The notes under the pieces were generated by a model. That model made no database searches. It had not been told where the DNA came from and saw nothing but the letters and a program-made list of their open reading frames with translations. A stretch of DNA of 64,000 nucleotides from Onthophagus taurus. Its lineage: Eukaryota > Arthropoda > Insecta > Coleoptera > Scarabaeidae. The stretch lies in contig NC_091973.1 of NCBI RefSeq assembly GCF_036711975.1, forward strand, positions 13,020,001 through 13,084,000, written 5' to 3'. Both the position numbers and the translations under genes were made by a program. The first letter of the stretch is position 1, and each line of letters begins with the position of its first letter. Below are positions 1-64,000 of this stretch, piece after piece.

Positions 1-371
1 GAACTGTAGTGATTGATGTGATATCGTGACATGATCTTCTTAAAATCCTCATTGTAAAATTCTTTTCCGTTGTCCTTTTGCAGGTTCTTCGGTATGTTTT
101 TCTGCTTTTCCGATAAAATTGTTTCCATAGCTCGCGTAACTTCTTTGTCAGTTTTGTTTTTTAGTGGTACAGCCCATCCCTACTTTGAGAAAGCATTAAT
201 AACTGTTAGAATATACTTAAAATTACCATTTGCTTTTGAATAAGGTATCATCTCCACTAAATCAGCTTGAAATAAGTCCGTTAAACCTTTAATAATAACA
301 CGTCTGCGTTTATAATTTTTCCTCGCGGACGCGTGCAACTCGTTTACTACGGACCTTTTAATATCGCTCAT
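1..371 (-). pseudogene. Maverick copy A integrase (partial, one stop)
   Basis: This is a retroviral-type DDE integrase of a Maverick/Polinton, which would insert the element into host DNA. The frame opens with ATG at 371. Its first ~60 residues carry the basic KRRR stretch and the QADLVEM motif with the first catalytic Asp. An in-frame TAG at 180-182 then interrupts it. The same frame resumes with the KDNGKEF segment (second Asp) and NHYS near the window edge, so the catalytic Glu lies outside. The start overlaps the upstream ORF's stop by 4 nt (ATGA). Copy B has the equivalent gene at 40165-40563. The family call is firm; loss of function rests on the TAG being real. Confidence 0.85.
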
Positions 372-793
372 TTTCTGGATATTTCAATGAGCAGTTCTAC
401 CATAAATGGTTTCTTGAGTAAAGTGGTCTTCGTTCTGGGTTTGCAAACTATTTTATCTCCAACGGAGAGAACATTTAACTTTTTATTTGGATCGAAGATA
501 CTCCCGTTAATAATCATTTCAACGTCTCCTTCAAATCGATGATGCACTATTTCACCAATATAGAAAAAGTTTATATATTTACTTACGTAACCTAAATTTT
601 GAATAATGTAATAATTATCCGTTGTATCCGTAGTTTCATTTCCGCTAAACGTAAGTATTGTTGGTTGTTTGAAATATCGTTGTACGTTTTCACGTTTCTT
701 AAAATGAGCAGCAATGTTGTGTCCGTGTACGTGTTTACCAAACTTATCGATCGTCATACTAGACGAATGTTTTCCGAACTTGCTTAAACTCAT
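368..793 (-). CDS. Maverick-associated protein next to integrase
   Basis: A 141-residue intact ORF starts at ATG 793-791. It has a repeated KFGKH motif near the N-terminus (residues ~5-20) and a basic, Lys-rich C-terminus. I do not know its function. Its position between the DUF8207-like gene and integrase, in the same orientation and with a 4-nt ATGA overlap to integrase, suggests one transcription unit. No membrane segment or signal peptide is visible. It may be the C-terminal partner of the DUF8207-like protein, since ORFs of this kind often sit together in insect Mavericks; that is from memory and unchecked. Confidence 0.5.
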   Translation of the reverse strand: MSLSKFGKHSSSMTIDKFGKHVHGHNIAAHFKKRENVQRYFKQPTILTFSGNETTDTTDNYYIIQNLGYVSKYINFFYIGEIVHHRFEGDVEMIINGSIFDPNKKLNVLSVGDKIVCKPRTKTTLLKKPFMVELLIEISRK

Positions 794-862
794 CTTCTCT
801 AGTTCATAAACGTCGGTGGTTTAAAACAAAAGATGTGAGAGTCGTATATTTATGATATTATT

Positions 863-2026
863 TTAACGTATAATCTCGGCCTCTGTTAGCTCCGATATTA
901 TCGATGATATTTCATTGACATGTGCAGAATGACCTGCCGTTTGCGAGGCCATCAACAAACGCAGTCTATCGACAAGTTCGTTGGGATCGTCCCAGTACTC
1001 GTATTCGATAAGAGCCCCAGGGACGACTTGTTTTTGTACTACACCACCGACTTTTTTCTTCGGATTCGGCCAGTATTTAGCCCAATGCACCTTGGGTTTG
1101 TTACCTTCAACGATAGGCTTGATAATATTCTGAAATTTATCACTGTCGTCCTCAGTAGTCATACCTGCCTCTGGAATGTAATTAATGTACGGAGCATTTG
1201 AACGTAGTAAAATATCTTTGTAGTTGCGCATGTCCTGAATTGTAAATTTGCCCGGTTCGTTTTTAAATAGTAAATCATATAAACCAACGGTTCCCGTATA
1301 TTTGAAGTTTCCAACGTGAATATCCTGATCCTCAAAGTGAACAGGACTGACTCCAATGTAAAAACCTTCGGGAGTTTCGCGAACACCGTATAAACGATCA
1401 TAATCATCTTTTAAATCAGTTGTTAAACCAACAATATACGTTCTGGGCAAAGGATGAAACTGACTCAAAGCGGCTTGTACCTCTGGAGACTCCAATCTTT
1501 CTTCTATTTCATCTTTAAGTCGTTCTATTCGATTATGTGCGTCCGAAATAAGAGCTCCGGTATCCTCGCTAGAATCGACTAGTTCTTCTTCTTCGCCCGG
1601 CGGAACTTCATATACTTCTTCTTCTGCATGAGCTAATGGACCGAGAGGAGAAGACGTGGGAGAAGATACCAACCTTTTTTCAGGAGTCGATGTAGCAAAT
1701 TTTCGTCGATGTTCTTTTAATGGAACTTTCGGTTTTCGAATAAAATATTCGGTCTCGGTTTTAGCTGGTACGTCAGAAATATCCGCCGAGTAGCGTTGTA
1801 TCTTAGATATTAATTTTTTTTCTTTTGGAGATAAACTTCGTTTTGGAATGGATAGTAAAGGCGCAGTGTCAAGTTTTGCGACAATATCCTGTAACGGTCT
1901 CGCGATGGGTGCATATGCGGTTTCCGACCGAATCCTTGACTCCTCTAAGTCCTCTTTTAAAGAACGAATTTTGTCTCTCACAACTTCTCGTGCTGCGATA
2001 AGTTCTGCAGCTATCGTCTTGTTCAT
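863..2026 (-). CDS. DUF8207-like Maverick protein
   Basis: An intact 387-residue ORF starts at ATG 2026-2024. Residues 1-60 are charged and predicted helical (possible coiled coil). The middle is Ser/Glu-rich (EEEELVDSSED). The C-terminal ~200 residues hold the conserved core, including GLYDLL and YWDDPNELVDRLRLL, ending in HVNEISSIISELTEAEIIR. I associate this core with the insect family DUF8207, commonly found beside Polinton integrases; the name is from memory. Its function is unknown. A decayed counterpart with the same YWDD..ELVDRLRLL signature lies in copy B at 40600-41400. It sits 36 bp upstream of the ATPase 3' end (minus strand). Confidence 0.65.
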   Translation of the reverse strand: MNKTIAAELIAAREVVRDKIRSLKEDLEESRIRSETAYAPIARPLQDIVAKLDTAPLLSIPKRSLSPKEKKLISKIQRYSADISDVPAKTETEYFIRKPKVPLKEHRRKFATSTPEKRLVSSPTSSPLGPLAHAEEEVYEVPPGEEEELVDSSEDTGALISDAHNRIERLKDEIEERLESPEVQAALSQFHPLPRTYIVGLTTDLKDDYDRLYGVRETPEGFYIGVSPVHFEDQDIHVGNFKYTGTVGLYDLLFKNEPGKFTIQDMRNYKDILLRSNAPYINYIPEAGMTTEDDSDKFQNIIKPIVEGNKPKVHWAKYWPNPKKKVGGVVQKQVVPGALIEYEYWDDPNELVDRLRLLMASQTAGHSAHVNEISSIISELTEAEIIR

Positions 2027-2123
2027 TGTATGATGTATGTGAAGTTACTAAGAACTGTACAGCTGATGTCGTTAGTTTTAAACTTCAATGAATTTATCAA
2101 AACCCTTACGGTAACGTCCCTTA

Positions 2124-2765
2124 CAAGGGAAGTGTCACAACTGTGTCTCACCGATTTCGATGCAATTTGGTACAGTCATAGAATGGGCCAAAATAAGGTT
2201 CGTACATTTTTTTATACGTGCGGTAAAAGCCCCTGGGGCGAGTTATAGGGGTTGAAAGTTTGGAGAAAAAGTACGTTTTCACTTATATTTTAAAAATGAA
2301 AAGTGCTATCAAAATTTGGTAAATTGTAACTGATATTCATTTTAAAAGAGCTTTCTTTTGATGTATCACACATATACCAGAGGGTTAAGAAGGGCGAACT
2401 ACCCCTATTTTTTTGGAATTATTTAAAAACCACCCTATCGATTTTGGCGGCATTAAGTATACTTCCAGCACGTTCAAAAATATTAGTTAAGGGTTTTTTC
2501 CCATTCGCTCTAGATCATCCCCAGCGAAGTTACGGGGGTTAACATGTAACCACTTTTCGTAAGAATGATGTGATAAAATTGTCAGGTATTTTGAAAATAC
2601 TTTAACAAAACCGTAAATTAGTCGCACAATAAAATGTTTAATGTAAAATAAGGCATAATACACCATTTAGGGGTGGTTGGGGTTAACCACCCCCTTAAAA
2701 ATTAATTCTATCCCGGGCATTACTTGTTGATTACGGCGAAATTTGGTACTGTGTTTGTTTTATAT
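2124..2765 (+). repeat. left terminal inverted repeat
   Basis: 642 bp, highly similar to the reverse complement of 4862-5504 with only scattered differences by eye. It begins CAAGGGAAGTGTC and ends near GTGTTTGTTTTATAT. It has many internal stops and no gene. Confidence 0.9.
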
Positions 2766-2892
2766 AGTTTATTAGTTTATTTTTATTCTACATAATGTTG
2801 CCAAAAATACACCTACCAAAAAAATTTTGGCACAATATTTGTTTTTTTAGTGCCGCTTGCTAAAGGTCATTTCTCAAAATAGTTTTTTCTAG

Positions 2893-2900
2893 TATAAAAG
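2893..2900 (+). promoter_or_regulatory. TATA box of transposase
   Basis: TATAAAAG lies about 36 nt before an initiator-like TTTCAGAG (about 2928) and 51 nt before the transposase ATG, in the non-repeated part of the element. The spacing fits a standard RNA polymerase II core promoter. Confidence 0.6.
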
Positions 2901-2950
2901 AACGTGTGCCCAGTGGGTAGATTTTAGTTTCAGAGCAACTGACAGAAGCA

Positions 2951-4540
2951 ATGGTTACAATAAACCCAATAAACGTTTTAAATTTGCTAATGACAGTTTT
3001 TACTGTTATGAATATTCCCCAGACTCCTGTAAATGAAGCAGAAGTTAGTTTAAAAGAAAATATACAGCGTATTTTAATGGAAAGTATGGAAGACTACAAT
3101 ATGCAAATTGAAGACGAAACTGTATTAATTTTCGATTCATCCAATGGCATCAATGACGGTCAGCAAATTATTGAAGACCAGGATACAACTGACAGGTTTG
3201 TAGAAGATACTGATGCTCATTGTCCATTGAAGGATGACATCGACTACGAGTACAAATTAGAGGCGGTAAATTACTGGACAAGTGGGAAGAAAGGTTATTT
3301 GAAACTAGAAACCGTAAAAAACAAATACCGAAAAGTAACGTCAAAGACCCAATTGCACAGATGGTCTAAATATATTGAAGAAAGAGGGACATACAAAGAA
3401 AAATTAGCAGAAATTACCGAATTTGTAATTAATCAAGCGAGAGCCGCCGTAGATAATAAATTGCCACTACATGATATTGATATACGCAGATGGGCTATAC
3501 AAGCTAGAAATGAAAAGAATTTATCTCCTCAACTGTTCAAAGCATCTCATAGCTGGGTGCAACGTTTTAAGAAAGCAAATCGGTTAGTAAGCCGAAAAAT
3601 AACAAAATTTCTATCCCAAAAACAAATTGGAAATGTTGATCGAGTAAAAACTTTAGCAAAAGATTTCGTTAAAGAGGCAAAGCTACAAATCCAAATATAT
3701 GGACCTGAAAACACCTACAATTCGGATCAGAGCGGTTTTAACTTGGAATTCCATTCGGGAAGAACATTAAGCGATTTAGGAGTTAAAACCGTAGAAAGTG
3801 TGGTCCAGTCGGTGTCATCTACAACGCACAGTTACACAATTCAACCCGTAATATCTGCTGATGGGAAACTTCTTTCTCCACTTTTTATTGTTTTAAAAGA
3901 ACCCTCTGGCAGCTTTGGACCGAGGGTAGCAAATACAATGTTTAAAGCAGACAATATATACGTTTTGGCATCAAAATCTGGAAAGTTAACTTCAGAACAC
4001 ATGAAAAATTGGCTCCAAAATGTATATTTTCCAAATACTGGTTCTAAATCATTATTATTATTAGATTCTTGGAGTGGCCATTGTCCTGAAGTTATTAGTG
4101 AAATAACTCCATCAGGTACTAATTTTAAACATTTATCTATACCTGCAGGGACAACAGGTCAAATACAGCCCCTAGATGTATTTGGTTTCAGAATATGGAA
4201 AAATTTTATTAGAAGATTCTCTGATCAGATTATTCTTTACCAGTATGATGTCAATTTACATCAGAGGGATATCATATTAAAATTGCAATCGTTGACGCAT
4301 AACCAGTTGGCTTCCCCTCGGTTTATAAATGTTTTTAAATACGCATGGTTTGCAAGTGGCTATATAGAGGAGAGACCAGACCATTTTGAAAATCCCGTGG
4401 AAGTTTGCTTTTCGAGTGAGAAGCCAACGTGTGATATCTGTGGGGATATAGCGGTCATAACATGTGCATGGTGTAAAAAATCCTTATGTTTAAAACATTT
4501 TTTCCACGACTTTCATTTTTGCCAACACTACGTAGAATAA
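2951..4540 (+). CDS. DDE_1-type transposase
   Basis: An intact 529-residue transposase. Residues ~80-140 and ~145-225 look like tandem helix-turn-helix DNA-binding regions (KYRKVTSKTQLHRW; SHSWVQRFKKAN). The catalytic core has a first Asp in NSDQSG (~259), a second in LLLLDSWSGH (~370) and a third in QPLDVFGF (~408), the D-D-D spacing of the DDE_1/pogo group. A Cys/His-rich tail (CDICGD, CAWCKKSLC, HDFHFCQH; ~495-527) resembles a small zinc-binding module. It sits alone between the inverted repeats with its own TATA box. No disabling change is seen, so the element could be active. A Sola-like placement is an alternative I cannot exclude. Confidence 0.85.
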   Translation: MVTINPINVLNLLMTVFTVMNIPQTPVNEAEVSLKENIQRILMESMEDYNMQIEDETVLIFDSSNGINDGQQIIEDQDTTDRFVEDTDAHCPLKDDIDYEYKLEAVNYWTSGKKGYLKLETVKNKYRKVTSKTQLHRWSKYIEERGTYKEKLAEITEFVINQARAAVDNKLPLHDIDIRRWAIQARNEKNLSPQLFKASHSWVQRFKKANRLVSRKITKFLSQKQIGNVDRVKTLAKDFVKEAKLQIQIYGPENTYNSDQSGFNLEFHSGRTLSDLGVKTVESVVQSVSSTTHSYTIQPVISADGKLLSPLFIVLKEPSGSFGPRVANTMFKADNIYVLASKSGKLTSEHMKNWLQNVYFPNTGSKSLLLLDSWSGHCPEVISEITPSGTNFKHLSIPAGTTGQIQPLDVFGFRIWKNFIRRFSDQIILYQYDVNLHQRDIILKLQSLTHNQLASPRFINVFKYAWFASGYIEERPDHFENPVEVCFSSEKPTCDICGDIAVITCAWCKKSLCLKHFFHDFHFCQHYVE

Positions 4541-4861
4541 AAATAAATTTAATATTGAAAATTAATATAATACATAAAAAACGTCAATTAGTAATGTAGA
4601 ATAAACTTCTTTGGTATATTGAACTATTTTTTTTGTCAGTTGCTTTTTAACTCATAAATAAATAAAATATCTTATTTATCTAGTAGTTTTATATTTATTA
4701 TTTAAAGAAAATGAGGGTAGTTTACCTCGTGGAACATCGATAGATAGATTTTTAAAAAACAATACCACAGTTACGATGGCAGTTTTCATCTTCGAGGTAT
4801 AAACAAAAAACTACCCCTAATTTGTAACCCTTATAACCATTTTCAAAAATTTTTACTTCAA

Positions 4862-5504
4862 ATATAAAACAAACACAGTACCAAATTTCGCCGTAATCGA
4901 CAAATAACGCCCGGGATAGAATTAATTTTTAAGGGGGTGGATAACCCCAACAACCCCTATATGGTGTATTATGCCTTATTTTACACTAAACATTTTATTG
5001 TGCGACTAATTTACGGTTTTGTTTAAAGTATTTTCAAAATACCTGACAATTTTATCACATCATTCTTACGAAAAGTGCTTACATGTTAACCCCCGTAACT
5101 TCGCTGGGGTTGATCTAGGGCGAATGGGAAAAAACCCTTAACTAATATTTTTGAACGCACTAGAAGTATACTTAATGCCGCCAAAATCGATAGGGTGGTT
5201 TTTAAATAATTCCAAAAAAATAGGGGTAGTTCGCCCTTTTTAACCCTCTGCTATATGTGTGACACATCAAAAGAAAGCTCTTTTAAAATGAATATCAGTT
5301 ACAATTTACCAAATTTTGATAGCACTTTTCGTTTTCAAAATATAAGTGAAAACGTACTTTTTCTCCAAACTTTCAACCCCTATAACTCGCCCCAGGGGCT
5401 TTTACCGCACGTATAAAAAAATGTGCGAACCTTATTTTGGCCCATTCTATGACTGTACCAAATTGCATCGAAATCGGTGAGACACAGTTGTGACACTTCC
5501 CTTG
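4862..5504 (-). repeat. right terminal inverted repeat
   Basis: 643 bp, the inverted partner of 2124-2765, ending GACACTTCCCTTG. It begins about 320 bp after the transposase stop. The 4541-4861 interval between them is AT-rich 3' UTR with AATAAA-type signals just after the stop (about 4542). Confidence 0.9.
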
Positions 5505-6316
5505 TTAGATACACTATAATCTAAATCAATAACTAGGATGCCGTGTCTATTCTCCCAACAAGCGTCGCTAATTTCCTTTAACCGATGAAACTCCATATCT
5601 TCAAACACGTGTTTTAAATATGTTAGGTCTTGTTTAAATAACACTAAAAAGTTACAATTATCGGGAACTAATTGTTTTGGAATTGCACTATAACTTTGAC
5701 AAATTAGAAAGCAATCAATGTTTTTATGCCGACCATACGAAAAAAATTCCTTAATGACATTTTGATCTGTACAGGAAACATCGTCAAATACGACTATCGA
5801 ATATTCTTTCGCATCTTCCGGTCGAATGAACTCATCTATATTAGAAAATTCATAGTAACTGAAATCTTTTATAGGTTCAATTAAACGTCTTAAAAAATCG
5901 TACTTATTTTGGTATAACGAATTGGAGCATAAGTATAAGTTTAGGAAGCGGAGGCCATTACGTGCAAGTAAAAGCGATAACATAGCATTTGTTTTTCCGA
6001 CATCAGAGGGTCCTACAATTAAACCTCGCTTACATTTTCCACCAAATAAATTACTGTGTCTTGTAAAGTGTTCTTCGGTCGTACCTTTACTAAAATTTAG
6101 TATTGGCAGTGTTAGCGGTTGCGGTAAACACTTTAGTTTCTTATCGATCATGATTCTCGCACTAAATGAATTATGACATTAACAGGATAAGACTGAATAA
6201 AAATGTAGCAAAAGTAACTTTATATAGAGACATAAAATATATTGATTAATATAAAAATAATATCAATGTAACTTAATAATTATATATTGGAATCCATGTT
6301 GCAAGTTAAATATGTA

Positions 6317-7154
6317 ATAAATAATAAAATAACTTCTACTTGCTTTATTTAAATATACAGTCGTACATGTTTCAGGAAATTATTCCCATCTTCAGCGACA
6401 AGCTATTAAAATAATGAAAATCACATTAAATATTAATCTTATGGTAACATTTAAAATCAAATAACTAGAATTAAAAATGAAAAGTGAACTATGAACATGT
6501 TAAAAAGAACTCACCGTCAGGAACCGTAAGAAGGATCACAAACCAAGCAAAACATATAAAAAACAATACTTTTCCAAAGGAAAAACCATGTTAAAATGAA
6601 TTCAAAATATAATAAAAATTTTTAAATGGCTTTAAAGTTACGTTAAATCTAAGACAAAAAGGAAATAAAATTAAATATATTAGAGAATAAAAGAAAGAGA
6701 GTCTTACCTATAAAAATATAAATAACAAATCAAACATTAAAATTAAATTGTAAAAAACATATAAGGTATAACATTAAATTTGGTTTGTTCATTTGGAGGA
6801 TTGAAAGACACTGAAGGTGAAACCAGATATATCCAAAAGGAACGAAAAACAGGAAAAAAGGAAAAGACCCCCCCCCAAGACAAAGAAAGAATATATGAAA
6901 AGGAAACATCAGGGTAACTAGTTTCAAGACTGCGGAAATATTTAACAAATACAAAAACATAAAATTCAAAAAATCTTGTACATCCTAAATAAGATAATTA
7001 AACAATGGTTTGTCATTATTACAAATTTGGTCATTAATAACATTAAGTTTGTTGTTCTTTTTATGTTTATGAATCTCCAATAATTCCAATAATAAATCCA
7101 ATTTGTAACTTTTTTGGCATTTATGAATTAATTTTACATCTTTGTAATTTATTA
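6317..7154 (-). repeat. Penelope left arm (inverted)
   Basis: About 838 bp, the reverse complement of 8435-9270 with few differences. It contains a homopolymer run and an open reading stretch (6730-6969) mirrored by 8618-8857. The mirrored reading is probably a by-product, not a gene. A hammerhead-like motif lies near its outer end. Confidence 0.88.
6360..6401 (-). ncRNA. hammerhead-ribozyme-like motif, left arm
   Basis: On the minus strand, GTCG is followed by CTGAAGA, a short hairpin (GGGAA/TTTCC) and GAAAC, then CGAC closing the outer stem. This is the CUGANGA...GAAA core of hammerhead ribozymes, which are known in Penelope elements. Cleavage ability is not shown. Confidence 0.55.
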
Positions 7155-7169
7155 CAAAGATCCGAGATT

Positions 7170-8440
7170 ATGAATCCGAAAATACCGAGACTTTATGCTT
7201 TACCTAAGATGCATAAAATTGACATACCTATCAGACCCATTCCTTCTTTTAATTCTTCACCAACAACAAAAATAGCCGAATTTTTAATGATAATTTTTAA
7301 GAAAATAGATTTTAAACCTACATATTCAATCTCAAATTCTATTAACTTCATAGATAAAACTAAAATGCTCAATTACAAAAATAAAATTTTAGTCTCCTTT
7401 GACATCACCAATTTATATGCCAATGTACCTATTGATCTAACTTTAAATTTAGTATCTAATATGTTTAATGATTATTTTAATGATAAAAATACAGTCAAAA
7501 ATTTAAATATGTTACTCAAACATTTAGTCACCCAAAATTATTGTTCATTTAATAATGAATACTTTCACATTTCAGAAGGTTTACCGATGGGAATGCCTCT
7601 ATCAGGTTTATTGTCAGATATTTTTTTAAATCACATAGAAAAAGATTTTATAATGAATAATACTAATCCTTTTAGACATAACATTTCAAATTGGTTACGG
7701 TATGTAGACGATGTCTTTCGTGTTTGGGAAGGTGATGAAAATTCGATTATTAAATTTAGTGAGTTTCTTAATAATATTCATCCTAAACTTAATTTTACTT
7801 ATGAGATGGAAATAGAAAAAAGTATAAATTTTTTAGATCTAAAAATCACTCGTACAGATGAAAATATAACTTATAACATTTTTAGAAAACCTACAATGGT
7901 TCCATCTACTATACCTTTTAATTCTGCTCATCCATTAAATCATAAATTGGGAAATTCCAGATTCCTTATTAATAGATGTATTGATTACCCTTTATCTGTT
8001 GAAAATAGAAATATGGAATTTAATTATATATATAATTTAGCGAAAAATAATGGTTTCCCAAAAGAAACTATTAATAAACTTATAATTAGCATTCAACAAC
8101 AGAAAGATCCATTATACATTAAAACAATAAATACTTTAATTTACAAATCTATTTCTTATAACTCTATTTCCGCAGAAAGCAATTTCTTATTTAAGAAATA
8201 TAATATTTCATTAGCATATACAAATAATAACACTTTATATAATTTACATTCCAATCATCATATAAAAGAAAATAATCAAATGAAAGATAGTGGGGTTTAT
8301 TCTATTGAGTGTTGCAATTGCAATAGTATATATATATAGGTCAAACTGGACGTAAACTCCAGGAAACACGCATTAATGAACATAAAAATAAAGCTCAATC
8401 CAATGTTTTCAAACATAAACTGAGACAGGTCATGTAATAA
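7170..8440 (+). pseudogene. Penelope reverse transcriptase/GIY-YIG endonuclease (truncated, frameshift)
   Basis: This protein copies element RNA and nicks the target. The RT core runs from PRLYALPKMHK (residues ~6-16) through LVSFDITNLYANVP (first Asp), GLPMGMPLSG and the YVDD box (residues ~180-183). The GIY-YIG nuclease starts at the extreme C-terminus (GVYSIECCNCNSIYI). A one-unit expansion of a TA run at about 8326-8336 shifts the frame and stops the ORF at 8337-8339. The GQTGR continuation is in another frame to about 8440. The N-terminal ~200 residues usual for the family are missing. Apart from this shift the RT is open for 389 codons. Confidence 0.9.
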
Positions 8441-9270
8441 ATTACAAAGATGTAAAATTAATTCATAAATGCCAAAAAAAGTTACAAATTGGATTTATTG
8501 GAATTATTGGAGATTCATAAACATAAAAAGAACAACAAACTTAATGTTATTAATGACCAAATTTATAATAATGACAAACCATTGTTTTATTATCTTATTT
8601 AGGATGTACAAGATTTTTTGAATTTTATGTTTTTGTATTTGTTAAATATTTCCGCAGTCTTGAAACTAGTTACCCTGATGTTTCCTTTTCATATATTCTT
8701 TCTTTGTCCTGGGGGGGGTCTTTTCCTTTTTTCCTGTTTTTCGTTCCTGTTGGAATGTATCTGGTTTCATCTTCAGTGTATTTCAATCCTCCAAATGAAC
8801 AAACCAAATTTAATGTTATACCTTATATGTTTTTTACAATTTAATTTTAATGTTTGATTTGTTATTTATATTTTTATAGGTAAGACTCTCTTTCTTTTAT
8901 TCTCTGATATATTTAATTTTATTTCCTTTTTGTCTTAGATTTAACGTAACTTTAAAGCCATTTAAAAATTTTTTATTATATTTTGAATTCATTTTAACAT
9001 GGTTTTTCCTTTGGAAAACTATTGTTTTTTATATGTTTTGCTTGGTTTGTGATCCTTCTTGCGGTTCCTGACGGTGAGTTCTTTTTAATATGTTCATAGT
9101 TCACTTTTCATTTTTAATTCTAGTTATTTGATTTTAAATGTTACCATAAGATTAATATTTAATGTGATTTTCATTATTTTAATAGCTTGTCGCTGAAGAT
9201 GGGAATAATTTCCTGAAACATGTACGACTGTATATTTAAATAAAGCAAGTAGAAGTTATTTTATTATTTA
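8435..9270 (+). repeat. Penelope right arm (3' end)
   Basis: About 836 bp downstream of the RT/endonuclease gene, in sense orientation; it is the inverted partner of 6317-7154. It holds the element's 3' noncoding region and a hammerhead-like motif near 9188-9227. Confidence 0.88.
9188..9227 (+). ncRNA. hammerhead-ribozyme-like motif, right arm
   Basis: Same core as in the left arm: CTGAAGA, hairpin GGGAA/TTTCC, CTGAAAC, closed by GTCG/CGAC. Its presence near both outer ends of the element matches the usual location in Penelope pseudo-LTRs. Confidence 0.55.
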
Positions 9271-9323
9271 TAACTTAATAATTAACTTAAAAATTAACTT
9301 AATAAAAAGAGGAGAAGGAGTAG

Positions 9324-9666
9324 TTACCACTCCTCCTCTTCTGGATGTAATTGGTTCGTTTCTTCGTAAGGCGGTGGTGCTGCTGGTGCCGGAGTCGTTG
9401 CCAGAGTCGTTTCCGGAGTCGGTGAACTAACGGCTGTGGTGCAGTGGTTAATGTGCATGTTGTGCACATGCACTTCGCCCCTCACCACAGCCGATTCTGA
9501 CACACTCTGCACCTAAAAAGATAAAATTAATGACTTGGAAAAAAGGATTATAAATATAACGTACCAATTTAAACAGCGCCTCTACTTTCACCTCCAACGA
9601 GGCAACTTTCCGCTCCACATTACATAATCTGATCATATGATTATAACTCATGTTGTTGGAAGTCAT
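9324..9666 (-). CDS. two-exon small protein with PPPY motif
   Basis: A predicted 96-residue protein from two exons: 9565-9666 (34 codons from ATG) and 9324-9512 (62 codons plus stop). The joining 52-nt intron (9513-9564) begins GTACGT and ends TTTTTAG, and the phase is maintained. Exon 1 has a short heptad-like helix (VERKVASLEVKVEALFKL). Exon 2 is Thr/Pro-rich and ends in PPPYEE followed by EEEEW. PPxY is a ligand for Nedd4-type WW domains and a late domain in some virion proteins; that role here is inference. A TACTAAT branch-site sequence and CTTCCTAG lie just upstream of the ATG, so it is probably spliced to the same leader as the 9832-10674 gene. Confidence 0.55.
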
Positions 9667-9831
9667 CTTTAAGCTAGGAAGGGAAGTTTACGCTATTAGT
9701 AGTGAAACTAGATAAAATAGATTCAGCCTTTTTAATTTCACAGGTTAATGATGCTATGGTGATGTCGAGCGATATTGTTAAAGGGTTGTTACAGCTCGAC
9801 GACATCCCTTCTCTAAACTGTGAAAGTTCTC

Positions 9832-10674
9832 TCAAGAGGTCTGCAATTGAAGAACCTTTGCATGAAGGTCTTTATAAAAATTTTGATACAAACTATTAAT
9901 TTCGGCCAAAATCTCCCCTTTGGTTGTTTCTACTGCTGTACACATTGCGTTTGAAAGAAGGCTGGCAGACACATCGGAAATATCTGAAGTAGCAGGAATA
10001 TTAGTAGGAATATTAGCAGGAATATTGTCAACCCTTAAGATGTGTACTTTCGGACTTAACGAAGGAATTTCGGTGTTAGGGATATTTGAGTTAGTAACGG
10101 GAACCAATGAAGCTTTAGAAGAAGAAAAAGAAGCCTTAGTAGCTTTAAGATACTTCCGGTTACTACAGTGTTGTGATACCGCCATTAAAGCAAGACAGTC
10201 GTCGGATTTATCGGACTCGTTCTCGGTAACCACTTTCGACTGTGTCATTTCAACCTGCGACGGGGTCGCTGGTTCAACTGACACATACTTGCGTTGGCTA
10301 CGTCGCGAACGAGCACGTGCCTCCCTTCTTTCTTGTTTTTCCTCTCTATATTTTTCTGACGGTACCCACACACCTGCAGCCTTCTTCCAATGTTCACGGT
10401 TCCCCGAATTCCGACGAAGTGAAAGGCGTTTCACATTTTTATCGTCGACATTCGCGGAACCTGCGACGTTCAGAAGCGACGGATCTTGCTGCGCATTAGA
10501 TTCCACGTTAGGATCCATCGGCTGCTCATTAGGCTGCACGTTTGGATCCAGCGCCTTCTCAACAGTCGATATGTTCAACAGGTTTATGTCAAAACTGTTT
10601 AACAGGAATGACTCCTGGCTGCTGGCGAAACCGGGAGCAGTTAAATCAATTTGACTAAAACCGTCTTGAGACAT
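9832..10674 (-). CDS. spliced Maverick A protein of unknown function
   Basis: A 280-residue ORF. I choose ATG 10674-10672 (MSQDGFSQ) because it lies directly at a 3' splice site (TTTTTTATCAAG). An upstream in-frame ATG at 10695 falls inside the intron. The protein is acidic and Ser/Asn-rich at the N-terminus. A basic RE/RS-rich block follows at ~110-140 (KYREEKQERREARARSRR), then low-complexity regions and a C-terminal helix. I recognise no enzyme motif. It has a TATA/GC-box promoter and a leader of seven short exons. It lies between the ATPase and capsid genes of Maverick copy A in the same orientation. It could be a structural or regulatory protein of the element, or a captured host gene. 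Confidence 0.6.
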   Translation of the reverse strand: MSQDGFSQIDLTAPGFASSQESFLLNSFDINLLNISTVEKALDPNVQPNEQPMDPNVESNAQQDPSLLNVAGSANVDDKNVKRLSLRRNSGNREHWKKAAGVWVPSEKYREEKQERREARARSRRSQRKYVSVEPATPSQVEMTQSKVVTENESDKSDDCLALMAVSQHCSNRKYLKATKASFSSSKASLVPVTNSNIPNTEIPSLSPKVHILRVDNIPANIPTNIPATSDISDVSASLLSNAMCTAVETTKGEILAEINSLYQNFYKDLHAKVLQLQTS

Positions 10675-11420
10675 CTTGATAAAAAAGAGATTCATACATT
10701 AATTTATTTTATTTTAATAAAAAATCATGTATACTTACATCGCTTGATGAAAAGAACGTTAAAATCTAATTGCAGTGGGTGCTGAATGATAGGATGTGAA
10801 TGGTAAAAAATTATTGTAGATATTATGATACAAACGTTCGAATAATAATGTTATGCTTACCAACAAAAATTAAGATTTAAAATAGAAGGAGCTATAGAAA
10901 TGAAAAAAACAGATTAGCAACAATATATGCAAAGGAAAAGAAGGCTATACTTACCAGAAAAAAGTCGCCGAGATAACGAAGTTATCAAAACTGATCGACC
11001 TGATCAAACAGAAAATGGAAGTGATCAGTAGTAAGATCCTGTAGGAATTGAAAAAATAAAAATAACAATTTAACATAACAAACAAATAAACAAGTTGTAC
11101 TCACAAAAACAAAGTAGAAAGAGCTGTTATGATGAAACAAAACAAGAATATTTTACATATTATATAAGCAAAGTAAAAAAGGTTACTTACCAAATAAAAC
11201 ACGTCAGCAAAAAAGAGAAACCTGAAGGATGTCTAGGACTGGGAAAAAAATAATTTTAAAAATTATATAAACATGCAAAACAAATATAGTTTTACTCACC
11301 TAAAAAAAGAGAAAGTTGTAGAAAGAGCCTGTAGTGATGGAGAGAAAATGAACGTTATATAAACATGAAAGTAAAGAAGGTTGTACTTACCAAAAAACTG
11401 AAGAACACAAACACTCAAGT
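10675..11420 (-). other. multi-micro-exon 5' leader (7 exons, 7 mini-introns)
   Basis: Reading the minus strand from the TATA box, every GTAAGT/GTGAGT/GTAAGC donor is followed 62-79 nt later by a pyrimidine-rich tract and AG. Inferred leader exons are ~11391-11420, 11300-11328, 11191-11221, 11105-11123, 10955-11038, 10861-10891 and 10739-10781. Introns are 11329-11390, 11222-11299, 11124-11190, 11039-11104, 10892-10954, 10782-10860 and 10675-10738. Three exons begin with similar CTCTTTCTAC-like sequence, so exon plus intron seem to have been tandemly duplicated. The last acceptor abuts the ATG. No long ORF exists here. Splicing is inferred from signals only. Confidence 0.65.
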
Positions 11421-11446
11421 GACTTTCAAAGGCTGGGAGGTGCCTT

Positions 11447-11530
11447 CTTATAGTAAAGTAATGAAGGGGGGCGTGGGGTGGGGCGTGGAAAGGGGGAGGA
11501 GTGAGGAATGGGCGGAGTTAGAGTGGGGGC
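11447..11530 (-). promoter_or_regulatory. TATA box with GC/CACCC boxes
   Basis: On the minus strand TATAAG (11452-11447) lies ~32 nt before an initiator-like TCACTT (around 11420). Immediately upstream are CACGCCCC, CCCCACCCC and CTCCGCCCATTCC boxes within a C-rich stretch (G-rich on plus). This is a strong, compact RNA polymerase II promoter driving the multi-exon leader. The region stands out from the AT-rich surroundings. Confidence 0.7.
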
Positions 11531-11790
11531 ACTTTTTTTCTGGGTCAACTTTCCCGCAAATTGGGGGGGGGGAATTTTAGATTACAACTCCGAATCCCCA
11601 CTCCCATCCCTACTCTTCCATCTCCACTTTTGGGAGGAGCCTGAGGAGGAGCATGGGAGGAGCTTCAATAAACAATCCTTTTCCCTTTTCCTTTTTCTTT
11701 TTTTCTTCTTTTTTCCTCTTTTTTTCTTCTTTTTTCCTTTGTTCCTCTTCTTTCCTTCTTCTCTTCCTTTTTCTTGATTTTTCTTTTCAA
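11531..11790. repeat. low-complexity pyrimidine tract
   Basis: The plus strand has a nine-G run (11562-11572), then CT-rich sequence of TTTTCTTCTTTTTTCC type from ~11680 to 11790. The open frames here are low-complexity and not genes. The tract may be part of the upstream promoter region or a 3' UTR of the 11935 ORF. Confidence 0.6.
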
Positions 11791-11934
11791 TTTACAACAA
11801 TTTTTACAACCCAACAGTACCCAACCCAACGTATACAAATGCTTTTTTCTTTCAAATTAAAACAACTTTTTATGCTTTTTACAATCTTTTATTATTATTA
11901 TAATTTACAATCTATAACTGACAATGTTTATATA

Positions 11935-12378
11935 TTAAACCTTACATAAAGAACAATCCTTTCTTGCCGATGGTGGACCATCAATATGCGTTTCCCAATG
12001 AGGCAAATTATAATGTTCAAAACAGGGCAGCTTGCTTTGTAATCGCTCATCGTTTCTATACTTCAACGGTAATTTAAACCAAACCGCCGTCAAATCTAAT
12101 GGCTTTACTTTATTGATATAATAATCGATTGGTAAATAACACAATTCGTAGTTTTTAATATTCGCAAAAGATAAATCAGATTCGTATCTTTCCATAATAT
12201 CCCACACTTTATTAATTATAAAAGTTGAAAGTCCCAATCTGGTAACTAACCGCCAAAGACGTTCCATCTTGAACTGCTCTACCGCTACTACTCGTCTGCC
12301 TTTCTCAATTCGTTTACATATAGTTATAGATTTCTGAATACGTATGAAAATAAATAAAAAACATTCGACAAGGAGCAC
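11935..12378 (-). CDS. unassigned Maverick A ORF with C-terminal CxxC
   Basis: An open frame of ~147 codons. The first true ATG lies inside it (MERLWRLVTRLGL...), giving ~110 residues. It is basic at the N-terminus, contains DLTAVWFKLPLKYR, and ends with a short Cys pair (CSLCKV). It overlaps the end of the upstream ORF (12324-12821) by 55 nt in another frame. It may be a separate gene or the frameshifted tail of that ORF. I do not recognise the family. Its position between the spliced gene and the major capsid gene, all minus, suggests a Maverick accessory protein. Confidence 0.4.
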   Translation of the reverse strand: MLLVECFLFIFIRIQKSITICKRIEKGRRVVAVEQFKMERLWRLVTRLGLSTFIINKVWDIMERYESDLSFANIKNYELCYLPIDYYINKVKPLDLTAVWFKLPLKYRNDERLQSKLPCFEHYNLPHWETHIDGPPSARKDCSLCKV

Positions 12379-12821
12379 ACACTTGGTCTCTTTTTATGAT
12401 AGGGACACATCGGCGTACCAACCTCCAATTTGCATTCATTTTCCGGCAATTCTTTTACCGGTATTGTTAAAATTCTTCTTAAAAATGTAGCTTGCTCACG
12501 TCCTTTTACGTACGCTACTTTTGTTGAACGGCACAAATACCAAACGATCTCATCGAAACGAGACGCAGGAACAAACCCGTCGTTCCAATCAATACAATGA
12601 TGATGACTCATTAACCAATTCGCCGTATTGCGAAATTTGGTAGATAGGGAAGAAAAGCTTCGACTAGGTTGAAACACGTAATGACTTATACAATGATTAC
12701 TGTCGTAAGAAGCCAGTTCCTTTGGGATAAATTCTTCATCGTTTACCGTGAAACCTTGAATGTCCAAAATAATAAAATCCCTTTGAAAACCATAATAATA
12801 ATAATAAACCACTATACGCAA
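12324..12821 (-). CDS. unassigned conserved-looking Maverick A protein
   Basis: An open frame of ~165 codons with no ATG at its beginning; an upstream TAG limits it and the start is unclear. It contains ILDIQGF near the N-terminus, then HHHCIDWNDGF, a YVKGREQ motif, and a Cys/His group (CPYHKKRPSVCSL) near the end. The pattern reminds me of a family of predicted nuclease-like proteins in insect genomes, but I cannot name it and assign no function. It lies immediately downstream of the major capsid gene in the same direction. Confidence 0.45.
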   Translation of the reverse strand: MRIVVYYYYYGFQRDFIILDIQGFTVNDEEFIPKELASYDSNHCISHYVFQPSRSFSSLSTKFRNTANWLMSHHHCIDWNDGFVPASRFDEIVWYLCRSTKVAYVKGREQATFLRRILTIPVKELPENECKLEVGTPMCPYHKKRPSVCSLSNVFYLFSYVFRNL

Positions 12822-12875
12822 ACGTTTCCTTCGATGTTTAGAGATACACTAAATGACGTTGCTTCAGCAGTACCA

Positions 12876-14135
12876 CTATATTAATTGCTTAACCATTTTC
12901 GTAAGAGGCGAATACACAAATGCTCTGTCATGCAGAATTAATGCGTAAGCTGCCGTACCCTCCGGAATTGGATTTTTCGTCGAATACTCGATTTTTATTT
13001 CTACTCCGCTTTTATGTATTGCTTCCTGTTGATACGTGCAATCGATTCCAATTAACGGCGCGTAAGTTTTAAATTCTTCCGGTGAAAACAAAGGTTCGCT
13101 TTCTTGATAGTAGTATGCTTGCTGAAATCTTGAATACATATCATACAAAACCGCATAGTGATTGTTATCAAAATCCACATTTAAATTATCGTACGGAAAA
13201 CGTTCTCCGTTCAAGAAAACGGTTACGTTCGTTAAGTTTATATTATCAAATAATGCCATGTTTCCCTTAAATATGCCCTTTCGATTTGTTTGAAATCCGA
13301 TTATTATAAACCTAGGCGTTTCCAATTGTGGAGCAGTTTTGACGGCCCAAGATTGCTTCGTAGTTTGAGGTAATTGAGGGTACTCGTGTATTTCCCACGA
13401 TCGAAAAGGAACGTGAATGTCTACGTTTCTTTCCGATAGTTTTGTTAATGCCAACTGTTCGCGTAATCCAACCGCCACGTGAGGAACTCTCCATATAATT
13501 TTATTAATGATCAATTTCAATTTTTCGTCGTTCGGAGCGGCTGCCGGTTGAAAGATGACGTCGGTATCATCGTGTCCGCGAATTAGCACAAGTTCCTGTC
13601 GAACGTTCATCATGATCTTTCTGAAATCTTCTGCGAATCCTAGCAACGTTTTTAGCGGAACGCTAAGACCGAAATTTCCATTTTTGTCTAAAGCCTTTGA
13701 AACACCCGGTACGTATCTTTCCAAGGTTTTATGTGCCAACCGGCGTTCTCTAATTTCACCACCTCGTTCTGTGTAGATGAGAAATAACCCTTCATGCATG
13801 AGCTTATACCGACGTTCCGCACACCATCAACATGTACTCCGTTAATAAGATATCGAATATCGCTAAACATAAAATGCAACAGGATTGTTAACCAATTGCC
13901 CCGTTGCGCTGGCATCTTTTGTTATACTTCCGTCCGCGGCTAACTTACGAACGCTACCCTCGACGTATAGATAACTCTCGCTCGGTAAAGTATAATTATC
14001 TATTTCCGGAATTGAAATTCTAATTTCGTCATTGTTATCGAACGTGGTCGATCCAAACGGTTGATGCGAATGGAATTCATAACTTACGATAGAGTGATCT
14101 GTTTTTATCTTATCGGTTACTTTTAAAATGTCCAT
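12876..14135 (-). pseudogene. Maverick major capsid protein (two frameshifts)
   Basis: This is the double jelly-roll major capsid protein of Mavericks/adintoviruses. The N-terminal piece starts at ATG 14135 (SYEFHSHQPFGSTTF). A frame change near 13874 leads into the DIRYLINGVHVDG segment. A second near 13740-13790 leads into the long C-terminal piece with SVPLKTLLGFAEDF and TAAYALILHDRAFVYSPLT, stopping at 12876. The total of ~420 codons is close to complete in family-conserved blocks. The stop of the small basic ORF overlaps its ATG (TAATG). Only these two small indels disable it, implying a fairly young copy. Family assignment is by recognition of the C-terminal block. Confidence 0.78.
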
Positions 14136-14353
14136 TACTTTAACACTTCGTATCCTAACTGAACTAAATACCTTCGATTGACTGGTGATAATCGATGAAT
14201 GGATCGTCTTCTACTGCCGCTACGTTGACTGATGACGCGCGCTTTATAGTTTTCTCCATTAAACAATTTTCTCGCTCTGTCTCTTCTTGACCACCGCATT
14301 CTTTTGTTTTGATATAACACTGTCATAACGTTAGTCAAATTTAAATATTTCAA
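14135..14353 (-). CDS. small Arg-rich protein
   Basis: A ~60-72 residue ORF between the penton and major capsid genes. The first ATG gives NVMTVLY... It is strongly basic, with RRDRARK and RSGSRRRS clusters, so it could bind nucleic acid, perhaps as a virion core peptide. That is inference from composition and position. Its TAA overlaps the capsid ATG (TAATG), a tight arrangement. I recognise no named homolog. Confidence 0.4.
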   Translation of the reverse strand: MKYLNLTNVMTVLYQNKRMRWSRRDRARKLFNGENYKARVISQRSGSRRRSIHRLSPVNRRYLVQLGYEVLK

Positions 14354-14363
14354 TTTAAATAAT

Positions 14364-15095
14364 TCAATTTATCGATCTCAGGTGAACTCTCACTGTTATT
14401 TCTTCTTCTCTGAAGTCTACCAAGTTTCCGTCCTGATCAAGTATACGTACTGTTAAGCTACTAATCACGTTCGTTAAAACCGGTAAATAAATAGGCAGTT
14501 GTGGTGATTCGATTATTTTAAAACCTGCCGGAACGTTTGGGAAAAAATGATATAAAACGTGCACGGGAACTCCGTTATTATACGATCCCGTCACTAAATT
14601 ACAATAAATTTGTAAGGCGTTCGTTTTATTTATGTTTACTACGAAATCGGATTCCACTTCCGTATCTCTAGGTAATATTTGAGGCTTGAAGCCAAGTAAC
14701 GGCCCTATAGAATTATCGCATGCAAAATTAATTCGACGCGTACTTTTTATTAAAGAATGTTGTGTGTTATTATTCCCTTTAATCCTTATTACGACTCCTT
14801 TAGCGTGTCTTATCTCTAGCTGTTCATTCACGAACTCGGCAATATCATCAATATCGTACGTTCCAACCGGTACTATTATATTATTTTTAAAATGTCCTGT
14901 CTTATCTTCGTATTGGATTACGTTGTTGCTTTTATCAACGTTTGCTAAACTATTAAACGTTTCGAAATTTAAAAGAGCCAACTCGTAACTACCAAATTCG
15001 TTCAAATAGATCGGAGGATTAAAATTACAAGTCAATTCGGATGACTTTCAGGTCAACGTAAATGTATATGTCGTGTGTATTGCTTCTTTCTCCAT
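14364..15095 (-). pseudogene. Maverick penton (minor capsid) protein, one stop
   Basis: This is the single jelly-roll penton/minor capsid protein. I place the start at ATG 15095-15093, in frame with the long open frame. One TGA at 15048-15050 interrupts residue 16, probably a CGA to TGA change. Thereafter 223+ codons are open. Typical blocks are NFNPPIYLNEFGSYELAL near the start, LLGFKPQILP mid-protein, and the GSYNNG and LPIYLPV region. It lies between protease and major capsid genes, the usual structural cluster. Alternatively translation starts downstream of the TGA, but conserved family sequence precedes any ATG there. Confidence 0.75.
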
Positions 15096-15123
15096 TACTT
15101 CTGAAACTAAACGTCTCTACACT

Positions 15124-15480
15124 CTAATAGGTCCTTTTATTACTTAGAAACTGCAGACACAACTGCCCGCAATTTTGATCTATTTCTCTTTGATATCGAC
15201 AGTAATTATACTTTATTCTACCACCCCTACCGTCTGACAGCAAATATTGTTCGATTTCTGATGGCGGTCTTAAATCACCGTAACTGTCGAAATAGTATAT
15301 GTCCTTGTCGTCTTTCTTATATGCGATCCAATGCGTTCCTCGTCCTTTCAAGTTGTCCAAGTTAACGATACCTCTTTCCTTCTTTTTAATCTTACTCGGG
15401 AGATTGTCTCTCATAAATATACCCCGGAAATGTGGAATTTTTAGTACTTTCGCAAACTTTTCCAACTTACCGCACGACAA
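15124..15480 (-). CDS. adenain-like cysteine protease
   Basis: A C5/ULP1-type protease that processes capsid proteins in adenoviruses, virophages and Mavericks. The 118-codon frame holds GRGTHWIAY (catalytic His), YYFDSYGDLRPP (acidic residue) and NCGQLCLQFL (nucleophilic Cys) in the right order. The family length is ~120-200, so it is complete or nearly so. There is no ATG before GIFMRDNLP (residue ~23), yet upstream residues look conserved, so the start may be lost, non-ATG, or supplied by splicing. It follows the PLA2/core gene by ~10 nt. Confidence 0.82.
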   Translation of the reverse strand: MSCGKLEKFAKVLKIPHFRGIFMRDNLPSKIKKKERGIVNLDNLKGRGTHWIAYKKDDKDIYYFDSYGDLRPPSEIEQYLLSDGRGGRIKYNYCRYQREIDQNCGQLCLQFLSNKRTY

Positions 15481-15490
15481 GGTATTCGAA

Positions 15491-16411
15491 CTAGTTTTTT
15501 GAACTAGTGGTTACAACACCGCAACCTTTCTTATAGGGTTTATTGAAGTAACCTGTGCCGGCAACATTATTCCCCTTTCCTTCAATAAACAAACCGCAAC
15601 CTTTCTTATATGGTTTTATATAAAATCCGCTACCTACGACCTTTGCTTCCATAGCCTTGTTATGTCTTCGTTCTTCATCTAATTGCTCTCTAGCTGTTTT
15701 GGCGTTGTTTATAGTTCTTGCAATAGCGGCAGCACCACCGCCGATACTACCTAGGGCACCTAAAGCTGCGAACAGGGGAATTAAAGGTAAAAAACCTCCC
15801 GTTTTCGGAATTCGCATAATTCGACCTCTAGGTCCGGAAATTCTTTTTCTTATCTTTTTCAAAGCTCCGTACGCCGCTTTAACGTTTGCCAACAAATTCT
15901 TAGTACCTGATCTCGATATTGCGTTGCGAGCGAACCGAAGTGCATCTACAAAAGATATAGCTCCACCTCGCTTCACACGCGTACGAACTTCTTTTAAAGG
16001 TCGTCGACCCGTACGATTTCTTTTTCTACCTACGCCCATACCGACCGCTACTTTTGCTTTCATTAAGGCGGCAACTGCGGACGATGCCACTTTTTCTCCA
16101 AGAGTAGACTCCTTATTTCGTATTCGTTCTTTCGCTGCTTTATATAATGCTCTATCTGCGTCGTGTCTAAATTTTAAATCTGAACTGACCGTGTATGCTA
16201 TGTCGTGTTTCTTACACGCTTCGTCTAATGGATTCACGCCTCGATCTCCTCTCGATAATCTCTTTTCCAACTTGGTACCCGGTCCACAAAAATTATATCC
16301 TGGCAAATGAAGTTCTATCGGAAGTTTATCTATCAACTTGTTAAAAAATCCGCGACCAATTCGTTTGCCTGTCAAACGATAACTGTTACGATTAGGTTCT
16401 AACAAATTCAT
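15491..16411 (-). CDS. PLA2-domain virion core protein
   Basis: An intact 306-residue protein. Residues ~30-75 hold a parvovirus-like phospholipase A2 core: calcium loop YNFCGPGT and catalytic HD in DEACKKHDIAY. It is followed by very basic stretches (GRKRNRTGRRPLKEVRTRVKR). A hydrophobic adenovirus pX/mu-like segment comes next (GGFLPLIPLFAALGALGS). The C-terminus carries two copies of a G-x-G-x-Y-x-KPYKKGCG motif. This PLA2 plus pX architecture is known in adintoviruses, where PLA2 is thought to breach endosomes. It lies upstream of protease and penton genes in the same direction. No damage is seen. Confidence 0.85.
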   Translation of the reverse strand: MNLLEPNRNSYRLTGKRIGRGFFNKLIDKLPIELHLPGYNFCGPGTKLEKRLSRGDRGVNPLDEACKKHDIAYTVSSDLKFRHDADRALYKAAKERIRNKESTLGEKVASSAVAALMKAKVAVGMGVGRKRNRTGRRPLKEVRTRVKRGGAISFVDALRFARNAISRSGTKNLLANVKAAYGALKKIRKRISGPRGRIMRIPKTGGFLPLIPLFAALGALGSIGGGAAAIARTINNAKTAREQLDEERRHNKAMEAKVVGSGFYIKPYKKGCGLFIEGKGNNVAGTGYFNKPYKKGCGVVTTSSKN

Positions 16412-16630
16412 TTTATAATTTCACTCCTTCTTCCTTTTCTTCACAGTTAAAAACTAGAAATGAAGCTCTGCTGTTGTGCTTTAAGCTTTTATTCTTTTTA
16501 AATAGTTTACAAAAAACAGTTCTGCTCTTAATTTATACTTAAATCTATTATTATTAATATTATTATTCAGCTACACTTAAATCCACTAATATCTTAAAAA
16601 TGAATTGTTACTCAGTTAAAAACATTTCGA
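16412..16630. other. AT-rich intergenic stretch
   Basis: About 220 bp between the PLA2/core gene and the downstream end of the 17762 gene. It contains a TATAAAT on the minus strand that could start the PLA2 transcript, but no ORF. Confidence 0.4.
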
Positions 16631-17762
16631 TTACTCTACAATGCTAAAACGTTCTTGATATATATTTAATCTATAATCTACGTCTAAATATTTCTCTAAT
16701 AACTTATTTACGTTTCTTATTCTAGTCTTAAATCTAATTCCGTCCAACATCTTTTCTTCCCAGTCACTTATCCTTGATTGTCTGTAAACAAACGTCCAAG
16801 TGTGCATTCGGTACACTCTATTTTTCGATTCGCAAAACGTCACTTTTTTTCCATTTTGTTCACTTCACATCTTCACTAATGCGTGCAAATCTAAATCCAG
16901 TAATACCTTATCCATACCGTATATGAGCAGTTCTTTAGTTACGCACAAATGTTCACTTGGTGCACCGTTTGAAGCAACCAATATATTCGATTTTATATCA
17001 CCTTGCATTGTTGATACCACATCGATCACGCTATCGTAATAATATTTATATTCCATACACTTTAATACTTCCACCCTACTCGAAACTAAATCGCTAAGTT
17101 TCCACAATTCGTGTAACGAGTCGTAAGCCAGGTAAAATATTTCTGAGCCCCTTTCCATTTTCAACACTTTTCGTACATTCTAATCCATTGGCTGCTGCAG
17201 GTCATGCCGCTTACAACGAAATGTGGTGGTGTTGATAAATCACTAATAAAACTATTCATAATCAATTGTTTGCTATTAATCACATTTTTCCATTCGTCTT
17301 CGGTAAAAGTTATGCATTGCCCTTTTCCCATTAATCTTATAACCGGATCAAAATGTAGACTGGCAGACATGCCAACCGATATCCATTTCGTTCGACTTTT
17401 ATTTAAATAATACGTACTCTCGGAGTATAATGGCGCTTGATTACCTTTTTGGAGATTATTTTTCACTGCTTCATTTAATACTACGTTACTTGTGAAAGGT
17501 AACTTTCCACAATTTTCTACATAATGTTGTTGATTGCTAGGAAATACGTACTCCGCTAAGTCGGAAGCCAACAAATTGATTCCATCGAATACCACATCCT
17601 TTTTTCTTTGATTATCACTTCCTAGCGACACATTTGAAGCTGATGTCTCATTACAATTGCCCTCCATTTTGATGTTTCGGGCAGGTTTTTTATTTTCACC
17701 CTTTTCAAATGAATTTACAGCAGCTCTCTTAGTTGGACATTTGGGGTTCGGTCTGGTTGCCA
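16631..17762 (-). pseudogene. terminal Maverick A protein, two frame changes
   Basis: Three overlapping minus-strand frames look like one protein: 17161-17762 (~200 codons), 16865-17167 (100 codons) and 16631-16843 (~70 codons). The N-terminus is basic (RPNPKCPTKRAA). The middle has KGQCITFTEDEWKNVI and then a helical HELWKLSDLVSSRVEVLK segment. The second change coincides with an A7 run (minus strand, about 16844-16850), where one more A would join the frames. The start codon is inferred to form by splicing (A from 17828, TG at 17762-17761). Function unknown. Pieces resemble, weakly, the small gene at 20474-20989 of copy B. It is the outermost gene of this end of the element. Confidence 0.5.
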
Positions 17763-17956
17763 CTAAAGATCAATATTATTGTTTACATTAGTACATTATC
17801 TACTTATATTACATTTGAATTACTTACTCGTTACGTTAAAAATCCTCTGTACTAAATGCACCAAAAATCTACACGATATTTTTAATATGTACACAAAAAC
17901 CTTACTCTGAAGCACAACACTCTGCGGTACAACTTCGACCAACGTTTGTATTTATA
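17763..17956 (-). promoter_or_regulatory. TATA box and spliced leader of terminal gene
   Basis: TATAAA at 17956-17951 (minus) is followed by a short exon (about 17906-17926) and an intron 17847-17905 (GTAAGG...TACAG, 59 nt). Then come a 19-nt exon 17828-17846 and an intron 17763-17827 (GTAAGT...TACTAAT...TTTAG, 65 nt). Joining the final A of the micro-exon to TG gives the ATG of the downstream frame. Intron sizes match those of the other spliced Maverick A gene. Confidence 0.6.
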
Positions 17957-18316
17957 GCAATACATAAGGTTGTTGGTGGGGGGAGTGATGTTTCACATCA
18001 TTACCAAATATATCTATTATACATGTTCTAACAGGACATTATATCGTGAGACGTCAGACAGAACGCATGACAAATTTACTAAGAAGCTCCTAAAAAAAAA
18101 TATCTCGCAGGTAGATCATGCCTCTACTAACAAATAAATTAAAAAAAAAAATTATCTCGCAGGTAAGTCATGACTCGCTTATTTGTATACCTACATGTCT
18201 CAAAACCGTATACCTTTGTGTATAATAAATTAAGAGGTATATCGAAGACATTAACAGTTCATTGAGAAGCGTCGAAGGATAAACATAGTAATTGTTTTCA
18301 TCTAGGTAAACAGGTT
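17957..18316. other. gene-free terminal region
   Basis: No ORF. It contains two copies of TATCTCGCAGGTA (18101-18113, 18153-18165) 52 bp apart, each after a poly-A run. The terminal inverted repeat of Maverick copy A may lie here but I cannot delimit it. Confidence 0.4.
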
Positions 18317-18460
18317 GATAAATTTTTAATAATTTCGTCAAAATAACATGACCTTCATAAATAAAGATAAATTTTTAATAATTTCGTCAAAATAACATGA
18401 CCTTCATAAATAAAGATAAATTTTTAATAATTTCGTCAAGATAACATGATCTTCTCAAGT
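18317..18460. repeat. 49-bp tandem repeat, 3 copies
   Basis: Units start at 18317, 18366 and 18415, each GATAAATTTTTAATAATTTC followed by GTCAAAATAACATGACCTTC. The third copy is slightly diverged. There is no coding potential. Confidence 0.9.
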
Positions 18461-18465
18461 TAATG

Positions 18466-18622
18466 ACCTCCTCCTCTCCTCATCGAATCTCCTTCGACCC
18501 CTAAAAAAATCGCCGATTCAAAAACCTCCTCTCCTCATCGAACCTCCTCTGACCCCCAAAAAATTTGCCGATTCAAGAACCTCCTCCTAGAACGCAGGTT
18601 CGAGGAGGAGGTTCTAGAATCG
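18466..18622. repeat. CT-rich direct repeat and hairpin
   Basis: Two ~57 bp direct units (CCTCCTCTCCTCATCGAA...CGCCGATTCAA) are followed by an inverted repeat at 18571-18622. There GATTCAAGAACCTCCTCCT pairs with AGGAGGAGGTTCTAGAATC. It abuts the end of a Penelope RT fragment. Confidence 0.75.
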
Positions 18623-19030
18623 GCGAATCTATACTACTCGTCTTACAGATGGTAGTGTTGGGAGATATCAAATCCCATTCCCTAGAGATCAATGACAGAA
18701 CCAGATCAGTGGGGATGCTGGTAAACAGAGAGACCACGTCAAGGGAAATAAGGACGAAGTCCTGGGGGAGTATGACACTGGATACAGCATCCACGAAGGC
18801 AAAAGAATCCTTAATGTTGAAAAGGGTTCAACCCGAGAGGGACACAGAAAGAATATCTGAGATGAACTTCGATAATTTGTACGTGGGAGAACCCACAAAA
18901 GAAATGATGGGTCGTAAGGGACAACCATCTTTATGTATTTTAGGAAGACCATAAAACTTGGGACTGATCCCATTATAACATACCAGGTTCTTATAAGTAA
19001 CCAAATCTAGAACCCAAAAGTCACAGATAA
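18623..19030 (-). pseudogene. Penelope reverse transcriptase fragment
   Basis: On the minus strand the frames contain FYGLPKIHKDGCPLRPIIS near 18870-18960, then SLDVVSLFTSIPTDLVLSL near 18680-18740. These are the N-terminal RT blocks of Penelope elements. The reading changes frame in between. It ends at the hairpin at about 18620, and the other end joins the next Penelope relic at about 19030. It is a different, more diverged family from the 6283-9270 element. Confidence 0.75.
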
Positions 19031-19038
19031 TTAACACC

Positions 19039-19927
19039 ATGAACACTCTAATACGTAGAGTCATATCAGTAACAGATCCACCTTTGTTAAAACAAATTAA
19101 ATTAAAAGTATATGACATACTATTAGAAAACTCTTTTCCTAAACCAATAATAAATAATGCTTGGTATTCCATATATCATAGAATCCAAAATGAAAGCGTT
19201 GATCGCGCATTGGCGGAAACGACTGATATACCATTAAATGTTAACACAAATTTAAATACTCAATCATCTCATAATTACAACCTTAGATCGAGAGTTGAAA
19301 ATAATAAAAAAAGAAACTTAATAACTAATTACATGGAAGTAATAAAACCGACCATACCAGAAAATACAAACAAACAATATCATTTGAACAATGATAAGAC
19401 CAAAAAACGAACAGAAAGAAAATCTAATACATCATATCACAAAATAAATTACATTCCACAATTAACAAATAAAATAACATCTATTTTTAAACAATATGAA
19501 TTTAAGGAAATAGGATTCGCCAAATATAATAATAACAAAGTAAAAGATTACTTAACAAACATGAAAGATAAAATAAAAATAAAAGACAAAATTAATAAAA
19601 TATATCAATTAAAATGTAACAATTGTGACAAATCATACATTGATGAATCAAAACAACATTTAAAGAAAAGACTGCGACAACATGAATACGACACAAAACA
19701 AATAAAAAATACATAAAACAGCTCTATGTTATCATAGTAAACAAGAACACCATACTTTTAATTTTGATAACCCAAAAGTATTATCAACTAGTGGAAATAC
19801 ACTAAATAGAAAAAATTTAGAATCTATATTTATAACAAAAAACATAGATAGCGTAGTGAATTATAAAACGGACGCTGGTGGAATCGGGATACATTACGCA
19901 GGAATAATTCATGATTTAAATATATAA
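19039..19927 (+). pseudogene. Penelope C-terminal region with degenerate GIY-YIG
   Basis: A plus-strand frame of 225 codons plus a shifted tail ending at TAA 19925-19927. The linker (IPQLTNKITSIF) is followed by KIYQLKCNNCDKSYIDESKQ, the GIY-YIG region of Penelope proteins, where the YIG glycine is replaced by Asp. A frame change at about 19712 in an A-rich run leads to the final ~65 codons (GGIGIHYAGIIHDLN). It faces the RT fragment at 18623-19030 head to head. Confidence 0.72.
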
Positions 19928-20230
19928 AATTTCTTTTAACAAATTCCATAAAAAGATATAAAAATATACAAGTTGAGGTAATACAAGAATACGTTTTCCC
20001 CACCCGAATATACAAGTTTTCGATACACGTTTCAAACAACATGGAATTTATTCCATCGATAATTTTGCAGTTAGCGACACGTGATATCGTTAGAATAAAA
20101 TTTACAATGTAAGATTGCGGTAAGAGGGTACGTAATTATTTATAGGAATATAATTTTAAACGTTTTAAATTGTTGTATTTGGTATGTCGTTGTATAGGTT
20201 TGATGTTTTAATTTAATTTTAGATAATAAT

Positions 20231-20266
20231 TCTTGATAATGAGCATTAAAAGCTCGAAACGTCGAG
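20231..20266 (+). ncRNA. decayed hammerhead-like motif
   Basis: TTGATAA, a GAGC/GCTC hairpin and CGAAAC, followed by GTCG, lie 300 bp downstream of the Penelope relic. The CUGANGA core has two substitutions, so it is probably inactive. The spacing matches Penelope 3' ends. Confidence 0.35.
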
Positions 20267-20473
20267 GAAATAATGTTTTAATTTTATAAAAAATAAAAAC
20301 AAATTACTACTGAGAAGAGGTGTTTTATATATATGATTGAAAAATTTGAATCTCGGTAAAACAAAAATTTCTATATCAATAAATTATGTATAATTTTAAA
20401 ATCTAAATCCCCCATTCATATTTAATATTAGATATAGGGTACATGTTAATTAGTATAAAACATCCTCTGACAC

Positions 20474-20989
20474 ATGAGTGTCAACGGTGTAACTGTAGAT
20501 TTCTGGAGATTAATTGACAAACTGTGGGCAAAATTCAAAGAGGATTTAAAGAAAGAAATTAAATTTATTGATGAAAGTGCATTTTCTGTAGGTAAATTTA
20601 ACATTAAAGTTGGTATTAGTGTTGTTAGAGGCTTTATACCTTGTGTAGAGTTTATTTTTAAATCGTGAAATGATGAGTTAAACAAAATTTACCTTCACCA
20701 TGAAGATTGGGATCATTTAATTTATATATTCAAACAATTTTACTTCAACAAGGAGGTGATTTCAAGTTATACAATACCTTTAGCAGAAGGAATTTTAAAT
20801 ATTACCCGCGTGAGTGAGAACGTACTAGGTATTAGATGTGAAGACTTCGATGTTGATAGAAATTTGAGAACCTCTTTGATACCTATTGTAATTGATATGT
20901 CAGAAGTTCATTATATTTTATATTTAGATTGTTTAATTTCATATAGATTAAGTATATTAAATAAATATTATGTTAACAATCTTATTTAA
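20474..20989 (+). pseudogene. small Maverick copy B gene with one in-frame TGA
   Basis: ATG at 20474, 14 bp after a TATAAAA (20454-20460). The frame is open for 64 codons, has one TGA at 20666-20668, then stays open to TAA at 20987-20989 (~171 codons). The second half has HHEDWDHLIYIFKQF and a hydrophobic helical end. Function unknown. It lies 500 bp before polymerase B in the same direction, at the likely left end of copy B. Weak similarity in layout to the terminal gene of copy A (16631-17762) suggests paralogs; this is a guess. Confidence 0.5.
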
Positions 20990-21034
20990 ATAAATTTATT
21001 TTAATTTAAAATAGTTTATATTTTTTTCTTTTTT

Positions 21035-21350
21035 ATATTTCACAACTAACGCTAACTTACGTAAGCAACGTTGTGGTGACTTTGAGTATTGACCTTTGAT
21101 AATGAATATTTAAAACGTAAATTCATGATCTTCAATTCACTTTAATAATATGTAACGCAAATCCCCACCTCTTAAGATGGATGAATTATCATCGTCATCA
21201 TATTTCACAAATAACGCTAACCTACGTAAGCAACTTTGTGGTGACTTTGACTATTGACCTTGCTTTGATAATGAATATTTAAAACGTAAATTCATGAAAT
21301 TCAATTCACTTTTAACGCAAAGCCCCACCTCTTAAGATGGATGAATATCA
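21035..21350. repeat. ~165-bp tandem duplication
   Basis: Unit 1 starts at 21035 and unit 2 at 21200. Both run from ATATTTCAC..AACGCTAAC through GTAAGCAAC to CCCCACCTCTTAAGATGG, with small indels. Noncoding, between the small gene and polymerase B. Confidence 0.88.
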
Positions 21351-21501
21351 TCGTTATCTTCTGTGGTTATCTTGTAGTTTGCAATAGTTCTCCAACGCGT
21401 TAACACACAAAATGTTTATTTTATTTCAAAATTACTCGATGATGTCAAATTTATTTACAACAAATACTTCAAAACCGTAAAATTTTCGGCTAAAAGATTC
21501 G

Positions 21502-22909
21502 GCTGAAAATTGTTTTATTTGTCAAAATCCTTTCACATCCGATCAGGTTAAGGTTCGTGATCATTGTCACATAAGCGGTAAATACCGCGGTCCCGCCCAT
21601 TCAAATTGTAAACTAAATTTCAAACTTCAAAACATTATTCCAATATTTTTACACAATTTTAGTGGTTACGATTGTCATTTATTTATTAAAGAAATGGCTG
21701 ATGCGGATGAAGATGGACTTGATGTATTGCCGAACAATAAAGAAAACTACATCAGTTTTAGTAAAAAAGTGTTGGTCGATAAAGTAATTGACGAAGATAG
21801 ACGTGTTGAAAATATTTTTTTAAAATTATGATTTGTGAATCCATTTAGATTTATGGCATCTTCATTAGATTCTTTAGCTGGTAACATAGATGGTAACACA
21901 TTGAACATTTTAAATTGCTAACCAAAAAAGGTTATCTTTCCATACAATTATAAAACCTCTTTCGATAAACTAAATGATACCTCACTACCGCCTAAAAGTA
22001 TGTTTTATAACAAATTAACTTTAGAAGACATAAGTGATGAGCAATGTTTGCACGCGCAACATGTGTGGAAAGAATTTAATTGTCAAAACTTAAAAGAATA
22101 TTCCGACTTGTACTTAAAGACTGATGTTCCTTTATTAGCCGATGTTTTCAAGAAATTTAGACGTATATGTTTTAAAACGTACGAATTGTTAACGGATATA
22201 GATCAAGTTCATTTTGTTAAAAAAGGTATCCGTAGGGGTATTTCCCAATGCTCCCTACAACATGCTAAAGCAAACAATAAATATGATGAAAATTATGATG
22301 CTAATTCACCCTCTGAATTGTTAATGTATTGGGACGTTAATAATTTGAATGGGTGGGCGATGTCTCAATTTATACCCGTTTCCGATTTTAAATGGCTGTC
22401 TGAAAACGAAATAAAAAATTTAGATTTTAATAATATACGTGATATTTCCGATTTTGGGTATATTTTAGACGTTGATATTGAATACCCCGAAATTTTACAC
22501 GATTTACATAATGATCTCCCGTTCCTAGCTGAAAACCTATTACCACCTAACGGTAAATGTGAAAGTGATAAAAGATTAATTCCAAATTTATATAATAAGA
22601 AAAATTATGTTGTACATTATAGAAATTTAAAACAAGCCGTTGCTCACGGCCTTAAAGTTTGCAAAATTAATAGAGTTTTATCGTTTAGACAGTCTGCGTG
22701 GTTGAAATCTTACATCGATAAAAATACGGAACTACGTCAATCAGCTAAAAACGCGTTTGAAAAAGACTTTTTTAAATTAATAAATAACGCGGTTTTCGGT
22801 AAAACTATGGAAAATGTTGATAAGAGAGTCGATATAAGATTAGTCACCAGTGGGGAAGACGTTCAAGGTCAGGGAGCGGGTAGACCAAAATTAATCGCTA
22901 AACTACATT
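21502..22909 (+). pseudogene. Maverick copy B DNA polymerase B, N-terminal and central part
   Basis: Protein-primed family B DNA polymerase of Mavericks. The open sequence starts at AENCFICQNPF with the HCHISGKYRG block, then HNFSGYDCHLF (exonuclease region). There are in-frame stops at 21829-21831 (TGA) and 21919-21921 (TAA). From 22000 it is open for ~300 codons with YWDVNNLNGWAMSQ (motif A, first catalytic Asp) and NNAVFGKTMENV (motif B). It is cut at 22909 by the BEL element. The expected ~350 N-terminal residues are absent. The two stops show decay before or after insertion. Confidence 0.88.
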
Positions 22910-23141
22910 TGTTTAGGCAACCCAAATAACAAACCAAATTTTTTTATGTAACCATGACGATTTTGTCGATTTCAAATGTTATAAATAAAACAAGAAGCCA
23001 TTATTGTATTCGTTATTAAAACGACGCTTTTTATTCGATCCTCTGAAGAATTCAACGTCGAACCCCAATTCAAGTAAGAACTTTCTTATTTTTCTTTCGA
23101 ACCAACACCTACAATTATTCCCGACATTTGTCGCGCGAACA
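22910..23141 (+). repeat. BEL 5' LTR
   Basis: 232 bp from TGTTTAGGCAACC to CGCGCGAACA. It differs from the 3' LTR at a handful of positions by eye and by one T in a homopolymer, so the insertion is recent but not brand new. Confidence 0.93.
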
Positions 23142-23363
23142 TTTGGTCCTTCGAGCCGGATTGTCGGTATTACCGGATTGTCGGTATTTTCTCTTTTCCC
23201 CGGTTATCGGACACATCTTCGCCAGCGTGCGTTGTTGGGCCCTTCGTTGCCGCGCTTTAATTCCCGGTACCTTGGGGTGATCCGGACGCACGACGCTGTT
23301 TCCGAGATTCCTTTTCCCTTAATTTATATTTAATTTCGTTTATTTTGAATTTATTTATTCACC

Positions 23364-26300
23364 ATGACAACGACAACTGATAAATTACAAAAGGCCGTTT
23401 TAAAAAGGACTAGTTTGCTTAATAGATTAAATGAAACTCTTACCTATGGATAAAACTTGATGTCGGAAGAAGATAAATGTATCTTTTCTGCACGGGCAGA
23501 CCGGGTTGATACTATTTATGACCAATTTCAGGACATTCACAATCAGATCATGGGTTTTATCTCAGATGGTGACTTCCCACAACATGATGAGGTAAGGAAA
23601 GAAGCTGATAAAGCCTATTTTACCATCAAATCGATTCTTCTAAAAAATAAATCGTCACCTGCACCTATTCCTATTCCGCAATCATGTCCAAAATTAAACA
23701 AAATCATAATTCCTGTTTTTGACGGCAATTACAAAAATTGGCCGACCTTTTTCGATTTATTTAATACAATGATTAATGGCAATGATTCATTATCAGCCGT
23801 AGCCAAATATCAATATCTTCTCACTTCACTGTCCGGAGAAGCGTTAAATTTAATAAAAGGTCTTCCTGTGACCAATGACAACTATATAATTGCCAATAAC
23901 TCGTTAAAGGGGAGGTACCAGAATAAACGTCATCTTGCTACTTTATATTTTAACGAGATCGTTGCTCTGAAACCAATACAAGAAGAGTCATCGAAATCTT
24001 TTAGGTTTTTAATAGATACCTTTAAAGAAAATATAGACGAATATAGACTTCTTCAGAAGTTAAACATTTCTACAAAAACCAAGTTTGAATCCGAACATAC
24101 CACCTTTGAAATTCCAACGTACCTTCAATTAATTAATTTCGTAGAAAACCAAGCAAAGGCTTTCGATTCAGTGTTACTCACATCTGATAAACTTTCCATG
24201 AACAAAAACAAACCTTTTCAAAATTATCGTGGCAAAACATCGGTTAACCTCAAAACTGAAGATGTAAAACTATCTTTTAAATGCATATTATGCCCGGAAT
24301 CACATTCAATATATCGTTGTTCTCAGTTTCTTGGAAAATCAGCTTCAGAAAGATTATCCGTAGCAAGAGATCACAATCTCTGTCGCAACTGCTTAAACAA
24401 AAATCACAATACAAGTTCTTGTACATCCAATTATTGCTGTCATTCCTGCGATCAACGTCATCACACATTGCTACATTTTGAAACTAAGAAGCAACCAACT
24501 ATGCATGTAGGGATGACTGCATGTAATAATGGCAACGTATCCATAGAAGGCGCTAATCATCAGGTCATTTTACCTATCGCGTTCGTACAGATTCGTGATC
24601 ATTTTGGTCGACTTCATTTGGCAAGAACTTTATTAGACTCTGGGAGCATGTCTAATTTTATTACCACCAAACTATCGCAAAGACTTCGGTTGCCACGTAA
24701 AAGTCATTCATTGGAGATTGGACTCATTCATGGATTGAACTCTATGACATCAATTTGTAATAAGGGCATCGTTAATTGCAAGATTCAATCTTGTCAATCC
24801 CAAAATTTCTCTTGTGATCTGAAAGCCATTGTTACTCCGTCTATTTGTTCTGCTCAACCTTCATTATCACGTATCATTAATTCTTACGATCATCTTAAAT
24901 GTTTGGATTTTCATCCTGAACATAATACCTCAGTCAAAGATGTTGATCTACTATTGGGAGCAGAATTAGTTCCTCAAATTTTTACTGGTGGTCGTGTCTG
25001 CGGTGGTCAGAACGATCCTATTGCTTTACATTCCGTCTTTGGATGGATATTAATGGGAAAATCTCAATTATCGACATCGACTTCATTATCAACTTGCGTT
25101 TCTACGACTGATGATTCTATCGATTCAGTAATTCAACGTTTTTGGGAATTGGAATCAATTTCTGAAAATAAAACAATGTCTTTAGAAGAAGAACAATGTG
25201 AAGATCACTACAAGAATACTTATCGACGAGACGTATCCGGAAGATTCATCGTATCTTTACCCATCAAGAAGGATGAATCTGTTCTGGGAAATTCATACAA
25301 CATCGCCTTAAAAAGATTTACTTTATTGGAAAATCGCCTACTGAAAAATGTGTCGTTACATAAAAAATACGTTGATTTCATGAGAGATTATCTTGAAACT
25401 AATCATATGCCCCTCATTCCTTCTCCAGATATTACGTCTATTAAATATTATATTCCTCATCATTGCATAATTCGTGATGATAATCAATTGTCAAAATTTA
25501 GAGTAGTCTTTGATGCCTCTGCGTTATCATCTAATGGCAAATCGTTAAATGATGTTCTGTTGATTGGTCCAAAATTGCAACAGAGTATCGTTAATATTTT
25601 AATCAATTTCCGATTTTTTAAATACGCATTCACTTGTGATATTCAGCAGATGTACCGGCAGATTTTAATCTCCCCTTCAGATCGAATATTTCAAAACATT
25701 TTATGGCGTTTTTCCCCTGAAGAACCGGTACAGTCATATCAATTAAACACGGTTACTTATGGCGTTTCTTCAGCACCGTTCTTAGCTCTCAGAACAATTC
25801 TTGAATTGGCTAATGTGTACTCAAATGACTATCCTAAAGCTTCCCATGTACTGAAACACAACGTTTACGTTGATGACATTGTCACTGGAGCTTCCACTAT
25901 TAATGAGACACTTACGCTACAACAAGAATTAATAAACCTTCTCAACAAAGGCGGGTTTAAATTAAGAAAATGGGCCAGTAATAACCTTGATGTTCTAACT
26001 GCGGTTTCCGAATCCGGTTTACAACGACCCATCTCCATGGACTATGATGAAACATGTTTCGTTAAGGTCCTCGGTCTTCAGTGGGATCCTTGCTCCGATC
26101 AGTTTTCCTTTTCATATACGTCCCGTGAATCACCTTGCAATAAGAGAACCATCTTATCAGACATTGCTAGGATTTTTGATCCGCTCGGATTTCTAACACC
26201 ATGCACATTTAAAGCCAACCATTTCATTCAACAATTATGGTTCCTTCATCTCGATTGGGATGAATCGCCCCCGTCAAGCATCCATTCCGAATGGAAAACC

Positions 26301-28394
26301 TTTAAACATAATCTTAGTTTATTATCCGATACTCATTTACCTCGTTTGATCATTCCTGATCAACCCGAACACATCCAACTTCACCTTTTCTGTGATGCAT
26401 CGCAAACGGGTTACTGCGCTGTCGCATACCTTAGATGTTCCACATCCAATCTCATAACGACTTCGTTCGTTTGCGCCAAATCACGTGTGGCCCCTTTAAA
26501 GACGATTTCAGTCCCTCGACTGGAACTTTATGGAGCCACCTTGTTGGCCGATTTATTTTCATCAATCACCAACACACTGTCGAATTTACCTGTCGATTTA
26601 GTCGTTGCGTGGACCGATTCACAAGTGGTACTTCACTGGCTTCATTCAGCTCCGTGTAGATGGAAAATCTTCGTAGCCAACAGAGTCTCTCATATACAAA
26701 ACGCATTACCTCCCTCATCTTGGCGTTATGTGCCTTCTCATGATAATCCAGCCGATTGTGGTTCCCGTGGTTTATGTCCAAGTCAATTGTCATCTTTTAA
26801 TCTTTGGTGGAATGGTCCATCATGGTTGAAAGAAGGTTCCGATCAGTGGCCAGTTAACCCCATTTTCAAATATGAAAATAATGAAGCAATTGCTAAAGAG
26901 AGCAAACCTATTTTAGTAAATTGTGGGGAAAATCAAACACATTTTCTGGATCACTTACTTACTAAATTTTCTTCCTTATCAAAAATCCAAAGAATTATTT
27001 CGTACATAAGACGATTTATTCTACTTTCTAAGAAAAACCGCAACGTTAATTTATTCTCATCATTTTCACAATTTGAACTGCAAGGATCACTTCATGTTCT
27101 CATAAAACATGTTCAAAATCAACATTTTTCGTGTGTCTTCAATGCTCTTATCAAAAACCAGTTGGTAACAAAACCCTTTCGTAAACTCACACCCTTCATC
27201 GATCGTGACGGGTTGCTCAGGGTGGGTGGACGATTAAGACATTCGGATATACCATACGAACATAAACATCCTTTATTACTGCCGTGTGATTCAAGACTAA
27301 GTGAATTAATAATCGAAACAATCCATCGTGAATATTTACATCCTGGTCAACGCACCCTTCATGGATTATTGGCTCAACGGTATTGGATCCTGTCTCCGCG
27401 AAGAGCAATCCATCGCGTGTTATTTAAATGCATCAGATGTTTCCGGATGAATCCACGGCCACAAGTTCCATTGATGGCCGACCTACCAAAGTACAGAATA
27501 TCAGAAGTGAAGGCATTCTCAGCAGCAGGAGTCGATTTTGCAGGTCCCATACGTACTACCATGAACCGATCACGGGGATCTCGTTCTGTAAAATCGTATC
27601 TGTGTATTTTTCTTTGTATGTCTACTAAAGCTGTTCATCTGGAGTTGGTTACAGATCTTACGACTGATGCTTTCATCGCGGCTCTCCGAAGATTCCTCTC
27701 TAGAAGAGGGAATTGCATCAATTTGTATAGTGACCAAGGAACTAATTTTATTGGAGCGAACAACAAGTTAAAAGAGATTGCCGAAGCTACTGGTTCGACT
27801 TTCGGCATTCAGTGGCATTTCCACCCTCCAGGAGCACCTCACTTTAACGGATTGGTTGAAGCTGGGGTCAAATCTGTGAAGAGTCATTTATTAAGAGTAA
27901 TTGGAGAACAAATACTTACCTTCGAAGAAGTGTACACGGTGATAACTCAAATCGAAGCAGTGTTAAACTCAAGACCGTTATGCCCTTTGTCAAGCGATCC
28001 CAACGACTTGCTGCCCTTGACACCATCACATTTTTTATGTTTGGAACCATTAAATGTGGAATTACCTAGTCCAGACTTTACCAAGAGTCCAATAAACCGT
28101 CTCGACCGTTGGAATTTGCTGCAGCGTATGGTACAAGATTTTTGGGGCCGTTGGCGGACTGAATATTTACATACCTTGCAGTAACGTATGAAATGGAACA
28201 AAATCACTAATATGATTAAAATGGAAGACATGGTGGTCATTAAGGATGAACAGCGTCCCCCATTGCAATGGACGATCGGACGCGTAGTGGAAATACATCC
28301 AGCGCAAGATGGCGTTGTACGAGTAGTGGTTGTGAAGACCGCTAACGGAAGATTAATGCGCCCCGTCGCAAAATTATCTGTATTACCCGTCAAT
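23364..28394 (+). pseudogene. BEL Gag-Pol polyprotein with two stops
   Basis: A single ~1675-codon frame from ATG 23364, interrupted only by TAA at 23451-23453 and TAA at 28182-28184 (the latter one C-to-T change from CAA). The Gag domain is followed by Cys/His zinc motifs (CILCPESHSIYRC; CRNCLNKNHNTSSC) at ~300-360 of the long ORF. Then come aspartic protease LLDSGS, RT with the YVDDIVTG box, RNase H (LFCDASQTGYCAVA), an HHCC integrase zinc finger and integrase core (AGVDFAGPI, SDQGTNF, FNGLVEAGVKS), and a short C-terminal domain (28188-28394). All catalytic residues are present. It lacks an envelope gene. Confidence 0.95.
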
Positions 28395-28524
28395 TGAATT
28401 TTGTATTTTATTTCTTTTCGCTATTTATTTATTTGTTTTCTTGTTTAATTCATCATTGTATTTTGTATTGTCATTATTATTCAAATATTAATTGTTAAAA
28501 AATAATATTTTTTGGTGGGTGGAA

Positions 28525-28755
28525 TGTTTAGGCAACCCAAATAACAAACCAAATTTTTTATGTAACCATGACAATTTTGTCGATTTCAAATGTTATAAAT
28601 AAAACAAGAAGCCACTATTGTATTCGTTATTAAAACGACGCTTTTTATTCGATCCTCTGAAGAATTCAACTTCGAACCCCAATTCAAGTAAGAACTTTCT
28701 TATTTTTCTTTCGAACCAATACCTACAATTATTCCCGACATTTGTCGCGCGAACA
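28525..28755 (+). repeat. BEL 3' LTR
   Basis: 231 bp, same ends as the 5' LTR. It is preceded by the purine-rich GGTGGGTGGAA. Confidence 0.93.
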
Positions 28756-28880
28756 ACATTTTAAGAATATTAAAATTTTCACGGAAACATTTTCGGCTAT
28801 TCAAATGGAACGTCTTCATATCGTTTATGATAAACCTTTATATGTTGGCTTTACCAAAGTATGGTGAAGGTATTCGATTA
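28756..28880 (+). pseudogene. polymerase B fragment between BEL and gypsy
   Basis: 125 bp carrying the next polymerase B block (KIFTETFSAIQMERL, KPLYVGFT). About 20-25 codons usual before motif C are missing and the frame shifts near 28855. After that the PKYGEGIRL segment runs into the gypsy insertion. Confidence 0.8.
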
Positions 28881-29999
28881 TGTAGCGAACCGCAGATCAG
28901 TTCAGATTTTGGTAATTAATTATTGATATTTTTATTCATTCTCGGATAGAGGGGATCGCTGCTCGACTCATCCTTCCCTTCCTTTTCTTTTGTCTAATTG
29001 TTATAGTTGTAATTGTTTGATTGGTTAAACCACGCGTTGACCAATAAGATTATTCTTAGAGTTAAGAGCGTTCAGGGGGGAAACGTTTTCCTTTTGTTTT
29101 CCTTCCCTCTCTTTTGTTTAATTGCTGATGTTGCAATTTCTAATTGGTTGAGCCATGTGTTGGCCAATAAGGACTTTCCTAGAGGAAAGAGCGTCCAGGG
29201 GGTAAAGGTTTAAATATTGAGGAGGAGCGCCTTTTGAGGCAGTTAAGTTGAGTTAAGTTAAGTGCAGTTCGGTTTGATTTAAAATTAATTTCTTCGGCGA
29301 AGCACCCTGTTCGGTTTCGGTTAAGAGTCTTAGTGTACAGTCCGAGTAAGACTCCGGTAATTCTTAAGTTTGATGTAAGTTATTTAATTAATAATTATTA
29401 ATTAACTTTTATTCGATCGGATTAAAATTAAAGTGTTATACTTTTTGACGAGTCGCTCCTCTCAATATGATCGCTTTAACCCTTGGTAAGTCGTTAATGT
29501 TTTATTTCATATATTAACTTGTAAAGATTGTAACTAATTGCTTTGGCTTCTTCTGATTTGGTATAAACCTACGTAATATTCGATGTTATTTTTGAATTAT
29601 TCATTTTATTAAATTGATCATTTTGTAATTGTTGAACTTAGATATTTTTTGATTAAATTGCTTATATCGATTTTCAAGTAAAGTCAGGTAAATTACTAGA
29701 TTAAAATTTCTCTTGTTAATCAATATAAAGTTTTCGAGTTATTTTTGTAGCTAAATTTTGTTTGTTCCTATTTATTTTAACTTTAATTCTGTTTATTAAT
29801 TTTAGGTTGTATTTTATTTCTTTTGCTATTGTTTTCGTATGATTTCACTTCATTAAATTTGTTATTTAAATTTGACTTGATTACTTTTATTAAATTTCAT
29901 TTAACTTTGCTCCCTAAATCCAAGCCGGCGTGACAAGGTTCTGCTTGTCGCATACGCCTTTAGCACGCCCACACAACAAAGTAAGAGCCGCTCCTTACA
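28881..29999 (+). repeat. gypsy 5' LTR
   Basis: 1119 bp, TGTAGCGAACC...CTCCTTACA. U3 contains a ~123 bp duplicated block (about 28971 and 29094), each with ATTGG and CCAAT boxes. A TTTAAATA element (about 29209) precedes GTTAAG repeats that may mark the start of transcription. A primer-binding site follows at 30002. Confidence 0.95.
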
Positions 30000-30001
30000 A
30001 A

Positions 30002-30020
30002 TTGGTGTCAGGTGTGGGGT
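30002..30020 (+). other. gypsy primer-binding site
   Basis: TTGGTGTCAGGTGTGGGG directly follows the 5' LTR. TGGTGTCAG...GTGGG matches the 3' end expected of a tRNA-Leu (inference from memory). Confidence 0.6.
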
Positions 30021-30173
30021 TAGCTAAAATTTTTGGTTTAGGAAAGATAAATTTTTGTTAAAGGGAAATTTTTGACAAGTTAAATTTTTAGGATTTTGAA
30101 GTGGTATAAAGTAGATTTTGTTTAATTCGCGAATCATTAATACCAATCAGAATATTTACTAACCCTTATTAAC

Positions 30174-31310
30174 ATGGCAGAAACCGCCCCACAAGCTATG
30201 ACCGTTACCCCCGTGTCACTGGGGATGGTCGCAGCAACAGTAGAAGCGTTCTCGGGAAGAGAGAACGTAAAATTACATTTTGAACGAATAGAGCAAAGAG
30301 CCACTTTGGATAGGTGGACAGAACAAGAAACGTTGAATATCGTAAAATATCGACTGACCGGAGAAGCGTATCGATATTACAAAAGTGATACAACATTGCA
30401 AGCGGCGTCGGTAACGTTTAATGATTTCAAAGAAAAATTCATCCAGAGATTTAAGCCGCGAAGAATTCCAGGTGAAGCTTACAACAAGTTAAATCGTACT
30501 TTCCAGGGACCTAATGAGACGGTGTCCGAGTTCCAGACTAGATTAAGGTTGATAGCTAATGAAATTTTGGAGGATGACCAAAGTAAGGCGACAGCTGAAG
30601 AATTGCCAGGTATTAAGAAGAAAATTAACGAAAGCGTCCTTAATCAATTTACGACGGGGTTGCGAAGAGAGATTTCTCAAAACATCGGAATCATATTGAT
30701 GCGAGAAGAAAATCTGACGTTGCAGAAGGCGGCGGAAATTGCGACTCTAGAAGAGAGTCATCAATTCACCTTGAGGCATCGATTCAAATCGGTGCAGGTG
30801 ATGGAATCTTCGATTACATGTTTCAATTGTGGAGAAATTGGACATATATCAAGAAATTGTAGAAATCAACAAAGACAAAAAACGACGCAGTTTAACGGAA
30901 ACCAGAAATTTAATTCTACAAACGTCGTAAGTAATAGAAAATTCCCTTCAGTAAATTCACCAAAACAATCGTTTAGTTGTTATAATTGTGGACAACCAGG
31001 TCACTTTAGTCGCAATTGCACTCTCCCAAGAAATCATAGACAAGGCTCGATTCAGAAAAATTTTAAACGTAAACAGGATGTAGCAGAATCGAGAAACGTC
31101 CGGACGACGGGAACCAAATCGCACGACGAAGCGGATTCTAGAAGACACATGCAAGCAAAGGACAAATGGTCACGTAGTCCAACGAAAAATGCTGATGGAC
31201 CAAAGAAAGATTATACAAAAGCAACAAAGTCGTCTTTAAACTGGATAGCACCCGCGGATACGGCTTCCGCCGCGGGAAGGTCAACAAATCAGTGGAGTCA
31301 GCGAAATTAA
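30174..31310 (+). CDS. gag: gypsy Gag
   Basis: 378 residues, intact. Residues 1-200 form the retrotransposon Gag capsid-like domain (FSGRENVKLHFERIEQRA, KFIQRFKPRRIPGEAYNKL). Two CCHC zinc knuckles follow, CFNCGEIGHISRNC (~217) and CYNCGQPGHFSRNC (~268), then a basic Arg/Ser/Lys-rich tail. It packages element RNA. Its end overlaps the pol frame, which lies in the -1 frame; I could not identify a clear slippery heptamer. Confidence 0.95.
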   Translation: MAETAPQAMTVTPVSLGMVAATVEAFSGRENVKLHFERIEQRATLDRWTEQETLNIVKYRLTGEAYRYYKSDTTLQAASVTFNDFKEKFIQRFKPRRIPGEAYNKLNRTFQGPNETVSEFQTRLRLIANEILEDDQSKATAEELPGIKKKINESVLNQFTTGLRREISQNIGIILMREENLTLQKAAEIATLEESHQFTLRHRFKSVQVMESSITCFNCGEIGHISRNCRNQQRQKTTQFNGNQKFNSTNVVSNRKFPSVNSPKQSFSCYNCGQPGHFSRNCTLPRNHRQGSIQKNFKRKQDVAESRNVRTTGTKSHDEADSRRHMQAKDKWSRSPTKNADGPKKDYTKATKSSLNWIAPADTASAAGRSTNQWSQRN

Positions 31311-34300
31311 ATAATAGCGATTGTTCTCGAATTTCAGTACCAATGATCAATGATGCAATGGGGGAAAAACCTTTGTATATTATTTTAAAAATTAATAATA
31401 TTGAACGAACATTGCTAATCGATACCGGCTCACCAATTTCATTAATAAAATTCAATTGCGTTTATAATAAAAATTTTAATCAAACTAAAGACCAAGTAAG
31501 AGTAACAGGGATAACGGGGCATCCAATGAATATAATAGGTGTAATTGATGTTCCATTTCATTACGAAAAACAAAAATTTTTAGGAAGTATTGAATGTTAC
31601 ATTTGCGAACAGGATTTACCTTTAAGGGCTGACGGATTGCTAGGTCGAGATTTTTTAGAAAAATTTGGTGCTATCATTGATTATCGGAACAAAAAATTAC
31701 AATTTGGTGATGCTTATTTTAAATTAGATCAAGAACCGGGTATTATTGTTAATAAAGTAAAATGTGAACGAAATCCTACGAAATGTTTAAGAAATAAACA
31801 ATGTGGGAATTGTTCAAAATGTGTTAATCCGTGGTTTGATGTAAGAATTAATGTACAAAACCACGAATGGCCAGAGGACGAAAGTGATAAAAATTGTATC
31901 GAATTACCGAAGAACAAGGATCTTGCTGGAGAAACCGCGAGATCGAAAAAATTAACCGAAGAAGAAGAAAACCGAACTAAATCAAACCAAAATTTGAGGA
32001 AGGAGAAAATGGATAAGGTCATATCAAATTTTATTATAAGATTCACAACGACGGTACTGTTGTGTTTAGAAATAATAATTGATGGTGCACGTTTGGTGAG
32101 TGCAATAATTGCGGAGTTATCCCAAGAGTTGAAGGATATTCCGTGGAATAACATAATGAAAGATTATGGTAACAATGTACTTTGTAGCGTACAAAAATGG
32201 AGAAATAAACGAAAGAAAAAATGGAAACTTCGAGAAATTGAACGGGTGAAATTATCGAGGTTCGATACTGACGGACAAGTATCGAATGAATTTAAGGCGA
32301 TGGAATCGCGAGATATTTTGCCCTTCTCAGAATGTTTTGTTAACGTAATCCTGAATCGAGAATTTGAAAATAAAAATGTCATTTTAGAAGGAAATGACGA
32401 TTTCAAAAATTCGGGAATTATGATTGCACGTGGTTTTGTGAGATCAGGTGATCGGCCACAAGCATTAATGGTTAATTTATCCGATAAAATAGTACGGATA
32501 AATAAAAACACGAAGTTGGGGAATGCGATAATCGGAGAACTACCGGAGCATTGTTCTCGAGAGTTCAAGGTCGCGAATATTGCAACGAAGTCGTCAGACG
32601 TAAACAAAAAGAATAATGATCCCGTAGAGCAGATTGACTTGAGTCATCTGGAATTTAACGATAAAAATAAGGTTAAAAAGTTACTTAGAAAATATAACGA
32701 TATTTTCGACAAGGGAATCGGAAATCTTAGTAGTACGCATAAAATAAAACATAGAATTGTTACTGATGACGTACCACCGATAACGAAACGGCCTTATCGA
32801 GTACCTTATCATCAGAGGGAAATGCTACAAGAAAAAATAGACGAAATGTTGGAAAAAGGAATAATTACGATGTCAGAGAGCCCATGGAGTGCACCTGTTG
32901 TAATAGTAAATCGACAGATGGCTGATGGTTCAGTGAAACCAAGAATCTGTATTGATTATCGAGAATTGAATGCAATTACGAAACGAGATTATTATCCTTT
33001 ACCAAATTTGCAGGAAACAGTTGATGTTTTGTCCGGAGCAAATTTATTTAGCGTTTTCGATGTATCTTCGGCGTACCATCAGATTGAAGTAGATGAAAGA
33101 GATCAGGAGAAAACTGCTTTCTCTACACCGTACGGACATTATGAGAGTAGTCGAATGATGTTCGGATTGGTGAATGCACCAGCTACATTTCAGAGATTTA
33201 TGAATTATACATTATCAGGATTAATTGGGAAACATTGTTTGGCATATTTAGATGACGTGATTGTTTTTACTAATGGCAGCGTTGATGAACATTTGGGCCG
33301 ATTAGAAAAGATTTTTGAAACTTTTAGGGAAGCTAACATAAAATTAAAAGCGGAGAAATCACAAATATTGGTCGAAGAAGTTAAATATTTGGGACACCTA
33401 TTATCAAGGAAAGGAATCCAACCGGATCCAGATAAAATTAAGGTAATTAAAAATTATCCTGTCCCGAGAAATGTAAAAGAAATTAGAGCTTTCCTTGGAT
33501 TGATCGGATGGTATCGGAAATTTATTGGTGATTTTTCCAAATTATCGGAGCCACTAACTCGATTGACAAAGAAGAATGTGGAATTCAAGATCGGAGAAAC
33601 GGAATTAAAAGCAATCGACGATTTAAAAAAGGCAATTAATGATAAATGCGTTTTGACGTTTCCAGATTTCTCTCAACCTTTTATATTGGCAACGGACGCG
33701 TCAGATAAAGGACTTGGAGCCATCTTAAGCCAAGTAAAAGATGGATTTGAAACTCCAGTTGCTTTTGCTAGCAGAGGTTTAAAAAAGGCAGAATTAAACT
33801 ATAGCACCACCGAAAAGGAATGTTTAGCGGTAGTATTCGGAATCAAACAATTCAGATGCTATCTGTATGGTCGTCGTTTCACTGTGGTTACCGATCATCG
33901 ACCATTACGGTGGCTACTAACAATAAAGGATCCGAGCTCAAGATTAGCGCGTTGGGCGTTATCCTTAGCAGAATACGATTTTGAAATCGTTCATCGACCT
34001 GGAAAGAAACATGGAAACGTGGATGCGTTGAGTAGAATTTATACGGTGAGTACCGTTAAGAAAAAATTTGAAATTCAGGAAATTTTGGGAGACTTGTTTA
34101 CGGCACCACAGGAATATTCGCTAGCACACTGTGTCAGTCAAGATATTCAAATGTCGCAAGGAATTGCGAAAACGTTTCGATCTAAATTTGGGCGACTTAA
34201 TGAATTAAGGCAACAAAATCTTTCTGTAGGTGACGTAGCGAGCATCGAAGTTGAAGGCCAAACTCTATATTATTTGGTCACTAAAAGTAATTATTACGTT

Positions 34301-36246
34301 AAACCTACTTATCAGTCGTTAAATCAATGGTTGGAAAGATTGAAGGTATTGATGTTACAAAGAAACGAAAGATTTTTGGCTATACCAAAGATTGGGTGTG
34401 GCTTAGATAAATTAGACTGGAAAACCGTAAAGGACAACATTAAAACAATATTTGAAGATACAGATATTAAAATTGTGGTTTACGTATTGGAACAACCATA
34501 CTCACAATTAATTTCAACAGTAGCTAAAAATAAAGAATCGGAATTTTTCCCTGTTTGGGATAAAGAGATGTTAGCGAAAGAACAACAGAGGGATGATTTT
34601 TGTAAGGAAATTTTGAAAGTGTTAGAAAACCAAAATTCTAGCGAAATTGAGAGTTTTAACTATTACAAGGATGATGAAGATGTTCTCTATAAAATTTATA
34701 ATAATCGTGATCTATTAGTGGTACCAAAAACCTTTATTAAACGAGCTATGAGGGATTTTCACGACCTACCATACGCAGGGCATGGAGGCCAAGCAAAAAC
34801 TTTGTCATTAATGAAAGACCGATTCTATTGGCCTAATATGAATCGAGATATCAAAAATTATTGTACTAATTGTGAATTATGTAATAGGAGAAAAAATACT
34901 CCTCATTTTCAAAAAGCTCCTTTACAGAAATTTCAACAGTTATCTCGACCATTTGAACGAACATCTATGGACATTGTAGGGCCGTTAGTGACAACAGATA
35001 ACGGGAATCGATACATACTAACTTTTCAGGATCATTTTACCAAATACTTAGAAGTAATACCGTTGAAGGATCAAAAAGCAGCAACGGTGGCAAAGGCATT
35101 TGTGACAAAGATTGTATGCCGACACGGGGCTCCTAAACAACTTTTAACAGATCAAGGGACAAATTTCTTATCTAGAGTAATGCAAGAATCATGTAAGCTA
35201 TTAGGTATTAGGTATAGAAAATTCAAACAACACCGTATCATCCTGAATGTAATGGATTAATTGAGAGAAGTCATCGAGTGATAAAAGATATTTTATCGCA
35301 TTACATCGAGAAAAGTCAAAGAGATTGGGACGAATGGTTACCTTTTGTATCCTTGGCATATTGTTCATCGTATCATAGTAGTACTGGATACACCCCTTAT
35401 TTTCTGTTGTACGGACGTGATATCGAATTGCCAATTGATGAATTCATAAAACCAATACCGATAAAATACGACTATGATGAGAATTATGTTTCTGAATTTT
35501 TAGCGAGAATGCACAACGTGTTCAACGAAGTCAGAGAAAGATTAAAAACGGTATCTGATAAACAGGCGAGTTATTTTAATCGTAAGAGTAAGAAAAGATT
35601 ATTTGAATTAGGAGATTTAGTACTTCTTAAGGATGTTAGTGTCAAGCCTGGATTGTCACGAAAATTATCTAGAACATGGACAGGACCGTATCGAATCGTA
35701 GAAATACTAAATGAGGTAAATTACAAAATTAAAGTTCAAAACGGGTCGCAAACAACTGTTGTTCACGTAAATCGATTAAAACCGTTCAAAACCAATTGGA
35801 ATAAAACTCCTTCAAATCATAACTACTCGGATTATTTACGGAAAAATTATGTAAATAAAGGTGATAACGAAATTTCGCCAATTAAGGAAACTGATCCAAT
35901 GTATAAGCCTATGACCCTACCGATGCCAATCTTTAGAACAATTCCTGGGCCATGGAAAATGAGATCTCCAAGAATACAAGAAAATAGACCATCCTTAACT
36001 CCTACTAGAAACGTGAAAGTCGTTCCAACCAGGTTGTTTAAATCTCCAGAATTTGCCGAAGCACTGGAAGAAGATCTGGATGACGAAAATAACATTGAAA
36101 CGACCGAGAGCAATGAGCTGGTGGCCGATACAGAATCTGTTAGTAGTGTTCCGATTGATAATGATACTAGTTTACCGTTAGCTTTGCGAAGGGGTCGTAG
36201 AGATATCAAACCCCCAGAAAAACTAACTTATGGCGTCGATCCTTGA
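31292..36246 (+). pseudogene. pol: gypsy Pol with TARG1-like macrodomain, one frameshift
   Basis: The open frame 31292-35260 (1322 codons) holds aspartic protease (LLIDTGSP, ~48) and a long spacer with a Cys cluster (CLRNKQCGNCSKC). RT follows with the YLDD box (~652), then RNase H (LATDASDKGLGA, ~800). A macrodomain lies at ~926-1070: GDLF, SLAHC, VTK and GCGLDKLDW. After it come the HHCC integrase zinc finger and integrase Asp motifs (MDIVGPL, TDQGTNF). A 1-nt deletion near 35226 in an A run shifts the frame; integrase resumes to 36246 (322 codons) with GYTPYFLLYGR and the GPYRIVEI GPY/F module. The macrodomain is not a normal Pol part. The shift makes integrase non-functional unless it is a sequencing error. 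Confidence 0.93.
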
Positions 36247-36820
36247 ATTACACATCCCTTCTAGGGTATCGGGAGGCTAAAGAAAAGGAGGCCGTGCCCT
36301 TGGGGCGTAGTTCATAAAAATTTCTTTTCATTGCAGACACTCGCGAGGCATCACTCAACTACGGGGTGGAATTATTTGATAATCCCCCGTAGCAAAAATA
36401 TTTTTTTTTACGTATTGTGGCTTATGGGTGATGCCGTACTACCAGCTCTAGTCAGGCTGTCGACTCTTGAGTAGATCTAGGGCCACCGCTGGTATTTCAA
36501 GTGGTTTAACACCAATGCGGTTTAAACCAGTGTGGGAGGGTTAGCGAAGGAATAGGTGTTTAGTCCTTCGCTAATCGAGGAAAAGAGAAATCCTTTCCTA
36601 TTTTTCTTTCTTTTCCTTTCTTACTTTATTGTTTTGTAACGTTCGTAATAGTTGTAGTATTATTCAGTATAACCGTTTTGTTTCGTCTCATGAATTTAAA
36701 TATTAATGTCAATTAGAGTAATTTTATTTATAAGATAACGTCGTTACGTTTGGAAGAATAGATTGTCGAATCACAATGTTCATTGTAATTGAAAATATGT
36801 CCAGAAAAATGGATCGTGGT
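36247..36820. other. noncoding region between pol and env
   Basis: No ORF of note. It probably contains the acceptor for a spliced env message, but I cannot single one out. Confidence 0.4.
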
Positions 36821-36824
36821 TTTC

Positions 36825-38298
36825 ATGATGGTCGTCTTCGAGGTTGAAGCAATTATAGCGTACGACTGTAGTGCTCAGACGATTAATATTACCAGAGTAT
36901 ATTGGAGAAATGACCGATGTCCAAATATTACAACGAAATCGATTCTATTCACAAAAAGTATATAACTGTTTGGTAGAGGTTACACATTCAATTACTCATT
37001 GTGGAACGCATAGCCATTCTTCTGAAGTATGAGGTAGACTCAGTTCCTATGTACATGCCTTGGGTGCTGATGATTGCAAAAAGATACCAACGATAAATAT
37101 GTGGTCGTGAGACATCAAGATCGTATTTTGCCTTCAGCATTTTAAAAAGAAAAATATATTCGGAAATATATTTAACTGAACACCCGAGATTGGTTCTGTA
37201 CTTCGTCGAGAACCAGCAATTGATACCAACATCTCATGTTATCAATCCGAGGGATGTCGAACGGCTTATATCAATAGTAAATTTATGTATGTCGAACATT
37301 CATACAAGAAGTCCTTAAACAATTTGTACCGAGACACCGTTCAAAGGCGCTGTTTGATGAAAAGAGAGATATTGCAGAACAGATTGCTAATGGCTCCTCT
37401 TGCGCCTAATGCCGTGAGTACCCTATTGAATAATCATCCCGGTTACGTGTTGCAATGTATTCCTAAAGTGGTACAAATTCGCCGGGTTCCTAAATGTTAT
37501 AACGAATTACCAGTGACGGATAATTCAAACGAAACCTATTTTATGGCGCCGTTGACGCCCATTCTATCTAAGATGGGCGAAGAAGTGGATTGTAACGTGG
37601 CGACTCTACCAATGTTTCAATTGGAAGACAAATGGGTATCTATGGGTCCGCATCCAATCTTACAAAATCCACCGGAGAAGCTAGAAGTAAAAGAAGAAGT
37701 GGTGTTTAAATTCACGCCCTTATATACCTTTGGGGCCGCTGGGTTGTACACACAAGAAGATTTGGTTCAAGCACAAGATGCGATCCGATTTGGAATCGAA
37801 CGAAATGCGATTCAAAGCATTTTAATTAGACGGTTACAAGGAAAAGATACGCATGGGAGTAATATAGACGTGGTAAATCTATTCAGCCCCAGTGAGCTAC
37901 GAAAATTTGCGAAAAGTACCCTATCATACCTATGGGGTTGGTTTACGGAAGTGGGTATGGCTATTAGTGGTTTCATTGGAATTATAGTTCTATTCCGTTT
38001 CTTAAAAGGGTTGGCTAGCGTAATACTAAATGGTTACGCTCTATATCGAACAATGGGTTGTGGATTGATTATTCTGGCCAGTCTCTGGAATAACTTAACC
38101 ATGTGGTTATTAAACAAACATAGACCACAAGCGAACAACCCTGATCCAGAAGTACCCTTAATACCTATTCCTGAGGACGCGTCTCCCACTATACCGAATG
38201 CTCCTTCCGAACCACAAACGATAGCTCCTAAGAAAACCTTTTATCCGTCTGTAACCGAAATACCAACATGGATGAGACCATCAACATCTACCGAGTAG
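36825..38298 (+). pseudogene. env: gypsy env-like glycoprotein, N-terminal half broken
   Basis: A hydrophobic signal-like start (MMVVFEVEAIIA, 36825) is followed by a Cys-containing ectodomain. Frame changes and stops lie between ~36940 and 37280. From 37285 it is open for 337 codons with paired Cys blocks, a membrane segment (AISGFIGIIVLFRFL) at ~235-250 and a Pro-rich cytoplasmic tail. The pattern, including a CGxHSHSS-like block, recalls glycoproteins of chu-like negative-strand viruses captured by insect retroelements. That resemblance is from memory and uncertain. The damage means no full-length product. Confidence 0.6.
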
Positions 38299-38549
38299 AG
38301 GGTTCTAGCCCAGCTGATCTACAAAACAAGAAGAGTGTTGTGATGAGTCTCGCGAAGTGTTCGAGTGCGCGATAGAGTCATTTTCCAAAGTGGTAATATT
38401 ACATCTTTAGTGATGCTAGTTAAGAACTATAAGTAAATATAGAATTGCTTATTGTATTCATTAATTTTGTTGTCAGATAACATCAAGCAACCACCTATGT
38501 TGCCCTTGCTAAATATACGAATAGGTGATTGCATGATAAGGGTTGAAAA

Positions 38550-38593
38550 AGAAACGCAACTATAGTAGCGTTCTTTTTTCAAGGGGGAAGTGA
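38550..38593 (+). other. hairpin and polypurine tract
   Basis: AACGCAACTATAGTAGCGTT forms a near-perfect stem with one A/A mismatch. It is followed by a T-run and the purine tract AAGGGGGAAGTGA immediately before the 3' LTR. The same arrangement recurs in the relic at 42955-43000. Confidence 0.65.
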
Positions 38594-39712
38594 TGTAGCG
38601 AACCGCAGATCAGTTCAGATTTTGGTAATTAATTATTGATATTTTTATTCATTCTCGGATAGAGGGGATCGCTGCTCGACTCATCCTTCCCTTCCTTTTC
38701 TTTTGTCTAATTGTTATAGTTGTAATTGTTTGATTGGTTAAACCACGCGTTGACCAATAAGATTATTCTTAGAGTTAAGAGCGTTCAGGGGGGAAACGTT
38801 TTCCTTTTGTTTTCCTTCCCTCTCTTTTGTTTAATTGCTGATGTTGCAATTTCTAATTGGTTGAGGCATGTGTTGGCCAATAAGGACTTTCCTAGAGGAA
38901 AGAGCGTCCAGGGGGTAAAGGTTTAAATATTGAGGAGGAGCGCCTTTTGAGGCAGTTAAGTTGAGTTAAGTTAAGTGCAGTTCGGTTTGATTTAAAATTA
39001 ATTTCTTCGGCGAAGCACCCTGTTCGGTTTCGGTTAAGAGTCTTAGTGTACAGTCCGAGTAAGACTCCGGTAATTCTTAAGTTTGATGTAAGTTATTTAA
39101 TTAATAATTATTAATTAACTTTTATTCGATCGGATTAAAATTAAAGTGTTATACTTTTTGACGAGTCGCTCCTCTCAATATGATCGCTTTAACCCTTGGT
39201 AAGTCGTTAATGTTTTATTTCATATATTAACTTGTAAAGATTGTAACTAATTGCTTTGGCTTCTTCTGATTTGGTATAAACCTACGTAATATTCGATGTT
39301 ATTTTTGAATTATTCATTTTATTAAATTGATCATTTTGTAATTGTTGAACTTAGATATTTTTTGATTAAATTGCTTATATCGATTTTCAAGTAAAGTCAG
39401 GTAAATTACTAGATTAAAATTTCTCTTGTTAATCAATATAAAGTTTTCGAGTTATTTTTGTAGCTAAATTTTGTTTGTTCCTATTTATTTTAACTTTAAT
39501 TCTGTTTATTAATTTTAGGTTGTATTTTATTTCTTTTGCTATTGTTTTCGTATGATTTCACTTCATTAAATTTGTTATTTAAATTTGACTTGATTACTTT
39601 TATTAAATTTCATTTAACTTTGCTCCCTAAATCCAAGCCGGCGTGACAAGGTTCTGCTTGTCGCATACGCCTTTAGCACGCCCACACAACAAAGTAAGAG
39701 CCGCTCCTTACA
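38594..39712 (+). repeat. gypsy 3' LTR
   Basis: 1119 bp, practically identical to 28881-29999. It is preceded by a polypurine tract AAGGGGGAAGTGA. Confidence 0.95.
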
Positions 39713-40213
39713 ATTATGTTACATGGATACGAATAGCTTCACCGTTCTAATTAATTCCAATGATGTTTATAGAGATGTAAAATTAAATTTAAATAAATTT
39801 GACACATCTAACTACAGTCCTGATAATCAGTTTGATGTCCCGTTACAAAATAAACCGGTTTTAGGCCTCATGAAGGATGAGAATTGTGGTGAAATTATGG
39901 AAGAATTTGTGGGTTTGAGATCGAAGGTGTATGCTAATAGAGTCGCTGATGCACGGGTTATTAAAAAATCCAAAGGTGTAAAGAAGGCTGTCGTGAAACG
40001 TAAAATTACTTTTGAAAATTATATCGAATGTTTAAATTCTAAAGCCGGTTTGTTTAGAAAGCAATTATCTTTTAGCAGTTTTCATCACATAATTTTTACT
40101 ATGTTACAAAATAAATTGGTTCTTTCACCAAATGATACCAATGATACCAATTCTAATTACGCGTTTAGCTATTCATTACAGCCTTCATTACACTATACGT
40201 TGAATAATGATTA
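39713..40213 (+). pseudogene. polymerase B C-terminal part
   Basis: This continues polymerase B after the gypsy. Motif C is at 39723 (MDTNS), with Asn where the second catalytic Asp is normal. KPVLGLMKDENCGEIMEEF and the KGVKKAVVKRKITFENYIECL C-terminal block follow, ending at TAA 40212-40214. It converges on the copy B integrase with ~50 bp overlap. Confidence 0.88.
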
Positions 40214-40595
40214 ATTTTAAATTCCATCATCAACTTTTTGAAGTGCGTATTGTAAAATTCCTTTCCCTGATCTGTTTGTAGATTTTTAGGTACACAACCT
40301 TCAGAGAGAATTGAACGTAACGCGTGTATTACATCCGTTGAATATTTATTTTTTAACGGACGCATCCAGAGATACTTTGAAAAACAATCGATAACCACTA
40401 AGATGTATTGATGTCCAACATTGATTTTACCAAATTCAATCATTTCAATAAGATCAGCTTGCCACAAATCATCGATCCCCTTCAGTATAGTCCTTCGTCT
40501 AGGAAATAAACTTCTAGCAGGACGATGAAGTTCTTCAATGATCTTCAAGATTGTAGCTTGCAATGTTTCACATATTTCGTCTACGTAAATTTTTA
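40165..40595 (-). pseudogene. Maverick copy B integrase, truncated
   Basis: DDE integrase in the minus strand: PRRRTILKGIDDLWQADLIEM (first Asp) and KNLQTDQGKEFYN (second Asp) to NHYSTYS, where sequence runs into the end of polymerase B. The block with the catalytic Glu is missing. It is clearly diverged from copy A's integrase (1-371), so the two Mavericks are different lineages. Confidence 0.85.
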
Positions 40596-40599
40596 TAGT

Positions 40600-41640
40600 A
40601 CAATCGTTTTCATCCGTCGGTTGTTGAACGTTAGATAGTTTACGTCCCTGGATATCATAATCACCATCATGGTTAGAGGTAATCCAATACTTCGTTGAAA
40701 TGTACTTATATTCCCATCACTCAATAGTCTATTCCGTGAAGAACGAAATGTACGACCAAAGTTATCTATGCTCACACCACTTACGCTTGACTCACCGTTT
40801 ATCGGTACATATAAATTATTATTATTGTTATGATATAATACCGCTCTCTTTCAGTTCTTCAATAATGGATGTAATTTCATTGGTATGGGAACTGTTTCGC
40901 ATGTGACGCGTACAATAATCTTAATCGATCTACCAACTCATTAACATCATCCCAGTATTTATACTGAACGATTTTCGAGTTCATTTCAAGATGTCGTCCG
41001 GATATCAGTCCACTCCCAGATTTGTTAAATGTAAATAAATGTTTAATAATTTTAGCATATTTGTACGATTTATTTCCAACTATATGATTCGTAAAATCGT
41101 TGCAGATCCTCTTCGGTATAATTCGTAGGTCGTTTTAACTGTATAACTTCATATAACCCCGTAGAGGCTTGTATACGCTTTTCACCTCCGAGAATAATAT
41201 GAGAAGGTTTAAACTGGACAGTCTTCGACCCAAACATCCAATTGTTTTCATCAGGATCATAACCTATACCCATTCTTTCATCAATTTCTCCTCTTTTACC
41301 AAACGTATAATATAAATCCGGAATTTGATTCGGTAGATTTTCTATAGGTGCTAAATCCTCCGCCTTCAATTTTTGTTTTGCAGCCGGCGTTTTAAATTGA
41401 TCATCCCTTTCAGGAAAAGTTAATTTTTTCCTAAATCCCGGAGTTTTAAAATCGGTTTCATCAAATTTTGTTTTAACGCCAACACCGACATCATCAGTAG
41501 GTTTTCAGAAGAAGAAGGTTTCACTTCACTTAATTTACTAGTTATATCTTTTAATGAATCGTTTAAAGGCTGGTGTAGTTTAGCGATAAGACGATCAACG
41601 TTTTCTCGAAAGAGTTTAATCGTTATGTGACATACTTACT
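40600..41640 (-). pseudogene. DUF8207-like gene of copy B, decayed
   Basis: Broken minus-strand frames contain LYYTFGKRGEIDERMGIGYD, STGLYEVIQLKRP (41070-41369), then YWDDVNELVDRLRLLYASH near 40920-40970. This matches the order of motifs in the copy A protein at 863-2026. Several stops and shifts are present, so it is a relic. Confidence 0.72.
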
Positions 41641-41670
41641 CTCACAAATACGGGATAACAATGCAATAAT

Positions 41671-41880
41671 TTAGTCCGGGTAAATAAATTTATCCATTCC
41701 TATACGATACCTTCCATCCTTTACTTCAAAATCTTTCATAATAATCATACGGTTATATTCATCATCATTCCAACACCGTTTACAAGCTTCCTTGAAAACA
41801 TCAAACTTCATGTCGGTGTTAATATGTGGATTCGCGTATAGGTTCGATATATAGGTCCGACCGATGACCCTGATGTTCAT
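41671..41880 (-). pseudogene. ATPase C-terminal fragment of copy B
   Basis: The ~69-codon frame ends in GRYRIGMDKFIYPD and contains FKEACKRCWNDDEYN. It corresponds to the C-terminus of the Maverick packaging ATPase (compare 2078-6151). Synteny (integrase, DUF8207-like, ATPase) supports it. Copy B is truncated here; the Walker motifs are absent. Confidence 0.65.
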
Positions 41881-42026
41881 CTGTATGTATTATTGTATGT
41901 ATTTCTTAAACCATAATTGTATCATAAAATTTGTTTTAAAAATTAAATAATAAATGTATTAACTTATAATTGTTTTTTATATTTTTCTACCAACCAAACT
42001 TTTTTTCCATGATTTTAAATTTTCGC

Positions 42027-42290
42027 ACGCCATCTATTCCCCATCGGGTAAATTTAAATTTTAAAAATATAACAGCGCCATCTATCGCCCATCAGGTAAA
42101 TTTAAATTTTAAAAATATAACAGCGCCATCTATCATCCATCAGGTAAATTTAAATTTTAAATATATAACAGCGCCATCTATCGCCCGATGGTTAGCAATT
42201 TCCAGCCCAACTTAAAAATATGACAACGCCATCTATCGTTCATCAGGTAAATTTTAAGCTGTGCCATCTATTAATCATCAGGTAAATTTT
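42027..42290 (+). repeat. 48-bp minisatellite
   Basis: About five units of GCGCCATCTATCGCCCATCA followed by GGTAAATTTAAATTTTAAAA and ATATAACA; the last units are degenerate. The unit length is a multiple of 3, so an 81-codon open frame (41970-42215) results, which I do not consider a gene. Confidence 0.9.
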
Positions 42291-42600
42291 AGCTATTTTG
42301 TCTTGAGTCCATGTACAATAAGGCTTGTACTCTTTGGATATGGTAGGGATACAAAAGTTGTTTTTTTAAAATTCTCATTTTTTAATTTTTTTTATTTTGC
42401 AATTATGAAGTTAACGCTTGCTTTTGTTACTTGTTCTAACGTTTACATAAATTTTATTTAATTGTAAAATAAAATTTCTATTTCAAAAAATTGACCATGT
42501 TTTTCAACATAAAAGTTGATTTTTCTAGAAACTGGTCAACTTTAGAGCTCATGACCTACAGTACCCTTTTTGTGTGCAAAACATTGACGGTTCAAATGGG
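42291..42600. other. gene-free AT-rich stretch
   Basis: Nothing recognisable apart from a short T-rich open frame. Confidence 0.4.
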
Positions 42601-42609
42601 CGTCTCAAA

Positions 42610-43180
42610 ACCGTACAGAATCGGTTTTACAGAATCCTCCTGATAAGCTAGAAGTAAGAGAGGAATTGGTGTTTAAGAATCTACAGAGCAACGTGTGTGT
42701 TGTGAGTCGCGAACGTTGTAATGTGCGCGAACAGAGCATTTCCGTAGCGTGTGATCAGAAGAAAAACGTGTTTATGGAAAGAACATTAGGACTAAAAGGA
42801 TTAAGTGCATATATAAAAAATATGTTTATTATCCATGTATTAATTTCTTTATTCGTTGTTTTATTATGTTAATCTTGTTTACTACTGGTATCGTATATCA
42901 GATAACGCCGCCGTTATCGTAGTTTTATTTCTTGTTTGTTTAACGTAAGTTGAAAAAAAACGCTACTGTGTAGTAGCATTCTTTTTTTAGGGGGAAGTGA
43001 TGTAGCGAACCGCGGGTTCGGTTAAAATTTATTGACTTTTGGAGACATTTGGAAGGAATGATCTCATAACCGTAAAACGGTGAGATTGTGCTGATATGGA
43101 ATTAGGCAAAACAGTCGTTTGCCTAATTTTTTGGAATTTGGAGTTATTGTTAATCTCGCCTGTATATTCAGCATTTCCTT
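42610..43180 (+). mobile_element. decayed relative of the gypsy element
   Basis: A short env piece (CAGAATCCTCCTGATAAGCT and the GTGTTTAA block, like 37665-37710) is joined by deletion to a post-env sequence. Then come a hairpin (ACGCTACTGTGTAGTAGC), a T-run, GGGGGAAGTGA and an LTR start TGTAGCGAACCGCGGG at 43001. The LTR diverges after ~15 bp from the intact element and its end is not visible. It stops close to the zinc-finger gene. Confidence 0.75.
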
Positions 43181-43186
43181 TACCAG

Positions 43187-44545
43187 TTAATTGGTTTTAA
43201 CATTCTGATTTACGTCAAAGGTGCTGTCTGATGTTACATTTAATACATTTTCAACCATATCATCACATCTCTTCAAGCATAATATTGGTTGATTTCTTAT
43301 TATTGTTTTATAGCACCTAGCCTTCATATGAGAAATAAGAGAGATTTTTGATCTAAATAGTTTCTTACAAACTATACATGCCTTATGCATACGTTGTCTA
43401 TGACAGTTAAGATTACGTTTTTTATCGAACATTTTGTTGCAAGTGTTACACACGTAAGTCACCTGTTCTTTAACAGCTTCTAACAAACTGTATTCCAAAT
43501 AATCAGGAACGTAATCTTTATCTGAATCGTTCATCTCATCTTTAGTAACCGATGGTGGTTTATCCTTTTTATGTGCAGACTTTATTAAGTTTTCATCACT
43601 AATAAGAGAGTTTTCTGTCAAACTGTTATCTGATTGTTGTTCTTGAGGTACTTGCAATGTTGCATTAGTCGCGTCGTGATCATGACAAGCTATCACATTT
43701 GGGATAGTAGTATCACATTTACTGTTTAATTCATGAGGTATGCGTTCACTAGATCTACTAACATCGCTAACGTTGCTTTGGTTATTAGCTAAATTGGAGG
43801 TTGAAGCTGTTACCATATCTGTAATCACTTTGAACTTCTTAGTACAGTTAGCTTCCTCTATCAGATTTCTTTTAATGCTTCCACTTGGTAGTGTAATATT
43901 AACAAGCTCCGGAAACAAAATTCCCGAACTCCGAATTTTCTCTTGAATATTTGTGTTATTTACGATTTGCTTTGTTATTTGCGGAGTTTCCTTTGCTGCT
44001 ATTTTATTATTTCCAACTAGATTTTCGCTACTGCTTTTATCAACAGTATTAATCATATCATTTTGTAAACGTATATTTTTTAAATCTGATTTAGCAATCT
44101 TCAAGTGCGCAATATGGACTTTAGGATCACAGTTCGCCGATATTAGTTTAGATGGAAGAATAGTTCTTGGATGAAGCTTCATCAATTTGAAAATTGATGG
44201 ATGAATTAAATATTGCTTGTGTTCTTTGGGAGTTCGTGCCGATGTTACCGCATCGGTACATTGCAACTGGATTTTAATGTTCGGTTTCTTTACTAAAAAG
44301 TCGTTTACAGTCAATATGGTAGAATGTGCAGGATCTTCGCTAGCCTTATTATGTGATTGATGCAATAAGTTCTGTTTAACGAAAATAATGTGAATTTGTG
44401 TATCATCAGAATTATGTTTCAGTTTTATTATTACCTTTAAAGTTATATCGGTGGCCATAGCGTTCTTTCTAAATTGGAAGATTTTTATCGAAATTTGGCA
44501 GCAGCTGTTGCATATATATTTTGTTATTTTATCGGTTGCCAAAAT
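43187..44545 (-). CDS. ZAD-type C2H2 zinc-finger protein, last exon(s)
   Basis: An open frame of 451 codons beginning at a 3' splice site (TTTCTTTAAATTTCAG, exon from 44545). It starts with the second half of a ZAD-like domain (KITKYICNSCCQ...FRKNA). A long Ser/Asn-rich linker follows. Near the C-terminus are two C2H2 fingers, YVCNTCNKMFDKKRNLNCHRQRMH (~363) and CIVCKKLFRSKISLISHMKARC (~388). ZAD-C2H2 proteins are an insect-expanded class of nuclear DNA-binding factors. The first exon with the ZAD start is not found in the ~1.2 kb upstream, which is filled by repeats. This is the best host-gene candidate in the window. Confidence 0.75.
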   Translation of the reverse strand: MLATDKITKYICNSCCQISIKIFQFRKNAMATDITLKVIIKLKHNSDDTQIHIIFVKQNLLHQSHNKASEDPAHSTILTVNDFLVKKPNIKIQLQCTDAVTSARTPKEHKQYLIHPSIFKLMKLHPRTILPSKLISANCDPKVHIAHLKIAKSDLKNIRLQNDMINTVDKSSSENLVGNNKIAAKETPQITKQIVNNTNIQEKIRSSGILFPELVNITLPSGSIKRNLIEEANCTKKFKVITDMVTASTSNLANNQSNVSDVSRSSERIPHELNSKCDTTIPNVIACHDHDATNATLQVPQEQQSDNSLTENSLISDENLIKSAHKKDKPPSVTKDEMNDSDKDYVPDYLEYSLLEAVKEQVTYVCNTCNKMFDKKRNLNCHRQRMHKACIVCKKLFRSKISLISHMKARCYKTIIRNQPILCLKRCDDMVENVLNVTSDSTFDVNQNVKTN

Positions 44546-44724
44546 CTGAAATTTAAAGAAAACGTTGTATTAGAGGTGCTAGATTTATATCATAAAATTT
44601 GATATATTACTATAGTAATAAAGTGGGGGAAATGAAAAGTATTAAATTATAAAAACTTAAAACTAACGTTCGTTATTATTTAGCCGCACTGTTAAAAGTT
44701 GCGGGATCATAGTCGAAAAGCTAC

Positions 44725-44773
44725 GTCAATGTTATAGGCATATCCTAATAATGGATATGTCTATAACATTGAC
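44725..44773. repeat. 21-bp inverted repeat, 7-nt loop
   Basis: GTCAATGTTATAGGCATATCC, loop TAATAAT, then its complement with one G/T wobble. It abuts the left end of the MITE. Confidence 0.88.
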
Positions 44774-45207
44774 ATGTGCACTGTGTACAGGGTGTCCGGT
44801 ATCTTCCGCATCAGAGCATTATACATTATTCTGAAGCGATCTTTCTTACAAAATTTTTTCGAAATGTTTATATAACCGCACGGGAACTGTTTAAAATTCT
44901 CCCCTTTTATCTAATAGCGGACGATTTTGATTCACACAAAAAGTTTATTTCTTTTTCCATGACGAATCTATTGGTGAGTACCCGTGAGAAACGTGTTTTG
45001 ATCGGCGCGGCTGTCCGGCCGAGGGTTGGGCCGATTACCTGAATCTGATGTACGATTTGCCATTGGACGTCGAAAAACAGTTCCCGTGCGGTTATTATAA
45101 ACATTTTGAAAAAAATGTATTAGAAAGATCGCTTCAGAATAATCTTTCCTACAACCGTATAATGCTCTGATACGGAAGCTACCGGACACCTGTACACAGC
45201 GCACATG
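44773..45207. mobile_element. foldback MITE
   Basis: A 435 bp element whose outer ~110 bp are inverted: CATGTGCACTGTGTACAGGG and GTCCGGTATCTTCCGCATCA against their complements ending GCGCACATG. There is no ORF; open frames on both strands mirror each other. A related partial copy is at 62505-62735. Confidence 0.85.
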
Positions 45208-45295
45208 TCACATGACATGTGCCCTTGTCTGTATAAGTGGCATGTTCACTGCCTATATCAATGAACGGGTGTAACATCTCCTAGTTAATTGATAT

Positions 45296-45346
45296 GGTAA
45301 CCGATTGCATATCTAACATCAAGTGTTAGATATGCAATCGGTTACC
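45296..45346. repeat. perfect 23-bp hairpin, 5-nt loop
   Basis: GGTAACCGATTGCATATCTAA continues to a 23-nt arm, loop TCAAG, then its exact reverse complement ending GGTTACC. No mismatches. Not part of an ORF. Confidence 0.9.
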
Positions 45347-45389
45347 TACATCTGTGCAAATCCCACAGCTTCTACAGATTGTCTTGTTA

Positions 45390-45472
45390 TCCCCTTATTT
45401 ACGCTGGAAAAGTTTTATGAAGAATATAAGGAAGCAGCCATTGGATTGCCGTTATCACCAGTCATCGCCAAC
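45390..45472 (+). pseudogene. Penelope-type RT scrap
   Basis: A short frame encodes KFYEEYKEAAIGLPLSPVIA and then NFYTA before a stop. PLSPVIANFY is the RT motif after the palm loop in Penelope elements. Too short to place further. Confidence 0.55.
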
Positions 45473-45867
45473 TTTTATACAGCCTGATTCAGAGTAAGCG
45501 CCTTATTTTTTTTAGCCACGCTATGGGTACTACTTTCAAAATATTTGGCAGTAATTTGTTTTAGGACATTCTCTACACGATGGTGATATCATATTTTTAA
45601 TTGGACGAATTATTTCAAAATGGCGAATGTCAACTTTTTTTTTTAAATGGAATGCCAAAACTTTCTTTTTATTATTGAGATCCTAAAAACATTCTTTTTA
45701 CGATAGTATTTTGTTTTTCTTAAAAATTCATTTCTTTCCCGATCAAAAAGCAACCTAACATTTTAATATAGTAGCGCATGAATGTTTTACACTCGATATT
45801 ATTTTTGTCCAGGTGGGGTTGCTACGGAGGGAGGTTATTTCAGTCGTAGACAACATCCAAAAAGGGG

Positions 45868-46740
45868 GTGTGCGAACACAAGTCCGGTTCGAGGGCTGTG
45901 CGACGCGGTCAGAAAGATATTCCCAGGCCGCACGTCTGTGTAGCATATATCCCAGACGATGAAGCTAGTGTTCCTCTCACCAAAGAGACGGTGTTAACCC
46001 GATTGGAGGTGATGAACAACTCACTCCAAACATCCGAATGGACGGTTCTGAATACCACCAGATCCGGACCGGGGCAGACGTGGACCTTCGCGCTTGAAGA
46101 AGTGTCTTGCAAAGTCCTGGAAGAACTGTGCTGGCGGCCGTACTTCGGATATGGAAGAATTTAGTTCCGACTGAAAGGAAAGGGAGTGGAGAATCCCGCA
46201 CCTACCACTGAGGCGACGGAGACTGTGACAGTCGCCCTGTTGACATCATCAGCTCCCGCGGCAACAAGCGCCAAGTGCGTGAAGAGAGCCTCCTGCTTAC
46301 CTATCAGGAACAACATCAATGCTTTCTTAATCTCAGAGCATAGCGACCGCGATTGTGTTGCTGTGGTTCTGAGAAGCCAAGGTGAGAAGGGCTGGACAGA
46401 AATTGTCATCTGCTCGGCATACTTCCCCCGGCCGCTGTGCGAAACATAATTGCCTACAGCCGGAGGAATAACCTACAAATTGTTGTTGGATGTGACGCCA
46501 ATGCCCACCACACAATGTGGGCAAGCACCTGCACAAATGAAAGAGGTGGGTTGCTTTTTGACTACCTATTAGGGGAGGGGCTTACTATTAATAATGTAGG
46601 TGCCAAACCAACCTTTGTTACCAGAAATAGAGGTACTTGACATTACGTTCAGCTCAATTATATTAAGCTCTAAGATAACCTCATGGAGGGTATCCTCTGA
46701 ACCGTCGTGTTCAGATCATAGACATTCAATTTAAAATTGA
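45868..46740 (+). pseudogene. DUF4780-like region and APE endonuclease
   Basis: 45868-46164 encodes a segment ending in EELCWRPYFGYGRI, similar to the DUF4780 domain of insect retroelements. After a frame change, 46186-46449 has CLPIRNNINAFLISEHSDRD and VICSAYFP, and 46437-46640 has VVGCDANAHHTMWAS, then a short SDH motif near 46715. These are APE endonuclease blocks that nick target DNA. Several frame changes show decay. Confidence 0.75.
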
Positions 46741-47537
46741 CCTAGCGATGAAATCGGACTGTACGTACCGTAATCCCCGTAGCACTAATTGGGATCTGTT
46801 TAAGAGTTGCCTTGCAGATAACCTAACTAGTGCCATCGCAACCGTTAGGAACTGTGATCAGGTTGAAATAGCCATGGAGCAGATCTCTGTGCCTATCACA
46901 GTAGCAGTCCATTGAAGGTGAAAAGTAATAATCGGGGCACACCCTGGTGGAACGAATCTCTTAGCTTCGAAAGACAAGAGGTCCGGAGGCTTTTTAACCG
47001 GGCCAAAACATTAGGTGAATGAGAGAAATATAAACAGGCTCTAACGAATTACACCAAAAACATAAGCAAGGCAAAAAGAGAGTCTTGGAGGAGGTTCTGT
47101 GAGGGAGTGGAAGACACACCCAGCAGTGCAAGAATTCACAAGATTCTCGCTAGAGATGCGGCACTACCCCTGGGCTCACTTAAGCGGCCTGATAGTAGTT
47201 TTACGGACTCTAGCAGAGCCTCGTTAGAGCTTCTCATGCAGACTCACTTCCCAGGAAGCTTGATGAGGGCTGATAATGCCACAGCTGGCTATTCCTGCAA
47301 GGCAAAGCGCCTCTCAAATACGGATTGGAGTGTGGCTAGAAACGTCGTCACTTACACATCCGTGGACCAGGCAATTCAAACGTTTAAGCCGTTCAAATCG
47401 CCTGGAGAAGACAATATCTTTCCTGCTTTGTTATAACAAGGAAGCTCACTGTTGTTGCCAATTTTGGTAAAAATTTTCAGAACGAGTGTCGCTTGGAAAT
47501 ATGTACCCGCAGAATAGACTAAGGTAAGGGTATCTTA
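46741..47537 (+). pseudogene. non-LTR linker and RT N-terminus
   Basis: Broken frames between endonuclease and RT. 47107-47436 has the KRESWRRFCEGVEDTP-type linker and FKPFKSPGEDNIFPALL, the RT entry motif. It runs up to the mariner insertion at 47538. Confidence 0.7.
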
Positions 47538-48403
47538 TACAGTATGTCATGTAATAAATAATGCGTCGGATATGTTCAAACCACTAAATCGCACGAATTT
47601 TATACTTTAACTATAGAAGTTAACTAATTATTCCCATTTTTATGTAAAAATTGGTCTTTTCTCTAAATTGAAAAATATGGCTAATGTATGTAATAACACA
47701 CTATGTAAGTTTGTAAGTGAACAAATCAACTATTCAGCACACATTTGAAGACAAGTTCTAAAATTCTTTGTAAGAATTACGAATTTCCGATAGTGGTAGA
47801 GATTCTATCGCATTAATTATTCTTAGTTTTAATAGTTCTGCATCTCCTGGTAATGGTTCACTGTAAACAATTTGTTTCAATCGTCTCCAAAAATAAAAAT
47901 CCATAATTGTAAGATCAGGACTATGTGCTGGTCATAAAATAGGACCTTTCGGTCACAATGTGTGATACATTGACCGTATAAAATTTAAGGGTAATTCATC
48001 AAGGTGTTCATTAAAATAATTTTGTAACATATCCAAATGTTTCTGTTGATTTACATTTCCGTCGAAGAAATATGACCCAATTACCCCGTAATATGTTATA
48101 GCACACCACAAATTTACTTTTTTGAAATGTTGACTTCGTCTAGAGAGTGTAGAATTTGGATTTACATCACTCTTCTATGGTTACATATCATAAATTGTAC
48201 TTTGAAAAATTTTTAGTTTAGAAAAAAGGTCAAATTTTTACATAAAAATGGCAATAATTAGTTAACTTCTATAGTTAGAGTATAAAATTCGTGCGATTTA
48301 GTGGTTTGAACATATCTGACGCACTATTTATGCTGAGATAAGTTTGAAAATTCAATAATAAAATTTTTTTCCTCTTTGTAACTCGATCCGGGGACATACT
48401 GTA
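47538..48403 (-). mobile_element. mariner-like element with decayed transposase
   Basis: An 866 bp element with long inverted ends (TACAGTATGTC...GACATACTGTA, similarity extending over ~120 bp) and a TA duplication at 47536-47537 and 48404-48405. The minus strand contains mariner transposase pieces such as VWCAITYYGVIGSYFFDGNV and PAHSPDLTIMDFYFW with stops. The insertion point is a TA within the non-LTR RT. Confidence 0.85.
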
Positions 48404-48405
48404 TA

Positions 48406-50466
48406 CCCAAAGCGGACCGTTCGGTCCCTACTCCTAATGCCTTTCGACCCATCAGCCTAACGTCATTTCTGCTGAAAACCCTTGAAAAAGTTCTGGAACG
48501 GTATATCCGTACGGTGCCATTGGTATCTGGTCCAGTGAGTCGAAACCAGTATGCTTATCAAGCAGGAAAATCAGCAGAATTGGCTCTACACAACTTAGTT
48601 GGTAGAGTATCCAGGACGCTGCAGGATAAAGAAATCTTGGTTTGTGTGTTTCTGGATATAGCGGGAGCGTTCAACAACGCAATACCACAATCTCTTGAAA
48701 GAGCTGCTCTTGACAGGAGAGTGGAAGACTATAGCGGGTTGGATCCGCAATATGCTTGATAGTAGAATAGTTTCTACTTCACTCCACGGTGATACGATAC
48801 GCTTCAGGCCGGGAGGTGGCTGCCCGCAGGGAGGGTTTTATCTCCCCTGCTTTGGTCCCTCCTGGTTGACGATCTGATTGTGATAGTCGAAGCCGTTGGT
48901 GTAGAAATACAAGCTTATGCTGATGACATTGTCGTTATGGTCAAAGGAACCTGTTTGTCAAGGATATCTAAAGTCCTCCAGGTGACCCTAGATACCATTT
49001 GTGCATGGTGTAAGGGAGAGAACCTCTCAATAAACCCTCAAAAGACAATTGTTGTGCCCTTCACCAGGAAACGAAAGTTGGATTAACTAATCCGCCCAAC
49101 TAACCAAGGTGAAGAAATTCCTTTCTCAAAGGAAGTTAAGTATCTAGGAGTAATCCTAGACAAAACCCTGTCATGGAATGGACATTTACAGGGAGTTTTA
49201 CACAAAGCTAGACTATCCTTGTGGACTTGTCGCAGCCTTTGTGGAAAAATTTGGGGTCTTACCCCTGAAAGACTGTACTGGCTCTATGTGACTGTGGTTA
49301 GACCTATGATCACATACGGAGCAGCAGCCTGGTATGGGAAAGTCCGACAGACTTCAGTTATCAGTAAACTTTCACGAATTCAACGAGTAGTCGGATTGGC
49401 AATTTTTGGTGCGATAAGCACAACGCCAATTCTAGCAATGGAGGTTCTGCTTGGCCTATCTCATGTGCATTTGCATATAGAGAAAGTGGCTAGAACAACC
49501 ATTTACAGATTTAAGCAATATGCTCAAAACTGTTCCGACATGTCCTACCAATGGGCTGCGGAAGACATTATAAGCACTGATATTGTGCTATCAATACCGT
49601 CAGATTTGGCGGTATCACTATCAGTAATTAATGCTCGATACCAGATTGTACTGCCTGAGCGACAGTCCTGGATCGAAAATGAAACTTCTCTGGTTCAGGC
49701 AGACATTTGCTTGTACACAGATGGATCAAAAACGCCTGAAAGGGTCGGAGCTGGAGTATACTGACAGACACTTCGAATTAAGCAAGCTTACAGCCTGGGT
49801 ACGTACTGTACTATATTCCAGGCGGAAATATTTGCTATTGACATGGGTGCTAAAATCCTTCTTGAAAGAAGGGTGAAGAACATGACAGTACGAATTTTCT
49901 CAGACAGTCAAACCGCTCTCCAGGCGCTGCAAGCCGTAAAAACGGTGTCGGCTCTGGTTAATGATTGTAAGAGAATATTAAACACACTGAGTTGTGATAA
50001 CAGAGTCTCTCTGGTCTGGGTCCAAGGTCACTCTGGGGTTGCTGGCAATGAAGCGGCAGATAAGCTAGCAAGAGATGGCAGCGCTGAAGCGTTGGAACCA
50101 GCAGTTGGTGTATCTTTTGCGATGGAAAAATATAGGATTGGACTGTGGGCGGAAGAGAGACTTCGCCTACTGTGGGCCAGTTCTCCTGGAATGAGACATG
50201 CTAAGGTGTTTTAACATCGCCACTGTCAAACCCGGGAATATATTAGGACTTGCCCGTAGTAGTATAAAAGTTCTAATGGGTGTTTTTACTGGGCACTGCC
50301 GATTAAAAGCACACCTCAACTTGTTGGGTTTAGCCGAAGATGTTGAATGCCGACTATGTGCGGAGGAAACAGAGACGGTTGAGCATGTTTTATGTCACTG
50401 CCCTGCCGTTAACCGTATCAGATTCTCGACAGAATGCTCGATTTTTGGGTCGCAGTTTATCTCCTA
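48406..50466 (+). pseudogene. non-LTR RT, RNase H and zinc motif
   Basis: RT: FRPISLTSFLLKTLEK, QYAYQAGKSAELALHNL, VFLDIAGAFNNA (first Asp), GGGCPQGG, then YADDIVVMV (48893-48950). A thumb region follows (49219-49764), then RNase H (YTDGSKTPERVGAGVY, FSDSQTALQAL, VQGHSGVAGNEAADKLA) and CRLCAEETETVEHVLCHC. At least four frame changes or stops break it (near 48757, 48875, 49083, 49762 and 50212). Confidence 0.85.
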
Positions 50467-50829
50467 ATAGATCTTAATGACCTTTCACCGAGCAAGGTAT
50501 TAATGTTCGTTAAGAGCCTTGGGCTGCACGGTGAAATTTGATAACGATATCTATCGGGGTACAATAGATCCTTAGGGTCGCGGTGCAAGGTTGGTTGGTC
50601 CACCTACCCGATATGTATTCTATGTAATGTAATGTAATGTACATCCCATCAAACTATAGCTCCCTTAACGTAAGCAACTTTGGAATTGTTTTTGCATAAC
50701 ATTCTTTAACAATTTTACTAAAATGTAAACCAGAGGTAATAATAACCCAATCCACCTAAATCGTTTATCGAAAAGATTTAGGAACACGTTCCCTATAGTT
50801 TGCTTATTATATTGTTTCAAACATAGATG

Positions 50830-51056
50830 GTGTTGATTTTAACAAACTTGAAACTTACACTGGCTTAAATTGCTCTAGAGTCTTTATTTTGATGTTACTA
50901 CGAGACGTTGAAGCGATTTGTAATAAATATTTTGCAAGTATAAAACCAATGTTACCTCTTACAATCGAAGAGCAAACTAATTTTGATGAAGCCGATATTT
51001 GTTACATATGTAAAAATTCTTTTAAAAAAGATAGTTACAAAGTTCAAGATCATTGT
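50830..51056 (+). pseudogene. third Maverick polymerase B relic, upstream part
   Basis: The frame LRDVEAICNKYFASIKP, PLTIEEQ, ADICYICKNSFKKDS and KVQDHC matches the polymerase B segment upstream of the HCHISGKYRG block. It belongs to a copy different from copy B. It is interrupted at 51056 by a copied segment. Confidence 0.8.
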
Positions 51057-51986
51057 AATATAAAATTTTTTTCCTCTTTGTAACTCGATCCGGGGACATA
51101 TTGTATACCCAAAGCGGACCGTTCGGTCCCTACTCCTAATGCCTTTCGACCCATCAGCCTAACGTCATTTCTGCTGAAAACCCTTGAAAAAGTTCTGGAA
51201 CGGTATATCCGTACGGTGCCATTGGTATCTGGTCCACTGAGTCGAAACCAGTATGCTTATCAAGCAGGAAAATCAGCAGAATTGGCTCTATACAACTTAG
51301 TTGGTAGAGTATCCAGGACGCTGCAGGATAAAGAAATCTTGGTTTGTGTGTTTCTGGATGTAGAGGGAGCGTTCAACAACGCAATACCACAATCTCTTGA
51401 AAGATCTGCTCTTGACAGGAAAGTGGAAGACTATAGCGGGTTGGATCCGCAATATGCTTGATAGTAGAATAGTTTCTACTTCACTCCACGGTGATACGAT
51501 ACGCTTCAGGCCGGGAGGTGGCTGCCCGCAGGGAGGGTTTTATCTCCCCTGCTTTGGTCCCTCCTGGTTGACGATCTGATTGTGATAGTCGAAGCCGTTG
51601 GTGTAGAAATACAAGCTTATGCTGATGACATTGTCGTTATGGTCAAAGGAACCTGTTTGTCGAGGATATCTAAAGTCCTCCAGGTGACCCTAGATACCAT
51701 TTGTGCATGGTGTAAGGGAGAGAACCTCTCAATAAACCCTCAAAAGACAATTGTTGTGCCCTTCACCAGGAAACGAAAGTTGGATTAACTAATCCGCCCA
51801 ACTAACCAAGGTGAAGAAATTCCTTTCTCAAAGGAAGTTAAGTATCTAGGAGTAATCCTAGACAAAACCCTGTCATGGAATGGACATTTACAGGGAGTTT
51901 TGCACAAAGCTAGACTATCCTTGTGGACTTGTCGCAGCCTTTGTGGAAAAATTTGGGGTCTTACCCCTGAAAGACTGTACTGGCTC
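51057..51986 (+). repeat. copied-in segment of 48349-49284
   Basis: About 930 bp nearly identical to 48349-49284, including the last ~55 bp of the mariner plus the adjoining RT sequence up to TACTGGCTC. Both ends are internal to the source locus. The RT pieces within it (51216-51788) are therefore not an independent gene. Confidence 0.9.
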
Positions 51987-52200
51987 GATGAAAGCCGATA
52001 TTTGTTACATATGTAAAAATTCTTTTAAAAAAGATAATTACAAAGTTCAAGATCATTGTCATATAAGCGGTAAATATCGAGGGCCCACATTTCGTATGTA
52101 ATCATCATTTCAAAATTCCTAATTATTTCCCCATATTTCTCCACAATTTCAGTGGTTATGATTCCAAATCTATTTGAGAAAAAGATGGCTGAATTGGAAG
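51987..52200 (+). pseudogene. third polymerase B relic, downstream part
   Basis: Starts with a 73-bp repeat of 50985-51056 (ADICYICKNSFKKD again), then HCHISGKYRGPTF and a decayed polymerase frame (PQFQWL, FEKKMAE) fading by ~52230. Confidence 0.75.
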
Positions 52201-52229
52201 TTTTACCGAATAATAAAGAAAAATAAATA

Positions 52230-52690
52230 AGTTTTACTAAAAGAATTCCTGTTCGTGGTATGCATAAGGTTGGACAAGTCCTCCTCATCCTTGAAAAAAA
52301 CATTGAAACATCTTTTGAAAAAAATTGAAACTTCTTCAGAAACTTAATTAATTAATTTTCGTTTATAATCTAGTAAGAACAAATAAGATTTATGAATTTT
52401 TAGACATTTTCCTACCCGCTTCGATACATTGTCTTTAGTTCTCAATTCTTAGAATACTATTTAAGAATGCTGAAGAGGTACATCGGGTGACCTGGCTCGT
52501 CGGAAAAACCTTTGGAAAGAGGTTGAAAGGTTCAGACATTTCTCCACCGTTGTCAATTTGATAATAGAATAACGCATAAAAAACAAGAGTTCGTACAACT
52601 GCTTATGTCGGCATTTTCAGAATATCGCTTTCAGAGACTTAATTGGTTGAAGGTATAAAAATATAGGTTAACGATGAAAAATTTATTTAT
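52230..52690. other. gene-free stretch
   Basis: No ORF or repeat recognised. Confidence 0.4.
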
Positions 52691-52699
52691 CTTTGGAAT

Positions 52700-52746
52700 C
52701 GGTGTTACATACGTTTCGACAGTTTAGCTGTCTTCTTCAGACACGA
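52700..52746 (-). ncRNA. hammerhead-like motif of a Penelope relic
   Basis: On the minus strand, CGTGTCTGAAGA, then a GACAG/CTGTC hairpin with loop CTAAA and GAAACG. It has an intact CUGANGA/GAAA core. It probably marks the 3' end of a lost Penelope copy. Confidence 0.5.
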
Positions 52747-53029
52747 CTAAAAAACAATATTTGTAAAGTTAGCGAAAAACATCAAATTCTTAAAATTTAA
52801 ATGATTTATACAGTTAATTATGCGAAAAACCTTGAAATCTTAATTGGTTGAATTGTTTTAAAATGTAACAGCTAAAACTAAATTTGCATAAAAACTGCTT
52901 AGCAACAAATTCTAAATTCATTCATTGATTCATTCATTAAAAAGTCGAAATAATTTTTATTTATGGAGAAAGTGGCAGAAAAGTTGCTGATAGTATAGCT
53001 TTGTATTGAAATGTGGAATCAAGAAAAAG

Positions 53030-53700
53030 AATTCGGCGAGCAACTGTAACTACGGAAGAAAAGGAAATTGCGGTATTAGCTAGCGTTGAGGTAAATCCTC
53101 AAGTTAGCACTCGACGACTTGCAATTGACGCCGGAATATCGAAGACCAGCATTTTAAGATATTAAAGCGCAACAAGTATCATCCATACCACATTTCATCG
53201 CATCAACAGCTTTATGGAGGTGACTTTGAAAATCGATTAATATTTTGTCAATGGGCACAAGAACGAATGCGGTTGGACGTCAATTTCTTTGGTAACATGC
53301 TATTCTCGGATGAGTCTACTTTTACACACAAAGAACAAGTCAATAGACATAACATGCACTATTGGAGCGTTGAAAATCCGAAATGGTTGCGTGAAGTAGA
53401 ACATCAACAACCTTGGTCGGTTAATGTTTGGTGTGGCATAATTGGTGATAAATTGATCGGTCGATACTTTATTGATGGTATGCTGAATGGGGAGAAGTAC
53501 CCAAGTTTTTTAGATGACGTCTTAAAAAATTGGTCGTGACCTTCCTATGACTTTGAAAATAAGGTCAAGGTCAAAAATGTTATCGTCATATAGTTTCCCC
53601 CTTAGCACAGAACAACTTTCATTTGGTTCATTTTTATGTAAAATGAACCGTTTTCGAGATAATCACTTGTCTCAAGTTAAATGGACCAGCCTGTATATAC
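53030..53700 (+). pseudogene. mariner-like transposase relic, internally deleted
   Basis: The frame from about 53030 has STRRLAIDAGISKTSILR (helix-turn-helix), a frame change at about 53160, then YHPYHISSHQQLYGGDFENR. An open 90-codon piece (53267-53539) follows with MLFSDESTF (first Asp), NRHNMHYWSVENP and WSVNVWCGIIGDKLIGRYFIDG. It stops before the second and third catalytic Asp. The 3' part ends near 53700 with GGACCAGCCTGTATA, a likely terminal repeat. No matching left end was found. Confidence 0.75.
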
Positions 53701-53879
53701 AGGTGTCCCGCTAAGGGTACGAAGCGGCTGTATCTGGACAACGGTAGGGCCTAGAGGTTTGGGACAGCTCCGAAAAGCGATTGTAGACCTGAGCGAACGC
53801 TAAGCGAATACCCTGTTAAAGGCATGAAAAATCAAAATTGGCTGGGTAAACAGCCGGCTAAAGCGGCAGTTAGAGGTCA

Positions 53880-54065
53880 AACACTGCTTTCGATGTTTTG
53901 GATATGGGCACGAGTAAATGAAATGCAATGGGCCAGCCAGAAGAGCAGCAAAAATCTGTTTTAACTGCGGCGAGGAGGGGCATACGAGAACGCATTGCAG
54001 CAATCCAGCTAAGTGTTACCTCTGTGAAACAGAAAAGAGTCGATTAACCACACCCCTGGCTCGGG
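53880..54065 (+). pseudogene. R1-like ORF1 zinc-knuckle remnant
   Basis: The frame reads GPARRAAKICFNCGEEGHTR followed by THCSNPAKCYLC, a pair of CCHC knuckles as in R1 ORF1. The preceding part is frameshifted. Confidence 0.65.
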
Positions 54066-54133
54066 AAACTGTGGCAACTTTAGGATGGCGTTAGACGCAG
54101 CAAAAAATCTAAGCAGCTTTCACATTAATACAG

Positions 54134-54550
54134 ATGAACATGCACCGAAGCAGGGTAGCGGATCATCGCCTCGCCCAATACCAGCGCGAAATGAATATTG
54201 ACATAGTAATTATTATCGAACAGTACAAAAACAAAGAGTACCCGGGATGGTTTGCGGATGACATCGGAACCGCTGCAATCTGGATACCGAATATCCGAAC
54301 TATACCTGTACAAAAACACGGAACGGCTGTGGAACACGTATGGGTACTGGTAGGCGACGAGACCTTCGTCAGCTGCGACTTCACTCCGAACGAGCCGATA
54401 GGAGAGTTTGAGCGTAAATTGAATCTACTCCAGAATACGATCCAAATGATCGAGAGAAGAAAAATCATCGTGGCGGGAGATTCTAAAGGGAAAGCGACCG
54501 AATGGGGTGCAAACAGTACTGACACCAGGGGCCGACGTCTCTTGAGCTAG
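54134..54550 (+). pseudogene. R1-like APE endonuclease
   Basis: A 138-codon frame: REMNIDIVIIIEQYKNKE, TAAIWIPN, VSCDFTPNEPIGEFERKL and IVAGDSKGKATEWG. In the last block the usual DFN Asp/Asn pair is altered to DSK. It ends at a stop after the TDTRGRRLL block. Confidence 0.75.
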
Positions 54551-54613
54551 CGTCCAGATGCGGCCTTATAATCCTAAACACTGGGAATACCACCACATTT
54601 CGCAGAGTAGGTT

Positions 54614-55855
54614 ATGCGGAAACAACTCCAGATTTTATACCACTTTATTGTGGGCCACCGCCAGCCCTCAGTAGCGCAACGGGGGGGAGCTCGTGTCAAG
54701 TGGAATATATCGAAGTTAGATGAGGATGCTTTCGCCGCGACGCTAAAATCAAAATCAAATAAGGACCAAGTATTGGAAGCAAGCGATCTCGCAGACGACA
54801 CAGCGACAACGAGCATGGAGCTTCTTAAACAGGCTTGCGACTCTTCCATGCCAAGCAAAAAGAAAAAAACGGAAAAGGCAAAACCAGCAGTGTACTGGTG
54901 GACACCAGAGATAGCTAAGCTGGGGAAAATGTGTTCAGAAAGCAGGCGAAAGCTGACGAGGATGAGAAGACGGGACGCCCAAAACGTCCAACGCGAGACG
55001 GATGACCTAAAGAATGCTAAAAAACAACTTAAACACGCTATTAACATAAGTAAACGAGCGAAGTGGGAGGAGCTCCGATTTATCATCAATCGTTATTCTA
55101 GAATCATTATTCTACACCGATCGTGCTCCTTGTCACCCTAGATGTGAGGAACGCGTTCAACTCAGCAGGCTGAAACGATATCCTGTTGTTATTAAAAAGT
55201 TTCACGATCCCAACCTATCTACAACGGATAATAAATAGCCACTTTACAAATAGAATACTGATGTACAACACAACAGATGGTCCACGTATTAGAAAAACGT
55301 TGTGCGGTGTTGCGCAAGGATCAGTTCTCGTTCCGGAGCTTTGGAACATTTTTTATAATTGAATACTTTGAATGAAAATGCCCGACAAGGCATTCCTACT
55401 TGGCTACGCAGACGACCTCGTTGCAGTGATCCAAGCACGAGACACTAGAGAGGCTCAAATAACCATTAATAGAGTAATGAGAAGAATCCTTGCTCTTGAG
55501 ATGCCTTTCACGCTCATGGAAACCAGAATCACCAGAAGAAAGTGATTAAATACCTAGGAATGATGCCAGACAGCAAACACACTTTTTGCGACCACATCAA
55601 GACGGCTTGTACTAAAGCGGGCACAGTTACAACCATGCTTAGCCGCATAATGGCTAATGTAGGGGGGGGCTACTCAGAGCAAGCGTAGATTAGTAATGGA
55701 AGTGTCAAACTCGATAATGTTATACGGTTGCGAAGTTTGGGCTAACAATCTTACCCAGGAAAGCTGTAAACGACTCATCTCTGTTCAAAGAAGAGGCGCT
55801 CTGCGCATAACAAGTGCATACCGAACAGTATCCGGACCGGCGGTGTTTGTTGTAG
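54614..55855 (+). pseudogene. R1-like linker and RT
   Basis: 54614-55141 is a Lys/Arg-rich linker (YWWTPEIAKLGKMC). A deletion around 55090-55130 then joins to RT blocks: LVTLDVRNAFNSAGWNDILL (first Asp), GVAQGSVLVPELWN, and YADDLVAVI near 55400-55440. A KYLGM block and MLYGCEVWANNL thumb follow. Several frames are used. Confidence 0.75.
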
Positions 55856-56093
55856 CGTCGCTACAAACATTCATTTCGTCGGGGTCACCAATAAAATATA
55901 GCTTGTTTTAATAGAATAATTCTATTGATAGCCACTTGCTATATTTTTTAAAAATTAAAAAAAATATTCTTTTTAGAAGATAATTTTAATATACGTCTTA
56001 CACGTAGTTACAATCAGACGAGACTGTTTGAAAACTAAAAATAACAACATTCATTTTTTTAATAAAATTTCCCACGGAAACAAAGAAAATGAA
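55856..56093. other. ~236 bp insertion in the R1 ORF
   Basis: AT-rich sequence that interrupts the R1 frame between GPAVFVVA and DLLAAKRKK. It has no ORF. Its left edge forms a short inverted repeat around TTGTAGCGTCGCTACAA. Its nature is unknown. Confidence 0.5.
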
Positions 56094-56495
56094 AACATCG
56101 ACCTCTTAGCTGCTAAAAGGAAGAAAAAATACGAGACAAAAGCAACATTGGGCCCAACTGAAGCATATAACCAGGCAGAAATTGATATGTACGACGTATG
56201 GCAAGCTTCGTGGAATGCGGAGCTACGGGGGAGGTGGACGGTAAGACTTATCCCAAATGTCAAGGAATGGTGCGAGTGAAAACACGGTGAAATGAATTTC
56301 TACACCACGCGACTATTAACGGGACATGGCTGCTTTCGCAACTATCTACGGAAAATCGGTAAAGTGAACTGCCCGTCGTGCCCCTACGGAGACGCTCACT
56401 TGGATGATGCGGAGCACACTTTCTTTAACTGCCAAAGATGGAAGGCGGCTAAAGACGAGCTGATTATTGAAGTTGGACGCCCGACAATATTATGA
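56094..56495 (+). pseudogene. R1-like C-terminal domain
   Basis: Two frame-matched pieces carry IDLLAAKRKKKYETK, GRWTVRLIPNVKEW, MNFYTTRLLTGHGCFRNYL and CPSCPYGDAHLDDAEHTFFN, the C-terminal zinc-binding domain of R1-clade ORF2. One stop lies near 56277. Confidence 0.8.
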
Positions 56496-57240
56496 AATGT
56501 ATGACCTCCGAAGAGACGTCCTGGACAAAAGTAACTGCGTTTGTCACAAAGATCCTAAAGGGCAAGAAGATGGAAATGGACATGAGTATCCCCATGAACT
56601 GATGATTGGACCAATGATAACTCTGACGGAGTGAAGAACCCCCCAGCCGACTCCCGTAAGTTATGGTTTTTATAATTAAAACAAAAAGTAAGCCTGTGTT
56701 TTTTATTTTTGCACCTACCGAGCACGATGTGACCTGAAACGGACGGCCAAAAACGGAGGGGGGGAACCCCCGACGAGATGAAGAGTTTCCATGTTAAACT
56801 AAAAAGTAAGCCTGTGTTGTTTATTTCATGCTTACACAAACGTGATGCGATCTGGAACGGATGGCTGCAGACGGAGAGGGATCCCCGGTGGGACGAAGAG
56901 CCCTCTCCGATACCAACTTACCCGAATATAATGAGTACTGCATCCAATAGCAGAAGACGGAGCATACCTGAACCCGAGCAAGACGTGATGGAAGTAACTG
57001 AAAAATTTTACACTTTCATACTACCCCTTGGAGATGAGCGAGCCACCATCCAACGCCCGCAGTTCCTCCGATGAAATACCCTGAGGGGTGGTATCGGAGA
57101 AGAGGTGTTTTTACTGGGTATGCACAGAGATACCCAGACTCCCGGCCGAAATAAACCTTACGGACATCTTTAGGCGACAACAGTAGGCCGGGGTGCAGAA
57201 ATGTATTTTCCCGTCCTCTGCGCACAACAAAAAGAGGTTT

Positions 57241-58433
57241 GGAAAAAAAATCCTTATAGATAAAGTGGACAAGAGAAATAGCTGGAAGTTCTTTTCAAGT
57301 TCGTAAATCGACCGCTAGGGGGCGTAACTGCCATAGAGAAACATAAAATTCCCGCTATCTCAGAAAGTTAGACGATGAGCTATAACTTTGACAACATCTT
57401 TTGCAGCTTGGATAATACCACATCGACAGATTTTTGGTCTTATTTGAAAGAGACCAAAAAAGACCGTTTGGTTTAAAACAAATACGCTAGAGGGCGTTGT
57501 CTGCAGCGATTACAAATTTTTGTGATTTTTGAAAAAAAAGTTAATTGGAACTGTTATTTACATCACAGACCCTTAGTCACCATAAAATTTGCTAAATATT
57601 AGTGAAAACCGCATCTCGATTGTCACTGCTAATTTTTGTTACTTCAAGAAAAGTCAATATGTAAAACAATAAACTTCTTTTATTAATAATTATTGACCGA
57701 GGTTGGTGTCAATTTGAGCCGAAATAATTATTCCTTAAATCTAATCTAACCTTACAACTAACGAGATGCGAAACGAATATGATATAAGATAAATTTCTAT
57801 AATTACGACTCCAAAATGGCGATCCTTTCACGTTTCGAAACGGCGTGACTTGATTCTCCAATAACAGGATCTTTTGCAAACTTGAAGTCGACTTGTTCCC
57901 CTCGATGGTTTACAATCACGATTAAACACCCTAAATTATATACAAAACAAATGAGTGATCGACAATTCACACGACTATAATTTCAAAAATAATAATGTGC
58001 TTACCCGAGACAACGGTGTGTTGTAATAAAACAAAAATAAAGGAGCAATCCGAATTAACGAAAAAAAATAGATACTATTCTTCAATCTCCATGGATTCGT
58101 TCCTAATTAAACTAACCGTCCACCAATTATCCAATTTGTTTAAAGACGCCAAATGGAAATCTCTTCCAATTTTACTTCTAGGAACGTCCAGACTGCTTTT
58201 CAATCAGAGACTAAACTTCCTTCCTCCCACAAGTTGAACGATAAAAAAAAACCGTTATCTCGCCGAAAAATATAAATCCCGTAAACACATGTTGAATGTC
58301 CATCAACTCTTAAAAATAACCATCGAGGGAAATCGCGAAATGAAATAAAACAATAAAATTTAAAAAATACCTCATCAGTTATAATATAACGATAATAAAT
58401 AAAACTAAGAAAATAAACCGTAATAACTCTCCC
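57241..58433. other. gene-free region, possible gypsy LTR
   Basis: No convincing ORF (57995-58237 is weak). The part next to 58434 may be the LTR of the minus-strand gypsy relic, but I could not find its other end. Confidence 0.4.
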
Positions 58434-60732
58434 CTTTCTCCCAGAAAAAAAAATTTATAATTATTTTTTTTTTTATTTTACGGTAATATATGTTAAATTC
58501 TAATTTAATTCTATTTACAGTTCTGTATAATCCGGTTTTAAATCTTTTACATTTTACGATCCTAACTTTTTACCGTCTTTATTTTCCAATTCATACGTGT
58601 TTATACCTAATTTTTTTCTTACTTTATAAGGACCACTATATTTTTTTCCTAATTTAGCTGAGAATGATTTACTTTCGTCTGATAAGCTATACTCTCTTTT
58701 CCATACTTTATCTCCTACTTTATATGTTACAGTCTTTTCATGAGCAATTTTCAATTTATCTTCCACAATTTTTCTCAATTGATTTAATTTATCTACTTTT
58801 TCTAAAATATTATCTCTATTCTGTGTATTGTCTTCATTTAACAAATTTTTTTCACGTAATAATTTATATGTTGAGCCATGAAGTACCATTCAGGGTTACT
58901 TCGCTTTTAGCAGTGTTATATGCACAACATAATTCATTTAAGTTTTCATCCCATTTCTTTTGATTGGTTTCTAAATATGAAGAAATCATTGTTTTTAGTA
59001 CGCGATTTGTTCGTTCTGCGAAATTGGTTTCAGGATGATACAAAGGATTAAATAGTGGTTTCACTCCGTATTTCTGTAATAATTTTGAAAATTCTCTACT
59101 CCTGTACTGCACCCCATTATCGCAATGAAAATATTCACTTACGCCATACTTAAGAAAAACTTATTCTTCTATCAATTGTACCACTTTACTAGCGATAGCT
59201 TTTCGAAGTGGAAAAAATAACGAATATTTACTAAAATAATCACAAACAACCAGTATGTATTGGTGACCTTTTGTGCTACGTGGTAATGCACCTACCAAAT
59301 CACTAGCAATGTATTGCCAACAACGTTTTATTTCTGGTTTTTCTCCCATTTCTCCGGGTTTAGTTTGTTGTTCAGGTTTTTGTTCACAACATACTTTACA
59401 TTTTTTTACAAAACGATATACGTCACTCTTCAAAGCTGGCCAATAAAAATTTGATAGAATTCTATTATAAGTTTTATATATGCCTAAATATCCTGCTGTA
59501 GGTTCGCAATGAAATGATTTTAAAATGTCTTTCCTGTGTGATTTTTTTATTACTAATTTCCAATTATCTGTGCTATTGAATTCATTATCATTTACATGCT
59601 TGTATAGTTTATTGTCATGCAAACGCCAATTTGGAAAATGTAAAGGATTTCTACTGATTCTATTACAGATTTTGTCATACCAAGGGTCTTTCCCATCGTC
59701 AACCATAAACGTATTAGATAATGTGAATCTATTATTGTTGTTAATCTCTAAACTATCTTCTGGTATGGCTCGGCTAAGACAATCAGGTACAACATGAATT
59801 TTTCCAGGTGTATGAATAATATCAAACTGTTGAAGTCTCAAAGTCCATCTACTAAGCCTACCATTAGGATTTTTTAAGTTATTTAGCCACACAAGACTAT
59901 GGTGGTCTGTAATTACGGTAAAATGTTGACCTTCCAAATAACACCGTCATCTTTCTGTACTCCAAATAACTGAAAGCAACTCCTTTTTTGTTACTGAATA
60001 TTTGATTTCGTTTTTTGTCAAAGCTCGTGATAAATAACAGATAACGTATTCTTCATTGTTATATTTTTGAGTGGGTACCGCTCCTAATCCATATGAACTT
60101 GCATCACATTGTAAAATAAACTTATAATTAAAATTTGGATGTGATAGTATTGGTGCGCTTACTACGGTATTCTTGATTGTTTGGAAAGATTGTTCACAGT
60201 CTTGAGACCATTTAAATTTAATATTCTTTTTTATTAATTGTGTTAATGGAGCAGCTATTGTAGATAAATTTGGTAGAAACCTTCTGTACCATGATACCAT
60301 TCCTAATAATGTTGTAACTTGTTTTGGGTTTTTGGTGTTGGCATATTAACTACAGCGCTTACTTTTTCAGGATCAACGTTTAACCCATTTCTAATTACTA
60401 TGTAACCTAAAAATTTAATTTCATTCCTACAGAATCTACATTTTTCTTTATTCAGTCTTAAATTTGCTTATCTTAGGCGACTGAAAACCTCTGGAAGTAT
60501 TTCTATATGTTTTTCAAACGTTGATGTGCAAATTATAATGTCATCCAAATATTTAAACAAGTAAGGTTCCAGTTCAGGACCAAAAATCTCATCAATCAAG
60601 CATTGAAAGGTACTAGGCGCATTTGTTAAGCCGAAGGGCATTCTCACAAATTGAAATAAACCCCGTCCTGGTATAGAAAATGCGGTATATTTCTTACTTT
60701 CTGGTTTTAGATTAATTTGTCAATAAGCACTA
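58434..60732 (-). mobile_element. gypsy retrotransposon relic (RT to 3' end)
   Basis: A minus-strand Ty3/gypsy fragment truncated inside RT at 60732. It is followed on the minus strand by RNase H and integrase, then a polypurine tract CTGGGAGAAAGGGGAGAG (58451-58434). It is a different family from the intact gypsy at 28881-39712. Confidence 0.85.
58554..60725 (-). pseudogene. gypsy RT-RNase H-integrase, fragmented
   Basis: RT pieces (FVRMPFGLTNAPSTFQ, KYLDDIIICTS) lie near 60480-60660. RNase H (LQCDASSYGLGAVP, 59947-60300) follows, then a stretch ending in RNase H HTPGKIHVVPDCLSR. The integrase zinc finger and first Asp (YIASDLVGALP) are at 59161-59937, the Glu region is at 58864-59112 (YHPETNFAERTNRVLK), and the GPYKVRKK tail is at 58554-58889. 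At least four frame changes or stops break it. Confidence 0.85.
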
Positions 60733-61800
60733 GTTATAGGTGAAGGGGTTGGAGGTAAACCTCGAGAAAACAAAGATAATGAAGTTCTGCGAAGGGGGGA
60801 GAAGAAGGAAGGAGGAATGGAGGTGGCAGGGAAGAGAGATGGAGCAAGTGAAAGAGTACACGTACCTGGGATATGAGTTCGCGAAAAGTAATAAGGGTGA
60901 TGTGATAAGGGAACAGGGTGATGGGACAGGTTTGGAGATGGGGGGAAAGAACTTTTGGGAGGGATGTGGAAAAAAGAAAGGTTATGTTTGATGGCTTGGT
61001 AAGGAGCACAATGATGTACGGCGCAGAAGTATGGGGATGGAGAACAAGGTTTGCTATAGGATATGCAAATACGATATTGGAGATGAGTACTAGGGTTGGC
61101 AAGGGAGATTGCAGGGTATGTAGTGAGGGAGGAGGTTAAGGTGGATGCAGTAAGTGTGGAGGCGGGGAGAAGAGCAGTGAAGTATGAGGAAATGATAGAA
61201 GTAAGACCGCATTGCAGGATCCTGGGAGAATGCTGGAGGGAAATTAAGGAGAGGAGGCTGACCTATGAGCAAAGAGACAGGGAAGAATATTATAGAAGAG
61301 TGGGATACTCACTAACTGGGATCGAAACCGAAAAGCGGAAAGAGGTGAAATGTGGAGAGAACTGAGAGATAGGGACAAGGATATACAGAAGCAGGAAGGA
61401 AGGTCACAGATGTGACAAAGAAATGAATGAAAGGTATGGAAAGATAGTGACAGAGGAACTGCCAAAATATTTGTTGATGGAGGGGGATGATGAAGGAAAG
61501 AGATTGGTGGCCAGATTCCGCTGTGGCAATGAGAAGAGGGGGAATAGGTATTGGGCGGACAATGTGGAGAGGTGGTGTAGGCTGTGTGGAGAGGATTGGG
61601 AGACGCTGGAACACATGCTGAGAGAGTGTAGTGAGCTAAGGGAGAAGGCAATCGACAGGAAGCATATTTTGGGAGAGGGGGGCGAGGGCAAAAGATAGAT
61701 GAGGGAGGTGATGGAGGCGAAGGTGCTATATATAGTAGAATGTATTAAAGGGAAAATTGTAAATATTAAAAATAATAAAACGCTTAAACTAGAACTAGAA
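60733..61800 (+). mobile_element. non-LTR retrotransposon 3' fragment
   Basis: G/A-rich plus-strand frames (60740-61700) with LEVNLEKTKIMKF, EYTYLGYEF, VMFDGLVRSTMMYGAEVWGW and a terminal CRLCGEDWETLEHMLREC zinc motif. This is the end of a non-LTR ORF2. It has several frame changes and a TA/A-rich 3' end near 61790. It abuts the gypsy relic at 60732. Its G-rich composition contrasts with its neighbours. Confidence 0.78.
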
Positions 61801-62504
61801 CTAACACTATCACGTATCTGTTAACACGTATCGGTATCTGTTAAAGCCTGATGTAAAATAATATGGTGGGGATACATATTATTCTCTTGAGGAATCTTGT
61901 GGACAATTGTTTTCGGGGTTCCCAGATAATGTGGGATCGCATTGCGCACCAATGTGATTTACGAATTTATAGAGATGTCTGAAGGGGCTACACGTTGCCA
62001 GTTTCCCGTAATCGCTAAGCCAATCTTAAAAACACTTATAGAGAAAAATGTCTTTCTTTGTCGTAATTGTATTGCACATATTTGTCATGCAGTTGCATCA
62101 TATTCGAAACATTGAAAATAAATCATCATACACTTCTGCGTTAGTAAATGACATGTTTACAGTTACCATGGTTATGTGATTTGTTTTTCTCGATGAGGTA
62201 CCTGGATCCGATTTATGCACTCGAGTTTTTAACATTTTCTTCTACAGGGTCATCCACGACGACCGTCCATTAGAATTTTACAGGGTTCTCTTTGACTAAA
62301 ATATTTTCAGATATCTAACACTTCCGGTTATACAGGAAGTCGCCATCTACTTTATTTTTTTAAATGGAACACCCTGTATATTTTTACATATTTGGATTTG
62401 TCTGTTTTCAAGGTTTATGTATGACTTTACTTTATGGAATTTGATTCGTCCGTTCTCGAGTTATTCGAATTTTTCTAGAAAAATCTGCTCCAGCAGACAT
62501 TTGG
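61801..62504. other. gene-free dispersed-repeat sequence
   Basis: No ORF. It includes repeat-like ends such as GGAACACCCTGTATATTTTT near 62365. Confidence 0.45.
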
Positions 62505-62735
62505 GGCCGGCCAATGATAACTAGTTTCCCACGTGTACTCACTCAGATTCCTCACGGAAAGAGAAATAATCTTTTTCTGTGAATTAAAGTCGTCCGTTAT
62601 TGGACGTCGTTAAACAGTTCCTGTGCGGTTATTATAAACATTAAAAAAAAATTATTAGAAAAATCGCTTCAGAATAATGTATCCTACAACCGTATAATGC
62701 TCTGATGCGGAAGATACGGGACATTCTGTATAGGT
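62505..62735 (-). mobile_element. partial second copy of the foldback MITE
   Basis: Matches the MITE at 44773-45207: CAGTTCCTGTGCGGTTATTA, ATCGCTTCAGAATAATGTAT and ATAATGCTCTGATGCGGAAG, ending in CGGGACATTCTGTA. It lies directly before a polymerase B scrap. Confidence 0.78.
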
Positions 62736-62751
62736 ACCTTTTTCCGAATTT

Positions 62752-63020
62752 AGACATTTAGACATTGACATAGACATTGATTATCCACAACATTTACATG
62801 ACGTGCATAAGGACCTTCCTTTCCTTCCTGAAAACATGCTTCCAGCCGGTTGTAAGCATGAAAGCGAAAAAAGATTAATCCCCAATTTAAATCATAAGAA
62901 TAATTATATTATTTATTACACAAACCTGAAACACACTGTTTCCCATGATCTTATCATTAGGAGAATTTTATCTTTTAAACAATCAGCTTGGCTTAAACCT
63001 TACATTGATACACAGGAAAA
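62752..63020 (+). pseudogene. fourth Maverick polymerase B fragment
   Basis: An open frame of ~85 codons: DIDYPQHLHDVHKDLPFLPE, CKHESEKRLIPNLNHKNNY, ILSFKQSAWLKPYID. It aligns with residues just after motif A in copy B (22475-22730). It is cut on both sides by other repeats. Confidence 0.85.
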
Positions 63021-64000
63021 AATATAGAGTAAAAATCAACTCTAAAACATGGTTCAGATCGGTTCAATATATTTAGAATTATTTTTTTGCACTATATAGT
63101 GTAGGTGAATAGATTAAAATTTTACACTAAATAGTGAGAAAATGATGTTTATTAAATAGTGTAAAATCGTTACTCTATAACAGTGTATTATATGTAATCT
63201 AACTAGATGTTGTCGTGACTTATTAGTCTCACTTATTAGTGTTAATTTTTAATAGGAAGTATAGAATATTTTTAGGGAGGTTTTAGGTTTGTAATAAAAA
63301 TCAAAATTATAAAATATTTGTTTTTATTTTTACTTGTAATATATTGTCATATCTTAAAATTAAAAATATTAAATTCTTTTTATATAACCATACTTAATCC
63401 ATTTTAAAGTTTCCACCGAGTCACCATGAAAACTGCATCTAATGAGTCTTCTATAAGTTTTCTGTATGTATAGTTGTACATACTTACCAATCTTCGCAAG
63501 GAACTCGTACGTAAAATCTTCCGGAAGTTCCACTAATTTCACAACACGAATGTTTTTCAAACATAATTAAAATAAAAATAATCGTTCTTTCTCTTTATAT
63601 CGCGTAAATCAGGTCTCGAGACGCTGTCGAGTTCCGACTCGTTCAGTAGATGACCGTTAAATTTTAGCTGTATCACACACATGTTGATCACGTGGTACCG
63701 ACGAGTAATCCCGAGCAAAATAGTGCGATGCCTACGAAGTACCTGAAGGAAAAGTACAGTTTACACGTCTTGTGTAAAATTTAATGTTTTATATATTACA
63801 TAACTTCACTAACATGAGTAAAAAAGAACTCTCCTTTAGAGAACTGTAAGAACTACTCTATTAAGTGAATAATATATGAACTCTATATTAATATTAAATA
63901 TAGTGTACATTAGACTTGTTTTTACCATGTGGTATTACAATTTTTACTCTAATTCTTTTTACCAACTACTCTAAAATTTTTACACGACACGATTTTTTCC
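63021..64000. other. AT-rich region, no clear gene
   Basis: Contains several short palindromes of the CACTATATAGTG / ACTAAATAGT type (63095-63170). A minus-strand open stretch of 63 codons (63369-63560, VVKLVELPEDFTYEFLAKIG) may be a short exon but has no recognisable homology. TAGAGTAAAAAT-like sequence occurs at both ends of this stretch, possibly inverted ends of an unidentified element that extends past the window. Confidence 0.35.

Follow-up and report, generated by a model that had tools for sequence, protein, structure and literature searches.

The tripartite leader of adenoviruses consists of three short noncoding leader exons, which are carried by the major late mRNAs and lie behind a TATA promoter. 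Multi-exon 5' UTRs with minimal introns are also found in insect genes. A 64,000-nucleotide stretch of the genome of the beetle Onthophagus taurus (referred to here as the window) contained a series of seven predicted short introns immediately upstream of a gene, ORF1, of a mobile viral element. Like the adenovirus major late unit, this locus combined a TATA promoter with noncoding leader exons, the splicing of which was read from gene models only, and adenoviruses are likewise DNA viruses of a related capsid lineage, with viral mRNAs that depend on host splicing. In contrast to the three leader exons of adenovirus, the beetle element had seven, with introns of 61 to 79 nt and an apparent triplication of a cassette. 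Furthermore, the capsid genes lie downstream of the adenovirus leader, whereas the recognizable ones lay upstream in the beetle element, and one adenovirus leader serves many mRNAs, whereas the beetle gene models contained only ORF1 and ORF1-to-ORF2 joins. The parallel with adenovirus late transcripts drawn in the original prediction for this DNA held in part: a multi-exon leader was conserved and apparently spliced, but the number of exons and the location of the capsid genes upstream of the leader departed from the adenovirus arrangement. The multi-exon 5' UTRs of insect genes resemble the leader in their canonical GT-AG sites and in having introns near the minimal size but differ from it in that the beetle leader had seven introns within 750 nt, was part of a mobile viral element, and contained a two-exon cassette in three-fold form.

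Maverick/Polinton elements and adintoviruses share with the beetle element a double-jelly-roll capsid, an A32-like ATPase, a PLA2 ORF, and dozens of genomic copies. No title or abstract reporting a multi-intron leader was found in the Maverick/Polinton/adintovirus literature within coverage, which took in few of the subscription papers, and titles and abstracts on adomavirus splicing, insect tripartite leaders, and Onthophagus taurus Mavericks contained no such leader. The available portions of PMC11071296, PMC8363768, and PMC12220804 made no mention of a spliced leader in such elements.

Gene content of the host element

Pfam searches of the minus-strand ORFs near the leader identified a double-jelly-roll major capsid protein (PF21738; E value, 9.9e-84), an A32-kind packaging ATPase (PF04665; E value, 2.6e-7, above the cut-off), and a PLA2-domain protein. 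A putative adenain-like protease ORF had a weak Peptidase_C5 match (E value, 0.087) below the cut-off, and a match to protein-primed DNA polymerase B (PF03175), a candidate gene of this copy, was located at 22000 to 22929 on the plus strand, the strand opposite to the leader. The capsid, PLA2, and protease-like ORFs were at 12.9 to 16.4 kb, upstream of the leader on the same strand. The minus-strand ORF at 15047 to 14367 may be penton-like, an assignment for which profiles and solved structures gave no support. The copy in the window was damaged, with a broken capsid frame, and the element extended beyond the left end of the window. On the basis of this gene content, the host is a Maverick/Polinton or adintovirus-type provirus, and the Maverick/adintovirus-like setting that had been predicted was borne out by the capsid, ATPase, and PLA2 ORFs. 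Two stretches inside the element, 2120 to 5508 and 6311 to 9277, had long inverted-repeat arms (95 to 98%); we take one of them to contain a transposase-like ORF and the other a reverse-transcriptase-like ORF.

Relatives of the element were found as proteins in beetles, ants, and Rhodnius. Capsid queries run three times against viral contigs identified no relatives outside the O. taurus genome, and a tblastn search of phage records with the capsid protein gave no match. A PLA2 protein that was 52% identical to that of the element (P0242) was named as originating from an Enterobacter cloacae complex assembly, and it is probably insect DNA inside that assembly. A second capsid family, with 70 to 72% identity, accounted for 61 of the 131 capsid matches; most of its members had equal scores and a frame of 420 codons without interruption, a pattern suggestive of the recent proliferation of a related Maverick. 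When the 5' portion of the leader served as a DNA query, with 40 of 65 candidates scored, comparison by eye placed no match within 10 kb of these 61 capsids; this absence carries little weight, because the family may be too diverged at the DNA level.

A chain of predicted splice sites upstream of ORF1

On the minus strand from 11421 to 10675, seven GTRAGY donors (at 11390, 11299, 11190, 11104, 10954, 10860, and 10738) alternated with seven acceptors, as read directly and re-checked, and the region from 10600 to 11500 contained no further GTRAGY motif on the same strand. All of the following features are on the minus strand. The leader promoter included a TATA box, TATAAG (11447 to 11452), which was present as TATAAGA in 36 of 36 alignable copies, and a start-like context, TCACTT (11422 to 11417). 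The predicted leader then comprised exon 1 (11391 to 11421; approximately 31 nt, its start placed about 30 nt past the TATA box); intron 1 (11329 to 11390; 62 nt; GTAAGT/CTACAG); exon 2 (11300 to 11328; 29 nt; CTCTTTCTAC type); intron 2 (11239 to 11299; 61 nt; acceptor variable among copies); exon 3 (11191 to 11238; 48 nt); intron 3 (11124 to 11190; 67 nt; GTAAGT/TAACAG); exon 4 (11105 to 11123; 19 nt; CTCTTTCTAC type); intron 4 (11039 to 11104; 66 nt; GTGAGT/CTACAG); exon 5 (10955 to 11038; 84 nt); intron 5 (10892 to 10954; 63 nt; GTAAGT/CTATAG); exon 6 (10861 to 10891; 31 nt; CTCCTTCTA type); intron 6 (10782 to 10860; 79 nt; GTAAGC/ATTCAG); exon 7 (10739 to 10781; 43 nt); and intron 7 (10675 to 10738; 64 nt; GTAAGT/ATCAAG). 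The exons were assigned by reading of the sequence. The final acceptor AG (10676 to 10675) adjoined the ATG at 10674 of ORF1 (MSQDG...; reading frame 9832 to 10674), for which no Pfam family above the cut-off and no solved structure were matched. Direct reading thus confirmed the TATA box, the initiator, the seven donor/acceptor pairs, and the last acceptor at the ATG, as well as exon lengths of 19 to 84 nt; the claimed intron range of 62 to 79 nt became 61 to 79 nt, since one intron measured 61 nt.

A chain was defined as a series of GTRAGY donors and HAG acceptors with introns of 55 to 85 nt and exons of 15 to 90 nt. The observed chain contained seven introns, and 5000 dinucleotide shuffles yielded chains of 0 (3733 shuffles), 1 (1241 shuffles), or 2 (26 shuffles) and none above 2. 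Among 1262 overlapping 901-nt stretches from both strands of the window, 11 had a chain of more than 2, and all 11 overlapped the leader locus. This plain count superseded an earlier chain score with a heavy per-intron penalty, which returned only three introns and placed the locus first among 422 stretches and above 500 of 500 shuffles. T made up approximately 49% of the exons and 47% of the introns, and T-rich DNA often contains acceptor-like motifs, in line with a chance series of splice-like motifs; however, given that no shuffle exceeded a chain of 2 and that, among the copies described below, splice positions were conserved next to neighboring positions that had changed, we consider such a series extremely improbable.

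Homology among the two-exon cassettes

Three cassettes, each with two exons and two introns, were mutually alignable over nearly their full length on the minus strand: cassette 1 extended from the end of exon 1 through intron 2 (11239 to 11405), cassette 2 from the end of exon 3 through intron 4 (11039 to 11205), and cassette 3 from the end of exon 5 through intron 6 (10782 to 10969). The three pairs scored 48, 41, and 34, whereas their shuffles averaged 16.7, 15.2, and 16.0, and each observed score was reached by 0 of 1000 shuffles. With the splice signals masked, the observed scores were reached by 0, 2, and 3 of 1000 shuffles, the last two values being those of pairs 1-3 and 2-3. In genome searches, cassette 1 also matched beside cassette 2 in other copies. 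That the leader grew through triplication of a cassette with two exons and two introns is well supported by these alignments. The proposal that an exon-intron unit had multiplied was therefore correct as to internal duplication, but the unit was a two-exon cassette and not one exon plus one intron.

Agreement with RefSeq gene models

P0007, a RefSeq protein model labelled isoform X2, was computed independently of the present analysis; isoform models of this kind normally rest on transcript alignments. The copy to which the model mapped, on contig C6, was rearranged, with a fusion of the PLA2 ORF to leader exon 2 and an interruption of exon 4. Three junctions of the leader, together with one more located inside ORF1, accounted for the model. 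A spliced-alignment script joined the exon 5 donor to the acceptor at the ATG, the acceptor of intron 7, and skipped exons 6 and 7. The intron 2 junction and a junction from the exon 3 donor to the exon 5 acceptor were read from the frames by eye, so that in this related copy the model translates exon 3 and uses both splice sites of exon 5. The intron between exons 3 and 5 would span approximately 17 kb owing to insertions, and the reading of P0007 must therefore be treated with care. A further model, P0001, started inside intron 7, which implies either retention of intron 7 or an error in the model.

Two models also contained junctions downstream of the leader. The C terminus of P0007 required a splice from a site within ORF1 to one immediately ahead of ORF2, and in P0008 the ORF1 donor GCAG/GTGTGT was joined to an acceptor that, in copy L078, preceded the ORF2 ATG by 8 nt. 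The corresponding intron in the window was 700 nt long (9674 to 10373, minus strand) and ended 7 nt before the ORF2 ATG (9666). P0008 additionally crossed a short intron inside ORF2, which by comparison with L078 corresponded to a 52-nt intron at 9513 to 9564 (minus strand). The donor and acceptor of the ORF1-to-ORF2 join recurred in many copies; in the subfamily of the window, the join would terminate ORF1 at a stop immediately ahead of the ORF2 start codon, and in the other subfamily it would create an in-frame fusion of the two ORFs. The use of this recurrent acceptor by P0008 and P0007, together with an AG immediately preceding each of the ATGs at 12267 and 793, is consistent with a leader shared as in adenovirus, whereby the same leader exons would be spliced onto ORF1, ORF2, and perhaps the ATPase and the ORFs at 2026 and 793. 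However, both models joined ORF1 to ORF2 and not the leader directly to ORF2, the hexon, PLA2, and protease-like ORFs were upstream of the promoter, and AG before ATG is common; we regard a shared leader as rather unlikely.

Conservation among copies in the O. taurus genome

The conservation data were obtained from copies within one genome, that of O. taurus. Proteins related to ORF1 were O. taurus entries, the element being multi-copy there, and 108 genomic pieces matched ORF1, many of them stop-free. The DNA search with the leader gave at least 41 matches (40 of 87 candidates scored); among the matches listed, 21, including the window, spanned the whole leader at 92 to 100%, and 12 did so at 82 to 83%. 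A search with the joined leader (40 of 48 candidates scored) produced exon-by-exon matches only and no spliced copy. A match in L035 across the exon 5-exon 6 join was rejected as a spliced copy, with intron 5 present and the tail attributable to chance. Near-identical copies were clustered in repeated units at C11:4060000-4102000, and a series of fragments with a spacing of approximately 117 to 146 kb was present at C10:15171000-15703000.

A total of 93 anchors at the start of ORF1, some of which represented the same copy in two loci, yielded 60 upstream stretches that were distinct from one another, at least one of which was cut by the end of a locus. The full seven-intron chain was present in 40 of the 60, and the other 20 had shorter chains. 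At sites 1 to 7, donors were kept in 47/59, 46/53, 49/59, 52/59, 56/60, 57/59, and 54/60 copies, respectively, and acceptors in 47/56, 49/53, 51/54, 53/55, 57/59, 59/59, and 60/60. Many site losses were due to truncation of copies inside the leader, and point losses occurred in some full-length copies, such as L009 and L006. The comparison of sister copies for loss of GT/AG dinucleotides, which had been proposed with the original prediction, thus found the series kept in intact relatives. The exon 3 acceptor (AG, 11240 to 11239) was not fixed, being AG in 11 of 37 alignable copies and CCAC in the other 26, which kept AGs further downstream, and indels were present in exon 5 among copies.

The copies formed two subfamilies, which were near-identical over the promoter and the leader as far as intron 2 and diverged between intron 3 and the ATG. 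This combination of a near-identical 5' half (11239 to 11460) and a differing 3' half (10675 to 11190) suggests past recombination or gene conversion between the subfamilies. The majority letters of the two subfamilies were compared over 10600 to 11190, using 12 of the 28 sequences of the first and all 12 of the second. In the diverged part, no differences were found at donor GT (0/10), donor +3 to +6 (0/20), donor -1 (0/4), or acceptor AG (0/10) positions and one was found at acceptor -3 (1/5); differences were present at 73/294 other intron positions, 36/173 exon positions, and 7/74 positions of early ORF1. Exon divergence was thus near intron divergence. TATATAA motifs within introns 1 to 3 of the window, each approximately 31 to 43 nt upstream of the next exon (exon 2, 3, or 4), could represent serial promoters that start separate short transcripts, the splice-like motifs being secondary, but the intron 3 motif was missing from the second subfamily, and the seven conserved donors and the RefSeq junctions would be left unexplained; this arrangement is very improbable.

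Predicted spliced product

Among 28 distinct full copies, which represented 34 copies, the predicted spliced leader was 273 to 300 nt long and lacked ATGs in 27, and the unspliced leader contained 5 to 8 ATGs, with 8 in the window copy. Taken alone, the lack of ATGs in the exons did not reach significance (P = 0.084). The folding of the spliced leader was not unusual (MFE, -37.4; shuffle mean, -37.9), and an Rfam search of 9300 to 12300 found nothing.

The near-equal divergence of exons and introns is relevant to the proposal that the leader is spliced and its extra cassettes are functionless, having arisen as harmless tandem duplications that were kept since losing an existing site is harmful. 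The exon 5 indels and the structure of P0007, which lacked exon 4 and skipped exons 6 and 7, agree with this proposal, but most copies kept all donors, no reduced version predominated among the copies examined, and the spliced product was almost always free of ATGs. Because the exons diverged almost as much as the introns, neutral cassettes remain a serious alternative, to which we assign a lesser but appreciable probability.

Discussion

The likely reading of the locus is that a nuclear provirus of the Maverick/Polinton type has a multipartite 5' leader that is spliced and that grew by cassette triplication. As predicted, the spliced leader is well supported by its anatomy, its conservation, the homology of its cassettes, and the agreement of gene models with three junctions. 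Among the points that weaken this reading are the computation of P0007 on a rearranged copy, the variable exon 3 acceptor, and the similar divergence of exons and introns. In the proposed mechanism, RNA polymerase II would start near 11420, downstream of the TATA box, and the host spliceosome would remove up to seven minimal introns. A leader of approximately 285 nt without an AUG would thereby be delivered to ORF1, with the AUG at the last acceptor. Since the leader of the window contains eight ATGs before splicing, ORF1 may be translated efficiently only after the introns have been removed. The string of short introns may also favor export and expression, and exon skipping and intron retention would produce transcript variants.

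Judging by the literature found, RNA processing in Maverick/Polinton elements has apparently been little studied. A seven-intron leader in dozens of copies would, if the reading is correct, mean that such elements depend on the nuclear spliceosome of their host, and the leader junctions would provide ready split-read markers of Maverick activity. The leader is also a case in which growth by cassette duplication is visible. A broader view, which we hold to be doubtful, is that active insect Mavericks use an adenovirus-like multipartite spliced leader that is common to several ORFs and expands by cassette duplication, in which case spliced leaders would be a trait of the adenovirus-Polinton lineage and not an adenovirus invention. 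The leader therefore bears on whether the splicing of adenovirus late leaders has older roots.
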